The notes under the pieces were generated by a model, which ran no database searches, had not been told where the DNA came from, and was given only the letters and a program-made list of their open reading frames with translations. The position numbers and the translations under genes were made by a program. Positions 1 to 64,000 of a stretch of DNA of 64,000 bases are shown in pieces. The stretch's first letter is position 1; the number at the start of each line of letters is the position of its first letter. Source of the stretch: Pseudomonadota bacterium (lineage in GTDB: Bacteria > Pseudomonadota > Alphaproteobacteria > Dongiales > Dongiaceae); assembly GCA_021792365.1 (NCBI GenBank), contig JAJYUT010000001.1, positions 1 to 64,000 on the forward strand. Direction: 5' to 3'.

Positions 1-2
1 TC

Positions 3-650
3 GATGCGCGGCGCTCCTCCGCGTCGATCGACAGCGCGCATCTGGGCGCCTATGCGACCGGAGAGTGGGGCGGCCTCGGCCTGCGGCTGGGCGGCGAATA
101 CGTTTGGCACGATGTCGAGACGGAGCGCAGCGTGGCGTTCGCCGGCTTCTCGGATCATCTTTCGGCGGACTACGACACCGGCGCGGCGCAGGTCTTCGGC
201 GAGGTGGGCTACCGGGTGGATCTGGGAACCGCCGGCATCGAGCCCTTCGTCAACGCTGCCTACGTCCACCTGGACCTGGATGGCTTCAGCGAGAGCGGCG
301 GCGACGCGGCCCTGCGGACCCGCGACCAGAGCACGGATGCCACCTTCACCACCCTCGGCCTGCGCGCCGAGCTGCCGGTCGCGCTCGGTGAAGCGAGCGG
401 GCGGCTCCACGGCATGGCAGGCTGGCGCCACGCCTTCGACGATACGACGCCGGACACGACGCTGGCCTTCAGCGGCGGCGACCGCTTCACGGTCTCGGGC
501 GTGCCGCTCGCCAAGGACACCGCGGTTCTGGAGGCCGGCTTCGAGCTTGACCTCAGCGACAAAGCCAGCGTCGGCATCTCCTACGACGGCGAGTTCAGCT
601 CCGGCTTCTCCGACCAGGGCGTCCGCGCCGGCTTCAAGCTGACGTTCTGA
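3..650 (+). CDS. Autotransporter outer-membrane beta-barrel domain, C-terminal part (5' truncated)
   Basis: Open from the window edge, 215 residues to a TGA. The translation is a run of alternating amphipathic strands rich in Gly, Asp and aromatics (GLGLRLGGEYVWHDV, GEVGYRVDLG, EPFVNAAYVHLDLDGF, VGISYDGEFSSG) and ends in GFKLTF. A terminal Phe after a last strand is the outer-membrane signature read by the BAM complex. This fits the family of type V autotransporters, in which the barrel anchors a passenger domain at the cell surface. The passenger lies upstream, outside the window, so the function of the exported part cannot be told. A short GTG-started version at 132 is in the same frame and is simply internal. 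Confidence 0.85.
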   Translation, partial: DARRSSASIDSAHLGAYATGEWGGLGLRLGGEYVWHDVETERSVAFAGFSDHLSADYDTGAAQVFGEVGYRVDLGTAGIEPFVNAAYVHLDLDGFSESGGDAALRTRDQSTDATFTTLGLRAELPVALGEASGRLHGMAGWRHAFDDTTPDTTLAFSGGDRFTVSGVPLAKDTAVLEAGFELDLSDKASVGISYDGEFSSGFSDQGVRAGFKLTF

Positions 651-789
651 GGAGGTGGCCAGTGTCGCAATCGTTGGCAACAGAAGCCGCCGCGCGCAAT
701 CGCGGCGGACCGGCTTGGCTCGAAACAGGGTTGTATGGCATCAAGAAAGAAGCTTCCGCGGAACCGCCGCAGCGCCGATCCAGCACTCC

Positions 790-872
790 GTCGTGCCAAG
801 GCTTGGCGCCCGTGGTGCCGACTTGGTCTGCCTGCAACCACCTTGCCCTGCCTAGGGAAACGCGTGGATGAC
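790..872. repeat. Degenerate copy of dispersed repeat family B
   Basis: The 259-base gap between the autotransporter and the convergent ATP-grasp gene has no convincing gene. It contains CGTGCCAAGGCTTGGC near 792 and CGTGGATGAC near 863, which match the outer arms of the better repeats at 43111-43236 and 59206-59305. The middle is too diverged to align by eye, so this may be a decayed copy or chance. Confidence 0.3.
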
Positions 873-909
873 GAACGAGTGAACGTCCCTGCAGCGACGA
901 GGCGAGCTG

Positions 910-1935
910 TCATCCCCCCGCGGCGTTGGCGCGTTGGATGGCGAGGGTGACGATGCGGTTGAGGAGGTCGCGGTATTTGAGGCCATCCTTGGCGGCGGCT
1001 TCGGCGAAGTCCTCGACCTTGGCGATCTCCGGGTTCGGATTGGCTTCGAGGAAATAGGGAATGCCGTCGGCGCCCAGGCGGAAGTCGACGCGGCAATAGC
1101 CGTCGAGCTCCAGCGTGCGGCAGATGCGCTTGGCGATGACGCCGATGCGCGTGTGCAATTCCGGCGCAAGGTCCCTTGCGGGGCCGCTCCGGATGCCGAG
1201 CTTCTCCTGGTATTCGAGGTCGTGCTTCACCTTGGCGGTGGCGATGGCGTGGCCGCCCTCACCCATGTCGCCGAATTCCAGCTCCCAAACCGGCAGCACG
1301 CGCAGGCGGTCGTTGCCGAGCACGCCGACATAGAGCTCGCGCCCCGCGATATACTGCTCGACCAGCGCGTCGGTGCCGACCTTCTCGTGGATGAAGGCAA
1401 CGCGCTCTTGCAGCTTCTCGTCGTTCTCCACCACCGAGGCCTGGGCGATGCCGACGGAGGCGTCCTCGCTGACGCTCTTGACGATCAGCGGGAAGCCGAG
1501 ACGCCCGGGCCGCTTCGCCTTGCGCCGCATGGGGAAGACGGCGAAGGCCGGCACCGGGATGCGATGATAGGCGACCAGCTTCTTGGACAGCGCCTTGCCG
1601 CGCGCCAGCATCAGGCCGCGCGGGTTACAGCCGGTATAGGGGATCCTCAGCAACTCGAGATAGGACGCGACGTTCTGGTCGTACGCCGTCTCGCCATGGA
1701 ACTGCTCCAGCAGGTTGAAGGCAACGTCCGGCTTCCACTCCTCGATCACGTCGCGGATCGGCTTCAGCTCGTATTGCACGCCGAGCGGCATCACCTCGTG
1801 CCCGGCGGCGCGCAGGGTGCTCACCACGTCGTACTCGGTCTTCCAGACGTTGATCTCTTTCTCGCTGTGGCCCTTGAGGGAATCGGGCGGCATCAGGTCG
1901 GGGTGGAGCAGAATCAGAATGCGCAGTTTCTTCAT
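910..1935 (-). CDS. ATP-grasp ligase, D-Ala-D-Ala ligase-like
   Basis: A 341-residue protein with an N-terminal Rossmann-like lobe (KKLRILILLHPD) and an ATP-grasp domain. Visible ATP-grasp features are YTGCNPRGL near 100, Lys153 in FPLIVKSVSEDASVGIA, LVEQYIAGRE near 191-200, the metal-binding Asp284 in YCRVDF, and Glu297/Asn299 in FLEANPNPE. These match the Ddl fold, which joins a carboxylate to an amine through an acyl phosphate. It is unlikely to be the housekeeping Ddl: no peptidoglycan genes are near, and it is coupled to a metallopeptidase (start ATG overlaps that gene's TGA as ATGA). I chose 1935 over the ATG at 1947 because of that overlap. The substrate is unknown; a peptide or amino-acid ligase is an inference. 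Confidence 0.85.
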   Translation of the reverse strand: MKKLRILILLHPDLMPPDSLKGHSEKEINVWKTEYDVVSTLRAAGHEVMPLGVQYELKPIRDVIEEWKPDVAFNLLEQFHGETAYDQNVASYLELLRIPYTGCNPRGLMLARGKALSKKLVAYHRIPVPAFAVFPMRRKAKRPGRLGFPLIVKSVSEDASVGIAQASVVENDEKLQERVAFIHEKVGTDALVEQYIAGRELYVGVLGNDRLRVLPVWELEFGDMGEGGHAIATAKVKHDLEYQEKLGIRSGPARDLAPELHTRIGVIAKRICRTLELDGYCRVDFRLGADGIPYFLEANPNPEIAKVEDFAEAAAKDGLKYRDLLNRIVTLAIQRANAAGG

Positions 1936-2957
1936 AGCGCGAACCATTCCCGCCGCGACGGCGAGTAGAGCGAGTGCACCGTCTTTGCCGTCAGTAGCAC
2001 GGTGAAGTTAATAATGAGTTCCCGCTGATTGCCCGAGGCGCGCAGCTTCAGCTCGCGGCAGCGGGCGATCATCTCGTCCAGCACCGAATCCAGGGTGAGC
2101 TGGTATTCCCCGGTCCATTTCGCGACCATGCGGCGGATGCGCGCCCGATTGTGCCGGAGAAAGGTGGAGGCGGCCGGCGCGCGGTGGTGGCGCGGCTCGT
2201 CGGAGAAGATGCGGCGCAGATCGCGGTCGTAGATGGTGGTGGTGGGCGTGGCGTAGAGCGCCTGCTTCTGCACGTAATGCTCGGCCAGGGTGTGGGTGAG
2301 CTGGCTCAAGGGATCGATGCGGTGGCGCTGGGTGAGCAGCGGCTTCTCGTCCGCGATCTCGCGCATCAGCTCGTCGACATATTCGAGCTTCCGGATGACC
2401 GGCCAGCCCTCATAGCGCTTGCGCCAGTCGGAGCGCGGGCGCAGCCAGACGGCAAAGGTCTCGGCGAAATCCTCGTCGGGGTGGCTCTGCGCGTACCACA
2501 GGCGCAGATGCTGCACGTAGCTCTTGCTGGCGGGGTTGGGCCGGTAGAAATCCGGATAGCGGGTGGAGGAGCGGCCGAACAATTGCTGCCACCGGCGGCG
2601 GCGGTTGAGCTGATAGGAATGCTGGATCACGTGGCCCGCCTCGTGGCGCAGGATGCGCATGCAGTCGGGGACCGTCCCGCCCTCGACATCGATGATCATC
2701 TTGCGCTCCAGCCGGATCAGGCGCGGATGGGCGAGATAGAAGGGAATCGCGATGCCCGGCGTGGTGTCCGGGCTGAACCATTCGTTGGAGATCCAGGCGT
2801 GGGGCCGGATGCGCAGCCCCTTCTGCTCCAGCTCGCCATGCAAGGCGCGCAGGCACAGCTCCAGCCAGGTCCCCTCGACGGTGACCTTGAGGTCCTTCAG
2901 GCGGAGTTCGAGAAGCTCCTCGTCCGGCAACGAGGCCCAGGGGAACCGCGACGGCAT
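1932..2957 (-). CDS. Putative zinc-binding metallopeptidase
   Basis: A 341-residue protein with no signal peptide. HEAGHVIQH starts at residue 105, giving the HExxH zinc site, and DEDFAETFAVW at 161-171 offers a third ligand (Glu166), as in gluzincin-type peptidases. The surroundings (CMRILRHEAGH; many Arg and Trp) resemble the loosely described putative zinc-binding metallopeptidase group, not a named peptidase. Its stop codon overlaps the start of the ATP-grasp ligase, so the two are probably made together. What it cuts is not shown; a short peptide made or modified by the partner ligase is one guess. Confidence 0.75.
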   Translation of the reverse strand: MPSRFPWASLPDEELLELRLKDLKVTVEGTWLELCLRALHGELEQKGLRIRPHAWISNEWFSPDTTPGIAIPFYLAHPRLIRLERKMIIDVEGGTVPDCMRILRHEAGHVIQHSYQLNRRRRWQQLFGRSSTRYPDFYRPNPASKSYVQHLRLWYAQSHPDEDFAETFAVWLRPRSDWRKRYEGWPVIRKLEYVDELMREIADEKPLLTQRHRIDPLSQLTHTLAEHYVQKQALYATPTTTIYDRDLRRIFSDEPRHHRAPAASTFLRHNRARIRRMVAKWTGEYQLTLDSVLDEMIARCRELKLRASGNQRELIINFTVLLTAKTVHSLYSPSRREWFAL

Positions 2958-3087
2958 GGCGCTCCGAATCGGGTGGGAACAACCGGCGCGATGGTGTCAC
3001 GGGGTCGGGGGCGAGGCAAGCGAGCGGCGGCGACTCGGGGGAGAGGCAGCCGGCCGACAGGAGCGTCGGCCGGCGCGAGCCTGAGGC

Positions 3088-3951
3088 CTATTCGAAGAAC
3101 CCCTTCGGCGTCTCGCCCTTCAGGAAGGGCTCGATGAAGGCGAGCAGCAGGTCCGGCTGGGTGATGACGGCGGTGTGGGAGGTCGCGGGCATGATGGCGA
3201 GACGGGAGGCCGGCAGCGGCTGGCCCATGTCGCCCATCACGCCGCCACCGAGCAGGCGGAACATGGCGACGGTATGCTCCAGGGTGGCGACGTCGGCGTC
3301 GCCGGCGATGACCAGCACCGGAGTCTTCAGCGCCTTCACCTCCGCTTCCCAGGCCATCGGCTCCTTCTCGAGCGCGATCAGCTTCTCGACCAGCGCGGGG
3401 AAGCCGTCGGGATTGGCCGCCAGCTTGCGATACTCCGCGGCGAAGGGCATGTTCACGAACATCTCCACGTTCATCTGCGGGATGAAATCCTTGAACGCGG
3501 GCTGCCAGCCCTCGAAGTCGTAGGCGACCGAGGCCGCGACGAGCCTGTTGACCTTTTCCGGATGGCGGATGGCGAGCTGCAGCCCGGCGACGCTGCCCAT
3601 GGAATAGCCGAACACGTGGGCCTTCTGCAGGCCGATCGCGTCCATGAAGGCCGCAACGTCATCGGCCAGGTTGGGATAGGTGATCGGCCGGTCGATGTCG
3701 GTGGTGCGGCCATGGCCCTGCAGCTCCAGCGCATAGACCTTGTGGGTCTCGGCCAGCCTGGGGATGATCGCGCCCATGGACGGGATGTTCATATAGGCGC
3801 CGTGCAGCACGATCAGCGGGGCGCCCGCGCCCGAGACCTCGTAGTACATCTGCATGCCGTTGACGGCGACGCGATCGCCCACAGGCTGGGCTTCGGCCAT
3901 GACCGGGCCGGTGACAAGCAGGGCTGCGGCAACAAGAAAGCTGCGGAACAT
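3088..3951 (-). CDS. Secreted alpha/beta hydrolase
   Basis: The start at 3951 is preceded by a purine-rich GGGGAGAG and opens directly into a signal peptide (MFRSFLVAAALLVTGPVMAEAQ), so the longer frame to 4026 is not used. The 287-residue protein has the alpha/beta hydrolase oxyanion region LIVLHGAYMN, the nucleophile elbow GYSMGS (Ser117), a C-terminal Asp in AGDAD (about 218-220) and the catalytic His259 in TSHTAV. It is therefore a periplasmic serine hydrolase or esterase of the broad abhydrolase_1 group. Substrate unknown. It appears to be a single gene; the next gene upstream on the same strand is about 115 bases away. Confidence 0.85.
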   Translation of the reverse strand: MFRSFLVAAALLVTGPVMAEAQPVGDRVAVNGMQMYYEVSGAGAPLIVLHGAYMNIPSMGAIIPRLAETHKVYALELQGHGRTTDIDRPITYPNLADDVAAFMDAIGLQKAHVFGYSMGSVAGLQLAIRHPEKVNRLVAASVAYDFEGWQPAFKDFIPQMNVEMFVNMPFAAEYRKLAANPDGFPALVEKLIALEKEPMAWEAEVKALKTPVLVIAGDADVATLEHTVAMFRLLGGGVMGDMGQPLPASRLAIMPATSHTAVITQPDLLLAFIEPFLKGETPKGFFE

Positions 3952-4065
3952 GAGGTCTCTCCCCTCGATCTGGTGTGTTTTCGCCAATCCGACGATACGA
4001 CGATAGACCCTGCCGCGATCCGACATGGTCAGGAGATTTTTTTTGGCGATCCGAGGCGCACGCCC

Positions 4066-4419
4066 CTACGCGGGCGCGAGCGGCGTGTGCTGGTGGAAGG
4101 TCATCTTCCACTCCGGGCCGCGCCGGACGTAGCCGGTGCTGACCAGGGCGCGGTACGGGCTGCCGTCGCTGCGCCGTGCCCGGGCCTCGTAGCAGATGAT
4201 CGCGACGGTCTGGGCCGGGCGGATGATGGCCTTGCGCTCCATCGTGACGTCCTGCCAGCGGCCGCCAGTGCCGGCCGATCGCGCGATCTGCTCGCGGTCG
4301 AGCAGTACCGTCTTCTCGGCGAAGACGGCCAGGCATTTCTCGTCGGCATGGGCGCGATAGACTTCCGCGCCGCCGGTCCAGAATTGCCGCTCCATTTGAT
4401 AAAGACGATCGAGAAGCAT
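4066..4419 (-). CDS. DUF4440/SnoaL-like small protein
   Basis: A 117-residue cytoplasmic protein. The pattern MERQFWTGGAEVYRAHADEKCLAVF, then VLLDREQI, WQDVTMERKAII, VAIICYEARARR, YRALVSTGYVRRGPEWKMTFHQHTP is the one-helix-then-curved-sheet pattern of NTF2-like DUF4440 proteins. In that family the pocket may bind small molecules or catalyse isomerisation, but most members have no known function. It lies 48 bases after a VOC protein on the same strand. Confidence 0.7.
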   Translation of the reverse strand: MLLDRLYQMERQFWTGGAEVYRAHADEKCLAVFAEKTVLLDREQIARSAGTGGRWQDVTMERKAIIRPAQTVAIICYEARARRSDGSPYRALVSTGYVRRGPEWKMTFHQHTPLAPA

Positions 4420-4467
4420 GGCGGACTCTCAGCCGATGCGCGCAGAACGAAATGGAGAACAGCCGGT

Positions 4468-4863
4468 TCAGCGCGGCGTTGCCGGCTGGATCAGGTCCCA
4501 TTTGTTGCCGTAGGGATCGACGAACACGGCCACGGTGCCATAGACCTCGTGGCGCGGCGATTCGAGAAAGCGGATGCCGCGTTCGCGCATTCCTTCATAG
4601 TCGCGGGCGAAATCGTCGGTGTGGAGGAAGAGGAAGACGCGCCCGCCGCTCTGGTTGCCGATGCGGGTCTTCTGCTCCGGATTGTCGGCCCTGGCCAGCA
4701 GCAGGCGCGTTTCACGCGACCCCGGCGGCGCGACCAGGACCCAGCGCTTGGTTTCGCTGAGCTTGCTGTCCTCGATGAGCTCGAAGCCAAGCTTGCCGAC
4801 ATAGAAGGCGATCGCTTCGTCGTAGTCGGGCACGACGAGGGCGATGGCGGCGAGATGCTGCAT
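4468..4863 (-). CDS. VOC (glyoxalase/bleomycin-resistance fold) protein
   Basis: A 131-residue protein starting [29 protein letters not shown] and ending FVDPYGNKWDLIQP, the two ends of a vicinal-oxygen-chelate repeat pair. Its ATG shares one base with the stop of mutL (TGATG), so it is translationally coupled to mutL; the longer frame to 4935 would run inside mutL and is rejected. VOC proteins bind a divalent metal and act as lyases, dioxygenases or resistance proteins. Substrate not deducible here. Confidence 0.85.
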   Translation of the reverse strand: MQHLAAIALVVPDYDEAIAFYVGKLGFELIEDSKLSETKRWVLVAPPGSRETRLLLARADNPEQKTRIGNQSGGRVFLFLHTDDFARDYEGMRERGIRFLESPRHEVYGTVAVFVDPYGNKWDLIQPATPR

Positions 4864-6701
4864 CAACGCCGCCCGAACAGGCGCTCGATATCGGCGAGCT
4901 TCAGCTCGACATAGGTGGGACGGCCGTGGTTGCACTGGCCGGAATGGGGCGTCGCTTCCATCTGGCGCAGCAGCGCGTCCATCTCCGGCTGGGTGAGGCG
5001 CCGGCCGGCGCGCACCGAGCCGTGGCAGGCCATGGTGGAGCAGACCTCCTGCAGCCGCTCTTTCAGGGAGAGCGCGTCGCCAAGCTCCGCCAGCTCGTCG
5101 GCGAGGTCCTGGATGAGGCCGCGCACATCGGACTGGCCGAGCAGGGCCGGCACCTCGCGCACCACGATCGCGCCGGCGCCGAAGCCTTCGATGACGAGGC
5201 CGAGCTCGGCCAGCTCGCTTGCGCGCGCAGCCACGCGCTCGGCGGCCGGCCCGTCGAGCTCCACCACTTCGGGGATGAGCAGCGCCTGGCGCGCCACCGC
5301 GCCGGACGAGAGCGCCGCCTTCATGCGCTCATAGACCAGGCGCTCATGCGCGGCGTGCTGGTCGACGATGACGATGCCGTCGGCGGTCTGGGCGACGATG
5401 TAGGTTTCGTGCAATTGCGCGCGCGCGACGCCGAGCGGATGCGCGGACGGCGCACTCTCCGCCGCGGGCACGTCTTCGACGCGCGCGCTGGGGCGGTCGA
5501 GCTCCGCCGAAAGCGGCGCGAAGGCGGCCATCGCCTGCGCGGCGAGCGCGGGGCTGGTGCGCGCCGAACTTGAATGCGCCGGGCCGGGCGTGTAACCGCG
5601 CCACATCGTCGGCGTCGAAAGCTGCGGGAACTGCGCGGGCGCGGTGAACGATCCGAGCGTGCTGGCCGCCACCGTGCTCGAGGCACGATGCCCCGCTTCC
5701 GCCAGGGCGGCGCGGATCGCGCTGACGATGAGGCCGCGCACCAGGGCGGCGTCGCGGAAGCGCACCTCCGCCTTGGCGGGATGCACGTTCACGTCGACCT
5801 CCTCCGGCGGCAGATCGACGAACAGGGCGACCATCGGGTGGCGGTCGCGCGCCAGGAAATCCTGATAGGCGCCGCGGATCGCGCCGATGATGAGGCGGTC
5901 CTTCACCGGGCGGCCGTTGACGAACAGGAATTGCTGGGTCGAGGTCGCGCGGTTGAGCGTCGGCAGGCCCGCGAAGCCGGTGAGGCGCACGCGCTCGCGG
6001 ATGGCATCAAGGCGCGCGGCATTCTCCGCGAAGTCGCGGCCCATGATGGCGCCGAGGCGTTCCAGGGTCGCGGCGGCCGGATCCTGCAACAGATCGGCGC
6101 CGATCGCGGGCAGGCGCAAGGCCAGGCGCTCCTCCTCGCGCAGGGTGAAGGCGATTTCGGGATGCGCCATGGCGAGGCGCTCCACGATCTCCTGCGCGGC
6201 GTTCGATTCCGAGCGCGGGCTTTTCAGGAACTTGAGGCGCGCTGGGACGGCGTAGAAGAGATCGCGCAGCTCCACGCGCGTGCCCTCGTTGCGCGCGGCG
6301 GGCTGCGGCGCCGATTTGAGGCCGCCATCGACCGCGACCTGCCAGGCGGCATCGGCGCCGCGAGCGCGGCTCGCGATGGTGAGGCGGCCGACCGCGCCGA
6401 TCGAGGGCAAGGCCTCGCCGCGGAAGCCGAAGGAATGGATGTGGACGAGGTCGTCATCCGGCAGCTTGGAGGTGGCGTGGCGCTCGACCGCAAGCGCCAG
6501 CTCCTCAGGGCCCATGCCGTTGCCGTCATCCTCCACCACGATCAGGGACCGGCCGCCCTCGCGCAGGTGGATGTCGATTCGGCGCGCGCCGGCATCGAGC
6601 GCATTCTCTACAAGCTCCTTCACCACGGAGGCAGGCCGCTCCACCACCTCGCCGGCGGCGATCTGGTTCACGAGATTGGGCGGCAGAAGGCGAATTGTCA
6701 T
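4863..6701 (-). CDS. mutL: DNA mismatch repair protein MutL
   Basis: A 612-residue MutL. The N-terminal GHKL ATPase motifs are all present: [37 protein letters not shown] and KFLKSPRSE. The C-terminal dimerisation domain carries [12 protein letters not shown], matching the DQHA(X)2E(X)4E endonuclease motif, plus [10 protein letters not shown] and CNHGRPT, which hold the other metal site. So this MutL should nick DNA, as expected for a bacterium without MutH. The start at [10 protein letters not shown] (6701) is preferred because the family begins there; the extension to 6731 is unlikely. The linker at about 350-420 is poorly conserved and Ala/Pro-rich. Confidence 0.97.
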
Positions 6702-6778
6702 GGTGACAAGTCTAGCAGCTTTTTCAGGCATAATCCGAGTCGCTAGTATGGCGGAAATCAGAAGCTGGGGAAAACGCG

Positions 6779-7222
6779 ATGGGCGCCGCTGACAAGGAGT
6801 TCATGCCGGCCGAGGAATATGGCCGGTCGCTCCAGGGATTGGGCATCAACCTGCTGGTGCGCGACGTGGGCCGCGCCGTCGCCTTCGCGCGCGACGTGCT
6901 GGGGGCGAGCGTCGCCTATGCCGACACGGATTTCGCCGTGCTGCGCTATGCCTGCGGCCCCTCGCGCGCGGAATGGATGGTGCACAGCGACGGCACCTAT
7001 CACAGCAACCCGCTGCTCGGCCTCATCGGCGATGCGCAGGTGCGCGGCGTGGGCGCGGAGCTGCGGCTCTATCACTGCGATCCCGATGCGGCGGCCGCGC
7101 GCGCGCAGGAGCATGGCCACCACGTCCTGGCGGAAGCGGCGGACAAGCCGCATGGGCTGCGCGAGGCCTACATATTGGACCCGGACGGCTATTGCTGGGT
7201 GCCGGGCGTGCACAAGACGTGA
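6779..7222 (+). CDS. VOC family protein
   Basis: A 147-residue protein, divergent from mut[39 protein letters not shown] opens the first beta-alpha-beta-beta-beta module and [19 protein letters not shown] closes the second. It is a glyoxalase-fold protein of unknown substrate and does not closely resemble the VOC protein at 4468-4863. No operon partner; the next gene starts about 130 bases downstream. Confidence 0.8.
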
Positions 7223-7355
7223 AATCCTTCCATGCGGCGCCGCGACCACCGGGACTTGCAGATCGGGCGGCCCACGCCGCAGTGATCGCCCCGGCTGTGG
7301 AACTCCTGAACGTGTGGCTGGTTAGACAAGCGGCAAACAGAGAAATCGAAGTCCA

Positions 7356-7514
7356 GTGGACATCGTTCGAATCATCATCGCCATTCTTCTTCCGCCGCTC
7401 GGCGTCTTCCTGCAGGTCGGGTTCGGGGGACAGTTCTGGCTGAACATCCTGCTGACGCTCCTGGGGTATATCCCCGGAATCGTCCACGCGGTCTACATCA
7501 TCGCAAAACGCTGA
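7356..7514 (+). CDS. yqaE: YqaE/Pmp3-family small membrane protein
   Basis: A 52-residue gene with a GTG start. The product is two hydrophobic helices joined by a short loop: RIIIAILLPPLGVFLQ, then VGFGGQFWLN, then ILLTLLGYIPGIVHAVYIIAKR. The LPPLGVFLQ and LTLLGYIPGIVHAVYII patterns and the total length are diagnostic of the YqaE/Pmp3 (UPF0057) proteolipid family, inner-membrane peptides that rise in salt or stationary stress and affect membrane potential. No strong ribosome site precedes the GTG. It lies between a VOC gene and the convergent epimerase gene. Confidence 0.88.
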   Translation: MDIVRIIIAILLPPLGVFLQVGFGGQFWLNILLTLLGYIPGIVHAVYIIAKR

Positions 7515-7529
7515 TCTGAAGCGCCGGGA

Positions 7530-8513
7530 TCACGCCTGGGCGTAATCGCGGTACCAGGCGACGAAGCGCCGGATGCCTTCGTCGAGGGTGACAGCGGGGG
7601 CATAGCCGAGATCCTGGCGCGAAGCGGAGAGGTCGGCCCAGGTGCGCGGCACGTCGCCCAGCGGCATGGGCTTGTCGATGCGCTGGGCCTTGCGGCCGCA
7701 GGCGGTCTCGATCGCGGTCACCAGCGCGTTCACCGATTCCGGGCGGTCGTTGCCGAGATTGTAGAGGCGGTGGGGCTCCTCCGCGTCGGCGGGCGGCGGG
7801 CGGTCCAAGGCGGCGAGCACGCCGGCGACGATGTCGTCGATATAGGTGAAGTCGCGCTGCAATGCGCCGCCGCCATAGGTCTCGATCGGCGTGCCCTCGA
7901 GCACCGCCTTGGTGAACTTGAAATAGGCCATGTCCGGCCGGCCCCAGGGACCGTAGACGGTGAAGAATCGCAAACCCGTCTGGCGCAATCCGAAGATGCG
8001 GGCGTAGGAGATGCTGAGCAGCTCGTCCGCGCGTTTGGTCGCGGCATAGAGCGAGACCGGATGATCGGCGGCGTCATCCAGCGCGAAGGGCGCCTTCTTC
8101 GAGGCGCCGTAGACCGAGCTGGAGCTGGCATAGACCAGGTGCTCGAGATGCGGCGCCTCGCGCGCCACCTGCAGCATATTGAAATGGCCGTTGAGATTCG
8201 CGCGCACGTATTCTTCCGGCTTCTGGATCGAATAGCGCACGCCGGCCTGGGCCGCGAGATGCACGATTTGCCGCGCCTGCGGCAGCGCATCCTCCAGCGC
8301 GGCTTTCAGCGCGGCCTCATCGGCAATGTCGACCTGGCGGAAGCGGAAGCCGTTGCGGCCGGCGAGCCGCTGCAGGCGCGCCTGCTTCAGCGCCGGGTCG
8401 TAATAGGCGTTGAGGCTGTCGAGGCCGAGCACCTGCTCGCCCCGGTCGAGCAGCGCCGCCGTCACGAAGGACCCGATGAACCCGGCGGCGCCGGTGACGA
8501 TGATCTCTGGCAT
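7530..8513 (-). CDS. NAD-dependent nucleotide-sugar epimerase (UDP-glucuronate 4-epimerase type)
   Basis: A 327-residue extended short-chain dehydrogenase. The NAD motif GAAGFIG is at 8-14, and the catalytic Tyr156-x3-Lys160 is in SLYAATKRADE with SSSSVYG before it. RYSIQKPEEYVRANLNGHFNML and RFFTVYGPWGRPDMAYFKF are typical of UDP-glucuronate 4-epimerases. It follows the nucleotide-sugar dehydrogenase on the same strand with an 8-base gap, so the two probably act in series: oxidation of the sugar C6 to an acid, then C4 inversion, feeding capsule, exopolysaccharide or lipopolysaccharide. Glycosyltransferases are not in the window. Confidence 0.88.
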   Translation of the reverse strand: MPEIIVTGAAGFIGSFVTAALLDRGEQVLGLDSLNAYYDPALKQARLQRLAGRNGFRFRQVDIADEAALKAALEDALPQARQIVHLAAQAGVRYSIQKPEEYVRANLNGHFNMLQVAREAPHLEHLVYASSSSVYGASKKAPFALDDAADHPVSLYAATKRADELLSISYARIFGLRQTGLRFFTVYGPWGRPDMAYFKFTKAVLEGTPIETYGGGALQRDFTYIDDIVAGVLAALDRPPPADAEEPHRLYNLGNDRPESVNALVTAIETACGRKAQRIDKPMPLGDVPRTWADLSASRQDLGYAPAVTLDEGIRRFVAWYRDYAQA

Positions 8514-8521
8514 TCCTGAGG

Positions 8522-9886
8522 TCAGGCCTTGCGGATGTGTGGGCCGGTAACGCCCGAGCGGGCCATGGCGTTCCGCGTATCCAGCACGAGCCGGCCATGC
8601 TTCGCAACCATCGAATAATCAATGTTTTCGTGATCGGTAACGATCAGCACCGCATCGGCCGCCGACAGTGACTTTGCTGTGAGCGGAACCGACCTGCGTC
8701 CTGTCAGGTGGCCGTGCTCGCGGCTCGGCTTCACCGCCGGGATGAATGGATCGTGGTAGGAGACCTTGGCGCCGGCCTGCTCCAGCAGGCCGATGAGGGT
8801 CAGCGCCGGGCTTTCGCGCATGTCGTCGACGTTCTTCTTGTAGGCGAGGCCGAGCATCAGGATGCGTGCGCCCTTGAGCGCCTTGGCCTGGCTCCGGCTC
8901 AGCTCCTCGGCGAGGCGCGCGACGACGTAGCGCGGCATCGCGGTGTTGATCTCGCCCGCCAGCTCGATGAAGCGGGTGTTGATGCCGAACTCGCGCGCCT
9001 TCCAGGTGAGATAGAAGGGATCGATCGGGATGCAATGCCCGCCGAGGCCGGGGCCGGGATAGAACGGCATGAAGCCGAAGGGCTTGGTCTTGGCCGCCTC
9101 GATCACCTCCCACACGTCGATGTCCATGGCGGCGCAGATCACCTTGAGCTCGTTCATCATCGCGATATTGACGGCGCGGAAGATGTTCTCCGTCAGCTTC
9201 ACGATCTCGGCGGTTTCGGGCGAGCTCACCGGCACGGTCTTCACCACCACCTGGTCGTAGAGCGCCACCGCGAGATCGAGCGCCGTCCGGCCGTCGCCGC
9301 CGACCACTTTGGGGATGTCGTTGGTGCCGAAATTGGGGTTGCCGGGATCCTCGCGCTCCGGCGAATAGGCGAGCCAGAAATCCGTGCCGGATTGCAGTCC
9401 GCCCGCCTCCAGGATCGGCTTCAGTTCCTCGCGCGTGGTGCCGGGATAGGTGCTCGATTCGAGGATGATGAGCTGCCCCTTGCGCAGGCGCGGGGCGATC
9501 GCCGCGCCGGTCTTGACGATGAATTGCAGATCCGGCTCGCGATATTTCGTGAGCGGCGTCGGGACACAGATGATGATGACATCCATCTCCGCCAGAAGGT
9601 CGAAATCGCCGCTCGCCTCGAAGGTGCCGGCCTTGCGGATCGCGGCGATGCGCTTGCCGGGGATGTGCTTGATATAGGAGCGGCCGGCATTGAGCGCCGT
9701 CACCTTGGGGCTGTCGATGTCGAAGCCGGTGGCCGAAAAACCCCTTTCCGCGAACAGGCAGGCCAGCGGCAGGCCGACATAGCCGAGGCCGATGATCCCG
9801 ATCCGGGCGCGGCGGGCCTGGATGGCGCGGCGCAGGGAAGACCCGTCCGTCTCATGCCCCTTGCGACGATTCGAAGACAATTTCAT
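8522..9886 (-). CDS. Nucleotide-sugar dehydrogenase (UDP-GlcNAc/UDP-glucose 6-dehydrogenase family)
   Basis: A 454-residue enzyme with a Rossmann motif IGIIGLGYVGLPLA near 29-42, VCVPTPL-type loop (IICVPTPLT) near 105-113, SSTYPGTT near 144-151 and the catalytic Cys285 in GLGGHCIPIDP, followed by a C-terminal NAD-binding lobe (GLAYKKNVDDMRESPA). The family oxidises the C6 alcohol of a UDP-sugar twice, using two NAD. The GHCIPIDPFYL and FGINTRFIELAGEIN stretches lean to the WbpA/WbpO (UDP-GlcNAc or UDP-GalNAc) branch, but with a GAE-type epimerase next door UDP-glucose is also possible. It is the first gene of a two-gene unit with the epimerase. Confidence 0.88.
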   Translation of the reverse strand: MKLSSNRRKGHETDGSSLRRAIQARRARIGIIGLGYVGLPLACLFAERGFSATGFDIDSPKVTALNAGRSYIKHIPGKRIAAIRKAGTFEASGDFDLLAEMDVIIICVPTPLTKYREPDLQFIVKTGAAIAPRLRKGQLIILESSTYPGTTREELKPILEAGGLQSGTDFWLAYSPEREDPGNPNFGTNDIPKVVGGDGRTALDLAVALYDQVVVKTVPVSSPETAEIVKLTENIFRAVNIAMMNELKVICAAMDIDVWEVIEAAKTKPFGFMPFYPGPGLGGHCIPIDPFYLTWKAREFGINTRFIELAGEINTAMPRYVVARLAEELSRSQAKALKGARILMLGLAYKKNVDDMRESPALTLIGLLEQAGAKVSYHDPFIPAVKPSREHGHLTGRRSVPLTAKSLSAADAVLIVTDHENIDYSMVAKHGRLVLDTRNAMARSGVTGPHIRKA

Positions 9887-9969
9887 GAGATTCCTTGCCT
9901 GTGTTTGCGGCCCGTTCCGGGACCATTTGGTTCGTGCTTCTTAGTGACAATTGGTTCGGTTATGACACA

Positions 9970-9985
9970 ATGAACGAGTGTTCAT
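9970..9985. promoter_or_regulatory. Inverted repeat, candidate operator between divergent genes
   Basis: ATGAAC-gagt-GTTCAT is a perfect 6-bp inverted repeat 57 bases before the MarR-family gene and 83 bases before the divergent dehydrogenase. Two copies of TTGGTTCG also occur just upstream at about 9926-9955. MarR proteins commonly bind a palindrome of this size in their own promoter, so autoregulation is a fair inference. Confidence 0.4.
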
Positions 9986-10042
9986 GGGGATGGACCGGAT
10001 TCGAGTGCGCGCATCACGCGCCTGGGGGAACGAGACAATCAG

Positions 10043-10678
10043 ATGGCGGACGAGGTTTCGAACAAGCTGCTGAGCGGGCTCAACCGCATCGGCCTGGCGA
10101 TGCGCAGCGCCGCGTGGGGGGAAGCCGCCGAATCCGGTTTAACGCCGACGCAGAGCCAGATCCTGGCATTCATCGCGGCGCGCGCGGCGCAGCCCCCCCG
10201 ATCGGGCGATGCGGCCGACGCGCTGGGCATCACTCCGCAAACCGCGAGCGTAGCAATCGCCGCCCTGGTCGCCAAGGGCCTGGTCACCAAGGCGCCGCAT
10301 CCGGGCGACCGCCGCGCCACTTCGCTCAACCTGACTCATCAGGGGCAGGTAGCCGCGCGCGTTGCGGCGCAATGGCCGGACTTCCTGCTGGACGCCGTCC
10401 AGGACCTGGACCAGGCGGAGCGCGCGCTGTTCCTGCGCATCCTCGTCAAGCTGATCCGCCGGCTGCAGACCGACGGCCATATCGTGCCCCAGCGGCTCTG
10501 CGTGACCTGCGTGCATTTCCGGCCCAACGCCCATCCCGGCAATCCTGCCGGCGCGCATCATTGCGCCTACGTGGACGCGCCGCTGAAGGAGGCGGATCTG
10601 AGGCTCGATTGCGGCGAGCACACCGCCGCGGCGCCGGACGTGGCGAATGCCGCCTGGGAGCGTTTCCTGAGCGCCTAG
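10043..10678 (+). CDS. MarR-family regulator with Cys/His-rich C-terminal extension
   Basis: A 211-residue protein. Residues 1-145 are a MarR winged helix: LTPTQSQILAFIAAR, GDAADALGITPQTASVAIAALVAKGLVTKAPHPGDRRATSLNLT, with the wing at PHPGDRR. Beyond the usual MarR length is a tail with CVTC (153-156), HHC (172-174) and CGEH (190-193), spaced as for a bound zinc ion or iron-sulfur cluster. A metal or redox input is inferred from that. It diverges from the nucleotide-sugar dehydrogenase and converges on the aminotransferase, its stop overlapping that gene's stop by four bases. Targets unknown; see the palindrome at 9970. Confidence 0.85.
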   Translation: MADEVSNKLLSGLNRIGLAMRSAAWGEAAESGLTPTQSQILAFIAARAAQPPRSGDAADALGITPQTASVAIAALVAKGLVTKAPHPGDRRATSLNLTHQGQVAARVAAQWPDFLLDAVQDLDQAERALFLRILVKLIRRLQTDGHIVPQRLCVTCVHFRPNAHPGNPAGAHHCAYVDAPLKEADLRLDCGEHTAAAPDVANAAWERFLSA

Positions 10679-12105
10679 TCGATGCGGTGCCCCTCGCGCA
10701 CCAGGTCGTCGGCGGCGGCCTTGATGCCGGCGGAGAGGCCGGCGATCAGTTCATCGATCTCGGCCTCTGTCATGACGAGGGGCGGCGACATGATGTTGAG
10801 ATGGGCAAGCGGGCGCACGATGAGTCCGTTTGCCTCGCAATGGGCGGAGATGCGCTTGCCGATATTGACGCCGTCGGGCAGCAATGCGCGCGTCTGCTTG
10901 TTCGCCACATATTCCGTGCACATCATGAAATGGCTGCCGCGCACGTCGCCCACCAGCGGCAGGTCGCGCATCGCGTTGAGCCGCTGCTCGAGATGGGGCC
11001 CGACCTTGCGCACATGACCGCAGATGTCGCGCTTTTCCATGATCTCGATGGTCTTGAGGCCGGCGGCGCAGGCGACGGGATGGCCGGAATAGGTGAAGCC
11101 GTGGGTGAACCAGGCGTCGGGATCGGGCGCCGCGATCACATCGTAGATGCGGTCGCTGAAGATCACCGCGCCGAGCGGAACGTAGCCCGACGAGATGCCC
11201 TTGGCCGAGACGATGATGTCGGGCTCGATGCCAAAGACATCCTGCGAAGCGAAAAAGTGGCCGAGACGGCCGAAGGCGGTCACCACCTCGTCGGAGACGT
11301 AGAGCACGTCGTATCGGCGGCAGAGATCGCGCGTGCGCTGGTGGTAGCCGGGCGGCGGCACGATGACGCCGCCGGCACCCATGATCGGCTCGGCGAAAAA
11401 GGCCGCGACCTTCTCCGGGCCGATCTCCAGGATCTTCTGCTCCAGCTCGGCGACCAGATGGTCGCAGAAGGCCTCGACGCTCACTCCCTCCGGCCGGCGA
11501 TAGACATAGGGGCAGGAGACGTGATGGATGAAATCCGTCGCGTATTGGAAATGCGGCGAGCGGTCGCTTTCGCGCCCCGTCAGCGACATCGCGAGATAGG
11601 TGCTGCCGTGATAGGAGCCGATGCGCGAGATCAGGTGCCGCTTCTCCGGCTTGCCGCGCCGGGCGTTGTAGTAGTGGATGAGGCGCACCGCCGTGTCGTT
11701 CGCGGCCGAGCCTGAGCAGGTATAGAACACGCGGTTGAGATCGCCGGGCGCGAGAGTCGCGAGCTTGGCGGCGAGTTCCACCGCCGGCGGGTTCGTCGTG
11801 TCGACGAAGGCCGAGTAGAAGCTGAGGCGACGGATCTGTTCGGCAACCGCTTCGGCCATCTCCTCCTCGCCGAAGCCGAGCGACATGCACCACAGGCCGC
11901 CAATGCCGTCGAGATAGCGGTTGCCGCGCGAATCCGTGATGGTGGCGCCCTTCGCGCCGGTGATGACCAGCGAGCCGTCCTGCCTGAAGCTGTCGAAATG
12001 CGTGAAGGGATGGACGAAATGCCGCTGGTCGTCGCGCCAGATCTGGTCCGTGTCATAGTTGGAGGCAGGCGCCGCGCCCGCGCTGAACGAGGTGTCTTCG
12101 CGCAT
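10675..12105 (-). CDS. Class III aminotransferase (putrescine/omega-amino acid--pyruvate type)
   Basis: A 476-residue PLP enzyme of fold type I. The signature SDEVVTAFGRLG (Asp272) and the Schiff-base Lys302 in IIVSAKGISSGYVPLGAV are present, as are GSAANDTAVRL and GSYHGSTYLAMSLTG. HPFTHF near the start and GLWCMSLGFG near 70-78 resemble SpuC-type putrescine--pyruvate and omega-amino acid--pyruvate transaminases. I prefer the ATG at 12105, with GGGAG eight bases upstream, over the ATG at 12120. The LuxR-type gene upstream on the same strand, and homospermidine synthase and polyamine transport nearby, point to amine catabolism. GABA or beta-alanine remain possible substrates. Confidence 0.85.
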   Translation of the reverse strand: MREDTSFSAGAAPASNYDTDQIWRDDQRHFVHPFTHFDSFRQDGSLVITGAKGATITDSRGNRYLDGIGGLWCMSLGFGEEEMAEAVAEQIRRLSFYSAFVDTTNPPAVELAAKLATLAPGDLNRVFYTCSGSAANDTAVRLIHYYNARRGKPEKRHLISRIGSYHGSTYLAMSLTGRESDRSPHFQYATDFIHHVSCPYVYRRPEGVSVEAFCDHLVAELEQKILEIGPEKVAAFFAEPIMGAGGVIVPPPGYHQRTRDLCRRYDVLYVSDEVVTAFGRLGHFFASQDVFGIEPDIIVSAKGISSGYVPLGAVIFSDRIYDVIAAPDPDAWFTHGFTYSGHPVACAAGLKTIEIMEKRDICGHVRKVGPHLEQRLNAMRDLPLVGDVRGSHFMMCTEYVANKQTRALLPDGVNIGKRISAHCEANGLIVRPLAHLNIMSPPLVMTEAEIDELIAGLSAGIKAAADDLVREGHRID

Positions 12106-12213
12106 AACGGATGCTCCCATTCCATCACATGGATGGAGTGTGCCCGGACGCGCAAGCGGGCGATATAGCCTAGATGGGTCAGGGGTTCATCCACCCCCTT
12201 CCCTCACCTCTCT

Positions 12214-12324
12214 GTCATCCCGGCCGAGCGTAGCGAGCGCCGGGACCCATGCGGCATCGCCGTGACGCCGACGCATCGTATGGGTCCCGGCTCTGCGCAG
12301 CTTCGCTGCTTGGCCGGGATGACA
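12214..12324. repeat. Dispersed palindromic repeat family A, copy 1
   Basis: Begins GTCATCCCGGCCGAGCG and ends GGCCGGGATGAC, with inner arms GCCGGGACCCATGC and ATGGGTCCCGGC, so the whole unit can fold into a long cruciform. It lies between the LuxR-type gene and the aminotransferase on the same strand. Similar units are at 14908, 17758 and 22870. Confidence 0.85.
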
Positions 12325-12359
12325 GTCGGGGGAAGAGATGACGGTCGGGGGAAGAGGGC

Positions 12360-13193
12360 TCAGCGCAATCGTGTCAGCGGGTCGCCGGCGAAGCCAGGCT
12401 CGACCTGCTCGAGGGCCTTGAAGAACAAGGCGAACAATTCCGCCTGGGAGGCGACGCCGAGCTTCGGATAGACGCGCTTCAGATGGTTGCGTGCGGTTTC
12501 CGGCGAGATCTGCAGCGCCCGCGCAATCGCCTTGGCCGAGTTGCCGCGCAGCAGGAGTTGCACGACATCCCGCTCGCGCTCCGTCAGAACGGAAACGCCG
12601 AAGTGACGATAGGCCTGACGCAAGCTGTCATGCAGCCCGGCGCGATCATTGGGCGCGGGATGCTGCGCGTCATGCATGCGCCGCACGGCATCGCGCACCA
12701 GCGGCGCCGCCCCCGCGAGCCAGTCGTGATCGCGGCGACTGAAACGCGGCCGTCCGCGTTGCCGCGTGATGGAGAGATGCGCGCAGGCATCGGGGGCGAG
12801 GCTCGCCAGCAGGCCAAGCTCGTCGCTGAAGTTCAGCAGATGATAGTAGCTGGCGAAATACTCGCTGCGCCGGAACCCCTCCGGCGCCAGCTCCGCCAGG
12901 CGATAGCAGCCGTCGGCCTCGCCCGCCAGGAAGCGGTTGTAGAACGGGTCCAGCAGATAGGGGCCGTCGTGATACTTGAGGTCCGGCTCGCGCGGATCGT
13001 TGTAATAGGGAACCGATGGCGGCGCGTTTCGATGCAGCGCCGCGATGAAGATGCCGTCGAAATCCAGGACGATCTTCAGCGCGTCAGTCAGCGCGTCGGC
13101 GATGGCGCCCGGCGCCTCGGCCTGCGCGACGCGCAGGGCAGCCGCGTTCCAGGCGGCGAATTCCGGCGCGGCAAGATGAAGCGGCTGGACCAT
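12360..13193 (-). CDS. LuxR-type transcriptional regulator
   Basis: A 277-residue protein starting MVQPLHLAAPEF. The C-terminal GerE helix-turn-helix is clear: LTERERDVVQLLLRGNSAKAIARALQISPETARNHLKRVYPKLGVASQAELFALF. The N-terminal 200 residues form a sensor-like region with VPYYNDPREPDLKYHDGPYLLDPFYNRFL; I see neither a response-regulator phosphorylation site nor the conserved Trp/Tyr/Asp set of acyl-homoserine-lactone receptors. It is therefore a solo LuxR with an unknown ligand. The aminotransferase follows on the same strand after a family A repeat, so control of that gene by an amine ligand is plausible but unproven. The frame to 13304 has no better start. Confidence 0.85.
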   Translation of the reverse strand: MVQPLHLAAPEFAAWNAAALRVAQAEAPGAIADALTDALKIVLDFDGIFIAALHRNAPPSVPYYNDPREPDLKYHDGPYLLDPFYNRFLAGEADGCYRLAELAPEGFRRSEYFASYYHLLNFSDELGLLASLAPDACAHLSITRQRGRPRFSRRDHDWLAGAAPLVRDAVRRMHDAQHPAPNDRAGLHDSLRQAYRHFGVSVLTERERDVVQLLLRGNSAKAIARALQISPETARNHLKRVYPKLGVASQAELFALFFKALEQVEPGFAGDPLTRLR

Positions 13194-13455
13194 GGCTCTA
13201 TCCCCGCGCCCACCATAGAGCGCCGGGCGCGCCGGCGTCCTCAAAATTTCGCTTGATCGTGGGGTCCGATTCCCGTAACTGCGGCGGCTGGCGCCCGTCG
13301 GCACGACCCGCGGAACGTGCTCGGCGGCGCACCGGTTCTCTCAAACGACAACCCGCCAGACCGCGCTGGCCGTATTAGTCGCCCCCCAGTGCGATTGCCG
13401 GCCGGGTTCCGTCCTCGCCCATCATCGCAGCAAGGTGCAGGTCCGGAGGTGACGC

Positions 13456-14883
13456 ATGGTCCAGAAGCTCCCCTATAGCGGCAACATCCTGATGATCGGC
13501 TACGGCTCGGTCGGCCGCTGCACGATGCCGCTGATCGAGAAGCATTTCGACATGCCGCTGAGCCGCGTGACCGTGGTCGACGGCCACGATCACCGCGCAG
13601 ACGCCAAGCGCTTCATCGACAAAGGGATGAACTACCTGGTCCAGCCGATCGTGCCGGGCAACCTCGAGTCCACGCTGGGCAAGCACTGCAAGAAGGGCGA
13701 CCTCATCCTGAACCTCTCGGTCGAGGTGGATTCGCTCGAAGTCATCAAGTGGTGCCAGCGGAACGGCGTGCTCTATCTCGACACCTGCATCGAGCCGTGG
13801 GCGAACTACTACGACAACACCGAGATCCCGGAAGAGCAGCGCACCAACTACTACCTGCGCCATACGGCGCTGGAGGCGCGCAAGAGCTTCGCGAAGAACG
13901 GGCCGTCTGCCCTGCTGACGCACGGCGCCAACCCGGGCCTCATCACCCATTTCATCAAGCAGGCGGTGCTGGACGTCGCGAAGTTCAGCGGCCTGGACGC
14001 CACCAAGCCGACCACCCGCGAAGGCTGGGCAAAGCTGATGCAGAAGACCGGCACCAGGGTCATCCACGTCGCCGAGCACGATTTGCAGGTGACGAACGTG
14101 CCGAAGCGCCCGGGCGAGTTCTGCAACACCTGGTCGATCCCCGGCTTCGTCGGCGAGGGCTCGCAGCCGGCGGAGCTCGGCTGGGGCACCCATGAGCGGC
14201 GCCTGCCGGAGAACGCGGTGGAGCACAAGGTGGGCTGCAAGGCCGCGATCTATCTGCGCCAGCCGGGCTGCGTCACCGAGGTGCGCTCCTGGACGCCGAC
14301 CGGCGGGCCGATGATCGGCTTCCTCATCACCCATGGCGAGTCCGTCACCACCGCCGACTATTTCACGGTGTTCGACCCGGCCGGCAAGCCGGTGTTCCGG
14401 CCGACGGTGCATTACGCCTATCACCCGTGCGACGACGCGGTGCTGTCGGTGCGCGAGTTCCAGATGAAGAACTTCGAGATGCAGCCCAAGACGCGACTGC
14501 TGAACGAGGAGATCGTCGAAGGCATCGACGAGCTGGGCGCGCTGCTGATGGGCGATTTCGGCGCCTATTGGTACGGCTCGCAGCTCTCGATCCAGGAGGC
14601 GCGAAAAATGTTGGGCGCCGATTACAACGCCACCTCGATCCAGATCGCGGCGCCGGTCCTGGCCGGTGCGACCTGGCTGATCCAGCATCCCGATCGCGGG
14701 GTGGTGGAGCCGGAGGACCTCGACCACGACTTCGTGCTCGACGTGTGCCGGCCCTATCTCGGCCCCGTGGTCGGCGTGCGCTCCGACTGGAACCCGCTGA
14801 AGGACCGCAACGTGCTGTTCCCCGAGCCCAACCTCGATCCCAGCGATCCCTGGCAGTTCGAGAATTTCCGGGTGCGGCGGTAG
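13456..14883 (+). CDS. hss: Homospermidine synthase
   Basis: A 475-residue protein, the usual size of bacterial homospermidine synthases. It starts with a Rossmann motif ILMIGYGSVGRCTMPLI and contains LTHGANPGLITHFIKQA, HYAYHPCDDAVLSVREFQMKNFEMQPKTRLL and YWYGSQLSIQEARKMLG, characteristic of the family, which belongs to the saccharopine-dehydrogenase-like fold. The enzyme joins two putrescines (or putrescine and spermidine) using NAD as a recycled cofactor to make sym-homospermidine, the main long polyamine of many Alphaproteobacteria. A strong GGAGGTGA precedes the ATG. Putrescine synthesis genes are not in this window. Confidence 0.95.
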   Translation: MVQKLPYSGNILMIGYGSVGRCTMPLIEKHFDMPLSRVTVVDGHDHRADAKRFIDKGMNYLVQPIVPGNLESTLGKHCKKGDLILNLSVEVDSLEVIKWCQRNGVLYLDTCIEPWANYYDNTEIPEEQRTNYYLRHTALEARKSFAKNGPSALLTHGANPGLITHFIKQAVLDVAKFSGLDATKPTTREGWAKLMQKTGTRVIHVAEHDLQVTNVPKRPGEFCNTWSIPGFVGEGSQPAELGWGTHERRLPENAVEHKVGCKAAIYLRQPGCVTEVRSWTPTGGPMIGFLITHGESVTTADYFTVFDPAGKPVFRPTVHYAYHPCDDAVLSVREFQMKNFEMQPKTRLLNEEIVEGIDELGALLMGDFGAYWYGSQLSIQEARKMLGADYNATSIQIAAPVLAGATWLIQHPDRGVVEPEDLDHDFVLDVCRPYLGPVVGVRSDWNPLKDRNVLFPEPNLDPSDPWQFENFRVRR

Positions 14884-14907
14884 GGGCCCGAGCCACTTCT
14901 CCAAAAT

Positions 14908-15015
14908 GTCATCCCGGCCGAACGAAGTGAGAGCCGGGACCCATGCGATAGCTCCGTGTTACTGAACCGGCCCATGGGTCCCGGGTCGCGCCGCTTCGCG
15001 GCTGCCCGGGATGAC
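14908..15015. repeat. Dispersed palindromic repeat family A, copy 2
   Basis: Starts GTCATCCCGGCCGAACG, has inner arms GCCGGGACCCATGC and CATGGGTCCCGGG, and ends GCCCGGGATGAC. It fills the gap between hss and the convergent DUF2125 gene, where it could serve as a bidirectional transcription stop. Confidence 0.85.
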
Positions 15016-15020
15016 AGGTC

Positions 15021-16139
15021 TTAGGGCCACTCGATCGGCTGCAACGCGAACAGGGGGACGGGGCCGAAGCTCACGGTGCGGTTCTGCAGCGAGAGGCCGA
15101 AGGTGGCCTCGCGCGTGCCGTCCGGACCTTCCTTCTGCAGCGCCTTCACGGTGGCGCGCGAGACCAGGGCGCGGTCGGGCGGGATAAGGCCGTCGCGGAT
15201 CAGAATCTCCACCGCCTCTTCGAGGCCGCTGGCGGTGACAGTGCCGGCGCCTTGCGGCTGCAAGGCGGCATCGAGCGCGAGGGTGGCGTTGCCGCTGAGC
15301 TTCAGCGCCCCCTGTTGCATGGCGAAGCTGGTGAGATCGATGACGCCGCCCGCATCGCGCCAGGCGGCCAACGCATCGGTGAGCGGCGCCATGGGCACAG
15401 GTCCCTTGACCGTGGCGTCGAAGGACAAGGCCTCGACCGGATCCTCGGTCAGCAACCGGGTGCCATCGGGCAAGGCGATGCTGCGCGCCTCCAGCACGAG
15501 GCGCGCCAGCGGCATGGTGTAGTCGGCGGGCGGCGTCGCCGGCTGCTCCACAATGACGGTGGCGGCGGCGCTCGAGAGCACGGCGCCGTCGGGCAGCGTC
15601 AGGTCGGGCTGCTGCAAGGCGATGGTGGCGCTGCGCAGCGCACCGGTGCCGTGAAGCACGATCGTGCCGCCGAGGCCCGTGGCGCCAACGCGCCATTCGC
15701 CGCCGCCGGCCGTCCGCAATGCGGCATCGTGCGCGTCCGCCGATTGCACCTCGATCCGGCGCAGGTTCCAAGGCGCCATCGCGGCCGAGAGCGTAGTGCC
15801 GCGCCATTCGATCGTGCCGCGCGGCCCGTGCCAGCGAAGGGCAGGACCGTGGAAGGTGGCGGCGAAGCGCAGGGGAAAGCCGCCGATGCCGTCCCATGCG
15901 AAGGCGACCTCGTTGCCCCGAGCACGCTCCTGCTCCGCCCAGGCTTCGATGCCGGCCTCCAGTTGTTGCGCGACAATGCGCCAATAGGCGTAATAGGCCA
16001 GCAGCGCCGCCAGCAGAACCAGCGCGACTGCCAGCAGAATGGCCCGTCCGCGCCGCCGGCTGGGTGACCGCGCCGGCCGATCCGCCTTGCCGTCCGCCTG
16101 TCCGTCCGCCTGTCCGTTTTGGGGCTCATCATTGTGCAT
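15021..16139 (-). CDS. DUF2125 membrane-anchored protein
   Basis: A 372-residue protein. After an Asp/Gly-rich head and a basic stretch (RPARSPSRRRGR) comes one membrane segment (AILLAVALVLLAALLAYYAYW), then a large extracytoplasmic beta-rich domain with WDGIGGFPLRFAATFHGPALRW and FGPVPLFALQPIEWP. This is the layout of DUF2125, an alphaproteobacterial family of unknown role, probably facing the periplasm. The start is uncertain: ATGs at 16139, 16151 and 16181 are all in frame, none with a clear ribosome site, and I use the shortest. It diverges from the EamA transporter and converges on hss. Confidence 0.75.
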   Translation of the reverse strand: MHNDEPQNGQADGQADGKADRPARSPSRRRGRAILLAVALVLLAALLAYYAYWRIVAQQLEAGIEAWAEQERARGNEVAFAWDGIGGFPLRFAATFHGPALRWHGPRGTIEWRGTTLSAAMAPWNLRRIEVQSADAHDAALRTAGGGEWRVGATGLGGTIVLHGTGALRSATIALQQPDLTLPDGAVLSSAAATVIVEQPATPPADYTMPLARLVLEARSIALPDGTRLLTEDPVEALSFDATVKGPVPMAPLTDALAAWRDAGGVIDLTSFAMQQGALKLSGNATLALDAALQPQGAGTVTASGLEEAVEILIRDGLIPPDRALVSRATVKALQKEGPDGTREATFGLSLQNRTVSFGPVPLFALQPIEWP

Positions 16140-16225
16140 GGGGGCCCCCATTGTTATGGTGCGACGCATTGCATCGGCCATGCGCCTGCCCCATTCCAGC
16201 AAATTTTCCCCCGGCGAAGCAACCC

Positions 16226-17158
16226 ATGAGCCCCGATACCGCACGCGAGTCCAGCGACGCCGAAGCGGCGGCGGTCGAGACCCCGTTCACCCGGGCGCTG
16301 GCGCAGGTGGCGCCGGGCATCTTCGTGGTGCTGTGGGCGACCGGGTTCCTGGTGGCCAAGCTGGGCGTCCCCTATGCGCAGCCGATGACGATCCTGGCCA
16401 TGCGCTTCGTGCTGGCGGCGCTCATGATGGCGGCAGTGGCGGCGCTGACGCGCGCGCCATGGCCGCGGTCCTGGAGGCGGATCGGCCATATCGCGGTGGT
16501 CGGCGTGCTGCTGCACGCCGTCTATCTCGGCGGCTGCTATGTCGCGATCTATCGCGGCATGCCGGCGGGCATGGCCGCGCTGATCGTCGGGTTCCAGCCG
16601 ATCCTCACCGCGACCGTGGCGGGGCCGGTACTGGGCGAGCGCACGCGCGCGCTGCAATGGGTCGGGATCGTGGTCGGCTTCATCGGGCTGATGATGGTGC
16701 TGTGGGAGCGGATGGTGATCGACCTCAGCCACCCCGCCGCCCTGCTGTTCGCCATCCTGTCGCTGCTCGGCATCACCTCGGCAACGATCTATCAGAAGCG
16801 GTTCTGCCCCAGCTTCGACCTGCGCAGCGGCAGCGCGATCCAGTATGTCGCCGCCTCCATCATCATCGTGCCGCTGGCGCTGATCCTCGGTATCGGCGAG
16901 ATCGTGTGGGCGCCGGCCTTCGTCTTCGCCCTCGCCTGGCTGGTGATCGTGCTGAGCGGCGTCTCGATCGCGCTGCTCACCTGGATGATCTCGCGCGGCG
17001 CTGCCTCCAAGGTCGCGAGCCTGTTCTACCTGACGCCGCCGATTGCGGCGGTGGGCAGCTATCTCTGGTTCGGCGAGACGCTGTCCGCCCTGGCGCTGGC
17101 TGGCATGGGGGTCATCGTGTGCGGCCTTTACCTGCTCAACCGCACGAGGCCGGCATGA
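16226..17158 (+). CDS. EamA/DMT-family transporter
   Basis: A 310-residue integral membrane protein with about ten hydrophobic segments in two EamA halves (APGIFVVLWATGFLVAKLGVPYAQPMTILAMRFVL; IYRGMPAGMAALIVGFQPILTATVAGPVLGERT; second half from HPAALLFAILSLLGITSATIYQKRF). The family exports amino acids, amines or other metabolites. Its stop overlaps the next gene (ATGA), so the two are co-translated. Substrate unknown; an amine or gamma-glutamyl compound would fit the neighbours. Confidence 0.85.
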   Translation: MSPDTARESSDAEAAAVETPFTRALAQVAPGIFVVLWATGFLVAKLGVPYAQPMTILAMRFVLAALMMAAVAALTRAPWPRSWRRIGHIAVVGVLLHAVYLGGCYVAIYRGMPAGMAALIVGFQPILTATVAGPVLGERTRALQWVGIVVGFIGLMMVLWERMVIDLSHPAALLFAILSLLGITSATIYQKRFCPSFDLRSGSAIQYVAASIIIVPLALILGIGEIVWAPAFVFALAWLVIVLSGVSIALLTWMISRGAASKVASLFYLTPPIAAVGSYLWFGETLSALALAGMGVIVCGLYLLNRTRPA

Positions 17159-17739
17159 GCGTGACCGAGGCGGAGAAGGCGCTGATCGAGAGCCGGCGTC
17201 ACAAGCCGGAGCCGGGCAAGGATTTCTACGTCTTCGCCTACGGCTCGCTGATGTGGCGGCCGGACTTCCCGTTCGTCGCGGTCACCCCGGCGACGCTCTA
17301 CGGCTATCACCGCGCCTTCTGCATCACCTCCACGCATTACCGCGGCACCACCGAGCGGCCGGGCCTGGTGCTGGGCCTCGACCGTGGCGGGCGGTGCATC
17401 GGGCGGCTCTATCGCATCGGGCCGAGCGATGCCGCGGAGGTGGCGGAATACCTGCACCAGCGCGAGCTGATCACCGGCTGCTATGTGCCCAAGCACGTCT
17501 CGCTTCGCCTGCAGGACGGCGCGCGCACGGAGGGCCTCACCTATGTCGCGGACCGCGCGCATTATCAATATGCCGGCAAGCTCGACGAGCGGGCGGTCGC
17601 CGCGATCGTCCGCCACGCCACCGGCGTGATGGGCAGCAACCGCGACTATCTGCGCAACACGGTGCAGCATCTCGAGGAGATGGGCATCGGCGACACCAGC
17701 CTGCATCGGATCTTGCGGCTGGTGGAACAGGGGGAGTAA
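17155..17739 (+). CDS. Gamma-glutamylcyclotransferase (ChaC-like)
   Basis: A 194-residue protein with FYVFAYGSLMWRPDFPF, the ChaC glycine-loop motif, followed by GYHRAFCITSTHYRGTTERPGLVLGL and YLHQRELITGCYVPKHV, whose Glu is placed as the catalytic acid. ChaC enzymes release 5-oxoproline from gamma-glutamyl compounds, classically glutathione. Given the PuuB-like oxidase 190 bases downstream, hydrolysis of a gamma-glutamylated amine is an alternative. It starts within the stop codon of the EamA gene. Confidence 0.85.
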   Translation: MSVTEAEKALIESRRHKPEPGKDFYVFAYGSLMWRPDFPFVAVTPATLYGYHRAFCITSTHYRGTTERPGLVLGLDRGGRCIGRLYRIGPSDAAEVAEYLHQRELITGCYVPKHVSLRLQDGARTEGLTYVADRAHYQYAGKLDERAVAAIVRHATGVMGSNRDYLRNTVQHLEEMGIGDTSLHRILRLVEQGE

Positions 17740-17757
17740 CGCGCGCTTCCCTCCTCT

Positions 17758-17875
17758 GTCACCCCGGACAGCGCCGCACGCGAAGCGTGAGGCGATGATC
17801 CGGGCCTATGCGATATTGCGCCGACGCCGAGGGATCGCATGGGTCCCGGCTCTCGCTGCGCTCGGCCGGGATGAC
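17758..17875. repeat. Dispersed palindromic repeat family A, copy 3 (diverged left arm)
   Basis: The left arm (GTCACCCCGGACAGCG ... GATCCGGGCC) has drifted from the consensus, while the right arm (CATGGGTCCCGGCTC ... GGCCGGGATGAC) is standard. It lies between the ChaC-like and PuuB-like genes. Confidence 0.75.
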
Positions 17876-17930
17876 ATCGGGGTGTGGTGGCACCTTGGCA
17901 AGCTTCCCGCCCCTCGCCTATCTTCTCATC

Positions 17931-19211
17931 ATGGATACATTGGAGCATCCGCAATCCTACTACGTCGCGAGCGCGCGGCCGTTTCCGGCCTTGCCGGCGC
18001 TGCAGGGCGAGGCGCAGGCGGATGTCGCGATCATCGGCGGCGGCTATACCGGGCTTTCGGCGGCGCTCAACCTGGCTGAGCGCGGCTACCAGGTGGTGCT
18101 GATCGAGCAGGCGCGCATCGGCTGGGGCGCCTCGGGGCGCAATGGCGGGCAGATCAACACCGGCCTGCGCAAGGGTCCGATCGAGCTGGTCGCGCGCTAC
18201 GGCCGTGCGCGCGCCAAGGCGCTGTTCGACCTCGCCGAAGAGGGCCGCGCCATCATCCGCGAGCGCGTGGCGCGCCACGCCATACGCTGCGACCTCAAGG
18301 CCAACACCCTGCTGGTGGCGCATCGCCCGAAGGAGGAGGGCTGGATGCGCGCCGAGGTCGCGGCGCTGGAGCGCGAGTTCGGCTACAACAAGGCGCGCTT
18401 CATCCCGCGCGAGGAGCTGGACGAGCATATCGGCAGCGACGCGTTCCATTGCGGCATCGCGGATTGGGGCGGCGGGCATCTGCATCCGCTCAACTACGCG
18501 CTGGGCCTGGCGCAGGCGGCGATGGATGCGGGGGCACAGATTTATGAGGGCACGCGCGCCGTCGCGCTCGACGAGGCGCAGGGCAACGTCACCGTCACCA
18601 CCGATTCCGGGCGCATCAAGGCGGCCTATGCGGTGATCGCGTGCGACGCCTATCTCGGCAACCTGGAGCCGCGCATCGCGAGCAGGATCATGCCGATCGC
18701 GAACTTCCTGATCGCGACCGAGCCGCTCGGCGAGGAGGAGGCGCGCGCGCTCATCCCCAACGATGCCTGCGTGTGCGACAGCCGCTTCGTGGTGAACTAT
18801 TTCCGCCTGTCCGGCGACCGGCGCATGATCTGGGGCGGCGGCGAGAAATACACGCCGGCCCCGCCGCCCGACATTGCCGCCTTCGTGAAGCCGCACATGG
18901 TGCGGGTGTTCCCGCAGCTCGCGGCCAGGAAGATCGAATACGCCTGGTCCGGCATGGTCGGCATCACCATGAGCCGGCTGCCGAACCTGGGGCGCATCGG
19001 GAACGTCTTCTATGCCCAGGGCTATTCCGGCCAGGGCGTCGCCGTCACGGGCATCGCCGGCAAGCTGATCGCGGAAGCCTTGAGCGGGACTGCCGAGCGG
19101 TTCGACGTGTTCGCGAACCTGCCGCACCGCGCCTTCCCCGGCGGCACGTCGCTGCGCCACCCGCTGATGGTGCTGGCGATGCTGTGGTACGCGATGCGGG
19201 ACCGGCTATGA
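17931..19211 (+). CDS. FAD-dependent amine oxidoreductase, PuuB-like
   Basis: A 426-residue DAO-family flavoprotein. The dinucleotide motif DVAIIGGGYTGLSAALNLAERGYQVVLIEQ is near residue 30, followed by [16 protein letters not shown], the loop typical of gamma-glutamylputrescine oxidase PuuB and its relatives. The end has the FAD-closing segment YAQGYSGQGVAVTGIAGKLIAEA. The family oxidises a primary or secondary amine, giving aldehyde, ammonia and peroxide. With the ChaC-like enzyme just before it and the polyamine importer nearby, a gamma-glutamylated polyamine is a reasonable substrate, but no PuuA ligase or PuuC dehydrogenase is in the window. Confidence 0.82.
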   Translation: MDTLEHPQSYYVASARPFPALPALQGEAQADVAIIGGGYTGLSAALNLAERGYQVVLIEQARIGWGASGRNGGQINTGLRKGPIELVARYGRARAKALFDLAEEGRAIIRERVARHAIRCDLKANTLLVAHRPKEEGWMRAEVAALEREFGYNKARFIPREELDEHIGSDAFHCGIADWGGGHLHPLNYALGLAQAAMDAGAQIYEGTRAVALDEAQGNVTVTTDSGRIKAAYAVIACDAYLGNLEPRIASRIMPIANFLIATEPLGEEEARALIPNDACVCDSRFVVNYFRLSGDRRMIWGGGEKYTPAPPPDIAAFVKPHMVRVFPQLAARKIEYAWSGMVGITMSRLPNLGRIGNVFYAQGYSGQGVAVTGIAGKLIAEALSGTAERFDVFANLPHRAFPGGTSLRHPLMVLAMLWYAMRDRL

Positions 19212-19466
19212 GCGCGGCCTGGCGGCGGCCTTGAGCGCTTCCTTCACACCGGACGGCAGGTGATTCCAGTGGCAGTCGCGCAACGCGCCTTCCAGGGCGT
19301 AGAGCATGACCAAGGAGACCGCGCGCGGGAACGCGTGCTTGAGCCGGCGATAGGCGGCGAACGCGCCCAGCTTGCGCAAGGTTGCCGCGTCCTCGATGCC
19401 GACCTCGCGCAATTGGCGGAGGCTGGCCGGGCCGATATTCTTGAGGCGCAACAGATCGCTGGTCAT
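19206..19466 (-). CDS. TfoX C-terminal domain protein
   Basis: An 86-residue protein, essentially one TfoX/Sxy C-terminal domain: LKNIGPASLRQLREVGIEDAATLRKLGAFAAYRRLKHAF. This is a helix-hairpin-helix-like unit related to DNA-binding folds; in full Sxy it follows an N-terminal domain that is missing here. Free-standing copies are common in Alphaproteobacteria and their role is unknown. It converges on the PuuB-like gene with a six-base overlap and diverges from the panE-like gene. Confidence 0.82.
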   Translation of the reverse strand: MTSDLLRLKNIGPASLRQLREVGIEDAATLRKLGAFAAYRRLKHAFPRAVSLVMLYALEGALRDCHWNHLPSGVKEALKAAARPRS

Positions 19467-19494
19467 GGCCGGCGAGCATAAGGAAGCGGAGCGG

Positions 19495-20445
19495 ATGGTG
19501 AAAGTTCTGGTGATCGGCGCCGGCGGGGTCGGCGGGTATTTCGGCGGGCGGCTCATCCAGGCGGGGGCGGACGTCACCTTCCTGGTGCGCGAGAAGCGGG
19601 CGCGGCAACTGGCGGAAAGCGGCCTCGTCATCAAGAGCCCGCTGGGCGATGCGGCCATCCCGGCACGCACGCTGACAGCCACCGATCCGGGGCGGGCATT
19701 CGATCTCGTCATCATCACCTGCAAGTCCTACGACCTGGGATCGGCCATCGATGCCGCCGCGCCGCACATGCAAGCGGGCGCGGGGCTGGCGCTGCCGCTG
19801 CTCAACGGCATGGCGCATGTCGACGTGCTGCGGGAGCGCTTCGGCAAGGACCGCGTGCTGGGCGGGCTGTGCGGGATCTTCGCGATGCTCTCCTCGGCCG
19901 GCGAAGTGGTGCAGATGGAGGGCGTCGCGCCGCGCCTCTCCTTCGGCCGGTTCCAGGACCAGATCCGGCGCAATGTGCTGGAAGAGCCTGCGCGCGCGAT
20001 CGAGGCGATGATGAGCGCCGCGAACTTCGTCAGCAAGCGCGTGGAGCCGATCGAGCAGGGCCTGTGGGAGAAGTGGGTGATGCTGGCGGTGATGGCAGGC
20101 GGCACCTGCCTGATGCGCGGCAGCGTCGGCTCGATCGTCGCGACGGACGACGGCAAGGCGATCATGGAGGAATTGCTGGCGGAGACCGCGTCGATCGCGC
20201 GCGCGGCCAGCTATCCGCCCGCCGAGCAATACCTCTCCACCGTGCGCGGCATCCTGACCGCGGCGGGCTCGGGCGCGACCGCCTCCATGCTGCGCGACAT
20301 CCGGAAGGGCGGCGCGACCGAGGGCGAGCACGTCATCGGCGATTTGCTGCGCCGCGCGCGCGGCTTCGGGCTGTCCACGCCGCTGCTGCGCATCGCCAAC
20401 GCGCATGTGCAGACCTACGAGGCGGAGCGGGCGAAGGCCGGCTGA
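19495..20445 (+). CDS. Ketopantoate reductase-family protein
   Basis: A 316-residue NADPH-dependent reductase. VLVIGAGGVGGYFGGRLIQAGADVTFLVRE at the start is the Rossmann motif, LVIITCKSYDL matches the family's CK.YD loop, and LPLLNGMAHVDVLRERFG carries the substrate-contacting Asn. KWVMLAVMAGGTCLMRGSVG opens the helical C-terminal domain with its usual Lys. The family reduces 2-ketopantoate to pantoate for CoA synthesis, but many paralogues act on other 2-oxo acids, and no other pan genes are near. A GGAAGCGGAGC precedes the ATG. Confidence 0.82.
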   Translation: MVKVLVIGAGGVGGYFGGRLIQAGADVTFLVREKRARQLAESGLVIKSPLGDAAIPARTLTATDPGRAFDLVIITCKSYDLGSAIDAAAPHMQAGAGLALPLLNGMAHVDVLRERFGKDRVLGGLCGIFAMLSSAGEVVQMEGVAPRLSFGRFQDQIRRNVLEEPARAIEAMMSAANFVSKRVEPIEQGLWEKWVMLAVMAGGTCLMRGSVGSIVATDDGKAIMEELLAETASIARAASYPPAEQYLSTVRGILTAAGSGATASMLRDIRKGGATEGEHVIGDLLRRARGFGLSTPLLRIANAHVQTYEAERAKAG

Positions 20446-20473
20446 GCCGGAAAAAGCGGCGCCGGAGCGGCGT

Positions 20474-21034
20474 TCAGGCCGCCGCCGCACCCTCAAGACG
20501 GGCGACCACGCCGCCCAGCCGCGCGGCCGGCGGCGCGCCAAGCCGTGTGAAGGTATCGGCGAGGCGCCGGTAGTACCAGAGCGTTCCCTCGCGCCCCGCG
20601 GTGAACCGCTCGAATACCGCAGGGCCGATCCGCTCCAGGTCATGGAGGATCGCGGTCGCGTTGTGCAGCTTGTCGCAGCAGGAAACCAGCAGAACGGAGG
20701 CCGGCGCCGTATCGAGGTGCGTCAGGTAGCGCTCCTTGCGCTCGCGCCAGGGCGGCTTGGGGAACGTATCGGCGTCGGTGCAGCCGAGCACGATGTCGAG
20801 GACTCGCGCGCCGAAGCGTTGCGCGATGGCGGGCGCCTGGTCCCGCCCAACATCCTCGACGACGTCGTGGAGCAGGCCGGCAATCGCCTCATCTTCGTCG
20901 CCGTCGTGCTCCATCACCAGGCTGGAGACCGCCAGAAGATGCGAAAGATACGGTATGCTGGTGCCCTTTCGGACCTGGTCGCGGTGCACGCGCGCGGCGT
21001 AGGAGAGCGCTTCGGTGTAGCGTTCGGTCAACAT
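20474..21034 (-). CDS. HD-domain phosphohydrolase, RelA/SpoT hydrolase-like
   Basis: A 186-residue protein, start chosen at MLTERYTEAL because a GGAGGAG lies just upstream. HRDQVRKGTSIPYLSHLLAVSSLVMEHDGDEDEAIAGLLHDVVEDVG contains the His, HD and Asp ligands of the metal site (HLLAVS, LLHDVVED), and CCDKLHNATAIL has the later Asp. It matches the small stand-alone hydrolase part of RelA/SpoT proteins. Hydrolysis of (p)ppGpp or a related nucleotide is possible; the synthetase domain is absent. Confidence 0.82.
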   Translation of the reverse strand: MLTERYTEALSYAARVHRDQVRKGTSIPYLSHLLAVSSLVMEHDGDEDEAIAGLLHDVVEDVGRDQAPAIAQRFGARVLDIVLGCTDADTFPKPPWRERKERYLTHLDTAPASVLLVSCCDKLHNATAILHDLERIGPAVFERFTAGREGTLWYYRRLADTFTRLGAPPAARLGGVVARLEGAAAA

Positions 21035-21080
21035 GTCGTCTCCTCCGGCGCGCATCACGCGCGCGGAACGATGAATGCGT

Positions 21081-21914
21081 TCACTTCCCGCTGCCCGCGA
21101 CGTCCTGGGTGTCGCGGGTCAGGTAGTAGGCGAGCAGGATCGGCACGAAGGTGATCGCCATCACGATGATCGCGGCGACGTTGGTCACCGGGCGCTGATG
21201 CGGGCGGACCAGCTCCTTGAACATCCAGATCGGCAATGTCGTCTGCTGGCCCGCGGTGAAGGTGGTCACGATGATCTCGTCGAAGGACAGCGCGAAGGCC
21301 AGCATGCCGCCCGCCAGCAGGGCGGTCGCCAGGTTGGGCAGGACCACATGGCGAAAGGTCTGCAGCGAGTTGGCGCCGAGATCCATCGAGGCTTCCATCA
21401 TCGCGGGCGAGGAGCGCCGCAGGCGCGCGATCGCGTTGTTGTAGACCACCACGATGCAGAAGGTGGCGTGGCCGGCGACGATGGTCCAGTAGCTGAACGG
21501 GACGTCGGCGAGGTCGAAGGCCGCGCGCAGCGAGATGCCGGTGACGATGCCGGGCAGCGCGATCGGCAGCAGGATGAGCAAGGTCACCGATTCCTTGCCG
21601 AAGAACGAGAAGCGGTACATCGCCGCCGCCGCGAGCGTGCCGAGGATCAGCGCCGCGATGGTAGCGACGAAAGCGACCGAGACCGACAGCCACAGGGCAT
21701 CCCAGAAATCCCCGCGATTCATGATCACGCCGAACCACCTGGTGGTGAGTCCGGGCGGCGGGAAGGAATAGCTCTGCTCGTCGGTGGTGAAGCCGTAGAG
21801 CACGATGAACAGGATCGGCAGGTTGAGGAACAGGACCGCGAACCAGGCGCCCGCCTTCAGGCCGATCCCGGCCCGCGGCGTCGCGCGATCCAGGACGGCG
21901 GCCCTAGAGCGCAT
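21081..21914 (-). CDS. potC: Polyamine-type ABC transporter permease (PotC-like)
   Basis: A 277-residue inner-membrane protein with about six membrane segments. The cytoplasmic EAA loop that docks to the ATPase is [44 protein letters not shown] near the start and the length suit PotC/YdcV. Its start overlaps the end of the PotB-like gene by 11 bases, so it is the last gene of the importer operon. Spermidine/putrescine specificity is inferred from family and neighbours. Confidence 0.88.
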
Positions 21915-22851
21915 CGAAGGCTCCGAACCGTTTGGCGAGGGAGAGATAGATCGCCATGATCACGATCGGCGCCATCGCGAAGGCGGCGGCCATCGGGATG
22001 TCGCCGGCGGTGCCCTGGAACTGGTAGACCGCTTGGCCGATGAAGGGCCGCGACGAGCCGATCAATTGCGGGATGATGTAGTCGCCGAGGGTCAGCGAGA
22101 AGGTGAAGATCGAGCCCGCCGCAACGCCGGGGATCGCGAGCGGAAAGATCACCTTGCGGAAGGTCTGGCGCGGCCGGGCGCCGAGATCGCTGGACGCCTC
22201 GATGAAGGAGCGCGGCACGCGTTCCAAGGCCGCCTGCAGCGGCAGGATCATGTAGGGCAGCCAGATATAGACGAAGGTGACGCAGGTGCCGACATAGGAG
22301 GTGGAGAGCGAGGAACCCTGCAGGACCGGCAACGACAGCATCCAGTCCAGCAGCCAGCCCAGGCCCATTTCGTTGAAGGCCCAGTGGATCACGCCCTCCT
22401 TGGCGAGGATGAGGCGCCAGGAATAGACGCGCACCAGGTAGTTCGACCAGAGCGGCAGCATGACGGCGACATAGAACAGCGCCTTGGTCCGGCCGGTGGC
22501 GTAGCGCGCCATGTAATACGCGATCGGAAAAGCGATGATGCCGCAGATGACGGTGACGATCGCCGCCATCGCGAGCGTGCGGCCGATGATCGAGAGATTG
22601 ACCGCCCCGAACAGGCGCGCGTAGTTGCCCAAGGTCGGCTCGTAGATCACCTGGCCGGTGAAGTCGTCGACCTGGAAGAAGCTCTGCGCCAGCAGCGCGA
22701 ACAAGGAGCCGAGATAGACGATGCCGAGCCACAGCAACGGCGGCAGCAGGAACAGCATCAGCAGCAGACGGGGCCGCAGGTAGAAATAGGTGGAGAGGCG
22801 GCTGCCGAAGCTGCGGGGGCTCGGGGTGAGTGCTGCGGCTGCGGCCGTCAT
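21904..22851 (-). CDS. potB: Polyamine-type ABC transporter permease (PotB-like)
   Basis: A 315-residue permease starting [16 protein letters not shown], with a first membrane segment [23 protein letters not shown] and the EAA loop [61 protein letters not shown] is typical of PotB/YdcU proteins. A family A repeat separates it from the ATPase gene upstream, so the frame reaching back to 22995 is rejected because it would read through that repeat. Confidence 0.88.
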
Positions 22852-22869
22852 GACGCCACACCCCATCCT

Positions 22870-22993
22870 GTCATCCCGGCCGAGCGTAAGCGAGAGCCGG
22901 GACCCATGCGATCCGTCAGCATCACGGCGTAATGGTATGGGTCCCGGATCAGATCGTCGCGCGCTGATGCGCGCGCCGACTGTCCGGGATGAC
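22870..22993. repeat. Dispersed palindromic repeat family A, copy 4, inside the transporter operon
   Basis: Starts GTCATCCCGGCCGAGCG, has inner arms GCCGGGACCCATGCG and TATGGGTCCCGG, an extra inner hairpin (GCGCGCTGATGCGCGC), and ends TGTCCGGGATGAC. It sits between the ATPase and the first permease of one operon, where it could reduce or insulate permease expression. Confidence 0.85.
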
Positions 22994-23034
22994 ATACCGA
23001 GAAGGGGGTAAGCGCTTCGTCCATCGCCCCGCCC

Positions 23035-24060
23035 TCACCCGCCGAAGGTCATCAGATGCCGCGCGTCCCACCAGAGCGTGACCTTGCTGCCCTGCTCCGG
23101 CGCGTAGTGGGCGTCGCGGTTCTGCTGCACGACGGCGAGGTAGCCGCCGCCGGGGAGGCGGATGTCGAAGCGGGTGTTGGCGCCGAGATAGAGCAGGCTC
23201 TCGACCTCGCCCTCGACTCTCATCGCGCTCCCGGGCGCGGCGGCGCCGGCGGGGGCGAGATGGATCTTCTCCGGGCGGATCGAGCAGGCGCGGGCGGCGC
23301 CGGTCGCAGCGCGCGCGGCCTCGCCCTGCAGCAGGTTGCTGATTCCGACGAAGCCGGCGACGAACTCGGTCCTGGGCTTCTCGTAAAGCTCGGCGGGCGC
23401 GGCGATCTGCTCGATGCGGCCTTGATTGAAAACGGCGACCCGGTCGCTCATGGACAGCGCCTCGCCCTGGTCGTGGGTCACGTAGATGAAGGTGATGCCG
23501 ACCTGGCGCTGGATCGCCTTCAACTCCACCTGCATCTGCTCGCGCAGCTTGAGGTCGAGCGCGCCCAAGGGCTCGTCGAGCAGCAGCACGCTCGGCCGGT
23601 TGACCAGCGCGCGGGCCAGGGCGACACGCTGGCGCTGGCCGCCAGACAGTTGCGAGGGCTTGCGCGCGCCGAAATCGGCGAGCTTCACCATCGCCAGCAT
23701 CTCCTCCGCGCGCTTGGCGCGTTCGGCCGCCGGCACCTTGCGGATCATGAGCCCGTAGGCGACGTTCTCCCGCACGCTCATATGCGGGAACAGCGCGTAG
23801 TCCTGGAACACGGTGTTGACGTCGCGGTCATAGGGCGGGACGCCCGCCATGTCGCGGCCGTGGATCGCGACCAGGCCGGCGGTCGGCTGCTCGAAGCCGG
23901 CGATCAGGCGCAGGCAGGTGGTCTTGCCCGAACCGGAGGGGCCCAGCATCGCGAAGAACTCGCCGTCGAGGATGTCGAAGCTGACCTCGTCCACCGCCCT
24001 GACCGCGCCGTAGTGGCGCGAGACGGCGCGGAAAGACACGGCGATGGAAGGCTGGGGCAT
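23035..24060 (-). CDS. potA: Polyamine-type ABC transporter ATP-binding protein (PotA-like)
   Basis: A 341-residue ATPase: Walker A GPSGSGKTT near 39-47, Q-loop VFQDYALFPHMSV, signature LSGGQRQRVALARAL near 138-152, Walker B LLLDEPLGALD, and switch His in YVTHDQGEAL. The C-terminal TOBE_2 domain (IRPEKIHLA ... VEGEVESLLYLGANTRFDIRLPGG) is the part found in PotA/FbpC-type importers. It energises the two permeases downstream. The substrate-binding protein gene is upstream, separated by a strong hairpin. Confidence 0.93.
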   Translation of the reverse strand: MPQPSIAVSFRAVSRHYGAVRAVDEVSFDILDGEFFAMLGPSGSGKTTCLRLIAGFEQPTAGLVAIHGRDMAGVPPYDRDVNTVFQDYALFPHMSVRENVAYGLMIRKVPAAERAKRAEEMLAMVKLADFGARKPSQLSGGQRQRVALARALVNRPSVLLLDEPLGALDLKLREQMQVELKAIQRQVGITFIYVTHDQGEALSMSDRVAVFNQGRIEQIAAPAELYEKPRTEFVAGFVGISNLLQGEAARAATGAARACSIRPEKIHLAPAGAAAPGSAMRVEGEVESLLYLGANTRFDIRLPGGGYLAVVQQNRDAHYAPEQGSKVTLWWDARHLMTFGG

Positions 24061-24102
24061 GGCGTTTCTAGCTGGGCGTCCTGGATCGGGCGGGGCGATA
24101 GA

Positions 24103-24134
24103 ATCGGGGCGGATCGTCGCCGATCCGCCCCGAT
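24103..24134. terminator. Perfect 13-bp hairpin between the binding-protein and ATPase genes
   Basis: ATCGGGGCGGATC (24103-24115), a six-base loop, then its exact complement GATCCGCCCCGAT (24122-24134). There is no long T run on either side, so it may work as an mRNA-stabilising or partial-termination element. That would raise the amount of binding protein over the other importer parts, a known arrangement in importer operons. Confidence 0.75.
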
Positions 24135-24171
24135 GAAATCAAGTGGGCCAGAGCAGTCTGTCGCGTCAGAC

Positions 24172-25332
24172 TCAGCTGCCGCTTTGCACCGCCTGGTAGG
24201 CGGCGACCCAGTCGCGGTACGGCACGCATTCGCGGCCACCGCCGCAATCGCGCACCGGCGTCTTCCAGAAATGGATGCGCTTGAAGTTCTGGATGCCGTT
24301 GGTCTTGCAGCCCTGCTCGGTCAGGATCGGGTCGGCGCAGGCCGCAGGGACGGCCGGGACGCTGCCGAACCAGGCGGCGGTGCCGGCCTGGGCGTTATTC
24401 GAGAGCGAGTGATTGAGCCACATATAAGCGCAGTTGGGATGCGGCGCCTGGGCGTGCAACATGGTGGTGTCGGCCCAGCCGGTGGCGCCTTCCTTCGGCA
24501 CGGTCGAGCCGACCTTGATCTTGCCCGCCGCGCGCAAGGCGTTCACCTGATAGGGCCAGGAGGTCGAGGCGACGACGCCTTCGGAGGTGAAGTCGTCGAC
24601 CTGCGCGGCCGCGTCGCCCCAGTACTTGTTCACGATCAGGCGCTGCTGGCGCAGCAGGTCGACCGCGGCATCGAATTGGGGCTGGGTCAGGGCGTAGGGG
24701 TCCTGGATGCCGAGATCCGGTCGGTTGGTCTTGAGGTAGAGCGCCGCGTCGGCCACGTAGATCGGGCCGTAATAGGCCTGGACGCGGCCCTTGTTGGACT
24801 TGCCGTCGGGGAGCGTCTGCTCCTCGAACACAACGGACCAGCTTTGCGGCGCGTTCTCGAACACGTCGGCGTTGTACATCAGGACATTGGCGCCCCATTG
24901 CCATGGCACGCCGTAATGCTTGCCGTCCACCGTGTGCCACACCGCGCTCTGCAGGTTGGGATCGACCTTGCTCCAGTCCGTGATGAGCGCGGTGTTGATC
25001 TCCTGCACGGTCTGGCCGGCGATCAGGCGCAGGCTGGCGTCGCCCGAAGCGGTCACCAGATCGAACCCGCCGGCATTCATCAGCGAGACCATTTCATCGG
25101 AGCTGCCGGCCGTCTTGACCGTAACCTTGCAGCCGGTCGCCTGCTCGAACCCGGTCACCCAATCGTAGTTGGGATCGGATTCGCCGCGCTCGATATAGCC
25201 CGGCCAGGCTACGATCGACACTTCGCCCTCGCCTGGGCCGATGCTGGTCAGCATGTCGGCGCTTGCCGTCTGGCCGGCCACAACGAAAACCGCGGCCGTG
25301 ACGGCCGCCGTCAGCTTGTTGGCTTGAGACAT
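24172..25332 (-). CDS. potD: Polyamine-type ABC transporter substrate-binding protein (PotD-like)
   Basis: A 386-residue periplasmic protein with a signal peptide (MSQANKLTAAVTAAVFVVAGQTASA). GEVSIVAWPGYIERG, VTGFEQATGCKVTVKTAGSSDEMVSLM and FDLVTASGDASLRLIAGQTVQEIN are typical of the PotD/PotF/YdcS group, and VPWQWGANVLMYN resembles the hinge region. It has a strong AGGAGG eight bases before the ATG. First gene of the importer operon. The exact ligand (putrescine, spermidine, or a related amine) cannot be told. Confidence 0.88.
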   Translation of the reverse strand: MSQANKLTAAVTAAVFVVAGQTASADMLTSIGPGEGEVSIVAWPGYIERGESDPNYDWVTGFEQATGCKVTVKTAGSSDEMVSLMNAGGFDLVTASGDASLRLIAGQTVQEINTALITDWSKVDPNLQSAVWHTVDGKHYGVPWQWGANVLMYNADVFENAPQSWSVVFEEQTLPDGKSNKGRVQAYYGPIYVADAALYLKTNRPDLGIQDPYALTQPQFDAAVDLLRQQRLIVNKYWGDAAAQVDDFTSEGVVASTSWPYQVNALRAAGKIKVGSTVPKEGATGWADTTMLHAQAPHPNCAYMWLNHSLSNNAQAGTAAWFGSVPAVPAACADPILTEQGCKTNGIQNFKRIHFWKTPVRDCGGGRECVPYRDWVAAYQAVQSGS

Positions 25333-25449
25333 ATGCGTTGCCTCCTAGAGTTTTTTCCCCGTTGGAAACTCGACGATGGATCCGCGCACATCGTCGCGGT
25401 CCTTGGCCGGACAAGGCGGCAGCGAGGCATGACGAGCCGCGCCGGACCC

Positions 25450-25463
25450 TGACCAAGCGGTCA
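25450..25463. promoter_or_regulatory. Inverted repeat upstream of the transporter operon, candidate operator
   Basis: TGACC-aagc-GGTCA is a perfect five-base-arm palindrome about 118 bases before the substrate-binding protein start, in an otherwise gene-free gap. Short palindromes like this often bind a dimeric regulator. No regulator is encoded next to it. Confidence 0.3.
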
Positions 25464-25521
25464 ACGGTAGCCCGCCGCCAGTTAAATGTAAAATCCTGAA
25501 AAAGATCAAATTTGCGCAAAC

Positions 25522-25589
25522 AGGTTCCATGCGCGGGCAGGTTCATTGCGCGGGCAGGTTCAATGCGCGGGCAGGTTCATTGCGCGGGC
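25522..25589. repeat. Four tandem 17-bp repeats
   Basis: Units at 25522, 25539, 25556 and 25573 read AGGTTC-nnT-GCGCGGGC with only the two middle bases changing (CA, AT, AA, AT). The last unit includes the stop codon and final codons of the CobW-family gene, so the array looks like a tandem expansion of that gene's 3' end into the gap. Confidence 0.9.
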
Positions 25590-26671
25590 TCGCCCAGGAA
25601 GGCGGCCATGGATTGCTCCAGCCAGGCGCGCTCCAGGTCACGCGTGATGAAGACGATGCGCGAACGCCGGTCCTCACCGCTCCAGCCCGGCAGCACGGCC
25701 GGGGGATGGAACAGATGCTGGATGCCGTGGATGGCGACCGGCGCGTCCGACCCGGCGACGTTGAGGATGCCCTTGATGCGCAGCAGGTCCGCGCCGCGCA
25801 TGGTGATCAGCATCTCGATCCAGTTGACGAATCTGTCCCACGCGATCGGGCGGTCATAGGTCAGGCAGAAAGCGCGGATGTGGTCGTCATGGCGGTTCAC
25901 GTCGCGCGCATGGTCGTGGTGGTGGTCGTGATCGTGGTCGCCGTCATGATCATGATCGTGAGGACTGGATGGACCTTGGGCGTAGGCCTCTTCCTTGAGC
26001 CAGCGCGCAACGTCGGGGCTTTTCTCGGCGGGGTTATAGAGGCCCGCGTTGAACAATTCCTCCGCCGCTACAGCCCCGTGTGCGACCGGCAATAAAGGCG
26101 CGGCCGGGTTGAGGGATTTGAGGCGGGTTTCCAGCGCCACGCGTTGCGCCGCATCGGCGAGGTCGACCTTGGTCAGGACCAGCCGGTCCGCCACCGCGGC
26201 CTGCTTGACCGATTCGAACTGGTGGTCGAGCTGGTCCATGCCGTTCACGGCATCCACCGTGGTGACCACGCCGTCGAGGCGGTAGAAGGCGCTGAGCAGC
26301 GGATCGCCGATCAGGGTCTGCAGGATCGGCGCCGGGTCGGCGAGGCCGGTCGTCTCGATCACCAGGCGCTTGAAGCGCGGCACCTCGCCCCGCTCGCGGC
26401 GCTTGTAGAGCCGGCGCAGGGTGTCGATGAGGTCGCCGCGGATCGAGCAGCACAGGCAGCCCGAGGACATCAGGATCGTGTCCTCCTTCGCCTGCTCCAC
26501 CAGCAAATGGTCGAGGCCGATCTCGCCGAACTCGTTGATCACCACGGCGGTGTCCGCCATGTCCGCCTGCTGCAGCAGGTTCTTGAGGAGCGTGGTCTTG
26601 CCGGAGCCGAGGAAGCCGGTGATGACCGAAACCGGCAAGCGTTCCAGCTCTGGCGCCTCGGCTTCGCTCAT
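25577..26671 (-). CDS. CobW/G3E-family GTPase metallochaperone
   Basis: A 364-residue protein. Walker A GFLGSGKTTLLKNLL is near 19-33, the metal-binding CXCC appears as GCLCC near 70-74, the Walker B-like ETTGLADPAP follows, and the base-recognition motif is TKVD. A His/Asp-rich loop (HDHDHDGDHDHDHHHDH, about 236-252) is a likely zinc reservoir. The C-terminal CobW_C domain begins near RAFCLTYDRPIAWDRF. G3E proteins deliver zinc or cobalt to client enzymes. The gene lies 19 bases after the heme A synthase gene, so a joint transcript is likely, though a shared function is not evident. Confidence 0.92.
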   Translation of the reverse strand: MSEAEAPELERLPVSVITGFLGSGKTTLLKNLLQQADMADTAVVINEFGEIGLDHLLVEQAKEDTILMSSGCLCCSIRGDLIDTLRRLYKRRERGEVPRFKRLVIETTGLADPAPILQTLIGDPLLSAFYRLDGVVTTVDAVNGMDQLDHQFESVKQAAVADRLVLTKVDLADAAQRVALETRLKSLNPAAPLLPVAHGAVAAEELFNAGLYNPAEKSPDVARWLKEEAYAQGPSSPHDHDHDGDHDHDHHHDHARDVNRHDDHIRAFCLTYDRPIAWDRFVNWIEMLITMRGADLLRIKGILNVAGSDAPVAIHGIQHLFHPPAVLPGWSGEDRRSRIVFITRDLERAWLEQSMAAFLGEPAQ

Positions 26672-26690
26672 GAGCGGCCAGCCCTCTTCA

Positions 26691-27755
26691 TCATGGCCGG
26701 GCGCGCCGCACGCCGTGCAGCGCGAACAGGCCGAGGGAGAACAGGATGAAGGCGCCGGCCTGGTGCGCGACGGCCAAGGGCAGCGGCACCACCAGCATCA
26801 GGGTGGCGATGCCGATCGCCGCCTGACCCAGCAGACCGAAGGGCAGATAATAGAAGCGCCGCTTCAGATGGGGCGCGAGATCGGAGCGCCGCGCGCGGAC
26901 CACCAGCCAGATGAGAGCGATGGCGACGAAGCCCGCGGCCAGCCGGTGCAGGAACTGCGCCGTGACGGGGTTCTCGAAGACATTGATCCACCAGGGCGAC
27001 AGGAAGAACAGATCGGGCGCAATCCAGTGCTCGCCCATCATCGGGAAGTTGTTGTAAACGAGGCCGCCGTCCAGGCCAGCGACAAAGCCGCCGATCGCGA
27101 TCTCCAGCGTGATCACCGCCATCATGATCCAGCCATGCCGGCGCAGCATCCACTGCCCCTTATCGACGGCGTTCGGATAGAGCAGGTCGAGCGCACTCCA
27201 CAGCAGCGCGCCATAGATCACCAGCGCCAGAAGAAGATGCGCGACCAGGCGGTACTGGCTGACATCGGTGCGGTCGGCAAAGCCGCTCGCCACCATGATC
27301 CAGCCCATCAGGCCCTGCAGGCCGCCAAGGGCGAAGATGCCGAGGAGGCGCAGCGCCCGCTCCCCGCGCACATGGCCGCGCAGCCAGAACCACAGGAAAG
27401 GAACGGCGAAGGCAACGCCGATCAGCCGGCCCCACAGGCGGTGGAAATACTCCCACCAGAAGATCGACATGAACCCGTCAAGGGTCATGCCGGCATTGAC
27501 CTGGTGGTATTCGGCGATCTGCTGATAGAGGGCGAAGACCCGCTGCCACTCGGCATCGCTGAGCGGCGGGATGGCGCCCATGATCGGCCGCCATTCCATG
27601 ATGGAGAGGCCGGAATCGGTGAGGCGCGTGATGGCGCCCAGCATCACCTGGACCAGCACCATGCCGGCCAGGGCCAGCAGCCAGAGGCCCACGGCGCGCT
27701 CGGCCGTGGCCGGCCGTGCGGCGGCGCTGATCGGTGCGGTCTGGACGTAGAACAA
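26691..27755 (-). CDS. ctaA: Heme A synthase, COX15/CtaA type
   Basis: A 354-residue membrane protein with about eight hydrophobic helices. The paired heme-ligand histidines are in FHRLWGR, YRLVAHLLLAL, LHRLAAGF and VAHQAGAFILF, and the N-terminal loop has ITRLTDSGLSIMEWRPIMGAIPPLSDAEWQRVFALYQ, diagnostic of the alphaproteobacterial/mitochondrial COX15 branch. It oxidises the heme O methyl group to give heme A for aa3-type cytochrome oxidase, which implies aerobic respiration. Confidence 0.95.
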   Translation of the reverse strand: MFYVQTAPISAAARPATAERAVGLWLLALAGMVLVQVMLGAITRLTDSGLSIMEWRPIMGAIPPLSDAEWQRVFALYQQIAEYHQVNAGMTLDGFMSIFWWEYFHRLWGRLIGVAFAVPFLWFWLRGHVRGERALRLLGIFALGGLQGLMGWIMVASGFADRTDVSQYRLVAHLLLALVIYGALLWSALDLLYPNAVDKGQWMLRRHGWIMMAVITLEIAIGGFVAGLDGGLVYNNFPMMGEHWIAPDLFFLSPWWINVFENPVTAQFLHRLAAGFVAIALIWLVVRARRSDLAPHLKRRFYYLPFGLLGQAAIGIATLMLVVPLPLAVAHQAGAFILFSLGLFALHGVRRARP

Positions 27756-27966
27756 GGCGGCCTCTTGGGGCTCCCAAATCAGCCGCGGACCATAGCGCCG
27801 GAGCGCCCGGATGGGCAGCGGAAAAATGGCCGCAAGTGTCGCAGGTTAAGTCCGTCCTTATCTTTTCTACTCGCTTTATGAGGCGATGGCACAATTAAAA
27901 GTTACACGAATTTGCCGCAGACCTGGAGGTGGATCCGGGTCGCAACGGATTGACTCATGGACCGCA

Positions 27967-28153
27967 ACCAAGGTGTTCAAGAACCGCGAATTCGCGCACT
28001 GGGCAGAGTGAAGCACTGACGGACATGACCGTGTGCGCTGCAGTCCGTCGGATCGAGAGTGGCATTGTCGATGCGAGACTTGGCGGCTTTCTGATCAAGA
28101 AGCGGATAGCCACCGACACCGGGGGCAAGGACGGATCTGTCCGAACGATCCTC
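27967..28153 (+). pseudogene. Decayed RelE/HigB-family toxin gene (PF06296-like)
   Basis: One frame reads TKVFKNREFAHWAE and then stops at 28009. The frame one base away continues EALTDMTVCAAVRRIESGIVDARLGGFLIKKRIATDTGGKDGSVRTIL. Joined, they match the start and middle of the PF06296 RelE/HigB-like toxins, whose members read roughly VFK-REFAxWA ... LCxAVxEIExGLVDAxLGGxLIKKRIA ... G-RTI. After RTIL the expected RAFFVYGFAK segment is missing. So there is one frameshift and a lost C-terminus, and no antitoxin gene is visible on either side. The surrounding 27756-28353 contains no other gene I can support. Confidence 0.75.
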
Positions 28154-28353
28154 CCCCACTGGACGGCCTGGTGGCCGCTTGGACGTGCGATCCGGGAAAT
28201 GATGCCTGACCGTGACTGCCGCTCTCCGGCATCGTGGAGATCGACCTCAAGTACTTGGCGGGGCGCTCAAGCGCCGGGAAGACGGTCAAACATCGAATAG
28301 CCGATCGCGTGAAACCAGAATGAGGGCCGGCGAAAGAGCTGGTAATCGCCGGC

Positions 28354-29850
28354 CTATTCCATGCGGGCTCCGGCCTCGATGGGATCGAAGCCGTCCGGCC
28401 ACGTCGTCCAGTGATCGAAGACCGCACCCTCGAGGCGGGCTCCATCAAGCTTGCTCGATTTGAAGGACGCTTTGTGCAGGTTGGCGTTCTTCAGGTCGGC
28501 GCCGGTCAGGTCTGCTTCGCGGAAGGTCGCCCCATTCAGATTGGCACCACGGAACGATGCGCCGTTCAGATCGAGGAACAGGAATTGAGCTCCGCTGAGA
28601 TCCGAATCCGAGAAATCCGCGCCTGCCATCTTCAAGGCGAGGAAACGACTGCCTTCAGCATTGACGCCGACAGCGTTCACTTTCTCGAGCGATCCGATGC
28701 GTAAACGCTTCGAACGAAAGTCCGCGGCCCTCGAGCCCAGGCCGTCCGAACGGAAATCCGCGCCGGCAAGATCGGCGCCTTTGAGGCTTGAAATCCTGCC
28801 TCTGAAGCCGAACGCGGCGCGGACCAGCTTTGCGCTCTCGAAACTCACTCCATCGAGTGATCCCTGCACGAGCACATCAGTGAGGTCGGCGCCCGCTAGA
28901 TCAGCCCCATCCAAGACGACGTTCCAGAGCTGGGCCTCTGAAAAATCAGCCTGCTTCAGTGATGCTCCTGCAAATGAAACGGTCTTAAGAGCGGCTTCTT
29001 GGAATGACGCGCGATCGAAGGCGCGGTCGGAGAGATCCAGCTTCTGCCCCCTCAGCTTGGAGAAGTCCCGCCACCCGACCTGAACTTCATCGACACGTCC
29101 AAGTCGAACAAGACTGGCGACGCGCGCGCGAAGCGCATACCGGTCGCTTGCATTCAAAGCCAGATACGGCTCGAGCACCGCAAGTGCGAGTTCGTCCTCG
29201 TTGCGTTGCGACCGCAATCGTGCCGTCAAGAGCACCGCCTCGCGATTGTCGGGATCCGCGACGAGGACCTCGCTCAACAGCTTCAATGCCTCAGTCGGGT
29301 TCTTGGTTTCTTCGAGAAACCGCGCTTTGTCGATGACCGGATCCGGATCTCCTGGAGCGAGGTCGATCGCGGCCTGAAGAGCATCGAGACGGTGCCGGTA
29401 GCGCTCAAGAGCCTCGAGCACTTTAGTGCGGTCGAGGCCGGCAATCTTCGCCCCTGCGAAACACATGTTGGTGACGGCGTACCGGCCATCCACATCAATG
29501 TGGGCGCCGAGGATCACAGGCTCGTTCGCCCCAAACGCAGGACCGCATTCCATGCTACTCGACGGTTCATGCCAGATGGAAACAGTCTTTCCAAGTTCAC
29601 CTTTCAAGACCCGATCGACACGGAAGATGGTTTCCACCTGTTCGACGCAGTTCGGTGCGGTGACGTCATGGCAACCGGGATACACAGAGACACCGCCCGT
29701 CCTCAACATCGCGCCCTCGAACACGATTGCAACTTCGGACACGAATTCATCTGGGTCAGCCGGCAAGCACGAACAAGCCCAGGCGGGCGGCGCCACGAAC
29801 AATCCGGTGATCAACGGGATGAGCCCAACAATGCGCATGCTGATTGTCAT
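28354..29850 (-). CDS. Exported protein: NTR/TIMP-like CSC domain, TPR-like region, pentapeptide repeats
   Basis: A 498-residue protein; start at MTISMRIVG chosen for GGAAGAG just upstream. Residues 1-25 are a signal peptide ending PAWA, then CSCLP and Cys-containing IFRVDRVLKGELGKTVSIWHE, resembling NTR/TIMP-like domains. About 135-245 is helical with TPR-like repeats (LAPGDPDPVIDKARFLEETKNPTEALKLLSEVLVADPDNREAVLLTARL). From about 280 to the end are pentapeptide repeats of the A(D/N)LxX type (ADLAGADLTDV, ANLNGATFREADLTGADLKNANL), which fold as a right-handed beta-helix. It is a stand-alone gene of unknown role, in the periplasm or on the surface. Base use looks less GC-rich than its neighbours. 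Confidence 0.75.
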   Translation of the reverse strand: MTISMRIVGLIPLITGLFVAPPAWACSCLPADPDEFVSEVAIVFEGAMLRTGGVSVYPGCHDVTAPNCVEQVETIFRVDRVLKGELGKTVSIWHEPSSSMECGPAFGANEPVILGAHIDVDGRYAVTNMCFAGAKIAGLDRTKVLEALERYRHRLDALQAAIDLAPGDPDPVIDKARFLEETKNPTEALKLLSEVLVADPDNREAVLLTARLRSQRNEDELALAVLEPYLALNASDRYALRARVASLVRLGRVDEVQVGWRDFSKLRGQKLDLSDRAFDRASFQEAALKTVSFAGASLKQADFSEAQLWNVVLDGADLAGADLTDVLVQGSLDGVSFESAKLVRAAFGFRGRISSLKGADLAGADFRSDGLGSRAADFRSKRLRIGSLEKVNAVGVNAEGSRFLALKMAGADFSDSDLSGAQFLFLDLNGASFRGANLNGATFREADLTGADLKNANLHKASFKSSKLDGARLEGAVFDHWTTWPDGFDPIEAGARME

Positions 29851-29978
29851 ATGCTCTTCCGAAAATAGCAAAACTCGAAATACCTCGGTAGAGGGCGCGT
29901 ATGGCGGATTGAGCGGAAGGGCGTGCGGCGCGCTGGCGTAGAAGCGCTGGCTTAGAGGATGACGATCACCCGTCCGAG

Positions 29979-30416
29979 CTATGGATGCCGGCGGTATTTA
30001 GCCGGCAGCAGGTCTTCGACCGGGATCCGCACATGGGTGTCGTCGCGCAGCAGAATGACCGCGGCGCCTGGGGCGAAGTCGGTCAGCATCTCGCGGCAGA
30101 TGCCGCAGGGGGAGACCACCTTGCAATCCTGGTGCTGCTCGCGGGGCCGGGGGTGGCGGATGGAGACGATGGCGGCGATGGCCTTTTCCCCGACGGCGAG
30201 GGCCTGGCCCAGGGCCACCGCCTCGGCGCAGACCGAGGCGCGGCCGACATAGGTGTCGAGGTGGAGACCGGTATAGACCTTGCCCGACGCCCCGCGCACG
30301 GCGCTGGCGATGTGGTGGCGGTTCTCGAGATAGCGTTGCTCTATCAAAGCCTTGGCGGCATCGATCAGGGCCTGGTCGTCGGCGGTGATGGGAGTCCCGG
30401 GGATTGGCTTGTTCAT
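29979..30416 (-). CDS. Cytidine deaminase-family protein
   Basis: A 145-residue protein starting MNKPIPGTPI. The zinc and catalytic residues are clear: Cys-Ala-Glu in GRASVCAEAVALGQAL (as C-A-E) and PCGICRE in VVSPCGICREMLTDFAP. This is the small tetrameric cytidine deaminase type; the sequence SVCAEAVAL followed by SPCGICREML also resembles the blasticidin-S deaminase branch, so the substrate need not be cytidine. Single gene, 67 bases after the flavin oxidoreductase ends. Confidence 0.85.
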   Translation of the reverse strand: MNKPIPGTPITADDQALIDAAKALIEQRYLENRHHIASAVRGASGKVYTGLHLDTYVGRASVCAEAVALGQALAVGEKAIAAIVSIRHPRPREQHQDCKVVSPCGICREMLTDFAPGAAVILLRDDTHVRIPVEDLLPAKYRRHP

Positions 30417-30483
30417 GGGCCGATGCTGCGGTGCCACAGCGGGCGCCGTCAAGCCGTGCCCGATGGCCTCCGTAGCCGTTTGG

Positions 30484-32523
30484 TCAGAACTGCAGGCATA
30501 GCCGGAGGGATTCGTAGAGCGCGGCGTGGATGTTGCGGCTGGCGACGGCGTCGCCCACGCGGAAGAGCTGGAAGCGCCCTGCCCTGTTCCGCACCAGGCT
30601 CTGCGGCCGGTTGGCGATGAAGGATTCGAGGTCCAGTTCGCCGCGATTGGCGGATTGCGCCTTGAGCGAGAAATAGACTTCCGCCGCCGGCAGGGTGCCG
30701 TGTTCGGCGATCACCTGGTCGGTGCGGCGCTCGGTCTCCGACTTGTCGTAATCGTTGGCCAAGATTGCCACCAGCTTGTTGCCGTCGCGGCGGATGCCCT
30801 TCAGGCGATGGTTGAGGGTGACGGCCGCCTTAGCCCCATAGAGCGCCTTGTAATAGGCGGGGTAGTTGAGGCCGCCGACATCGACGCCGATGGCGCGCTC
30901 CGGCGAGACGTAGTCCAGTTTCGCGCCCTGACCGATGGCGAATTCCGCGAGCGTCAGCCCTTCGTGGCCCCCGTGATCGTCGAAGACCAGGATTTCCGGC
31001 GCCACCGGAACCTGACCCGCCAGCACGTCCCAGGACGAGGTCGCGAGATCGGCGCCGAATTGCAGCCGGCCCGTATTCGGCAGGCCGCCGGTCGCGATCA
31101 CCACGATGTCCGGCTCCTCCGCCAGCACGTCCGGCGCCTCGGCATAGGTGTTGAAGCGGCAATCGACGCCGAGCTGCTGCACCTCCGCCGCGAGCCATTC
31201 GGCAATGCCGACAATCTCGCGCCGGCGCTGCAGCTTGGCGGCGAGCAGGATTTGCCCGCCCGGCTTGTCGGCGGCCTCGAACAGCACCACCTTGTGCCCG
31301 CGCGCGGCCGATACGCGCGCCGCTTCGAGCCCCGCGGGACCGGCGCCAACCACCACCACCTTCTTCTTCGCGCCGGCGGCAGGCGCGATCACATGGGGCA
31401 TCGCCTCTTCGCGCCCGGTGGCCGGGTTGTGCAGGCACAAAGCCTCGCCGCCCTGGTAGATGCGGTCGATGCAATAGCCGGCGCCGACGCAGGGGCGGAT
31501 GCGCTGCTCCTCCCCGCGCATGATCTTGGCGACGATGTGCGGATCGGCCATGTGGGCGCGGGTCATGCCGATGAGGTCGACCGCGCCGGAGGTGATGGCG
31601 TGGCGCGCGGTCGCCACGTCGTTGACGCGCGCCGCCTGCATCACCGGCAGCTTCACCAGACGCTTCACCGCGCGCGCGAGGTCGAGATGCGGGCCGGCGG
31701 GCGTGCCCATGCCGGGAATGACGTGGGACAGCGCCTCGTCGCTGCCGATATAGCCTTGGATCACGTTGATGAAGTCGATGAGACCGCTCTCCGCCATGCG
31801 CTGCGCGATGGCGAGGCCGTCACCGCGGGTGAGGCCGTTCTCAAGCGTCTCGTCCGCCACCATCCTGAGGCCGACGATGTAGTCCTCGCCGACCTGGCGT
31901 CGGATCTCGCGGAGCACGTCGAAGGAGAAGCGCAGACGGTTGTCCAGGCTCTGGGTGCCGTATTCGTCGCTGCGCTCGTTGGTGTTGGGCGACCAGAAGG
32001 CATCGAACAGATGGCCGTAGGCCTCGATCTCGATGCCGTCCAGCCCGCCTTCGCGGCAGCGCCGGGCGGCGGCGCCATAGGCGGCGATGACGCGCGCGAA
32101 ATCCCAATCCTCCATCTCCTTGGGGAAAGCGCGATGGGCGGGCTCGCGCACCGGGGAGGACGAGATGACCGGCAGCCAATGCTCCTTGGCCCAGGAGGTG
32201 CGGCGGCCGAGATGCGTGATCTGGCACATCACCGCGGCGCCGTATCCGTGCACGCCGGCGGTCAGCTCCTTGAACCAGGGGATGATGGCGTCGCTGCCGA
32301 CATAGAGGTTGCCGAAGGCCTGGGGCGAATCCGGCGCCACGATGGAGGAGCCGCCGATCATGGTCAGGCCGATGCCGCCCTTGGCCTTCTCCTCGTGATA
32401 GAGGCGGTAGCGCGCCTTGGGCAGCGCCTCTTCGGAATAGGCCGGCTCGTGCGAGGTGCTGATGACGCGGTTCTTGAGCGTCAGGTGCTTGAGCTGGAAC
32501 GGCTGCAACAACGGATCGGCCAT
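30484..32523 (-). CDS. NADH:flavin/Fe-S oxidoreductase of the trimethylamine dehydrogenase / N-methylproline demethylase group
   Basis: A 679-residue protein. Residues 1-~340 are an old-yellow-enzyme TIM barrel (LLQPFQLKHLTLKNRVISTSHEPAYSE, GGLDGIEIEAYGHLFDAFWSPNTNERSDEYG). The Fe-S region reads CVGAGYC then DRIYQGGEALC: the middle Cys of the usual CxxCxxC is Ala. The C-terminal half has two dinucleotide folds (VVVVGAGPAGLEAARVSAARG; VIATGG). Length and order equal TMA dehydrogenase, dienoyl-CoA reductase and N-methylproline demethylase. The first 60 residues look most like the last of these. It diverges from the leucine operon, with 256 bases between. Confidence 0.85.
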   Translation of the reverse strand: MADPLLQPFQLKHLTLKNRVISTSHEPAYSEEALPKARYRLYHEEKAKGGIGLTMIGGSSIVAPDSPQAFGNLYVGSDAIIPWFKELTAGVHGYGAAVMCQITHLGRRTSWAKEHWLPVISSSPVREPAHRAFPKEMEDWDFARVIAAYGAAARRCREGGLDGIEIEAYGHLFDAFWSPNTNERSDEYGTQSLDNRLRFSFDVLREIRRQVGEDYIVGLRMVADETLENGLTRGDGLAIAQRMAESGLIDFINVIQGYIGSDEALSHVIPGMGTPAGPHLDLARAVKRLVKLPVMQAARVNDVATARHAITSGAVDLIGMTRAHMADPHIVAKIMRGEEQRIRPCVGAGYCIDRIYQGGEALCLHNPATGREEAMPHVIAPAAGAKKKVVVVGAGPAGLEAARVSAARGHKVVLFEAADKPGGQILLAAKLQRRREIVGIAEWLAAEVQQLGVDCRFNTYAEAPDVLAEEPDIVVIATGGLPNTGRLQFGADLATSSWDVLAGQVPVAPEILVFDDHGGHEGLTLAEFAIGQGAKLDYVSPERAIGVDVGGLNYPAYYKALYGAKAAVTLNHRLKGIRRDGNKLVAILANDYDKSETERRTDQVIAEHGTLPAAEVYFSLKAQSANRGELDLESFIANRPQSLVRNRAGRFQLFRVGDAVASRNIHAALYESLRLCLQF

Positions 32524-32779
32524 GGAACGCAATTCTCCCGGAATGTGGCCGCGACTCTAGGCGAAGCGGCGCCTGTCCTACAAACCGGATTCGCCCGAAG
32601 GCCCGCGCGAAAAAGCAAAGCGTCGCCTGACCCCGCTCCCGCGCAAGCTCGTTGCGCCGCATTGGCCGGGCGATGGCGGAACCTTGCGCTCTGCCCGTCG
32701 CCCTTGCCGCCGGCCCGCGCCAGTCTAGAATGACGGCAAGGGGGCACGCCTGATCCAAGCACCCGCCGGGAGGAATTGC

Positions 32780-33943
32780 ATGGAATTGCGGAACCTCGAC
32801 TTCGACCTGGGCGAGACCGCCGAGGCGTTGCGGGACAGCGTGCGGTCCTTTGCCGAGGCGGAGATCGCCCCGCGCGCCGCCGAAATCGACCGCCAGGACG
32901 ATTTCCCCGCCGATCTGTGGCGCAAGTTCGGCGATCTCGGCCTGCTCGGCATCACCGTCGAGGAGGAGTTCGGCGGCGCGGGCATGGGCTATCTGGAGCA
33001 CGTGATCGCGCTGGAGGAGATCTCCCGCGCCTCCGCCTCGGTCGGGCTATCCTATGGCGCGCATTCCAATTTGTGCGTCAACCAGATCCGCCGCAACGGG
33101 ACGGAAGCGCAGAAGCGCACATACCTGCCAAAGCTGATCTCCGGCGAGCATGTCGGCGCGCTCGCCATGAGCGAGCCGGGCGCGGGCTCCGACGTCGTCT
33201 CCATGCGCCTCAAGGCCGAGCGGCGCGGCGACCGCTACGTGCTCAACGGCACCAAGATGTGGATCACCAACGGGCCCAACGCCGACATCATCGTGCTCTA
33301 CGCCAAGAGCGATGCGGAAGCCGGGCCGCGCGGCATCTCCGCCTTCATCTTCGAGACCGCGACCAAGGGCTTCAGCGTCGCGCAGAAGCTGGACAAGCTC
33401 GGCATGCGCGGCTCCAACACCGGCGAACTGGTGTTCAACGAATGCGAGGTTCCGGCGGAGAACGTGCTGCAGGCCGAGGGCCGGGGCGTCAACGTGCTGA
33501 TGAGCGGGCTCGACTACGAGCGCGCCATTCTGGCAGCCGGGCCGCTCGGCATCATGCAGGCGGCGATGGACGTGGTGGTCCCCTATATCCACGAGCGCAA
33601 GCAGTTCGGCCAGGCGATCGGCACCTTCCAGCTCATGCAGGGCAAGGTGGCGGACATGTATTCCACCCTCTCCGCCTGCCGCGCCTATTGCTATGCGGTG
33701 GCGAAGGCGTGCGACAAGGGGCAGATCACGCGCAAGGATGCGGCGGGCGTCATCCTCTATTGCGCGGAGAAGGCGACCTGGATGGCGCTGGAGGCGATCC
33801 AGTGCCTGGGCGGCAACGGCTACATCAACGATTATCCGACCGGGCGCCTGCTGCGCGATGCCAAGCTCTACGAGATCGGCGCGGGCACCAGCGAGATCCG
33901 GCGCATGCTGATCGGCCGCGAGATCTTCGAAGAGACGGCCTGA
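32780..33943 (+). CDS. liuA: Isovaleryl-CoA dehydrogenase
   Basis: A 387-residue acyl-CoA dehydrogenase. The FAD/substrate signatures [15 protein letters not shown] and [18 protein letters not shown] are present, with [22 protein letters not shown] in the middle: the Glu of DYERA is the catalytic-base position of isovaleryl-CoA dehydrogenase, unlike the C-terminal Glu of most other members. [35 protein letters not shown] ends it. GGGAGGAA precedes the ATG. First gene of the leucine degradation operon, acting on the product of the branched-chain keto-acid dehydrogenase. Confidence 0.95.
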
Positions 33944-33948
33944 CCCTC

Positions 33949-35556
33949 ATGTCCACCCTCAAAAGCGCGATCGACACCCGCTCCGAAGACTTCCAGCGCA
34001 ACCATGCCGCGATGCAGGCCCAGGTCGACGATCTGAAGCGGCTGGTGGAGCGCATCAAGCTGGGCGGCGGGGAGGCGGCACGCGCCAGGCATCTCTCCCG
34101 CGGCAAGCTGCTGCCGCGCGAGCGCATCCGCTGCCTGATCGATGCCGGCGCGCCGTTCCTGGAACTCTCGCAGCTCGCCGCCCATGCCGTGTACGATGAC
34201 GACGTGCCGGCGGCCGGCATCATCACCGGCATCGGCCGCGTCTCGGGCCGGGAATGCGTGATTGTCGTCAATGACGCGACGGTGAAGGGCGGCACTTACT
34301 ATCCGATCACGGTGAAGAAGCATCTGCGCGCGCAGGAGATCGCCAGGCAGAACAACCTGCCCTGCATCTACCTGGTCGATAGCGGCGGGGCGAACCTGCC
34401 GAACCAGGACGAGGTGTTCCCCGACCGCGATCATTTCGGGCGCATCTTCTACAACCAGGCGACCATGTCGGCCGCCGGCATCCCGCAGATCGCGGTGGTG
34501 ATGGGATCCTGCACGGCGGGCGGCGCCTATGTGCCGGCGATGTCGGACGAGAGCGTCATCGTCAAGAACCAGGGCACCATCTTCCTGGGCGGGCCGCCGC
34601 TGGTGAAGGCGGCGACCGGCGAGGTGGTGAGCGCGGAGGAGCTCGGCGGCGCAGATGTGCATTCGCGGCAATCGGGCGTCACCGATCACGTCGCGGAGAA
34701 CGACCGGCACGCGCTGGAGATCGCGCGCTCGATCGTCGCGCATCTCAACCGCAACAAATCCATGTCGCTGGATGTCACGGCGCCGGAGGAGCCGCTCTAC
34801 GATCCCAAGGAGATCTACGGCATCATCCCCGCCGATCCGCGCCAGCCCTATGACGTGCGCGAGGTGATCGCGCGGCTGGTCGACGGCAGCCGGTTCGACG
34901 AGTTCAAGAAGCTCTATGGCCCGACCCTGGTCTGCGGCTTCGCGCGCATCTGGGGCTATCCGGTCGGGATCGTCGGCAATAACGGCATCCTGTTCTCCGA
35001 ATCGGCCCTGAAGGGCGCGCATTTCGTGGAGCTGTGCGCGCAGCGCGGCATTCCCCTGCTCTTCCTGCAGAACATCACCGGCTTCATGGTGGGCCGGAAA
35101 TACGAGGCCGGCGGCATCGCCAAGGACGGGGCCAAGATGGTGACCGCCGTCTCGTGCGCGCAGGTGCCGAAGCTCACCATGCTGATCGGCGGGTCGTTCG
35201 GCGCGGGGAATTACGGCATGTGCGGCCGCGCGTTCTCGCCGCGTTTCCTGTGGATGTGGCCGAATGCGCGCATCTCCGTCATGGGCGGCGAGCAGGCCGC
35301 CAATGTGCTGGCGCAGGTGAAGCGGGACGCCATGGCGGCGCGCGGCGCGGAATGGCCGGCGGCGGAGGAAGAGTCGTTCAAGGCGCCGATCCGCGCGCAA
35401 TACGAGGCGCAGGGGCATCCCTATTTCGCGGGCGCGCGGCTGTGGGACGATGGGCTGGTCGACCCCGCCGATGCGCGCATGACACTGGCGCTTGGCCTCT
35501 CCGCGGCGCTTAATGCGCCGGTCGAGCGCACCCAGTTCGGCATATTCCGGATGTGA
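33949..35556 (+). CDS. liuB: 3-methylcrotonyl-CoA carboxylase, carboxyltransferase (beta) subunit
   Basis: A 535-residue carboxyltransferase beginning [30 protein letters not shown], which is the MccB beginning. The acyl-CoA/biotin oxyanion regions [19 protein letters not shown] and [42 protein letters not shown] are intact. Size and [31 protein letters not shown] support methylcrotonyl-CoA over propionyl-CoA. It starts five bases after liuA. Confidence 0.95.
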
Positions 35557-35562
35557 GCAAAG

Positions 35563-36342
35563 ATGACATCGTATCTGCAGATCGAGAAGGCGGACAAGGT
35601 CGCGACGGTGCGGCTCAACCGGCCGGACAAGCACAATGCGTTCGACGAGTATCTGATCGCGGAGCTGACGCAAGCGTTTCGTGACTTGGCGGCCGATGCC
35701 GCGGTGCGGGTCGTCGTCCTCGGCGCCAATGGGCCAAGTTTCTCGGCGGGCGCCGATCTCGACTGGATGAAGCGCATGGCGACGCTGGGCCGGGGGGAGA
35801 ATGTGCGCGACGCCCTCGCGCTGGCGAACCTGATGGAAGAAATCGAGCGTTGCCCGAAACCGGTGGTGGCGCTGGTGCAGGGCGCGGCCTTCGGCGGCGG
35901 CGTCGGGCTGGTCGCCTGCTGCGATATCGCGATCGCGACGACGAGCGCCAGCTTCTGCCTGTCGGAAGTGCGGCTGGGGCTGGTGCCCGCCGTCATCTCG
36001 CCCTATGTGGCGGCGGCGATCGGACCGCGCGCCTGCCGGCGCTATTTCCTCAGCGCCGAGAAGTTCGACGCCGCGACGGCGGAGCGGCTTGGCCTGGTTC
36101 ACCGCGTGGTGGAGCCGGACGCGCTCGACGCCGCACGGGACGAGATGGTGGGGCACCTGCTGAAGGGCGGGCCGGCGGCGCTGACGGCGGCGAAGGACCT
36201 GATCCAGCGCGTGACGCTCGCCCGCATCGACGAGCCGCTGCGCCGCGACACCGCCGGGCGCATCGCCGAGGCGCGCGCCTCGAACGAGGGCAAGGAAGGC
36301 ATCGCCGCGTTCCTGGAGAAGCGGAAGCCCAAATGGCAGTGA
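35563..36342 (+). CDS. liuC: 3-methylglutaconyl-CoA hydratase (enoyl-CoA hydratase family)
   Basis: A 259-residue crotonase. NGPSFSAGADLDWMKRMA has the first oxyanion-hole loop, and GAAFGGGVGLVACCDIAIA the second. Glu in SEVRLGLVPAVISPYV is at the position of the hydratase acid/base. The enzyme adds water to 3-methylglutaconyl-CoA to give HMG-CoA. It lies six bases after liuB. Confidence 0.93.
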   Translation: MTSYLQIEKADKVATVRLNRPDKHNAFDEYLIAELTQAFRDLAADAAVRVVVLGANGPSFSAGADLDWMKRMATLGRGENVRDALALANLMEEIERCPKPVVALVQGAAFGGGVGLVACCDIAIATTSASFCLSEVRLGLVPAVISPYVAAAIGPRACRRYFLSAEKFDAATAERLGLVHRVVEPDALDAARDEMVGHLLKGGPAALTAAKDLIQRVTLARIDEPLRRDTAGRIAEARASNEGKEGIAAFLEKRKPKWQ

Positions 36343-36383
36343 GGGACATATTGAGACAAGGACGACGCGACACGCCCGGTGAG

Positions 36384-36410
36384 CCCCTTCCCCCACAAGG
36401 GGGGAAAGGG
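36384..36410. repeat. Small C-rich/G-rich hairpin between liuC and liuD
   Basis: CCCCTTCCCCC, a short ACAA loop, then GGGGGGAAAGGG form an imperfect stem with one unpaired A. Units of this sort are common between genes in GC-rich Alphaproteobacteria. It sits in the only large gap of the operon (97 bases) and may modulate carboxylase subunit ratios. Confidence 0.5.
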
Positions 36411-36439
36411 CCTCTCTTTGAGGGGGAAGCGCTGAGGGC

Positions 36440-38439
<2,000 letters not shown>

Positions 38440-38443
<4 letters not shown>

Positions 38444-39357
38444 GCCTTCCGGCGCAGGTGAAGATCGTCGAGGTCGGGCCGCGCGACGGGCTGCAGAACG
38501 AGGCCAGGCCGGTCCCGCTCGAGAGCAAGATCGCGCTGATCGACCGTCTTTCCGAAACAGGATTGTCCGCCATCGAGGCGGGCGCCTTCGTCTCGCCCAA
38601 ATGGGTGCCGCAGATGGCGGATTCGGCCGAGGTGTTCCGGCGCATCCGGCAGAAGCCGGGCGTCTCCTATCCCGTGCTGGTGCCGAACGTGAAGGGGCTG
38701 GAGCTTGCCCTCGCCGCCGGCGTGCAGGAGATCGCGGTGTTCGGCGCGGCCTCGGAGACCTTCTCCCAGCGCAACATCAATTGTTCGATCGGCGAGAGCC
38801 TGGAGCGCTTCGGCCACGTGTGCGACATGGCGCAATCGGCCGGCCTCAGGGTGCGCGGCTATGTGTCCTGCGTGCTCGGCTGCCCCTATGAGGGCGAGAT
38901 CGCGCCGGAGGCGGTGGCGCGGGTCGCCAGGGCGCTGATCGGCATGGGCTGCTACGAGGTGAGCCTGGGCGACACGATCGGCGTGGGCACGCCGCTCAAG
39001 GCGCAGCGCATGATCGGCCGGGTGGCGGAGGACGTGGACATCCGGCATCTCGCGGGGCATTTCCACGACACCTACGGCCAGGCGCTCGCCAACCTGCTCG
39101 CCGTGCTGCAGATGGGCGTGGCGACGGTGGACGCCTCGATCTCCGGCCTCGGCGGGTGCCCCTATGCGCCGGGCGCCTCGGGCAACGTCGCGACCGAGGA
39201 CGTGGTCTACATGCTCGACGGGCTCGGCCTCGAGACCGGAATCGACCTCGCCAGGCTGGTTGAGGCCGGCGCCTTCATATCCGAAGCGCTTGGCCGGTTA
39301 CCCGGCTCCAAGGCCGCCATGGCACTGCGCCTCAAGGCGGCCAAGCAGCCGCAATGA
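38440..39357 (+). CDS. liuE: Hydroxymethylglutaryl-CoA lyase
   Basis: A 305-residue HMGL-like TIM barrel. [12 protein letters not shown] has the catalytic Arg and Asp, [16 protein letters not shown] holds the metal-binding His pair, and [24 protein letters not shown] carries the active-site Cys loop ([11 protein letters not shown]). It splits HMG-CoA into acetyl-CoA and acetoacetate, the last leucine-specific step. Coupled to liuD upstream and to a PuuB-like oxidase downstream by four-base overlaps. Confidence 0.95.
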
Positions 39358-40661
39358 GCGACTACATCGACTGCCACTACGCGCGCACGCGCGCCGATCC
39401 GAGTCAGCGCCCGTTCCTGGACGGCACGATCGCGGCCGGCACCGTCGTCATCGGCGGCGGGCTTGCCGGGCTCACCGTCGCGCTGGAGCTGGCGCGGGCG
39501 GGGCATCCGGTCGTACTGCTGGAGGGGCGGCGCATCGGCTGGGGCGCGTCGGGGCGCAATGGCGGGTTCTGCGGGCCGGGCTATGCCCTCGGCTATGACG
39601 GGATGGCGCGCATCGCCGGGCCTGAGACCGCGCGCGAATTGATAACGCTGTCGCGCGAGGGCGTGGAGTACGTCGCCGGCAATCTCGCCTCCTTCGGCAT
39701 GAAGGTCGATCCCGCTCGGCGCGGGCACATCTCCGCGCGGCGCGTGCCGGCGCGCGCGGAGCTGGCGCGCTATCGCGACAAGATGGCGGCGATCGGCATC
39801 GAGCTGCGGGTGCAGAGCGTGGAGGAGACGCGCGCGCTGCTCAAGAGCCGGCTCTACTACGAGAGCGTCCGGGAGCCCACCCTGTTCGCGATGCAGCCGC
39901 TGGATTACGCGCTGGCGATGGCGCGCGAGATCGAGCGGCTGGGCGGCAAGGTGTTCGAGAACACGCCGGCGCTGTCCACCGGGCGGTTCGGGGCATCGCA
40001 CCTGGTGGCGACGCCGCGCGGCAAGGTGAGCGCGCACCACCTGGTGGTGTGCACCGGCGGCTATACCGGGCGGCTGGTCCCTGCCCTGCGGCGCGCCATG
40101 CTGCCGATTGCGACCTATGCCATGGCGAGCGAACCCAACGATGCGCTGCTGGACGAAGCGATCGCGACGCCGCTCTGCATCAGCGACGACCGGCGCGCGG
40201 GCGATTACTACCGGCGCACATCGGATGGGCGGCTGATCTGGGGCGGACGCATCACCGCGCGCACCCGCGATCCCAACGACCTCGCGGCGCTGCTGCGACG
40301 GGACATGATGGAAGTCTACCCGCAGCTTGGCGCCCTCAAGATCGAATGCGCGTGGTCGGGGCTGATGGCCTATGCGCGGCACTACATGCCGCAGGTGGGG
40401 CGATTGCAGGAGGGGCTGTGGTACTGCACTGCGTTCGGCGGGCATGGGCTCAACACCACGGCGGCGGCCGGCCGCCTGATCGCCGCGGCCATCGCGGAGG
40501 GCGATGACCGCTACCATTTGTTCGCGCCGTTCGGCCTCGCGTGGAACGGCGGGCCGTTCGGCCCGGCGGCGGCGCAGCTCACCTATTGGCGGATGCAGCT
40601 CCAGGACTGGTGGGCGGAGCGCGGCGTGGCGCAGAAGATGACGGGAACGGCCTCCAACTGA
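39354..40661 (+). CDS. FAD-dependent oxidoreductase, PuuB-like (second copy)
   Basis: A 435-residue DAO-family enzyme: [28 protein letters not shown] near 27, [23 protein letters not shown] after it, and [20 protein letters not shown] near the end. The layout matches the PuuB-like gene at 17931, but the sequences are clearly different paralogues ([19 protein letters not shown] here). Its ATG overlaps the liuE stop (ATGA), so it is translated with the leucine operon. There is no leucine-pathway step that needs it; an amine or N-methyl amino acid substrate is a guess. Confidence 0.82.
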
Positions 40662-40716
40662 GGCATCGTGCGGATGGATGACGGCGCAGCCGGCAAGCCT
40701 CATCAGAGGCGCCGGC

Positions 40717-40899
40717 CTATTTGCAGCGGTTCCGCAAATGCTCGATCGTGGTTTCGATCTGCTGCAGAAGCCGGTCAGCAGTGCAAGTTGACTGCCCGGC
40801 CAGTCTCTGCTCAGCGATGTACGCGCGGAGATCGGCAGCCAGTCCTTCGCCGTCTTGCAGATGCTGGCGGGCACGATTCATCTGAGCTGCAGCATCCAT
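40717..40899 (-). CDS. Hypothetical small helical protein
   Basis: A 60-residue ORF, MDAAAQMNRARQHLQDGEGLAADLRAYIAEQRLAGQSTCTADRLLQQIETTIEHLRNRCK, predicted by eye to be two amphipathic helices. No family recognised. It is 10 bases after, and on the same strand as, the DUF2188-like gene, which raises its credibility. No signal peptide or membrane segment. Confidence 0.5.
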   Translation of the reverse strand: MDAAAQMNRARQHLQDGEGLAADLRAYIAEQRLAGQSTCTADRLLQQIETTIEHLRNRCK

Positions 40900-40909
40900 G
40901 ACGTCGATC

Positions 40910-41281
40910 CTACTCTTCGTCGGTCAAAGCGCAGGCGACGACCTGGCCATCGGTCCGCCGAAGGACGACCTGGACCGCATGCCCCTTGCTGGATGCTTCG
41001 GCAGCCGTTCTCTTGGCCCCGTCGATGGCGGCCTCCTGGCTATCGAACGGCTTTGAGTGCTTCTCGTTGTGAAGGATGCGCCAATGCCCGCGGTGCCGGA
41101 CCACCTCATAGAGACGCACTTCGCTCGAGACGCGTTCCTGACGCAGCTTCTCGATTCGGTCGGCCTGGTCGCGGAAGGCCCGCTGGCGTCCGAGGACCTC
41201 CTCGTTCGGCGGATTTGGCGCTTTCGTCTTGCGCATGACGGCAAAAGCGGTATCGAGATGCTGCTGCAAGGTCTTATTCAA
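40910..41281 (-). CDS. DUF2188-like hypothetical protein
   Basis: A 123-residue protein. The C-terminal half, RLYEVVRHRGHWRILHNEKHSKPFDSQEAAIDGAKRTAAEASSKGHAVQVVLRRTDGQVV, has the YxVxPxxxGWxV-xxxxxxxxxxxxTKxEAIxxAxxxA pattern of DUF2188-type small proteins. The N-terminal 40 residues are helical. Role unknown; such proteins are frequent in Alphaproteobacteria. Confidence 0.72.
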   Translation of the reverse strand: MNKTLQQHLDTAFAVMRKTKAPNPPNEEVLGRQRAFRDQADRIEKLRQERVSSEVRLYEVVRHRGHWRILHNEKHSKPFDSQEAAIDGAKRTAAEASSKGHAVQVVLRRTDGQVVACALTDEE

Positions 41282-41417
41282 GGAACCTCCTATCGAAAAA
41301 AAGAGCCGACCGCCACGCTACGTATGCCCGGCTGAACTCAACCCAAGTCACTGCAGCGATTGGCGACCGCCGAGCAATAGTTGAGCACCGAGCCAGGCGA
41401 GCAGGCGCCTACTCGTA

Positions 41418-41576
41418 TCAGCGGTGCCGCTCAACCGAGCCAGTCCGCCATGCGGAGGTCGATTTGCAACGCGGGCAAACGCGCTCGCCACTCCAGGCAC
41501 TGTCAAATGTGCTCCGGCAACTGAGGCACAGGCGGACCTTCCGCCGATGCTCTGTGATTTCCGTATCATCGCTCAT
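41418..41576 (-). CDS. Small zinc-ribbon protein
   Basis: A 52-residue protein starting MSDDTEITEHRRKVRL with CLSC then, 13 residues on, CPRC (CLSCRSTFDSAWSGERVCPRC), a classic zinc ribbon. The rest is basic (KSTSAWRTGSVERHR). Too small to be an enzyme; possibly a nucleic-acid or protein-binding ribbon. The start to 41636 is less likely. Confidence 0.72.
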   Translation of the reverse strand: MSDDTEITEHRRKVRLCLSCRSTFDSAWSGERVCPRCKSTSAWRTGSVERHR

Positions 41577-41729
41577 GATAGGGATATAGGGAGTGTGCCA
41601 CCTGTTAGCCAATGGAATCTGCCTTGCCATTTTCAAGGGAACAATGGCGAGGGGCTGAACGCGAAACGCGGCTTAGGTGCGCGATCCCAGGCTTCGCAGC
41701 GGCGGTTTCGTGCTTTCAGCGTATCGCGG

Positions 41730-43094
41730 CTAGAAGAACGTCGGCACCGCGCCCAGGGACGTCCAGGCGTCATCCACCACGTGGATCAGGCGCCATCGAT
41801 CAAAGGTGGCGCAGGGGTGCGAGATTCCGCAGCAGATGAGGTCGCCGACGGCGATGTCCGCATCGGGCGGCACCGAGAGGTAGGCGTGCTGGTCGTTGAG
41901 CCGGGTGATCGTCCAGTCTTTCGGAACCGGCTCAGGGCGCGCAGTGGCGAAGGCGCGGTAGCGCCAGAGCGGCTGCGGCAGGTGCAGGTCGAACCCGACA
42001 TCGCGCTTGCCCATGGTCAGCAGCGCAAGCCCGGGCTCCGGCACCGACTGGACGAGGCAGCACACGAACAGAGCGGGCTCCAGCAGGCCGAGATCCTTGG
42101 CAAGCGCGGGGTCGCGGCGCTTCATCTCGTCCAGATGCGCGACATAGGTGCCGCAATCATGCGTGACATAGCAGCCGCTGCGCAGGATCTTGATGGTGGG
42201 CCGGCTGAGACTGATCTCGCCCAGGCGGCGGCCGACGAGGTCGTAATAGGAGCTGCCGCCGGCGGTCAGGATCACCTCATCCGTCAGGAAGGCGTTGCGC
42301 CGGTCGGCAAGCTGCACGGCTTCGGCGAAGCGGTCGAAATAGGCCTCGACCGCCGCACCGTCTTCCGCGCCATCGGCCGTCGCGATCATGCCTTCGTAGC
42401 CCGCGATGCCGGCGAGGCGCAGCCGGCCCTGATGGCTCGGCAATGCGTCGAGCAATCGGCTCACCTGCTCCAGCGTGCGGCAGCCGGTGCGGCCGTTCTC
42501 GAATCCGATCTCGATCAGGATGCTGAGCGGCTGCTCGGTCCCGGCCTGCGCCACGTCGTCGGACAAGGCCTGCAACCCGTCGAGCGAATCCACCAGCGCA
42601 TAGATCTCGGGATCGCCCGGCCCGTGATTGAGCGCCACGATACCGCGCACCTGCGCGCGGCCGGTCACCTGGTTGGCGATCAGGATGTTACGGCAGCCAA
42701 AGGCCACGGCCACCTCGGCCTGCTGCGCCGTCGCGACCGTGAGGCCCCAGCAGCCATTGGCCGCCTGCTGCGCCCAGAGGTGCGGCGTCATCGTGGTCTT
42801 GGCGTGGGGCGCGAGAAGCAGCCCGAACCTGTCGAGCAGGCGCCGCATCCAGCGCGCATTGTGATCGAGCGCCGATTTGCGCAGCACGGCGAGCGGCGCG
42901 GGCAGATCGCCGGCGAGCAGATTCCAGTTCCGGTTTCCGATCTCACCCAGGGGCATCGAGCCCTGCGCCGGCGGGAAGCCCTTGGTCAGCGCCTCGATGG
43001 GCTGACGGTCCAGCTCCTCCAGCGCGGCGCGCATCGCATCCGCGTCGAAACCGGGGCCGATCGAGCCTTCGAGAAGATGGCTGGTCAGAGTCAT
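41730..43094 (-). CDS. PLP-dependent amino acid deaminase / D-threonine aldolase-like (fold type III)
   Basis: A 454-residue protein. LLAPHAKTTMTPHLWAQQ contains the PLP Lys in the alanine-racemase-like barrel of the D-serine deaminase (DSD1) group, and LPAPLAVLRKSALDHNARWM opens the barrel. The C-terminal domain has GGSSYYDLVGRRL and HPCATFDRWRLIHVVDDAW with the His and Cys used to bind zinc in D-serine dehydratases. Likely it deaminates a D-amino or hydroxyamino acid. It is transcribed alone, downstream of a family B repeat. Confidence 0.8.
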   Translation of the reverse strand: MTLTSHLLEGSIGPGFDADAMRAALEELDRQPIEALTKGFPPAQGSMPLGEIGNRNWNLLAGDLPAPLAVLRKSALDHNARWMRRLLDRFGLLLAPHAKTTMTPHLWAQQAANGCWGLTVATAQQAEVAVAFGCRNILIANQVTGRAQVRGIVALNHGPGDPEIYALVDSLDGLQALSDDVAQAGTEQPLSILIEIGFENGRTGCRTLEQVSRLLDALPSHQGRLRLAGIAGYEGMIATADGAEDGAAVEAYFDRFAEAVQLADRRNAFLTDEVILTAGGSSYYDLVGRRLGEISLSRPTIKILRSGCYVTHDCGTYVAHLDEMKRRDPALAKDLGLLEPALFVCCLVQSVPEPGLALLTMGKRDVGFDLHLPQPLWRYRAFATARPEPVPKDWTITRLNDQHAYLSVPPDADIAVGDLICCGISHPCATFDRWRLIHVVDDAWTSLGAVPTFF

Positions 43095-43110
43095 CGCAAC
43101 GCTCCACGCC

Positions 43111-43236
43111 TTGATGCCAAGGCTTGACCCTTCGATCAAGCATGGGCATCCACGAGTCATCTCGCCAGCGCTCAAATGCCGGCGATCTAGCTGTTGCAGA
43201 CAAACTCGTGGATGGCAAGGTACGCCTTGCCGTGAC
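43111..43236. repeat. Dispersed repeat family B, copy 1
   Basis: Outer arms CCAAGGCTTGACC and GGCAAGGTACGCCTTGCC, inner arms GCATCCACGAGT and CAAACTCGTGGAT, giving an overall inverted repeat. Shares these arms with the copy at 59206-59305. Here it lies between aceB and the deaminase-like gene. Confidence 0.7.
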
Positions 43237-43252
43237 GTGGAGGGAGCGTGTC

Positions 43253-44839
<1,587 letters not shown>

Positions 44840-44840
44840 G

Positions 44841-45344
44841 TCACAATTCTCCAACCCAAAGATCGGCCTGTTCGAGGGAAACCTCGTCGCAATTCTCATC
44901 CTTGGCATGCCGGTCCACGACCAGGAAATCCGTACTTTGGTCGAGGGCGATCAGCGGATGGTGCCAGACGCCCCGCCGGTAGTTGATGCCCTGCCCCGCC
45001 CTGGTCTTGAAGGCGATGATGTTTTCCGGCCGCAGCGGCTCGCCGGGCGAGGCGACCAATACCAGGAATGGGCGCGGCTCCAGCGGAATAAACAATTGAG
45101 AGCTCTTCGGGTGCCGCTCCATCACCGTGACCTTGAGCGGCATCGGCCGCGGCGCGGCGCGCACGACGCCGACATTGGGCTCGCCGCCGGCTTCCAGCAG
45201 GTCGAGATCCGCCATATCGGCGTAACGCTCGGCCCAGCCCTGGTTGATGGTGTAGTGGCGGCTTTCCGCGGCCTGGATCACGTCGCCATAGGGGCGGAAG
45301 GCCTCGCGCGTCAACGGATGGACGGGGATCTGGATGCGCGGCAT
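44841..45344 (-). CDS. allA: Ureidoglycolate lyase
   Basis: A 167-residue cupin. Key stretches are [16 protein letters not shown] at the start, [25 protein letters not shown] (metal-binding and substrate region) and [26 protein letters not shown] near the end, all typical of AllA. It splits ureidoglycolate into glyoxylate and urea. AGGAGGAGG precedes the ATG. Start lies 11 bases after alc. Confidence 0.95.
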
Positions 45345-45355
45345 GGTTCCTCCTC

Positions 45356-46351
45356 CTACACCAGCTCGCCCCACAGGCGCATGCGGCTCACGCCGCCATC
45401 GGGGATGATGTTGAGCCGGACATGGGTGATGGGGCCGAGATCCGCCACCTCCTTGTGGAAGACGTGCGGGCGGTCCATCTCCAGCTTCTGCTCGGGCAGG
45501 AGCGTGCGCCAGAACATCGATTGCGTGACGAGCGAGTCCTCCGTGCCGCCGGTCACGTCCGCCGCCTGAATGGAGCAGCAATCGGGATAGTTCCCTTTGA
45601 AATGCGCGGTGTCGATCTCGATCCGGCGGATGTGGCCGCGATGGCCGAGGGCGAACAGCGCCCAATCGTTGCCCGGCTCGCGCCGGCGCCGCGTCTCCCA
45701 GCCGTCGCCCATGTCGGCGCCGCGGCCGGGATAGAGCACGCGCATGGGCGCCCCGTAATGCTGATCGCTGCAGGCGATCGCGCGCCCGCCATACTCGATC
45801 GCGGCGAGGTCGACGAGCTGCTTGCGGTCGAACAGCGACCAGTCCACCGCCACCCTGCCATAGGCGCGCAGCCGCGCCACGCCGCCATCGGGATAGATGT
45901 TGAGGCGCAGATGGGTCCAGGCGTGCGCGTCCTGCACGGCGGCGAAATTGTGCGCGTTGCCCTTGAGGCTGGTCGCGGGCACGATCTCGGTCCATTGGGT
46001 GCCCTGGCCGGGAATACCATCGGTGCGGCAGGCCTCGATCGAGGCGGCAGGCGGGAAATTGCCGGTGAAATGGCTGGTATCGATGTCGAAGCCGAGGATG
46101 GCGCCCGGCAGGCCCAGCCTCACGATGCAGTAATCATGGCCCTCGGTGCGCTTGCGGCGGGATTCCCAGCCGTCCATCCATTTGCCGTGGTCGTCATATT
46201 TGCCGGGGATGAAGACCGGCGGCTCGGGATTCAGCAGGCGCTCCTTGGGCGCGAAGAAATCGTCGGTGGCGAAGATCGCCTCCGCGCCGAGCCGCGCATC
46301 GGCGAGGTTCACCAAATTGCTGCCGAACGGATGCTGCGGCTGTTCCATCAT
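45356..46351 (-). CDS. alc: Allantoicase
   Basis: A 331-residue protein made of two similar jelly-roll domains; both contain the pattern [39 protein letters not shown] and [42 protein letters not shown]. It hydrolyses allantoate to ureidoglycolate and urea. Two adjacent ATGs are possible (46351 or 46348). Five bases after puuE. Confidence 0.95.
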
Positions 46352-46356
46352 CGGGG

Positions 46357-47283
46357 TCACCGTGGAGGTTGATAGGGATGGCGCGCGTGCCAGTGGCGCG
46401 CGATGTCGATGCGGCGGCACACCCAGGCCCGATCGTGCTTGAGCACGTAGTCGAGGAAGCGCTTCAGGCTGGCGAAGCGGCCGGGCCGGCCCACCAGCCG
46501 GCAATGCAGGCCGATGGACATCATCTTGGGCGTTTCCGCGCCTTCCTCGTAGAGCGTGTCGAACGCGTCCTTCAGATACGCGAAGAACTGGTCGCCGGAA
46601 TTGAAGCCCTGCGCGGCCGCGAAGCGCATGTCGTTGGCATCGAGCGTATAGGGCACGATAAGATGCGGGCCATGGTCAGGCGGACCGACCAGCCTGCTCC
46701 AGAACGGCAGATCGTCGGAGTAGTCGTCGGAATCGTAGAGGAAGCCGCCATATTCGGCGACCAGCCGGCGCGTGTTCTCTGACGTGCGGCCGGTGTACCA
46801 GCCGAGCGGGCGCGATCCGCAGAGGCGCGTCAGGATCGCTATGGCCTCGGCCATGTGCGCGCGCTCCACGGATTCAGGAACGCCGTGATAGTTGATCCAG
46901 CGATAGCCGTGGCTCGCGATCTCGTGCCCGTCGGCGAGCGCGCGCTCGATCACCGATGGGTTGCGCTCGGCCGCCATGGCGACGGCGAACACCGTAAGCG
47001 GGACGCCGCGCGACTTGAAGAGGTCGAGCAGCCGCCACACGCCGGCGCGCGATCCGTATTCGTAGATCGATTCCATCGACATGTGGCGGGCGCTCAGGAA
47101 CGGCTGCGCGCCGATGATCTCGGACAGGAAGGTCTCGGAGGCCTGGTCGCCGTGGAGGATGCAACTCTCCCCGCCCTCCTCGTAGTTGAGAACGAATTGC
47201 ACGGCGATTCGCGCACCGCCCGGCCAGTCGGCCCGCGGCGGGTTCGCGCCATAGCCAGAGAGATCGCGCGGATAGCTCAGCAT
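46357..47283 (-). CDS. puuE: Allantoinase, PuuE type (polysaccharide-deacetylase fold)
   Basis: A 308-residue NodB-fold protein starting [39 protein letters not shown], the hallmark of PuuE allantoinases, with [19 protein letters not shown] and [13 protein letters not shown] later. Unlike amidohydrolase allantoinases it is related to chitin deacetylases. Opens the ring of allantoin to give allantoate. First gene of the puuE-alc-allA-aceB operon. No purine importer, uricase or urease is in the window, so allantoin arrives from elsewhere. Confidence 0.93.
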
Positions 47284-47387
47284 CGCACCCCTATTTCACC
47301 ATAAAACGCAGTCCCCCGCTCAGCCTAGGTACCGGCTTTTCCCATTTCTTTGAAAGTGCCTCAAAGGCGGGCTATGAAGGCGGCGCC

Positions 47388-48149
47388 ATGACCCTAGCGC
47401 AGCCCAAAAAGCGGCCGAAACCGCGCCCGAAACAGCAACCCAGTCCGCAATCCGGGCCGCCCCTCTCGCCCGAGGCAATCCAGGCGCGCCTGCTCCATCG
47501 CGACGGGCTGATCCTGGTGCTGGACAAGCCGGCGGGGCTGCCGGTCCATGCCGGGCCCGGGGGCGGGCCGAACCTAGAGCAGTGCTTCGACGCCCTGCGC
47601 TTCGGCCTCCCGGCGCCGCCCGCCCTGGCCCACCGGCTGGACCGCGACACCTCGGGCTGCCTGGTGCTGGGGCGGCACCGCAAGGCGCTCGCCAAGCTGG
47701 GACGGCTGTTCCAGGCGGGCAAGGTCGGGAAGACCTATTGGGCGGTGGTGGTGGGCGCACCCCCGCAAAGCGAAGGCCGCGTTGACGCGCCGCTGCGCAA
47801 GACCACCCGCAAGGACGGCGGCTGGCGCATGGTGGTCGATCCCGCGGGGCAGGTTGCCGCGACCAGCTACAAGGTCCTGGGCAGCGGCGGCGGACTCACC
47901 TGGCTGGAACTCGATCCGGAGACCGGACGCACGCACCAGGTGCGCGTGCATTGCGCGGAGCTGGGCTGCCCGATCCTGGGCGAGCCGATGTATGGCGCGC
48001 TGACGCCGGAGCAGCGCCAGCAGCCCTTGCACCTCCATTCCCGGGGAATCGTGCTGCCGCTCAGCCAGAGCAAGCCGCCGGTCGCGGTGACGGCGGAGCC
48101 GCCGGAGCATATGCGCGCGGCGCTCGAGAAATGCGGGTGGCGCCCCTAA
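47388..48149 (+). CDS. RluA-family RNA pseudouridine synthase
   Basis: A 253-residue protein with a Lys/Pro-rich head (KKRPKPRPKQQP) and a RluA catalytic domain: ILVLDKPAGLPVH, the catalytic Asp in HRLDRDTSGCLVL, and ETGRTHQVRVHCAELGCPILGEPMYG. No S4 domain, so it is RluA/TruC-like. Target uridine unknown. Divergent from puuE; its stop overlaps the stop of the convergent membrane protein by four bases. Confidence 0.92.
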   Translation: MTLAQPKKRPKPRPKQQPSPQSGPPLSPEAIQARLLHRDGLILVLDKPAGLPVHAGPGGGPNLEQCFDALRFGLPAPPALAHRLDRDTSGCLVLGRHRKALAKLGRLFQAGKVGKTYWAVVVGAPPQSEGRVDAPLRKTTRKDGGWRMVVDPAGQVAATSYKVLGSGGGLTWLELDPETGRTHQVRVHCAELGCPILGEPMYGALTPEQRQQPLHLHSRGIVLPLSQSKPPVAVTAEPPEHMRAALEKCGWRP

Positions 48150-48637
48150 TACGCTGCCGCAGCCGCCAGCGCGACGAAGGCGACGAACGCGCAGCAGGCG
48201 CGCGCGACATGGGAATATTCCCAGCGGTCGCGCAGGCGCGTCCAGTCCTCGCCGGCGATTGCGGCGCCCGTGGTGTTGAAGAAGGTAGCGCCCGCGCTTC
48301 CCAGCTTCTGGTCGCCAAGCCAGACGCGGTTCACCGGATGAGTGAACACCCAATAGAGCGCATGCATGAGCAGCAGCGCCAGCAGCGCGATGAAGGTCAG
48401 CAGAGAGGCGGCCGTCTCCGACGGCGTCGAGACCAGCAGGATCATGGTGGCAATAATTGCGCCGAACTCGCCGAACAGGCCGCCGATGGTGAAGCCCGGA
48501 TAGTAGATGGATTGCACCGCCACATAGGTCTGCCGGTCGAGCCGCTTCTTGCCCGGCAGTTCCAGCGCATGCGCCAGCGTCAAGCTGAAGCCGACGGCCA
48601 CCAGGACAAGAGCGATGATTTGCAGGATCGGCACCAT
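48146..48637 (-). CDS. DUF1772-like membrane protein
   Basis: A 163-residue protein with four hydrophobic segments (ILQIIALVLVAVGFSLTLAHAL; YPGFTIGGLFGEFGAIIATMILLV; SLLTFIALLALLLMHALYWVFTHPVNRVWL; VARACCAFVAFVALAAAAAY). HALYWVFTHPVNRVWL is the signature of DUF1772/anthrone-oxygenase-like membrane proteins. Function unknown. Confidence 0.7.
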   Translation of the reverse strand: MVPILQIIALVLVAVGFSLTLAHALELPGKKRLDRQTYVAVQSIYYPGFTIGGLFGEFGAIIATMILLVSTPSETAASLLTFIALLALLLMHALYWVFTHPVNRVWLGDQKLGSAGATFFNTTGAAIAGEDWTRLRDRWEYSHVARACCAFVAFVALAAAAAY

Positions 48638-48686
48638 TTCCGCCTCCGCACCGTTGAACAGGCGGGAGAAAGCCGCGTTCCTCGCG

Positions 48687-48761
48687 TCAGGCCGGCAGAA
48701 CCGCCGTCGCCTCGATCTCGAACAGCATGCCGTTGAGCGCCAAGCGTGGCGGGTGTGACAT
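48687..48761 (-). pseudogene. C-terminal remnant of a RidA-family gene
   Basis: A 24-codon piece reading MSHPPRLALNGMLFEIEATAVLPA, then stop. RidA/YjgF proteins end with A-R-xx-LA-xx-GxLxEIEAxAVLP, so this looks like the last strand of a RidA protein with the rest deleted, abutting the EamA gene's stop. Too short to be functional. Confidence 0.55.
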
Positions 48762-48763
48762 GC

Positions 48764-49711
48764 TCAGGCCGGCGCGATTCGCCGGCGCGTGGGGATGGTC
48801 ATGGCCGCCACGCCGAACACCACGCAGACGAGGCCGATCCAGGCCGTCGATGCGAGGCTCTCGCCGAGGAAGACGACGCCGATGGCGACGCCGATCGGCA
48901 CGCGCAGATAGGCCTGGGACGTGGTGCCGACCGAACCCAGGGTGTGGAGCAGCCGGAAATAGATCGTGAAGGCGAGCGCGGTGGAGAACACCGAAAGGCC
49001 GATCAGGGCGCCGACGGAATCGGCGGAAGGCGCGAGGGTCCACGGCCGGTCGACCACGAGGCCGAGGGGGATGAGGATGGCGGCACCGCAGAGCATCGAG
49101 CCGGTCGCGGGCACCATCGGGTCCAGCCCCTTGAAGTTGCGGCCGAAGATGGCGGCGCCGGCATAGCAGATGGTGGCAGCGATGATCGCAAGCTGCGCGG
49201 TCAGGTCCCGGCCGAGCCCGTCCAGCGCCGCGAGCCCGACAATCAGGCAGATCCCCGCGAGGCCCGCCACGACGCCGAACAGCCGCCGCGCCGTGACCGC
49301 TTCCTGCCGCAGGATCGCGGCGGCCAGCAGGAAGGTGAAGATCGGCGAGGTCGAGTTGAGGATGGTGGCGAGGCCGGCATCGACCGTCTGCTCCGCCCAG
49401 GCGATCAGGGTGAAAGGGATGACGCTGTTGAGGCAGGCCTGCACCAGGAAGCGCAGCCAGAGCCGCCGATCCTTCGGGAACCGCACCCGGCGCAGGCGCA
49501 TCACCAGCAGCAGGAGCGCGCCGGCGATCAGCGTGCGCACGGCGATCAGCGTCACCGGCGGAATGGTCTCCACGCCGATCTTGATGAAGCTGTAGGACGC
49601 ACCCCAGAGCGTTGCCAAGAGCGCTAGCAGGACGAGTTCCAGCGCGAGGCTCGGAGGGCGGGCGGTGCGGTCGGTCAAGGTCTCTCGCGCGGCGTGTGGA
49701 CAGAGGCGCAT
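48764..49711 (-). CDS. EamA/DMT-family transporter
   Basis: A 315-residue membrane protein with ten hydrophobic segments in two EamA repeats (LALELVLLALLATLWGASYSFIKIGVETIPPVTLIAVRTLIAGALLLL; second half from DLTAQLAIIAATICYAGAAIFGRN). LNSVIPFTLIAWAEQTVDAGLATILNSTSPIFTFLLAA is a strong family match. Substrate unknown. Start at 49711 is uncertain because the first 20 residues are not hydrophobic; a later start is possible. Confidence 0.85.
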   Translation of the reverse strand: MRLCPHAARETLTDRTARPPSLALELVLLALLATLWGASYSFIKIGVETIPPVTLIAVRTLIAGALLLLVMRLRRVRFPKDRRLWLRFLVQACLNSVIPFTLIAWAEQTVDAGLATILNSTSPIFTFLLAAAILRQEAVTARRLFGVVAGLAGICLIVGLAALDGLGRDLTAQLAIIAATICYAGAAIFGRNFKGLDPMVPATGSMLCGAAILIPLGLVVDRPWTLAPSADSVGALIGLSVFSTALAFTIYFRLLHTLGSVGTTSQAYLRVPIGVAIGVVFLGESLASTAWIGLVCVVFGVAAMTIPTRRRIAPA

Positions 49712-49860
49712 CGTGCCACAAGCCGGGGGCGGAATCAGGCAGCAACAATTCGGTGCAAGCCGAACAACCGAACCGGCGAAGTTGCCGGTTGGAAAGCGGG
49801 GACCGCGCCGTTATCGTGACCCGCTCGAAGAAGGGGAGATCGTCATGAGGGCCAGTGTCC

Positions 49861-50967
49861 ATGACCGTTGCCGCGGCTGATCCCGGCGCGCAGGCGTTGC
49901 GGCCGCCAGCGGCGCGCCTGCTGGACGAGGGCGATTCCGCGCCCTTCGTGCACGCCCACGACCATGGGGGCACGCTTACTGGCTCCAACAGCGACGCGCT
50001 TGCCGGCAAGCCGATCCTGCTGCTGTTCTGCCCGTCCGTGCAAGATGAGAGCCTGGCGGCAGGGCTGCGCGCCTTCGGCGCGGCGGCCGGGAAGCTGTCC
50101 GCGCTGCACGCGACGTTGCTCGTCATCTGCCGCAGCCCCGCCGAGGCGAACGCCAAGGCGCGCGCGGGGCTTGCTTTGCCCTTCGCCCTGCTGGCCGATC
50201 CCAACGCCGCCATCTTCAAGGGCTATGGCGTCGACCCCCATCCGGCCGTGCCGGCCTTGACCTTGTTCATCCTCGATGCCGGCCATCGCGTGGCGCGCGT
50301 GCTGGATCGCGGCGAGCCGAAGGCGCTGGTCGAGGAGACGATCGCGACCATCGAGCGGCTGGCGACGGCGCGTCCGGCAACGCGCCTGCTGCAATCGCAT
50401 CCGCCGGTGCTGGTGCTGCCGCGCATGCTGCGCGCGGAGGATTGCGCGTTCCTGGCCCAAGTGTGGAGCCGCAAGGTGCCGGAACACGCCACCGACGGCT
50501 TCACCAATGCGGGCAACGCCAGCGAGCGCGGCGATTTCAAGGTCGTCCATGACGGCGCCTATGGCAAAGCGGTCGAGTACATCGTGCAGGACCCGGCGCT
50601 GCAGGGCTTCATCGACGCGCGTTTTCGCCGGCGTCTGCTGCCGGAGATCAACCGGGCATTCCAGGCCAAGGGGCTGAAACGCGAGGGCTACCGCATTGCC
50701 GGCTACGAGGCGCGGCAAGGCAGCTTCCTCAACCCGCATCGCGACAACTCCACGCCAGCAAACGCGCATCGGCGCTTCACCATGACCGTCAACCTCAATG
50801 CCGGGGAATACGAGGGCGGCGAGCTGCGCTTCCGCGAATATGGCGAGCAGCTCTATGCCGTGGAGCGGGGCACCGCGATCATCTGGTCCGCCAGCCTGCT
50901 GCACGAGGTGCTGCCGGTCACCAAGGGGCGCCGGCTGGTGCTGGGCGTGCACATGTTCGGGACCTGA
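49861..50967 (+). CDS. Fusion of a peroxiredoxin-like domain and a prolyl-4-hydroxylase-like 2OG-Fe(II) oxygenase
   Basis: A 368-residue protein. About 20-165 resembles AhpC/TSA (LLDEGDSAPFVHAHDHGG, PILLLFCPSVQDESLAAGLRAF, ALLADPNAAIFKGYGV), but the position of the peroxidatic Cys is Ser or Ala; the only nearby Cys precedes the Pro. About 180-368 is a P4H-type domain: NPHRDNS gives the HxD iron ligands, ASLLHEVLPVTKGRRLVLGVHM gives the distal His and the 2-oxoglutarate-binding basic residue. It may hydroxylate a protein side chain, with the first domain binding rather than reducing. I use ATG 49861 over GTG 49855. A tiny ORF (49845-49880) with a good ribosome site overlaps the start. Confidence 0.82.
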   Translation: MTVAAADPGAQALRPPAARLLDEGDSAPFVHAHDHGGTLTGSNSDALAGKPILLLFCPSVQDESLAAGLRAFGAAAGKLSALHATLLVICRSPAEANAKARAGLALPFALLADPNAAIFKGYGVDPHPAVPALTLFILDAGHRVARVLDRGEPKALVEETIATIERLATARPATRLLQSHPPVLVLPRMLRAEDCAFLAQVWSRKVPEHATDGFTNAGNASERGDFKVVHDGAYGKAVEYIVQDPALQGFIDARFRRRLLPEINRAFQAKGLKREGYRIAGYEARQGSFLNPHRDNSTPANAHRRFTMTVNLNAGEYEGGELRFREYGEQLYAVERGTAIIWSASLLHEVLPVTKGRRLVLGVHMFGT

Positions 50968-50994
50968 CGCGCGAACCGCGTCGGTTCGGCGCCG

Positions 50995-51168
50995 CTAGGT
51001 CTTGGCGCTGGAATTCGGGTTGCGCCGGTCCTTGCGGGCGACGCCGCCCTTTGAGCCTTTCGACCCGCCGTTCCATTGCTGCGCCTTTCGCACGGCATCG
51101 CCGCCCTGACGGTCGGGCGATTTCGCCTTGTCGCTGCCGCTGCCGCGCTTGCCGGTCCGCATCGCCAT
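50995..51168 (-). CDS. Small basic Gly/Ser/Lys-rich protein
   Basis: A 57-residue gene: [23 protein letters not shown], then [34 protein letters not shown] textbook GGAGG lies seven bases before the ATG at 51168, and the composition (very basic, disordered) is unlike antisense noise. No family recognised. It faces the fusion gene at 49861 (convergent, 27 bases between stops) and diverges from the alcohol dehydrogenase. A nucleoid- or stress-related role is a guess. Confidence 0.7.
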
Positions 51169-51279
51169 GAAACCTCCTCGCCTGCCGACGACAACAGGAG
51201 AGACACGCCCGCGTTGCGCGGAACGCGAAAGGCCGATCGCTCTTTACAGGACAGGCGAACCGGATCGACGGAGCAGGAC

Positions 51280-52554
51280 ATGAAGGCGCTGTGCTGGGAG
51301 GGGAAGGGGGACATTCGCTATGAGGAGGTGCCCGACCCCCGGATCGAGCACGAGCGCGACGCGATCGTGAAGGTTTCGTCCTGCGCCATCTGCGGCTCCG
51401 ACCTCCATCTCTATGACGGCTTCGTGCCGGGCATGCAGAAGGGCGACGTGATCGGCCATGAGTTCATGGGCGAGGTGGTCGAGGTCGGGCGCGGCAACAG
51501 CAAGCTCAAGGTCGGCGACCGGGTGGTGGTGCCCTTCACCATCTGCTGCGGGGAGTGCGAGCAGTGCCGCCGCGGCAATTTCTCGGTCTGCGAGACCAGC
51601 AACCGCAACAAGGAGGTCGCCGACAAGATGTTCGGCCATACCACGGCCGGGCTGTTCGGCTACACCCATCTGACCGGCGGCTATGCGGGCGGCCAGGCGG
51701 AATATGTGCGCGTGCCCTATGCCGACGTCGCGCCGGTGAAGGTGCCGAGCACGCTGACCGACGAGCAGGTGCTGTTCCTGGGCGATATCTTCCCCACCGG
51801 CTGGCAGGCGGTGGTGCAATGCGACATCCAGCCGACCGACGTGGTGGCGATCTGGGGCGCGGGGCCGGTCGGGCAGTTCTGCGTGCGCAGCGCGGTGCTG
51901 CTGGGCGCGAGGAAGGTCATCGTCATCGACCGCCTGCCGGAGCGCCTGACCATGGCGCTGGCTGGGGGCGCCGACGTCGCGATCAATTTCGAGGAGGAGA
52001 AGGTGCTGGCGCGGCTCAACGACCTCACCAGCGGCAAGGGCCCGGACAAGTGCATCGACGCGGTCGGGCTCGAGGCGCATGCGATGGGCAGCATCGACAG
52101 CATGATGGACCGCGCCAAGCAGGCGGTGATGCTGGAGACCGACCGGCCGCACGTGCTGCGCGAGATGTTCATGGCCTGCCGGCCGGCGGGCGTCGTCTCC
52201 ATACCCGGCGTCTATGGCGGGTTGCTCGACAAGATCCCGTTCGGCGCGGTGATGAACAAGGGCCTTACCATCCGCACCGGCCAGACCCATGTGAACCGCT
52301 GGGCCGACGACCTCCTGCGCCGCATCGAGGAGGGGCAGATCGACCCCAGCTTCGTCATCACCCACACGGTGGCGCTCCAGGACGGGCCGGAGATGTACAA
52401 GACCTTCCGCGACAAGCAGGACGGCTGCGTCAAGGTTGTGATGAAGCCGGACGGGCACGCGCGGCATGCCGGAAACGGGCATGGCAACGGCCTGGGCGGC
52501 AACGGGCACGGTCATGGGATTGGCGGCAACGGCCATTCGGGAGCGCGGCCATGA
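51280..52554 (+). CDS. Zinc-dependent alcohol dehydrogenase with Gly/His-rich tail
   Basis: A 424-residue medium-chain dehydrogenase starting [20 protein letters not shown]. The catalytic zinc site uses [10 protein letters not shown] and GHEFMGEV; the structural zinc uses the four Cys of [16 protein letters not shown]. The NAD fold is [23 protein letters not shown]. It resembles the glutathione-independent formaldehyde-dehydrogenase-like branch. The last 25 residues ([27 protein letters not shown]) are a repetitive Gly/Asn/His tail that could bind metal. Stop overlaps the next gene (ATGA). Confidence 0.9.
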
Positions 52555-53120
52555 TGACCAAGACCATCGAGCCGGTCCGCCACAGCAATGCGCGCAGCAC
52601 GGCGGACATCGTGGCGCAGGGCCTCGGCCTGTTCAGCATCGCGCTTGGCGCGGCGGAGTTGATGGCGCCGCGCAAGCTGGCCCGCGCGCTGGACATCGAA
52701 GGCCAGGAGCGGCTGTTGCAGGCCTTTGGACTGCGCGAGATCGGGACCGGCATTGGCCTCCTCATGAACGAGCGGCGGGGGCCCTGGCTGTGGGCGCGGG
52801 TCGCGGGCGACGTGCTGGACCTCGCCACTTTGGGCGCCGCGATGGGCACCAGCCGCCGGCGGGAAGCGGTCGCGCTGGCGCTCGGCTCGGTCGCGATGGT
52901 GACCGCGCTGGACATCGCCTGTGCGCGGGCGCTCAGCCAGGATGGGCATGACCAGGAGCAGCGGTGGTACCCGGACTACAGCGCCCGCTCCGGCTTCATG
53001 CGCCCGGTCGAGGAGATGCGCGGCGCGGCGGAGTTCGAAACGCCGCCGGAATACCGCGCCAGCCTGAAGACGTCCGAAGAGCTGCCGCGCACGCCCAACG
53101 CGGCGAATAGGACGGGCTAG
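52551..53120 (+). CDS. Membrane protein coupled to the alcohol dehydrogenase
   Basis: A 189-residue protein. [55 protein letters not shown] and [16 protein letters not shown] form a few short membrane segments; this pattern is the N-terminal part of the cyclase/dehydrase-type proteins that often accompany such dehydrogenases, here without the SRPBCC domain. The tail ([43 protein letters not shown]) is polar. Function unknown. It starts inside the dehydrogenase stop codon. Confidence 0.72.
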
Positions 53121-53425
53121 CGCGCTTTTTTCAGCCGATCGAACGTGGCGAATTCGTGCGCGATCGATGCCTCGATCAGGGCGGCATAGGCTTTTGCGAT
53201 CACCTCTGAATCGGCGCCGAGCCGGCCGGCCTCGGCTTTGACCTTTGCCAGCACATCGTCGATGCGCGCTTCGTCACGGACGGTGTCGCGGCTTCGCTTC
53301 AGGCGCGCGGCTTCGTCGATGTAGTGCAGGCGGTCAGCCAGTAGCGCGACGATCTGCCGGTCGAGCGCGTCGATCTCGGCGCGCACCTCGTCCATGCTGG
53401 CGCAGTGCTTACGCTTGCTTTGCAT
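53117..53425 (-). CDS. Chorismate mutase, small AroQ/PchB-like
   Basis: A 102-residue helical protein. The AroQ pattern is MDEVRAEIDALDRQIVALLADRLHYIDEAARLKRSRDTVRDEARIDDVLAKVKAEA, with Arg and Lys at the usual substrate positions (the Arg of LADR, LKR, DEAR). VIAKAYAALIEASIAHE ends the fold. The start is uncertain: ATG 53425 overlaps tyrA by 17 bases, or ATG 53395. PchB-like proteins may also act as isochorismate pyruvate lyase. Last gene of the tyrosine operon. Confidence 0.82.
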   Translation of the reverse strand: MQSKRKHCASMDEVRAEIDALDRQIVALLADRLHYIDEAARLKRSRDTVRDEARIDDVLAKVKAEAGRLGADSEVIAKAYAALIEASIAHEFATFDRLKKAR

Positions 53426-54293
53426 CGATGATCGAGCGCCGGACGGCGCGGGTGCGGGTGAACCAGTCTTCGAGCTTCTCGCCCTCGCCCCAGCGGATCG
53501 CGCGCTGCAAGGCGGTCAGATCCTCGCTGAAGCGGCCGAGCATCTCGAGAACCGCCTCGCGGTTGTTGAGGAAGATGTCGCGCCACATGATCGGGTTGGA
53601 GGCGGCGATGCGGGTGAAATCGCGGAAGCCGCTGGCCGAGAACTTGATGACCTCGCGCTGGGTATGCTCCTCCAGGCCGGTCGCGGTGCCGACGATGGTG
53701 TAGGCGATGAGGTGCGGCAGGTGCGAGGTGATGGCGAGCACCTGGTCGTGGTGCATCGGCTCCATCGTCTCCACCATCGCGCCCATGCGGGTCCAGAATT
53801 CGGACAGCTTCGCCGCGGCGGCCTCGTCCCAGCCGGGCAGCGGCGTCAGGATGGTCCAGCGGCCCTCGAACAATTCGGCGAAGCCGGCGGCCGGGCCGGA
53901 ATGCTCCGTGCCGGCGATCGGGTGGCCGGGGATGAAATGCACGTGGTCCGGCACTAGGGGGCCGAGATCGCGCAGGACCGCCTGCTTCACCGAGCCGACA
54001 TCGCTGAGGATGCTGCCGGACTTGAGGTGCGGCGCGATCGCCTGCCCCACCTCGGCATAGGCGCCGATCGGCACGCAGACCAGAGTGAGGTCGGCATCCC
54101 GCACCGCCGCGCCGGGCTCGGCGTGGCATGAATCGCCAAGCTTCAGCTCGGCGGCGACCTTGCGCACCTCCTCCGAGATGTCCGCGATGGCGATGTGTTT
54201 CGCCAGGCCCTGCTGGCGCGCGGCGCGGGCGATCGAGGAGCCGATGAGGCCAATGCCGATGATCGCGATCCGGTCGAACAAAGCTGCGGTCAT
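53409..54293 (-). CDS. tyrA: Prephenate / cyclohexadienyl dehydrogenase
   Basis: A 294-residue enzyme. RIAIIGIGLIGSSIARAARQQG is the NAD motif; GHPIAGTEHSG carries the catalytic His of TyrA; DHVHFIPGHPIAG and AITSHLPHLIAYTIVG complete the active site. It oxidises prephenate (or arogenate) toward tyrosine. No ACT domain, so feedback control probably lies elsewhere in the operon. ATGA overlap with hisC upstream. Confidence 0.94.
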   Translation of the reverse strand: MTAALFDRIAIIGIGLIGSSIARAARQQGLAKHIAIADISEEVRKVAAELKLGDSCHAEPGAAVRDADLTLVCVPIGAYAEVGQAIAPHLKSGSILSDVGSVKQAVLRDLGPLVPDHVHFIPGHPIAGTEHSGPAAGFAELFEGRWTILTPLPGWDEAAAAKLSEFWTRMGAMVETMEPMHHDQVLAITSHLPHLIAYTIVGTATGLEEHTQREVIKFSASGFRDFTRIAASNPIMWRDIFLNNREAVLEMLGRFSEDLTALQRAIRWGEGEKLEDWFTRTRAVRRSIIDAKQA

Positions 54294-55390
54294 TGCGTCG
54301 CCGCTCCCTTCACGAAGGCCTCGAGCGCGTCGGCGCAGGCCTTGACCGCGCTTTCCTCCGCGATGGTGACGCGCAGGCAGTCCGGCAAGCCATAGGCCGC
54401 GACGCGACGCGGCAGGATGCGGCGGGAATGCAGGAATTTCAGCGCCGCCTCGGCACCCAGCTTGGGATCCGAGGGAAACTTCACCAGCACGAAATTGGCG
54501 ACGCTGGGATAGGGATGCAGCCCAAGCGCACGCATGCGCTGCGCAAACCAGGGCAACCAGTGATCGTTGTGCGCCCGGGCCCTGTCCAGGTGCGCGCGGT
54601 CGGCGAGCGCGGCGATGCCGGCGGCCTGCGCGGGCGCCGGCACGTTGAAGGGGCCGCGGATGCGGTTCAGCACGTCGGCCACCGCGGGCGGGCAAAAGGC
54701 CCAGCCGAGCCGCAGGGAGGCGAGGCCGAAGATCTTCGAGAAGGTGCGCGTCATCACCACGTTGCCGGCGCCGCGCACCATGTCGAGGCCGGATTCGTAG
54801 TCCGGCAGGTCGACATATTCGGCATAGGCCGCATCGATGACCAGCAGGACATCGTCCGGCAGGCCGGCGCGCAGGCGCTCCAGTTCCGCTTTGGTCACGT
54901 AACTGCCGGTGGGATTATTGGGGTTGGCGACGAAGCAGATGCGGGTGCGCGGCGTCACCGCCTGCAGCAGCGCATCGACATCCGTGCGCAGGTCGGTTTC
55001 CCGGGCGGCGACCGGCGTCGCGCCGACGGATTTGGCCGCGATCGGGTAGACCAGGAAGCCGTGCCGGGAATAGAGCACCTCGTCGCCCGGCCCCGCATAG
55101 GCGCGCACCAGCAATTGCAGCACGTCGTCCGAGCCGGCGCCGCACACGACCTGTTCCGGATCGAGGCCGTAGGCGCGGCCGATCGCGTTGCGCAATTCCT
55201 TCGACGCGCCGTCGGGATAGCGGTGCAGCTCCGCCGCCAAGGCGCGATAGGCCTCGATCGCCTTGGGGCTCGCGCCCAGCGCGCCCTCGTTGGAGGCCAT
55301 GCGATGGACCGGCCCCTCGCCCGGCAGCGAATGATCGCCCGGCACATAGGCCGCGATGTCCAGGATGCCGGGACGCACGTTCAGCGACAT
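54290..55390 (-). CDS. hisC: Histidinol-phosphate / aromatic aminotransferase
   Basis: A 366-residue class I/II aminotransferase starting MSLNVRPGILDIAAYVPGDH. The PLP Lys is in TRTFSKIFGLASLRLGW, with the Asp/Tyr of VIDAAYAEY and NPNNPTGSYV before it. The sequence is HisC-like, but the location inside the chorismate mutase-tyrA operon suggests it makes tyrosine and phenylalanine from their keto acids, a double role known for HisC in several bacteria. Coupled to tyrA by a four-base overlap. Confidence 0.9.
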   Translation of the reverse strand: MSLNVRPGILDIAAYVPGDHSLPGEGPVHRMASNEGALGASPKAIEAYRALAAELHRYPDGASKELRNAIGRAYGLDPEQVVCGAGSDDVLQLLVRAYAGPGDEVLYSRHGFLVYPIAAKSVGATPVAARETDLRTDVDALLQAVTPRTRICFVANPNNPTGSYVTKAELERLRAGLPDDVLLVIDAAYAEYVDLPDYESGLDMVRGAGNVVMTRTFSKIFGLASLRLGWAFCPPAVADVLNRIRGPFNVPAPAQAAGIAALADRAHLDRARAHNDHWLPWFAQRMRALGLHPYPSVANFVLVKFPSDPKLGAEAALKFLHSRRILPRRVAAYGLPDCLRVTIAEESAVKACADALEAFVKGAATQ

Positions 55391-55413
55391 GTCGTTCAAC
55401 CTCGAAAAGCTCT

Positions 55414-56316
55414 TCACTGAGCCGCGGCGGAGTCCGCGGTCTCGGCGAGGTCGGTCGCGCGCAGCGGCGCGGCGTAGCTGCCGAGCATGCGCACCTCCGC
55501 GCCGAGCGCGGCCGCGGCGGCGGCGATTTCCGCCTCGATCTCCGGCGCGAAGCCGGCGACGTCCAGCAGCCAGTCGCAGCCCTTGCCCGCGCGGTCGAGG
55601 CACAGCGCCTCATCCGGCCGCAGCGCCTTGGCGGCGGCCAGGACCGCGCGGCGCGAACGCGCCGCCTTGAGCGCCAGCACGATCCAGCTGCGGTCCTCGC
55701 CGGTCGGCTCGTTGGGCGCGCGGCCGATCACCATGGCCTGCGCCTTGGGGTCGCGCACATTGCCAACATCGCCGAATGGCAGGCGGCCCATCACATGCGG
55801 CACGCCCTCGCTCCTCTCCAGCAGGAGCGGCCACCAGGGGCTGCGCTCCCCCAGGCGCGGCATCGGCAGGATGCCGACGGTGGCCTTGCCGCGGGCGACG
55901 GCACTCAGCACGTCGGTGCCGGCGGGCAGCGGCGTGATCTTCACGCGGCTGCCGTAATGGTCGCGCGCCAGGTCCCACAAAGCGGTGTCGTCCTTTGGCG
56001 CCTGCACCGCCACCACGAAAGGGCCTTCGACCTGCAGCAGGGCCGAAATCATCTCGCGCCACATGCGCACGATCACCGCCTTGGGCAGCCGGCCGCTGTG
56101 GCGCGCCACCAACCGGCGCAGGATCAGTGCCTCGCGCGCGGGGCGGATGAACTTGGCGCCGTCGGCCGGGGTCCCGCCCAGGGGCTGAACGCGCGCCTTC
56201 ACCTCCCCCACCTGGACGGCAAGGTCGGTGCGCCGCATCAACAGGTCGTGGAGCTGACTGTCGATCGCGTCGATCTCGGCGCGCAGGGCCGCAAGCTGCT
56301 GGTCGGGGCCGGTCAT
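55414..56316 (-). CDS. Chorismate mutase with degenerate prephenate-dehydratase/ACT-like tail
   Basis: A 300-residue protein. Residues 1-95 are an AroQ chorismate mutase (LAALRAEIDAIDSQLHDLLMRRTDLAVQVGEVKAR, RPAREALILRRLVARHSG). About 100-215 resembles the first lobe of prephenate dehydratase (PLPAGTDVLSAVARGKATVGILPM, DPKAQAMVIGRAPNEP), but the TRF catalytic motif before FLVIGR is replaced by QAM. About 220-295 is ACT-like (LLDVAGF ... VRMLGSYAAPL). Normal P-proteins are about 360 residues. So the mutase is probably active, the dehydratase part probably not, and the tail may bind effector. First gene of the operon. Confidence 0.82.
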   Translation of the reverse strand: MTGPDQQLAALRAEIDAIDSQLHDLLMRRTDLAVQVGEVKARVQPLGGTPADGAKFIRPAREALILRRLVARHSGRLPKAVIVRMWREMISALLQVEGPFVVAVQAPKDDTALWDLARDHYGSRVKITPLPAGTDVLSAVARGKATVGILPMPRLGERSPWWPLLLERSEGVPHVMGRLPFGDVGNVRDPKAQAMVIGRAPNEPTGEDRSWIVLALKAARSRRAVLAAAKALRPDEALCLDRAGKGCDWLLDVAGFAPEIEAEIAAAAAALGAEVRMLGSYAAPLRATDLAETADSAAAQ

Positions 56317-56462
56317 TCGTTCAGGTCCGGGTGGGTGTCCTGGTTGCAAAGCCACCCGGGCAGAGCCGGGAAAGGGCGCTCAGTGATAGTCCGGGAGGGC
56401 GGGAAAGCAAAGGGGCGAAATGGGCGCAGGCGGGGTCGAATCCGACAAAAATGCTGGTAGTC

Positions 56463-56491
56463 CATGGGGTAAACACGGCAGTCGCCCCATG
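56463..56491. terminator. Inverted repeat after the DUF6188-like pseudogene
   Basis: CATGGGG (56463-56469) and CCCCATG (56485-56491) are perfect seven-base arms around a 15-base loop, nine bases past the pseudogene stop. It may stop transcripts coming from the methyltransferase. The rest of 56317-56499 holds nothing I can identify. Confidence 0.35.
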
Positions 56492-56499
56492 CGGAGCGC

Positions 56500-56916
56500 C
56501 TAGAAGACGGCCATTTTGCCCCCACCCATGGCAATCAACGCCCCACCTCCCGAAAAATTGAGCTGCCACGCTTCATAGCCGGACGACATGTTCAAGGCCT
56601 CAAACACGAGGCCATTGCCGAAGTCGAAGCTGAGATCCAGTCGCAGGCCGGACAATAGCGCAATGAATGCTTTTGCCGACGATCACATCATGAATTGACT
56701 TCCGCGCATCCACCGCCGTAGGCAAGCCAAACTTCTGGCCGTCATCCTCGCTCGTGAGCCGGATACCGTCAGGACTGAATACACGCCAGGGACACTCCCT
56801 GTGAGCGTCGCGACCTCCTCGATCTTAAACCACCATTGAAACTCGTCGCGGTCCACTGAAGCCAGTTTGCGGCCAGCGAGATGTTCGAGAAAGGTCTGAA
56901 CTCTCGGATCGATCAA
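56500..56916 (-). pseudogene. Frame-broken DUF6188-like gene
   Basis: Reading with two frame changes gives one coherent protein of about 138 residues: LIDPRVQTFLEHLAGRKLASV ... FQWWFKIEEVATLTGS, then WRVFSPDGIRLTSEDDGQKFGLPTAVDARKSIHDVIVGKA, then FIALLSGLRLDLSFDFGNGLVFEALNMSSGYEAWQL ... LIAMGGGKMAVF and stop. The end, with L-xx-FxxGxxxE ... YEAW ... GGG-xAVF, matches the DUF6188 pattern of small proteins, some of which sit in immunity or toxin loci. A TTG start with GAGGTG before it overlaps the methyltransferase stop (TTGA). Breaks fall near residues 43 and 87. Sequencing error or real decay cannot be separated here. Confidence 0.65.
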
Positions 56917-57671
56917 ATTGGCACCTCGGAATCTGGAACATTGCGCGTAGCCGGCGCGGGGATGCCAAGGGGGGCGGAGAAGCGCACGCGGCGTTTCACG
57001 GCCTTGACGGGCGTGCCGCCGTAGAGCTGCTTCATCGCCTCGACCAGGATGACGCCGGAGAAAGTGCTGAACCAGCGGCGGCCGATACGCTCCCAGCCCG
57101 GCGCGGCCTTGAGCCAGAAGCGCCAGGAGAACGGCATGAAGAGGAGCGCGCGCTCGGTCTGCAGCGGGGTGAAGCCGTTGCTGCGCAAGAGGCGCGTCAC
57201 CTGGGTCTGGGTGAAGGGCTGGCCGTGGCCGAAAGGCGTGCGCTCGAGATGCGACCACGCGCTGCGCCGGTTGGGCACCACCACCATCAAGCGCCCGCCG
57301 CCCGCCAGCACGCGCCAGCATTCCTGCAGCATGTCGCCGGGATGCTCGCTCGATTCCAGCGCGTGGACCAGCAGCACGCGGTCGATGGAATTGTCCTGGA
57401 ACGGCAGCTCGATCTCGTCGGACAGAACGGTCATGCCCGCCCCGTCGCGCGGCCAGGGCATCACGCCCTGCGCGGCCGGCATGACGGCGCCGATCCGCTC
57501 CGCCTCGCCCAGGAACTGGCGCAGATAAGGGACCGCGTAGCCGATGCCGAGCAGGCGCTGGTTGGTGAGGTCCGGCCACAGGCCGCGGATGCGCAGGCGC
57601 AGCAGATGGCGCGCGGTATGGCCGATCTCCCGGTCATAGAAATGCTTGAGGTCGCCGACGTCCTGCCACAT
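56913..57671 (-). CDS. Class I SAM-dependent methyltransferase
   Basis: A 252-residue protein, MWQDVGDLKHFYDREIGHTARHLLRLRIRGLWPDL then LLGIGYAVPYLRQFLGEAERIGAVMPAAQG, the SAM-binding loop, then LPFQDNSIDRVLLVHALESSEHPGDMLQECWRVLAGGGRLMVVVPNRRSAWSHLERTPFGHGQPFT, a Methyltransf_11 core. This family usually lies beside gloB in Alphaproteobacteria, as here (divergent, 121 bases). Substrate unknown. Its stop overlaps the TTG of the broken DUF6188-like gene. Confidence 0.87.
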   Translation of the reverse strand: MWQDVGDLKHFYDREIGHTARHLLRLRIRGLWPDLTNQRLLGIGYAVPYLRQFLGEAERIGAVMPAAQGVMPWPRDGAGMTVLSDEIELPFQDNSIDRVLLVHALESSEHPGDMLQECWRVLAGGGRLMVVVPNRRSAWSHLERTPFGHGQPFTQTQVTRLLRSNGFTPLQTERALLFMPFSWRFWLKAAPGWERIGRRWFSTFSGVILVEAMKQLYGGTPVKAVKRRVRFSAPLGIPAPATRNVPDSEVPI

Positions 57672-57792
57672 CCGGTGCCATTATCCCCAATGCAAGGCGC
57701 GTTGATTATGGCATATCGCCTGCTATCGTGGATGCCGGAATTTAGCCCGCCGGAACTTCATCCGCGTTCCGCCGCGCTTTCTGGGAGCAAAC

Positions 57793-58563
57793 ATGGCCGA
57801 GCTCGACATCGCCGTCATCCCGCTGCTGAAGGACAATTACGGCTACCTGATCCACGATCCCGCGAGCGGCGAGACGGCGGCCGTCGACCCCTCCGTGGCG
57901 CAGCCCATGCTGGACGCGGCGGCGGCGCGCGGCTGGCGCATCAGCCACATCCTCAACACGCACCACCACTGGGACCACACCGACGGCAATCTCGGCCTCA
58001 AGCAGGCGACCGGCGCCAGAGTGGTGGGGCCGGCCTATGACCGCGACCGCATTCCCGCCATCGACGAGGCGGTGGACGAGGCGAGCGGCTTCGGCTTCGC
58101 CGGCCACCACGCCGATGTCCTGTTCATCCCCGGCCACACGCGCGGACACATCGCGTTCTATTTCGCGGACAGCAAGGCGGTGTTCTGCGGCGACACGCTG
58201 TTCTCCATCGGCTGCGGGCGGACCTTCGAAGGCACTGCGCAGCAGATGTGGGATTCGCTCACCAAGCTGCGCGACCTGCCGGACGACACCTGGATCTATT
58301 GCGGGCACGAATATACCGAGAGCAATTGCCGCTTCGCGGTGACGGTTGAGCCGGAGAACCGGGACCTCGCCGAATTCGCCGAGGCGGTGAAGCACGCGCG
58401 GGCGCAGGGCGAGCAGACCATCCCCTCCAATCTCGGCATCGAGAAGTTCTGCAATCCGTTCCTGCGCGCCGACCAGCCGCGCCTGCTGGAGAAGTTCGGC
58501 GGGCCTGAACGCGACCCGGCCATTGCTTTCGGCGCGATCCGCGCCGCCAAGGACAAGTTCTAG
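57793..58563 (+). CDS. gloB: Hydroxyacylglutathione hydrolase (glyoxalase II)
   Basis: A 256-residue metallo-beta-lactamase-fold enzyme. THHHWDHTDGN is the THxHxDH zinc motif, PGHTRGHIAFYF supplies the next His, FCGDTLFSIGCGR the bridging Asp, and YCGHEYTESNCRFA the last His with the glutathione-binding residues. The C-terminal helical domain ends NPFLRADQPRLLEKF. It hydrolyses S-D-lactoylglutathione from methylglyoxal detoxification. Confidence 0.95.
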   Translation: MAELDIAVIPLLKDNYGYLIHDPASGETAAVDPSVAQPMLDAAAARGWRISHILNTHHHWDHTDGNLGLKQATGARVVGPAYDRDRIPAIDEAVDEASGFGFAGHHADVLFIPGHTRGHIAFYFADSKAVFCGDTLFSIGCGRTFEGTAQQMWDSLTKLRDLPDDTWIYCGHEYTESNCRFAVTVEPENRDLAEFAEAVKHARAQGEQTIPSNLGIEKFCNPFLRADQPRLLEKFGGPERDPAIAFGAIRAAKDKF

Positions 58564-58593
58564 CCCATCCCCATCGCGACCAGGAGCCACCCG

Positions 58594-59181
58594 ATGAAGC
58601 TGCGCTATTCGACCACCTCGCCTTTCGTGCGCAAGGTGCACGTTCTGGCGATCGAGACCGGCCAGATCGACAGGATCGAGCTGGTGAAGACGGTCACCGC
58701 CGATCCCGATCTCGGCCGCAACAACCCGCTGCAGAAGGTGCCGGCGCTGGCGCTGGATGACGGTACCTCGCTCTACGATTCGCGCGTCATCTGCGAGTAT
58801 CTCGACGCGCAGGCGGGCGGCACGTTCTTCCCGCCGTCAGGGCCGGCGCGCTGGACCGCGCTGCGGCGCCAGGCACTGGCCGACGGCATGATGGACGCGG
58901 CGGTGCTGCGGCTGATGGAAAGCAAGCGGCCGGAGACCCTGCGCTCCGAGGAGTGGGATAAGCGGCAGAAGCTGAAGGTGGCGCAGGGCCTGGCGGCGCT
59001 GGAGGCCGATCACCTGGGTCCGCAGCTCGACATCGGCACGCTCTCGGTGGCGATCGTGCTCGACTATCTCGACTTCCGCTTCAAGGCGGAGGATTGGCGG
59101 CCGGCGCATCCGAAGCTCGCGGCCTGGCACAAGACCTTCTCCGAGCGCGCCTCGCTCAGGAAGACGCTGCCGCACGATTGA
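58594..59181 (+). CDS. Glutathione S-transferase-family protein
   Basis: A 195-residue protein. MKLRYSTTSPFVRKVHVLAIETGQIDRIELVKTV is the thioredoxin-like N-domain with Ser as the likely active residue, NPLQKVPALALDDGTSLYDSRVICEYLDAQAGG carries the cis-Pro and the ES/DS glutathione contact, and the C-domain follows (LSVAIVLDYLDFRF). It is 30 bases after gloB on the same strand, consistent with a shared glutathione theme. Confidence 0.9.
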   Translation: MKLRYSTTSPFVRKVHVLAIETGQIDRIELVKTVTADPDLGRNNPLQKVPALALDDGTSLYDSRVICEYLDAQAGGTFFPPSGPARWTALRRQALADGMMDAAVLRLMESKRPETLRSEEWDKRQKLKVAQGLAALEADHLGPQLDIGTLSVAIVLDYLDFRFKAEDWRPAHPKLAAWHKTFSERASLRKTLPHD

Positions 59182-59205
59182 GAAGGCGCGGCGCTCTCTT
59201 CCTTC

Positions 59206-59305
59206 GTCATGGCAAGGCTTGGCCTTGCCATCCACGAGTTTCGTTAAGCAAGAACGAGTTGCCGCAGGCAAACTCGTGGATCCCAAGGCCAAGCCTTGGG
59301 ATGAC
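59206..59305. repeat. Dispersed repeat family B, copy 2
   Basis: Outer arms GTCATGGCAAGGCTTGG and CCAAGCCTTGGGATGAC, inner arms ATCCACGAGTT and AACTCGTGGAT. A nearly perfect 100-base inverted repeat between the convergent GST and exporter genes, where it could act as a bidirectional terminator. Confidence 0.85.
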
Positions 59306-59316
59306 GGGTATGTTGA

Positions 59317-60243
59317 TCAAGCAGGTTGCGAAGCCTTGCGCATCCACAGGTCGCGCGAGGCGATCACCGCGCCGCCGATGATCAGCAGGCAGGCGAGGAT
59401 GACGGTGGCCGTCGCCTCCGCCTGGCCGGCGAGGATCAGCAGGATCGTGGAGAGCAGCGGCGAGGCGTAGGAGCAGGCGCCGAGCGCCTTGATGTCGCCG
59501 CGCTTGACGCCGTAATCCCACACGAAGAACGCGAGCCCCACCGGCCCAAGGCCGAGCGCGATCACCGCGGCCCATTGCCAGCCACCGGCGGGCCAGATCG
59601 CGGGCTCGCCGACCGCGAGGTGCGCGACAAACCCGAGCAGCGCGGTCGCGCCGCAGAAGGCGCCGACCAGGTCCGTCGGCGCCTGGCCGAAGCGGCGGCT
59701 CATGACCGAATAGATCGACCAGGTGAAGGCGCAGCCCAGGGCCGCCAGATACCCGGCGATGTAGCGCGCCTCGAACGCGAGCGCGCCATCCGCCCGCTGC
59801 AGCACCAGCAGGGCCGCGCCGACCAGGCCGATCGCGCCGCCCAGCAGGTGCGTCCAATGCAGCCGCTCGCCCGGCAGCAGCGCCGAGAGCAGCACGATCA
59901 GCAGCGGCCAGAGATAGGCGATCAGGCTCGCCTCCACGGGCGGGGCATGGTCGAGGGCGGTGAAGTAGAGCGCGTGATAGCCGAACAGCCCAACGATGCC
60001 GAGCGCCCACACAGGCCAGGGCTGGCGGAAGATGGCGAGGAAGCGCGCGCGGTCGCGCCGCGCGAGCCAGAGCCAGCGCAGCAGCGAGACCGCGAAGGCG
60101 ATGCCGAAGGTGAGGCCGAGCAGCAGGAAGGGCGGCACCTGCCCCGTCGCGGTGGTGAACAGCGCAAGCGTCGCCCAGAGCAGGACGGCGATGAAGCCGA
60201 TCAGCGTCGCGCGCAATCGTTCCGGTTGAGCTGGGGCAGACAT
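59317..60243 (-). CDS. DMT-family exporter, YddG-like
   Basis: A 308-residue protein with ten hydrophobic segments. RATLIGFIAVLLWATLALFTTATGQVPPFLLLGLTFGIAFAV and GYHALYFTALDHAPPVEASLIAYLWPLLIVLLSALLPGERL are close to the aromatic amino-acid exporter YddG branch, and the WDYGVKRGDIKALGACSYASPLLSTILLI loop is typical. Aromatic amino acid export is a good guess and fits the tyrosine operon a few kilobases away. Start at MSAPAQPERLR. Confidence 0.87.
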   Translation of the reverse strand: MSAPAQPERLRATLIGFIAVLLWATLALFTTATGQVPPFLLLGLTFGIAFAVSLLRWLWLARRDRARFLAIFRQPWPVWALGIVGLFGYHALYFTALDHAPPVEASLIAYLWPLLIVLLSALLPGERLHWTHLLGGAIGLVGAALLVLQRADGALAFEARYIAGYLAALGCAFTWSIYSVMSRRFGQAPTDLVGAFCGATALLGFVAHLAVGEPAIWPAGGWQWAAVIALGLGPVGLAFFVWDYGVKRGDIKALGACSYASPLLSTILLILAGQAEATATVILACLLIIGGAVIASRDLWMRKASQPA

Positions 60244-60292
60244 GGGGCGCGTGGGTCGCACGGCGCCGGCCCCTTGTCAAGCGGGCGCCGCC

Positions 60293-60793
60293 CTATGCGT
60301 TGAAGCGGATATAGGGCGCCAGATAGAGGATCAGCAGCCAGTTGGCGGCGAGGATGAGCGCCAGCATGAAGAACAGCAGGATGTAGCGATGCACGTTGGC
60401 CTCGCGCGGCGGCAGATAGGCCCGCACGTCGCGCAGCACGTTGGAGAAGCGCTCGCTGATCATGTTGAGCTTGCCGCGCTCCGCCTGCTGCCAGAACTGA
60501 AAGATCGCCAGCGCGTAGATGGTGCCGCCGCTGACCGCCATGCTGATGATGACGATGGCCTGGATGATGAAGCCGTAATGCGGGGAGAACTCGCCGAGCA
60601 CGCCGAGCGCCACGAACAGCAGCAGCGCGCCGGCCGTGGTCGTCCATTGCTGCGATTTCGCGAAGCGCACGGAATCGGCGCACTCGCGATACATCATCAG
60701 CATTTCCGCATGGGTCTTGTCGTCGAGGTCGCTGGGCACAACGACCAACGCTTCGCCCGCATCCTCGTCGGGTTTTTCCGGCGCCTTCGCCAT
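60293..60793 (-). CDS. Hypothetical membrane protein
   Basis: A 166-residue protein with an acidic N-terminus (PEKPDEDAGEALVVVPSDLDDKTHAEMLMMYRECADSVRFAKSQQW) and three hydrophobic helices (AGALLLFVALGVLGEF; IIQAIVIISMAVSGGTIYALAIFQFW; YILLFFMLALILAANWLLILYLAPYI). No family recognised with confidence. It lies 49 bases upstream of the exporter gene on the same strand. Confidence 0.72.
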   Translation of the reverse strand: MAKAPEKPDEDAGEALVVVPSDLDDKTHAEMLMMYRECADSVRFAKSQQWTTTAGALLLFVALGVLGEFSPHYGFIIQAIVIISMAVSGGTIYALAIFQFWQQAERGKLNMISERFSNVLRDVRAYLPPREANVHRYILLFFMLALILAANWLLILYLAPYIRFNA

Positions 60794-60885
60794 CCTGATC
60801 TCCTCCGCCTGCCATGGTTGGTGGTTTCGGTTAAATTTGGCTTAAAACAACAGGAGAGGCCGGGCGGCTGCATGTGAACAGAGGA

Positions 60886-60909
60886 CCCCTCCCCCTGCCG
60901 GAGGAGGGG
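60886..60909. repeat. Small G/C hairpin
   Basis: CCCCTCC (60886-60892) and GGAGGGG (60903-60909) pair over a short loop, between the membrane protein gene (starts 60793) and the SnoaL-like gene (ends 60936), both on the minus strand. Possible weak terminator for the SnoaL-like gene. Confidence 0.4.
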
Positions 60910-60935
60910 CGCCCGCTCGTCAGCGGGAACTGCGC

Positions 60936-61379
60936 TCAGGGCTTGAGGTCAATGGCGGCGCGGTAGCTGCCATCCATGTAGAACGGCACGGACGTGTGCT
61001 CGTGGGCGATCATCCAGGCGCCGCTGAGCTTGCGCAGGCAGAGGGTCTGGCGCACCCAGACATCGGCCCGTTCGCCGGTCGTCTTGGTGCCGCTGATCCG
61101 GACAAAGCCGTGGCAACAGGCGAGGTCGCCGGCAACGGCAATGGCGAGATCGCGCGTCTCGTAGCCGATCGGGCCGCGCCAGGTCGCGAACCACTCGTTG
61201 AGCCCCGGCTCGCCCTGCGCGCCGCTCGCCGTGTTGCGCAAGGGCGGCGCGAGGTCAAAGATCACGCTGTCTGCCGTGTAGCAGGCGACGGCCGCCTTGG
61301 CGTCCTTGTCGTGGGTCGCGCGGGCCTGGCGGCCGATCAGGCTGCGGATCTCCGCTTCGGCCGATGCATCGTGGGTCAT
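60936..61379 (-). CDS. SnoaL/DUF4440-like protein
   Basis: A 147-residue NTF2-like protein: AEIRSLIGRQARATHDKDAKAAVACYTADSVIFDLAPPL, LNEWFATWRGPIGYETRDLAIAVAGDLACCHGFVRI, VWVRQTLCLRKLSGAWMIAHEHTSVPFYMDG. HEHTSVPFYMDG is common in YybH-type family members of this fold. GGGAGACGACC precedes the ATG at 61379. It follows the SRPBCC gene by 87 bases on the same strand. Confidence 0.85.
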   Translation of the reverse strand: MTHDASAEAEIRSLIGRQARATHDKDAKAAVACYTADSVIFDLAPPLRNTASGAQGEPGLNEWFATWRGPIGYETRDLAIAVAGDLACCHGFVRISGTKTTGERADVWVRQTLCLRKLSGAWMIAHEHTSVPFYMDGSYRAAIDLKP

Positions 61380-61420
61380 GGTCGTCTCCCTTTCCGGGCG
61401 CGTGGGGCCACCGGCAGCCC

Positions 61421-61436
61421 GCTCCCCTGCGGGAGC
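61421..61436. repeat. Perfect 6-bp hairpin
   Basis: GCTCCC-ctgc-GGGAGC lies between the SRPBCC gene end and the SnoaL-like gene start. It is within 42 bases of the latter's start codon, so it could affect ribosome access. Confidence 0.4.
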
Positions 61437-61466
61437 AAGCCGCCGTGGCATCGCACGCGGATTTGG

Positions 61467-61946
61467 CTAGATGCGGGCGGCGAGGGCGGCGAGCTGGTCG
61501 GCGCACTGGCCCCAGCCCTCGTGGAAGCCCATCTCCTCGTGGGTCTTGCGGTCCTCCGCATTCCAATGCAGGGCGCGGGCCGTGTAGCGGGTCTTGCCGC
61601 CTTCGTCGGCGAAAGTGACGATGGCCGTCATGAACGGCTTGGCCGAGGGCTCCCAGGCCTTGGTGTAGGCGTCGGTGAAGACCACCTTCTCGTTCTTCAC
61701 GACCTCCAGGATCACGCCGGGATTGGGGAATTCCTGGCCGTCGGGGCCGCGCATGACGATGAGGCTGGCGCCGCCCGGCCGCAGGTCCATCTCGGCATGG
61801 GTGACGGTCCAGGGCAGCGGCGCAAACCACTGCTTCATCAGCTCCGGCTCGGTCCAGCAGCGAAAGAGCTTGTCCCGCGGCGCGTCGATCAGGCGGGTCA
61901 GGACGAGCTCGCGGTCGGCGTCAGGGCTCTGGGGGGCTCCACACAT
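61467..61946 (-). CDS. SRPBCC (AHSA1-type) protein
   Basis: A 159-residue protein starting MCGAPQSPDADRELVLTRLIDAPRDKLFRCWTEPELMKQWFAPLPWTVTHAEMDLRPGG, which is the AHSA1/START-like pattern, ending MGFHEGWGQCADQLAALAARI. GGAGACGAAT precedes the ATG. These proteins bind hydrophobic ligands and often occur beside ECF42 sigma factors, as here (66 bases downstream of it), suggesting they share control. Confidence 0.88.
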   Translation of the reverse strand: MCGAPQSPDADRELVLTRLIDAPRDKLFRCWTEPELMKQWFAPLPWTVTHAEMDLRPGGASLIVMRGPDGQEFPNPGVILEVVKNEKVVFTDAYTKAWEPSAKPFMTAIVTFADEGGKTRYTARALHWNAEDRKTHEEMGFHEGWGQCADQLAALAARI

Positions 61947-62012
61947 ATTCGTCTCCTCTTGGCTGGCTCTCATCCCAAGGACGAATGGTCCAGGGCCGTT
62001 CCGACAGCGCTC

Positions 62013-63281
62013 TCACACTTTTTTCGCGGCGGGCGCGCTGTCCTTCTGCAGGCGGTCGAGCTGGGCGCGGATGTGGGCGGCTTCCGCCGCATTGTTGGCG
62101 AGGGCGATGGCGCGGTCGAAGGCGACGCGCGCGTCCTCGTCGCGGCCAAGCTCGAGGAACATCGCCCCCTTCACGCCGAAGAAGTAGAAATAGCCGGAGA
62201 GGTCCGTCGCCAGCGGCTCGATCATGGCGAGGGCCGCTTCGGGGCCGTGCAGCTTGGACACCGCCACGGCGCGGTTCAGCGTCACGACCGGCGAGGGCAT
62301 CAGGCGTTCCAGCGTGGCGTAGAGCAGGTCGATCTCGCCCCAGTCGGTATCCTCCGGCCGCTTCGCGCGGGCATGCAGCGCGGCGATGGCCGCCTGCACC
62401 TGGTAGGGGCCGGGACGGCGGTGGCGCAGCGCCTTGTCGATCAGGGCCAGGCCCTCGGCGATCATCGGCTGCTTCCACAGGGTGCGATCCTGGTCCGCCA
62501 GCAGGATGATGGCGCCGTTCTCATCGAAGCGGGCGGCGGAGCGCGCGTGCTGCAGCAGCATCAGCGCGAGCAGGCCCATGATCTCCGGCTCGTTCTGGAA
62601 CAGGCGCAGCAGCAGGCGCGCGAGGCGGATCGCCTCGTCGCACAGCGGCGCGCGCAGCGGCAGATCCCCGCCGGTCGCGGAATAGCCCTCGTTGAAGACG
62701 AGATAGATCATGCGCGCGACGATGCCGAGCCGCTCCGCGCGTTCCGGCGCGCCGGGCGTCTCGAACGGCACGTCGGCCTTGGCGATGCGCGCCTTGGCCC
62801 GGGTGATGCGCTGCTCCATCGCGCTCTCGCCGACCAGGAAGGCGCGCGCGATCTGCGCAACGCTGAGGCCGGAGACAATGCGCAAGGCGAGCGCGATCTG
62901 CTGCGTCTCCGGCAGCTCCGGATGGCAGCAGATGAAGAGCAGGCGCAGGATGTCGTCGCGGTACTGCGATTCGTCCAGCCGGTCGGCGATGGCGCTCTCG
63001 GCATCGCTCAGGTCGGAGAGCGCATCGTCGTCCGGCAAGGGCTGCTGCCTCGACTGCCGGCGCGCCGCGTCGATCCCGACATTGCGCCCGACCATGATGA
63101 GCCAGGCGGCGGGATCGCGCGGCGGGCCGTTGCGCGGCCAGGTGTCCAGCGCCTTCAGGCACGCGTTCTGGAACGCTTCCTCGGCGCTGTCGAGGTCGCG
63201 GAAATAGCGCAGCAGGGCGCTGACCGCCCGAGGCCGCGCGGAGGTCAAGGCCGCATCGATCCAGGCGATGTCGTCGTTCAT
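62013..63281 (-). CDS. ECF42-type RNA polymerase sigma factor
   Basis: A 422-residue sigma factor. Region 2 is RAVSALLRYFRDLDSAEEAFQNACLKALDTWPRNGPPRDPAAWLIMVGRNVGID, region 4 is LPETQQIALALRIVSGLSVAQIARAFLVGESAMEQRITRAKARI. About 200 extra C-terminal residues are TPR-like (GLLALMLLQHARSAARF, AALHARAKRPEDTDWGEIDLLYATLERL, ALAMIEPLATDLSGYFYFFGVKGAMFLELGRDEDARVAFDRAI), which is what sets ECF42 apart. No anti-sigma gene is near, in line with the family. It overlaps the DGPF gene by four bases. Confidence 0.92.
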   Translation of the reverse strand: MNDDIAWIDAALTSARPRAVSALLRYFRDLDSAEEAFQNACLKALDTWPRNGPPRDPAAWLIMVGRNVGIDAARRQSRQQPLPDDDALSDLSDAESAIADRLDESQYRDDILRLLFICCHPELPETQQIALALRIVSGLSVAQIARAFLVGESAMEQRITRAKARIAKADVPFETPGAPERAERLGIVARMIYLVFNEGYSATGGDLPLRAPLCDEAIRLARLLLRLFQNEPEIMGLLALMLLQHARSAARFDENGAIILLADQDRTLWKQPMIAEGLALIDKALRHRRPGPYQVQAAIAALHARAKRPEDTDWGEIDLLYATLERLMPSPVVTLNRAVAVSKLHGPEAALAMIEPLATDLSGYFYFFGVKGAMFLELGRDEDARVAFDRAIALANNAAEAAHIRAQLDRLQKDSAPAAKKV

Positions 63282-63664
63282 TGCTTGAGCGTTCCCGATT
63301 TGAGATCGCCGGGTCGGAACTGGAGCAGCGGGCGAATTTCGTAGGAGCCGCCGGGATTGGCCTTGCCGAGTTCCTTCGCGAAATCCAGCGCATCGTCCAG
63401 GGAGTCGCAATCCACCACGTAGAAGCCGAGCAACTGCTCCTTGGTCTCGGCGAACGGCCCGTCGATCACCAAAGGCGGCTCGCGGTCCTTGCGCAGGGTG
63501 GTGGCCGCCGTGGTCGGCATCAGGCGCGCGACCGGGCCGAGCCTGCCGGCCTTCGCCATCTTCTCCTGCGCGGCGATCAGCCTGGTCATCGCGGCCTCCT
63601 CCTCCTGCTTGGACCAGGAAAAGACCGTCTCCTCGGAATTGTAGCAAAGAACGGCATAAAGCAT
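63278..63664 (-). CDS. YCII/DGPF-domain protein
   Basis: A 128-residue ferredoxin-like-fold protein, MLYAVLCYNSEETVFSWSKQEEEAAMTRLIAAQEKM and VIDGPFAETKEQLLGFYVVDCDSLDDALDFA, containing the DGPF motif itself. DGPF proteins are the usual partners and targets of ECF42 sigma factors. Their chemistry is unknown. ATGA overlap with the sigma gene downstream. Confidence 0.93.
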   Translation of the reverse strand: MLYAVLCYNSEETVFSWSKQEEEAAMTRLIAAQEKMAKAGRLGPVARLMPTTAATTLRKDREPPLVIDGPFAETKEQLLGFYVVDCDSLDDALDFAKELGKANPGGSYEIRPLLQFRPGDLKSGTLKQ

Positions 63665-63821
63665 GGGGGCACCCTTATTCGATCAGAGGACGAACGAGTA
63701 TGCCCGGCGCCGACAGGGACCGGGAAAAATTTCTGCCGATAAAACGATGCAGCTCTTCCTTGCGGACGAACCTGGATTCCAAAGGTCCGGCGGATTAACA
63801 TCCAACGAAGGAGGGACCGGC

Positions 63822-64000
63822 ATGGGACGCCGCCTGGCGGCAATTCTCTCCACCGATGTCGTGGGCTATTCGCGGTTGATGGCCGCGGATGAGGCCGGCA
63901 CCTTGGCGCGGCTCAAGGCTTTCCGCCATGGCGTCATCGATCCCTTGATCGCCGAGCACAACGGCCGCCTTGTCAAGCTGATGGGCGATGGCGCATTGGT
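63822..64000 (+). CDS. Class III adenylate/guanylate cyclase, 5' part (truncated by window end)
   Basis: GGAGGG precedes the ATG. The 59 residues read MGRRLAAILSTDVVGYSRLM, AADEAGTLARLKAFRHGVID, PLIAEHNGRLVKLMGDGAL, the start of a class III cyclase: AAILSTDVVGYSRLM has the first metal-binding Asp and KLMGDGAL the second. In Alphaproteobacteria such genes often continue into a TPR domain. It is divergent from the ECF42 unit. Confidence 0.9.
   Translation, partial: MGRRLAAILSTDVVGYSRLMAADEAGTLARLKAFRHGVIDPLIAEHNGRLVKLMGDGAL

Follow-up and report, generated by a model that had tools for sequence, protein, structure and literature searches.

Two genes lie on the minus strand near the start of the window, by which we mean the whole 64,000-nucleotide stretch of DNA analysed here. 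Between positions 910 and 2957, a zinc-peptidase-like gene forms the upstream and a Ddl-fold ATP-grasp ligase gene the downstream member of a pair. Its features are as follows.

910..1935, minus strand: Ddl-fold ATP-grasp ligase gene, 341 aa, PF07478
1932..2957, minus strand: zinc-peptidase-like gene, 341 aa, partial PF15887 (Peptidase_Mx) match
1932..1935, minus strand: ATGA overlap of the peptidase stop and the ligase start, read in the sequence
2631..2645, minus strand: HEAGH zinc motif of the peptidase, residues 105–109, read in the sequence
2493..2495, minus strand: Tyr155 of the peptidase, a possible catalytic Tyr, invariant
2460..2474, minus strand: EDFAE of the peptidase, residues 162–166, likely third zinc ligand (E162, D163 and E166 invariant)
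1477..1479, minus strand: Lys153 of the ligase, aligned with the ATP-binding Lys144 of DdlB, invariant in the alignments
1024..1047, minus strand: EANPNPEI of the ligase, residues 297–304, which by alignment keeps Glu297 and Asn299 and stands in place of the Ddl loop

The ligase length is counted from the ATG at 1935; the longest open reading frame begins at 1947. The ATGA overlap described in the first-pass annotation is present in the sequence, and a 4-base overlap occurs in 70 of the 79 two-gene loci found among the best 80 of at least 577 relatives. By Pfam, the neighbours of the pair are an autotransporter barrel fragment, an alpha/beta hydrolase, a glyoxalase-like gene and mutL, with a DUF4440-like gene scoring below its cut-off; no cell-wall gene was found among them, in agreement with the first-pass annotation. 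Against a Dongia deserti relative, dN/dS is 0.13 for the peptidase and 0.12 for the ligase, so both look like genes under selection. The window begins at the first base of its contig, and this start falls inside the autotransporter barrel gene (window 3–650). Further along, at 32776–38443, carboxylase and enoyl-CoA hydratase genes form a cluster of the methylcrotonyl-CoA carboxylase type. The window's second PF07478 match was rejected as a member of the module, being a carboxylase subunit of the methylcrotonyl-CoA type.

The peptidase matches PF15887 at 32.4 bits (cut-off 27), over profile positions 90–164 of 236 only, and a relative from clade II (one of three clades described below) scores 24.9 bits, under the same cut-off. 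The family itself is named as putative. The HEAGH motif with a later Glu, noted at first pass, was borne out: all 37 aligned relatives keep H105, E106, H109, E162 and E166. The same residues, together with Y155 and D163, are invariant over the 19 rows of an alignment spanning clades I–III (L166 excluded), and all seven are also found in one canonical PF15887 protein. By analogy with M34 zincins, EDFAE is likely to supply the third zinc ligand, and Tyr155 may, again by analogy, be catalytic. The predicted structure (pLDDT 82.7) resembles M34-type zincins over residues ~25–204 (best Z 9.9, rmsd 3.3, 135 residues). Pro-Pro endopeptidases reach Z ~7–8, where a value below 8 may mean only a common arrangement. 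Foldseek alone gave no significant match for this model (best E 0.8), and a sequence search found no solved relative at E 10.

The ligase matches PF07478 (Dala_Dala_lig_C) at 97.3 bits (Pfam cut-off 24), and its predicted structure (pLDDT 87.8) aligns to solved Ddl structures at Z 30–34. The Ddl type is its best Pfam match; a RimK match of 21.7 bits lies just above the cut-off of 21. We compared the ligase with E. coli DdlB and with the host genome's own Ddl. The first-pass reading that it keeps its ATP and metal residues agrees with the alignment, in which K114, K153, E193, E200, R282, D284, E297 and N299 correspond to DdlB K97, K144, E180, E187, R255, D257, E270 and N272, which we take to be ATP, metal and oxyanion ligands. 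All eight are invariant in relatives, including those of clades I–III. Where Ddl carries the NTxPGMTxxSL substrate loop, the pair ligase has EANPNPEI followed by AKVEDF. The presumed substrate-binding residues of Ddl (Glu15, Ser150, Gly276 and Ser281-Leu282, E. coli numbering) are replaced by K26, A159, E303 and E308-D309. Tyr216, presumably the omega-loop residue of Ddl, aligns with Tyr242; the multi-clade alignment instead suggests K237-H/W (the K237-H238 region).

The two best curated NCBIfam models of Ddl score the pair ligase well under their cut-offs (135.9 and 124.9 bits, where 243 and 245.65 are required). The host genome has five PF07478 matches; the strongest, at 143.8 bits, belongs to a different gene, between murB and ftsQ, and two others (L003 and L005) are weak. 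In 20 of 20 genomes tested, PF07478 had one or more matches outside the pair. The gene order murB-ddl-ftsQ and the lost substrate loop together indicate that the pair ligase is not the cell's Ddl. The possibility, raised at first pass, that it might be the only Ddl in its genome can be rejected, judging by the apparent ddl between murB and ftsQ. From its sequence and predicted structure, it would be expected to form amide bonds as other ATP-grasp ligases do, though it stands apart from Ddl in its curated scores, in its substrate-binding residues and in not being the wall-synthesis ddl of the genome. Having a Ddl-like fold and Pfam domain, yet scoring below the curated cut-offs and keeping a peptidase of its own, such a ligase is easily misnamed.

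Conservation and surroundings of the pair

A scan of genome contigs with the peptidase confirmed at least 577 relatives, of which the best 80 were analysed. The ligase adjoins the peptidase in 79 of these 80 loci, and the 80th (L084) stops at a contig edge. Since the 80 loci were picked by similarity, an evenly drawn sample of 398 Pseudomonadota genomes was also examined. The peptidase was present in nine and a ligase match in 11. All nine peptidase genomes had the ligase adjacent, at >500 bits; the ligase match of the remaining two is distant (132 bits, 35% identity), and neither has a peptidase ortholog. One of these two (G138) carries a canonical PF15887 gene on another contig. The distance correlation between the two genes is 0.76 (37 loci). 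In the host's own family the peptidase is present in nine of 17 genomes, so the pair is patchy there.

The possibility of a plasmid-borne peptidase was rejected, with no match in 72,556 plasmid records. The ligase had matches in 544 of those records, all below 60% identity; two plasmid loci (L122 and L123) carry other Ddl-like ATP-grasp genes with a lysine 2,3-aminomutase or KamA-type gene close by, and L123 also has diaminopropionate-type synthesis genes nearby. A catalogued defence system was likewise rejected (no PADLOC match at E 0.01).

Alphaproteobacterial pairs are solitary. Over 80 clade I loci (the best 80 of at least 577), no third gene family is conserved throughout, and neither transporters nor amino-acid genes accompany the pair consistently. 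Pfam found ordinary, varying genes in the flanks of the four loci inspected. In a survey by eye of 63 alphaproteobacterial loci (L074 excluded) and the window, the short ORFs shared near the pair looked to be of low complexity or confined to Bradyrhizobium and its near kin.

The first-pass annotation had placed the pair in Alphaproteobacteria. A limitation to that group was not borne out and is rejected; with Pseudomonadota and Gemmatimonadota as the phyla sampled, 39 of the 150 Gemmatimonadota genomes proved to match the peptidase profile, with 41 matches among them. The ligase was present in 30 of 30 loci returned and at eight of eight further matches viewed with larger flanks, or 38 of 38 examined, a count that covers the matches other than G502:C117, G507 and G512. 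The pair falls into three deep clades, with the window and the alphaproteobacterial loci in clade I. Clades II and III have mean identities to clade I of 34%–38% for the peptidase and 35%–37% for the ligase. With FastTree, the two genes give trees that agree in their groups: clade I of alphaproteobacteria, clade I of Gemmatimonadota, clade II and clade III (L082 was grouped with Gemmatimonadota on sequence grounds), and support for alphaproteobacterial clade I is modest (0.56 and 0.76). In the five loci of clade III the two genes are convergent, with gaps of <60 bases in four and ~1.3 kb in one, which indicates that their closeness is not operon inheritance alone. The first-pass annotation had allowed that the pair might prove rarely conserved; the two genes were found together in every set searched: 79 of 80 loci, nine of nine Pseudomonadota genomes and 38 of 38 Gemmatimonadota loci. 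The pair is a real, widely conserved and uncharacterised two-gene module.

Two side observations concern Gemmatimonadota. A contig labelled as such (L023) carries a pair ~70% identical to that of the window, in the range of alphaproteobacterial relatives, and misbinning or transfer is possible. In five of seven genomes searched (G459, G464, G465, G466 and G468), the contig with the pair carries a second Ddl-type match 3–15 kb away.

A small peptide gene and tldD/tldE in Gemmatimonadota

In 13 of 13 clade II loci read, an ORF of ~50 aa lies upstream of the peptidase. The encoded peptide has the motif EP-hydrophobic-GI(V/I)IS.G...Y(V/I)W(G/A)P.P and in most cases ends in Ala. Its dN/dS is 0.05–0.16 in close pairs and up to 0.5 in more distant ones, and no family match was found for one peptide in Pfam and two in NCBIfam. 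A gene of ~260 aa adjoins the peptide gene in 40 of 40 loci, representing 35 distinct places; most of the copies scanned show weak similarity to SAM methyltransferases. Loci of the peptide family are L154–L165, L150 and L171–L210 (for example L162:7230–7415).

The peptide gene adjoins the pair in clade II only; in Gemmatimonadota genomes with clade I pairs it was found at unlinked places in six of six tested. At E 0.01 the peptide matches 62 of the 150 Gemmatimonadota genomes, including 32 of the 111 that are free of the pair, and nine of the 39 pair genomes have no match. No match was found in three genomes of this sample with clade I pairs (G576, G598 and G615), nor in G502, where a second, clade II-like peptidase match has an internal stop. 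The association of peptide and pair (Fisher p 3e-7) is confounded by kinship. Near the peptide cassette the gene order, with tdh and a methyltransferase that we take to be of the RlmI type, is the same with or without the pair. In several pair-free genomes tdh follows the peptide gene where clade II has the pair, so that the closeness is partly inherited order. The first-pass annotation had proposed looking for a partner such as a small precursor peptide, and in Gemmatimonadota a small conserved gene of that kind exists, the ~50-aa gene. This does not extend to the window: a search for small precursor genes around the window pair and the alphaproteobacterial pairs found none, the Gemmatimonadota peptide profile has no match in the host genome, and nine alphaproteobacterial genomes gave no peptide match below E 0.1.

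Genes for TldD/TldE are a further neighbour. In the 150-genome sample, tldE lies directly upstream of the pair in four genomes (gaps of 6–48 bp) and 2.1 kb upstream of it in a fifth. In another genome it is divergent, 2.9 kb away, and in two more it is convergent and on the ligase's side; further cases of tldD/tldE beside the pair are L077, L088 and L090. One to several tldE copies in varied orientations lie by the pair and the peptide in G459, G542, G556, G596 and others. With a Gemmatimonadota query, no tldD/tldE match was found beside the pair in the alphaproteobacterial loci searched. Pair and peptide lie within 6 kb of each other in 13 genomes (0.10 expected), pair and tldE in eight of the 39 pair genomes (0.19 expected), and peptide and tldE in 14 genomes (0.36 expected), where the chance figures treat genomes as independent and kinship inflates the contrast.

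Function of the pair

Judging by fold and residues, one member of the pair probably builds amide bonds and the zinc enzyme probably cuts them. We favour, with some confidence, the reading that both genes form a functional unit that works in the cytosol on the amide bonds of peptides. It draws on the co-inheritance of the genes, their intact active-site residues, the lost Ddl loop and the closeness of the peptide and tldD/tldE in Gemmatimonadota. Ddl-type ATP-grasp ligases have a standard mechanism that runs via an acyl phosphate. The pair ligase would accordingly activate a carboxylate with ATP as acyl phosphate and join an amine to it, the likely substrate being a peptide or amino acid and the predicted product something other than D-Ala-D-Ala. 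The zinc peptidase would act on the same peptide, either freeing the end that the ligase uses or trimming the product. Both proteins are predicted to be cytosolic (no signal sequence by eye). We infer the activity of the enzymes, their shared substrate and the order of the steps alike. The alphaproteobacterial substrate may be encoded elsewhere, or may be a metabolite.

The Gemmatimonadota neighbours point to ribosomal peptides and undescribed peptide handling, and a peptide role fits these neighbours, a small conserved peptide gene being present there. Peptide tailoring or recycling, as put forward at first pass, is a candidate role. A bolder reading makes the pair the core of a whole peptide pathway as yet undescribed. 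The Gemmatimonadota substrate would be the ~50-aa ribosomal peptide (EPxGIxISxG...AYxWGPxP), worked on by the methyltransferase-like protein, TldD/TldE, the zincin and the ligase, and alphaproteobacteria would use an unlinked peptide. We hold this fuller scheme to be possible, though doubtful.

Other readings must be weighed against one functional unit acting on peptides. The ligase might add residues to a protein tail, as RimK does, with the zincin removing residues or regulating the ligase. Such a role needs no precursor gene, which fits the alphaproteobacteria, and there is an analogue in RimB, reported to bind and regulate RimK, alongside a second ATP-grasp/peptidase operon, rlo (PMC12239564). 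The ligase is of the Ddl type and not the RimK type (21.7 bits), however, and the small peptide and tldD/tldE neighbours would be left unexplained, so we think this unlikely. Slightly less likely still is a small metabolite amide that one enzyme makes and the other breaks down, for example a storage compound or a dipeptide osmolyte. ATP-grasp ligases of the Ddl fold do make dipeptides, and the solitary pair of alphaproteobacteria would suit such a task, but its surroundings include no conserved transporter or amino-acid gene and the Gemmatimonadota neighbours suggest ribosomal peptides.

A side branch of cell-wall metabolism, in which the ligase makes a D-amino-acid dipeptide or a wall-peptide variant and the zincin recycles wall peptides, would account for the Ddl fold and for the second Ddl-type match 3–15 kb away in five of seven Gemmatimonadota genomes. 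Against it stand the separate ddl in wall-gene order in the host genome, the loss of the Ddl substrate loop and the lack of wall genes by the window pair, which together make it improbable. Finally, tight gene order can last without shared function, and the two genes might be neighbours by inheritance only and do unrelated work. Their co-occurrence in nine of nine Pseudomonadota genomes, and a pairing kept over ~35% identity and in five convergent loci, make this very improbable. A single unit acting on peptides is the reading we retain. The pair occurs in laboratory-tractable genera such as Bradyrhizobium, and in Gemmatimonadota there is a candidate substrate to follow, with further possible partners.

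Comparison with known systems

With Ddl (PF07478) the pair ligase shares its fold (Z 30–34) and the aligned ATP, metal and oxyanion residues; it differs in the NTxPGMTxxSL loop and the N-terminal Glu, both of which Ddl has. The window peptidase shares the HExxH, Y155 and EDxAE residues with Peptidase_Mx proteins, as judged from one canonical member. A zinc ribbon is present in two of three canonical members examined, whereas Pfam finds none in the window peptidase. One canonical PF15887 gene is divergent from a cluster of DUF2126, circularly permuted ATP-grasp, alpha-E and transglutaminase genes, unlike the window peptidase, whose partner is a Ddl-type ligase. Two other canonical loci examined are without such an ATP-grasp cluster. 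By eye, and among the matches listed, at least five of 36 canonical PF15887 matches lie within 10 kb of a CP_ATPgrasp_2 gene; the host genome has no CP_ATPgrasp_2 match.

TldD/TldE, which lie beside the pair in eight of 39 Gemmatimonadota pair genomes, have been reported to remove the leader of microcin B17 (PMC5810440) and also to serve other RiPPs (PMC10885120). These roles in RiPP maturation make peptide processing plausible in Gemmatimonadota. PGM1 of pheganomycin is described as an ATP-grasp ligase joining a nonproteinogenic residue to a small peptide (PMC8939145), and its likeness to the pair ligase is one of published description. In graspetide-type loci a precursor gene lies next to the ATP-grasp gene, and none was found at the window and the alphaproteobacterial pairs. 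The ATP-grasp enzymes of graspetide-type loci are of the RimK/MvdD type; by Pfam the pair ligase matches the Ddl type best and RimK just above its cut-off (21.7 bits against 21).

We found no description of a Ddl-fold ligase paired with a PF15887-like peptidase in the literature searched, a body that lacks the 2009 amidoligase survey of Iyer and colleagues, where a mention is possible. ATP-grasp genes coupled to peptidase genes have been reported for the Anbu operon (PMC5666114) and for the rim (RimB-RimK) and rlo operons (PMC12239564), and graspetide-type branches 7 and 8 are described as having peptidases and no detectable precursor (PMC8939145). Compared by description, all of these use peptidase families other than that of the pair. 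The coupling of an ATP-grasp ligase to a peptidase is an established theme, and the pair looks like a further variant of it.
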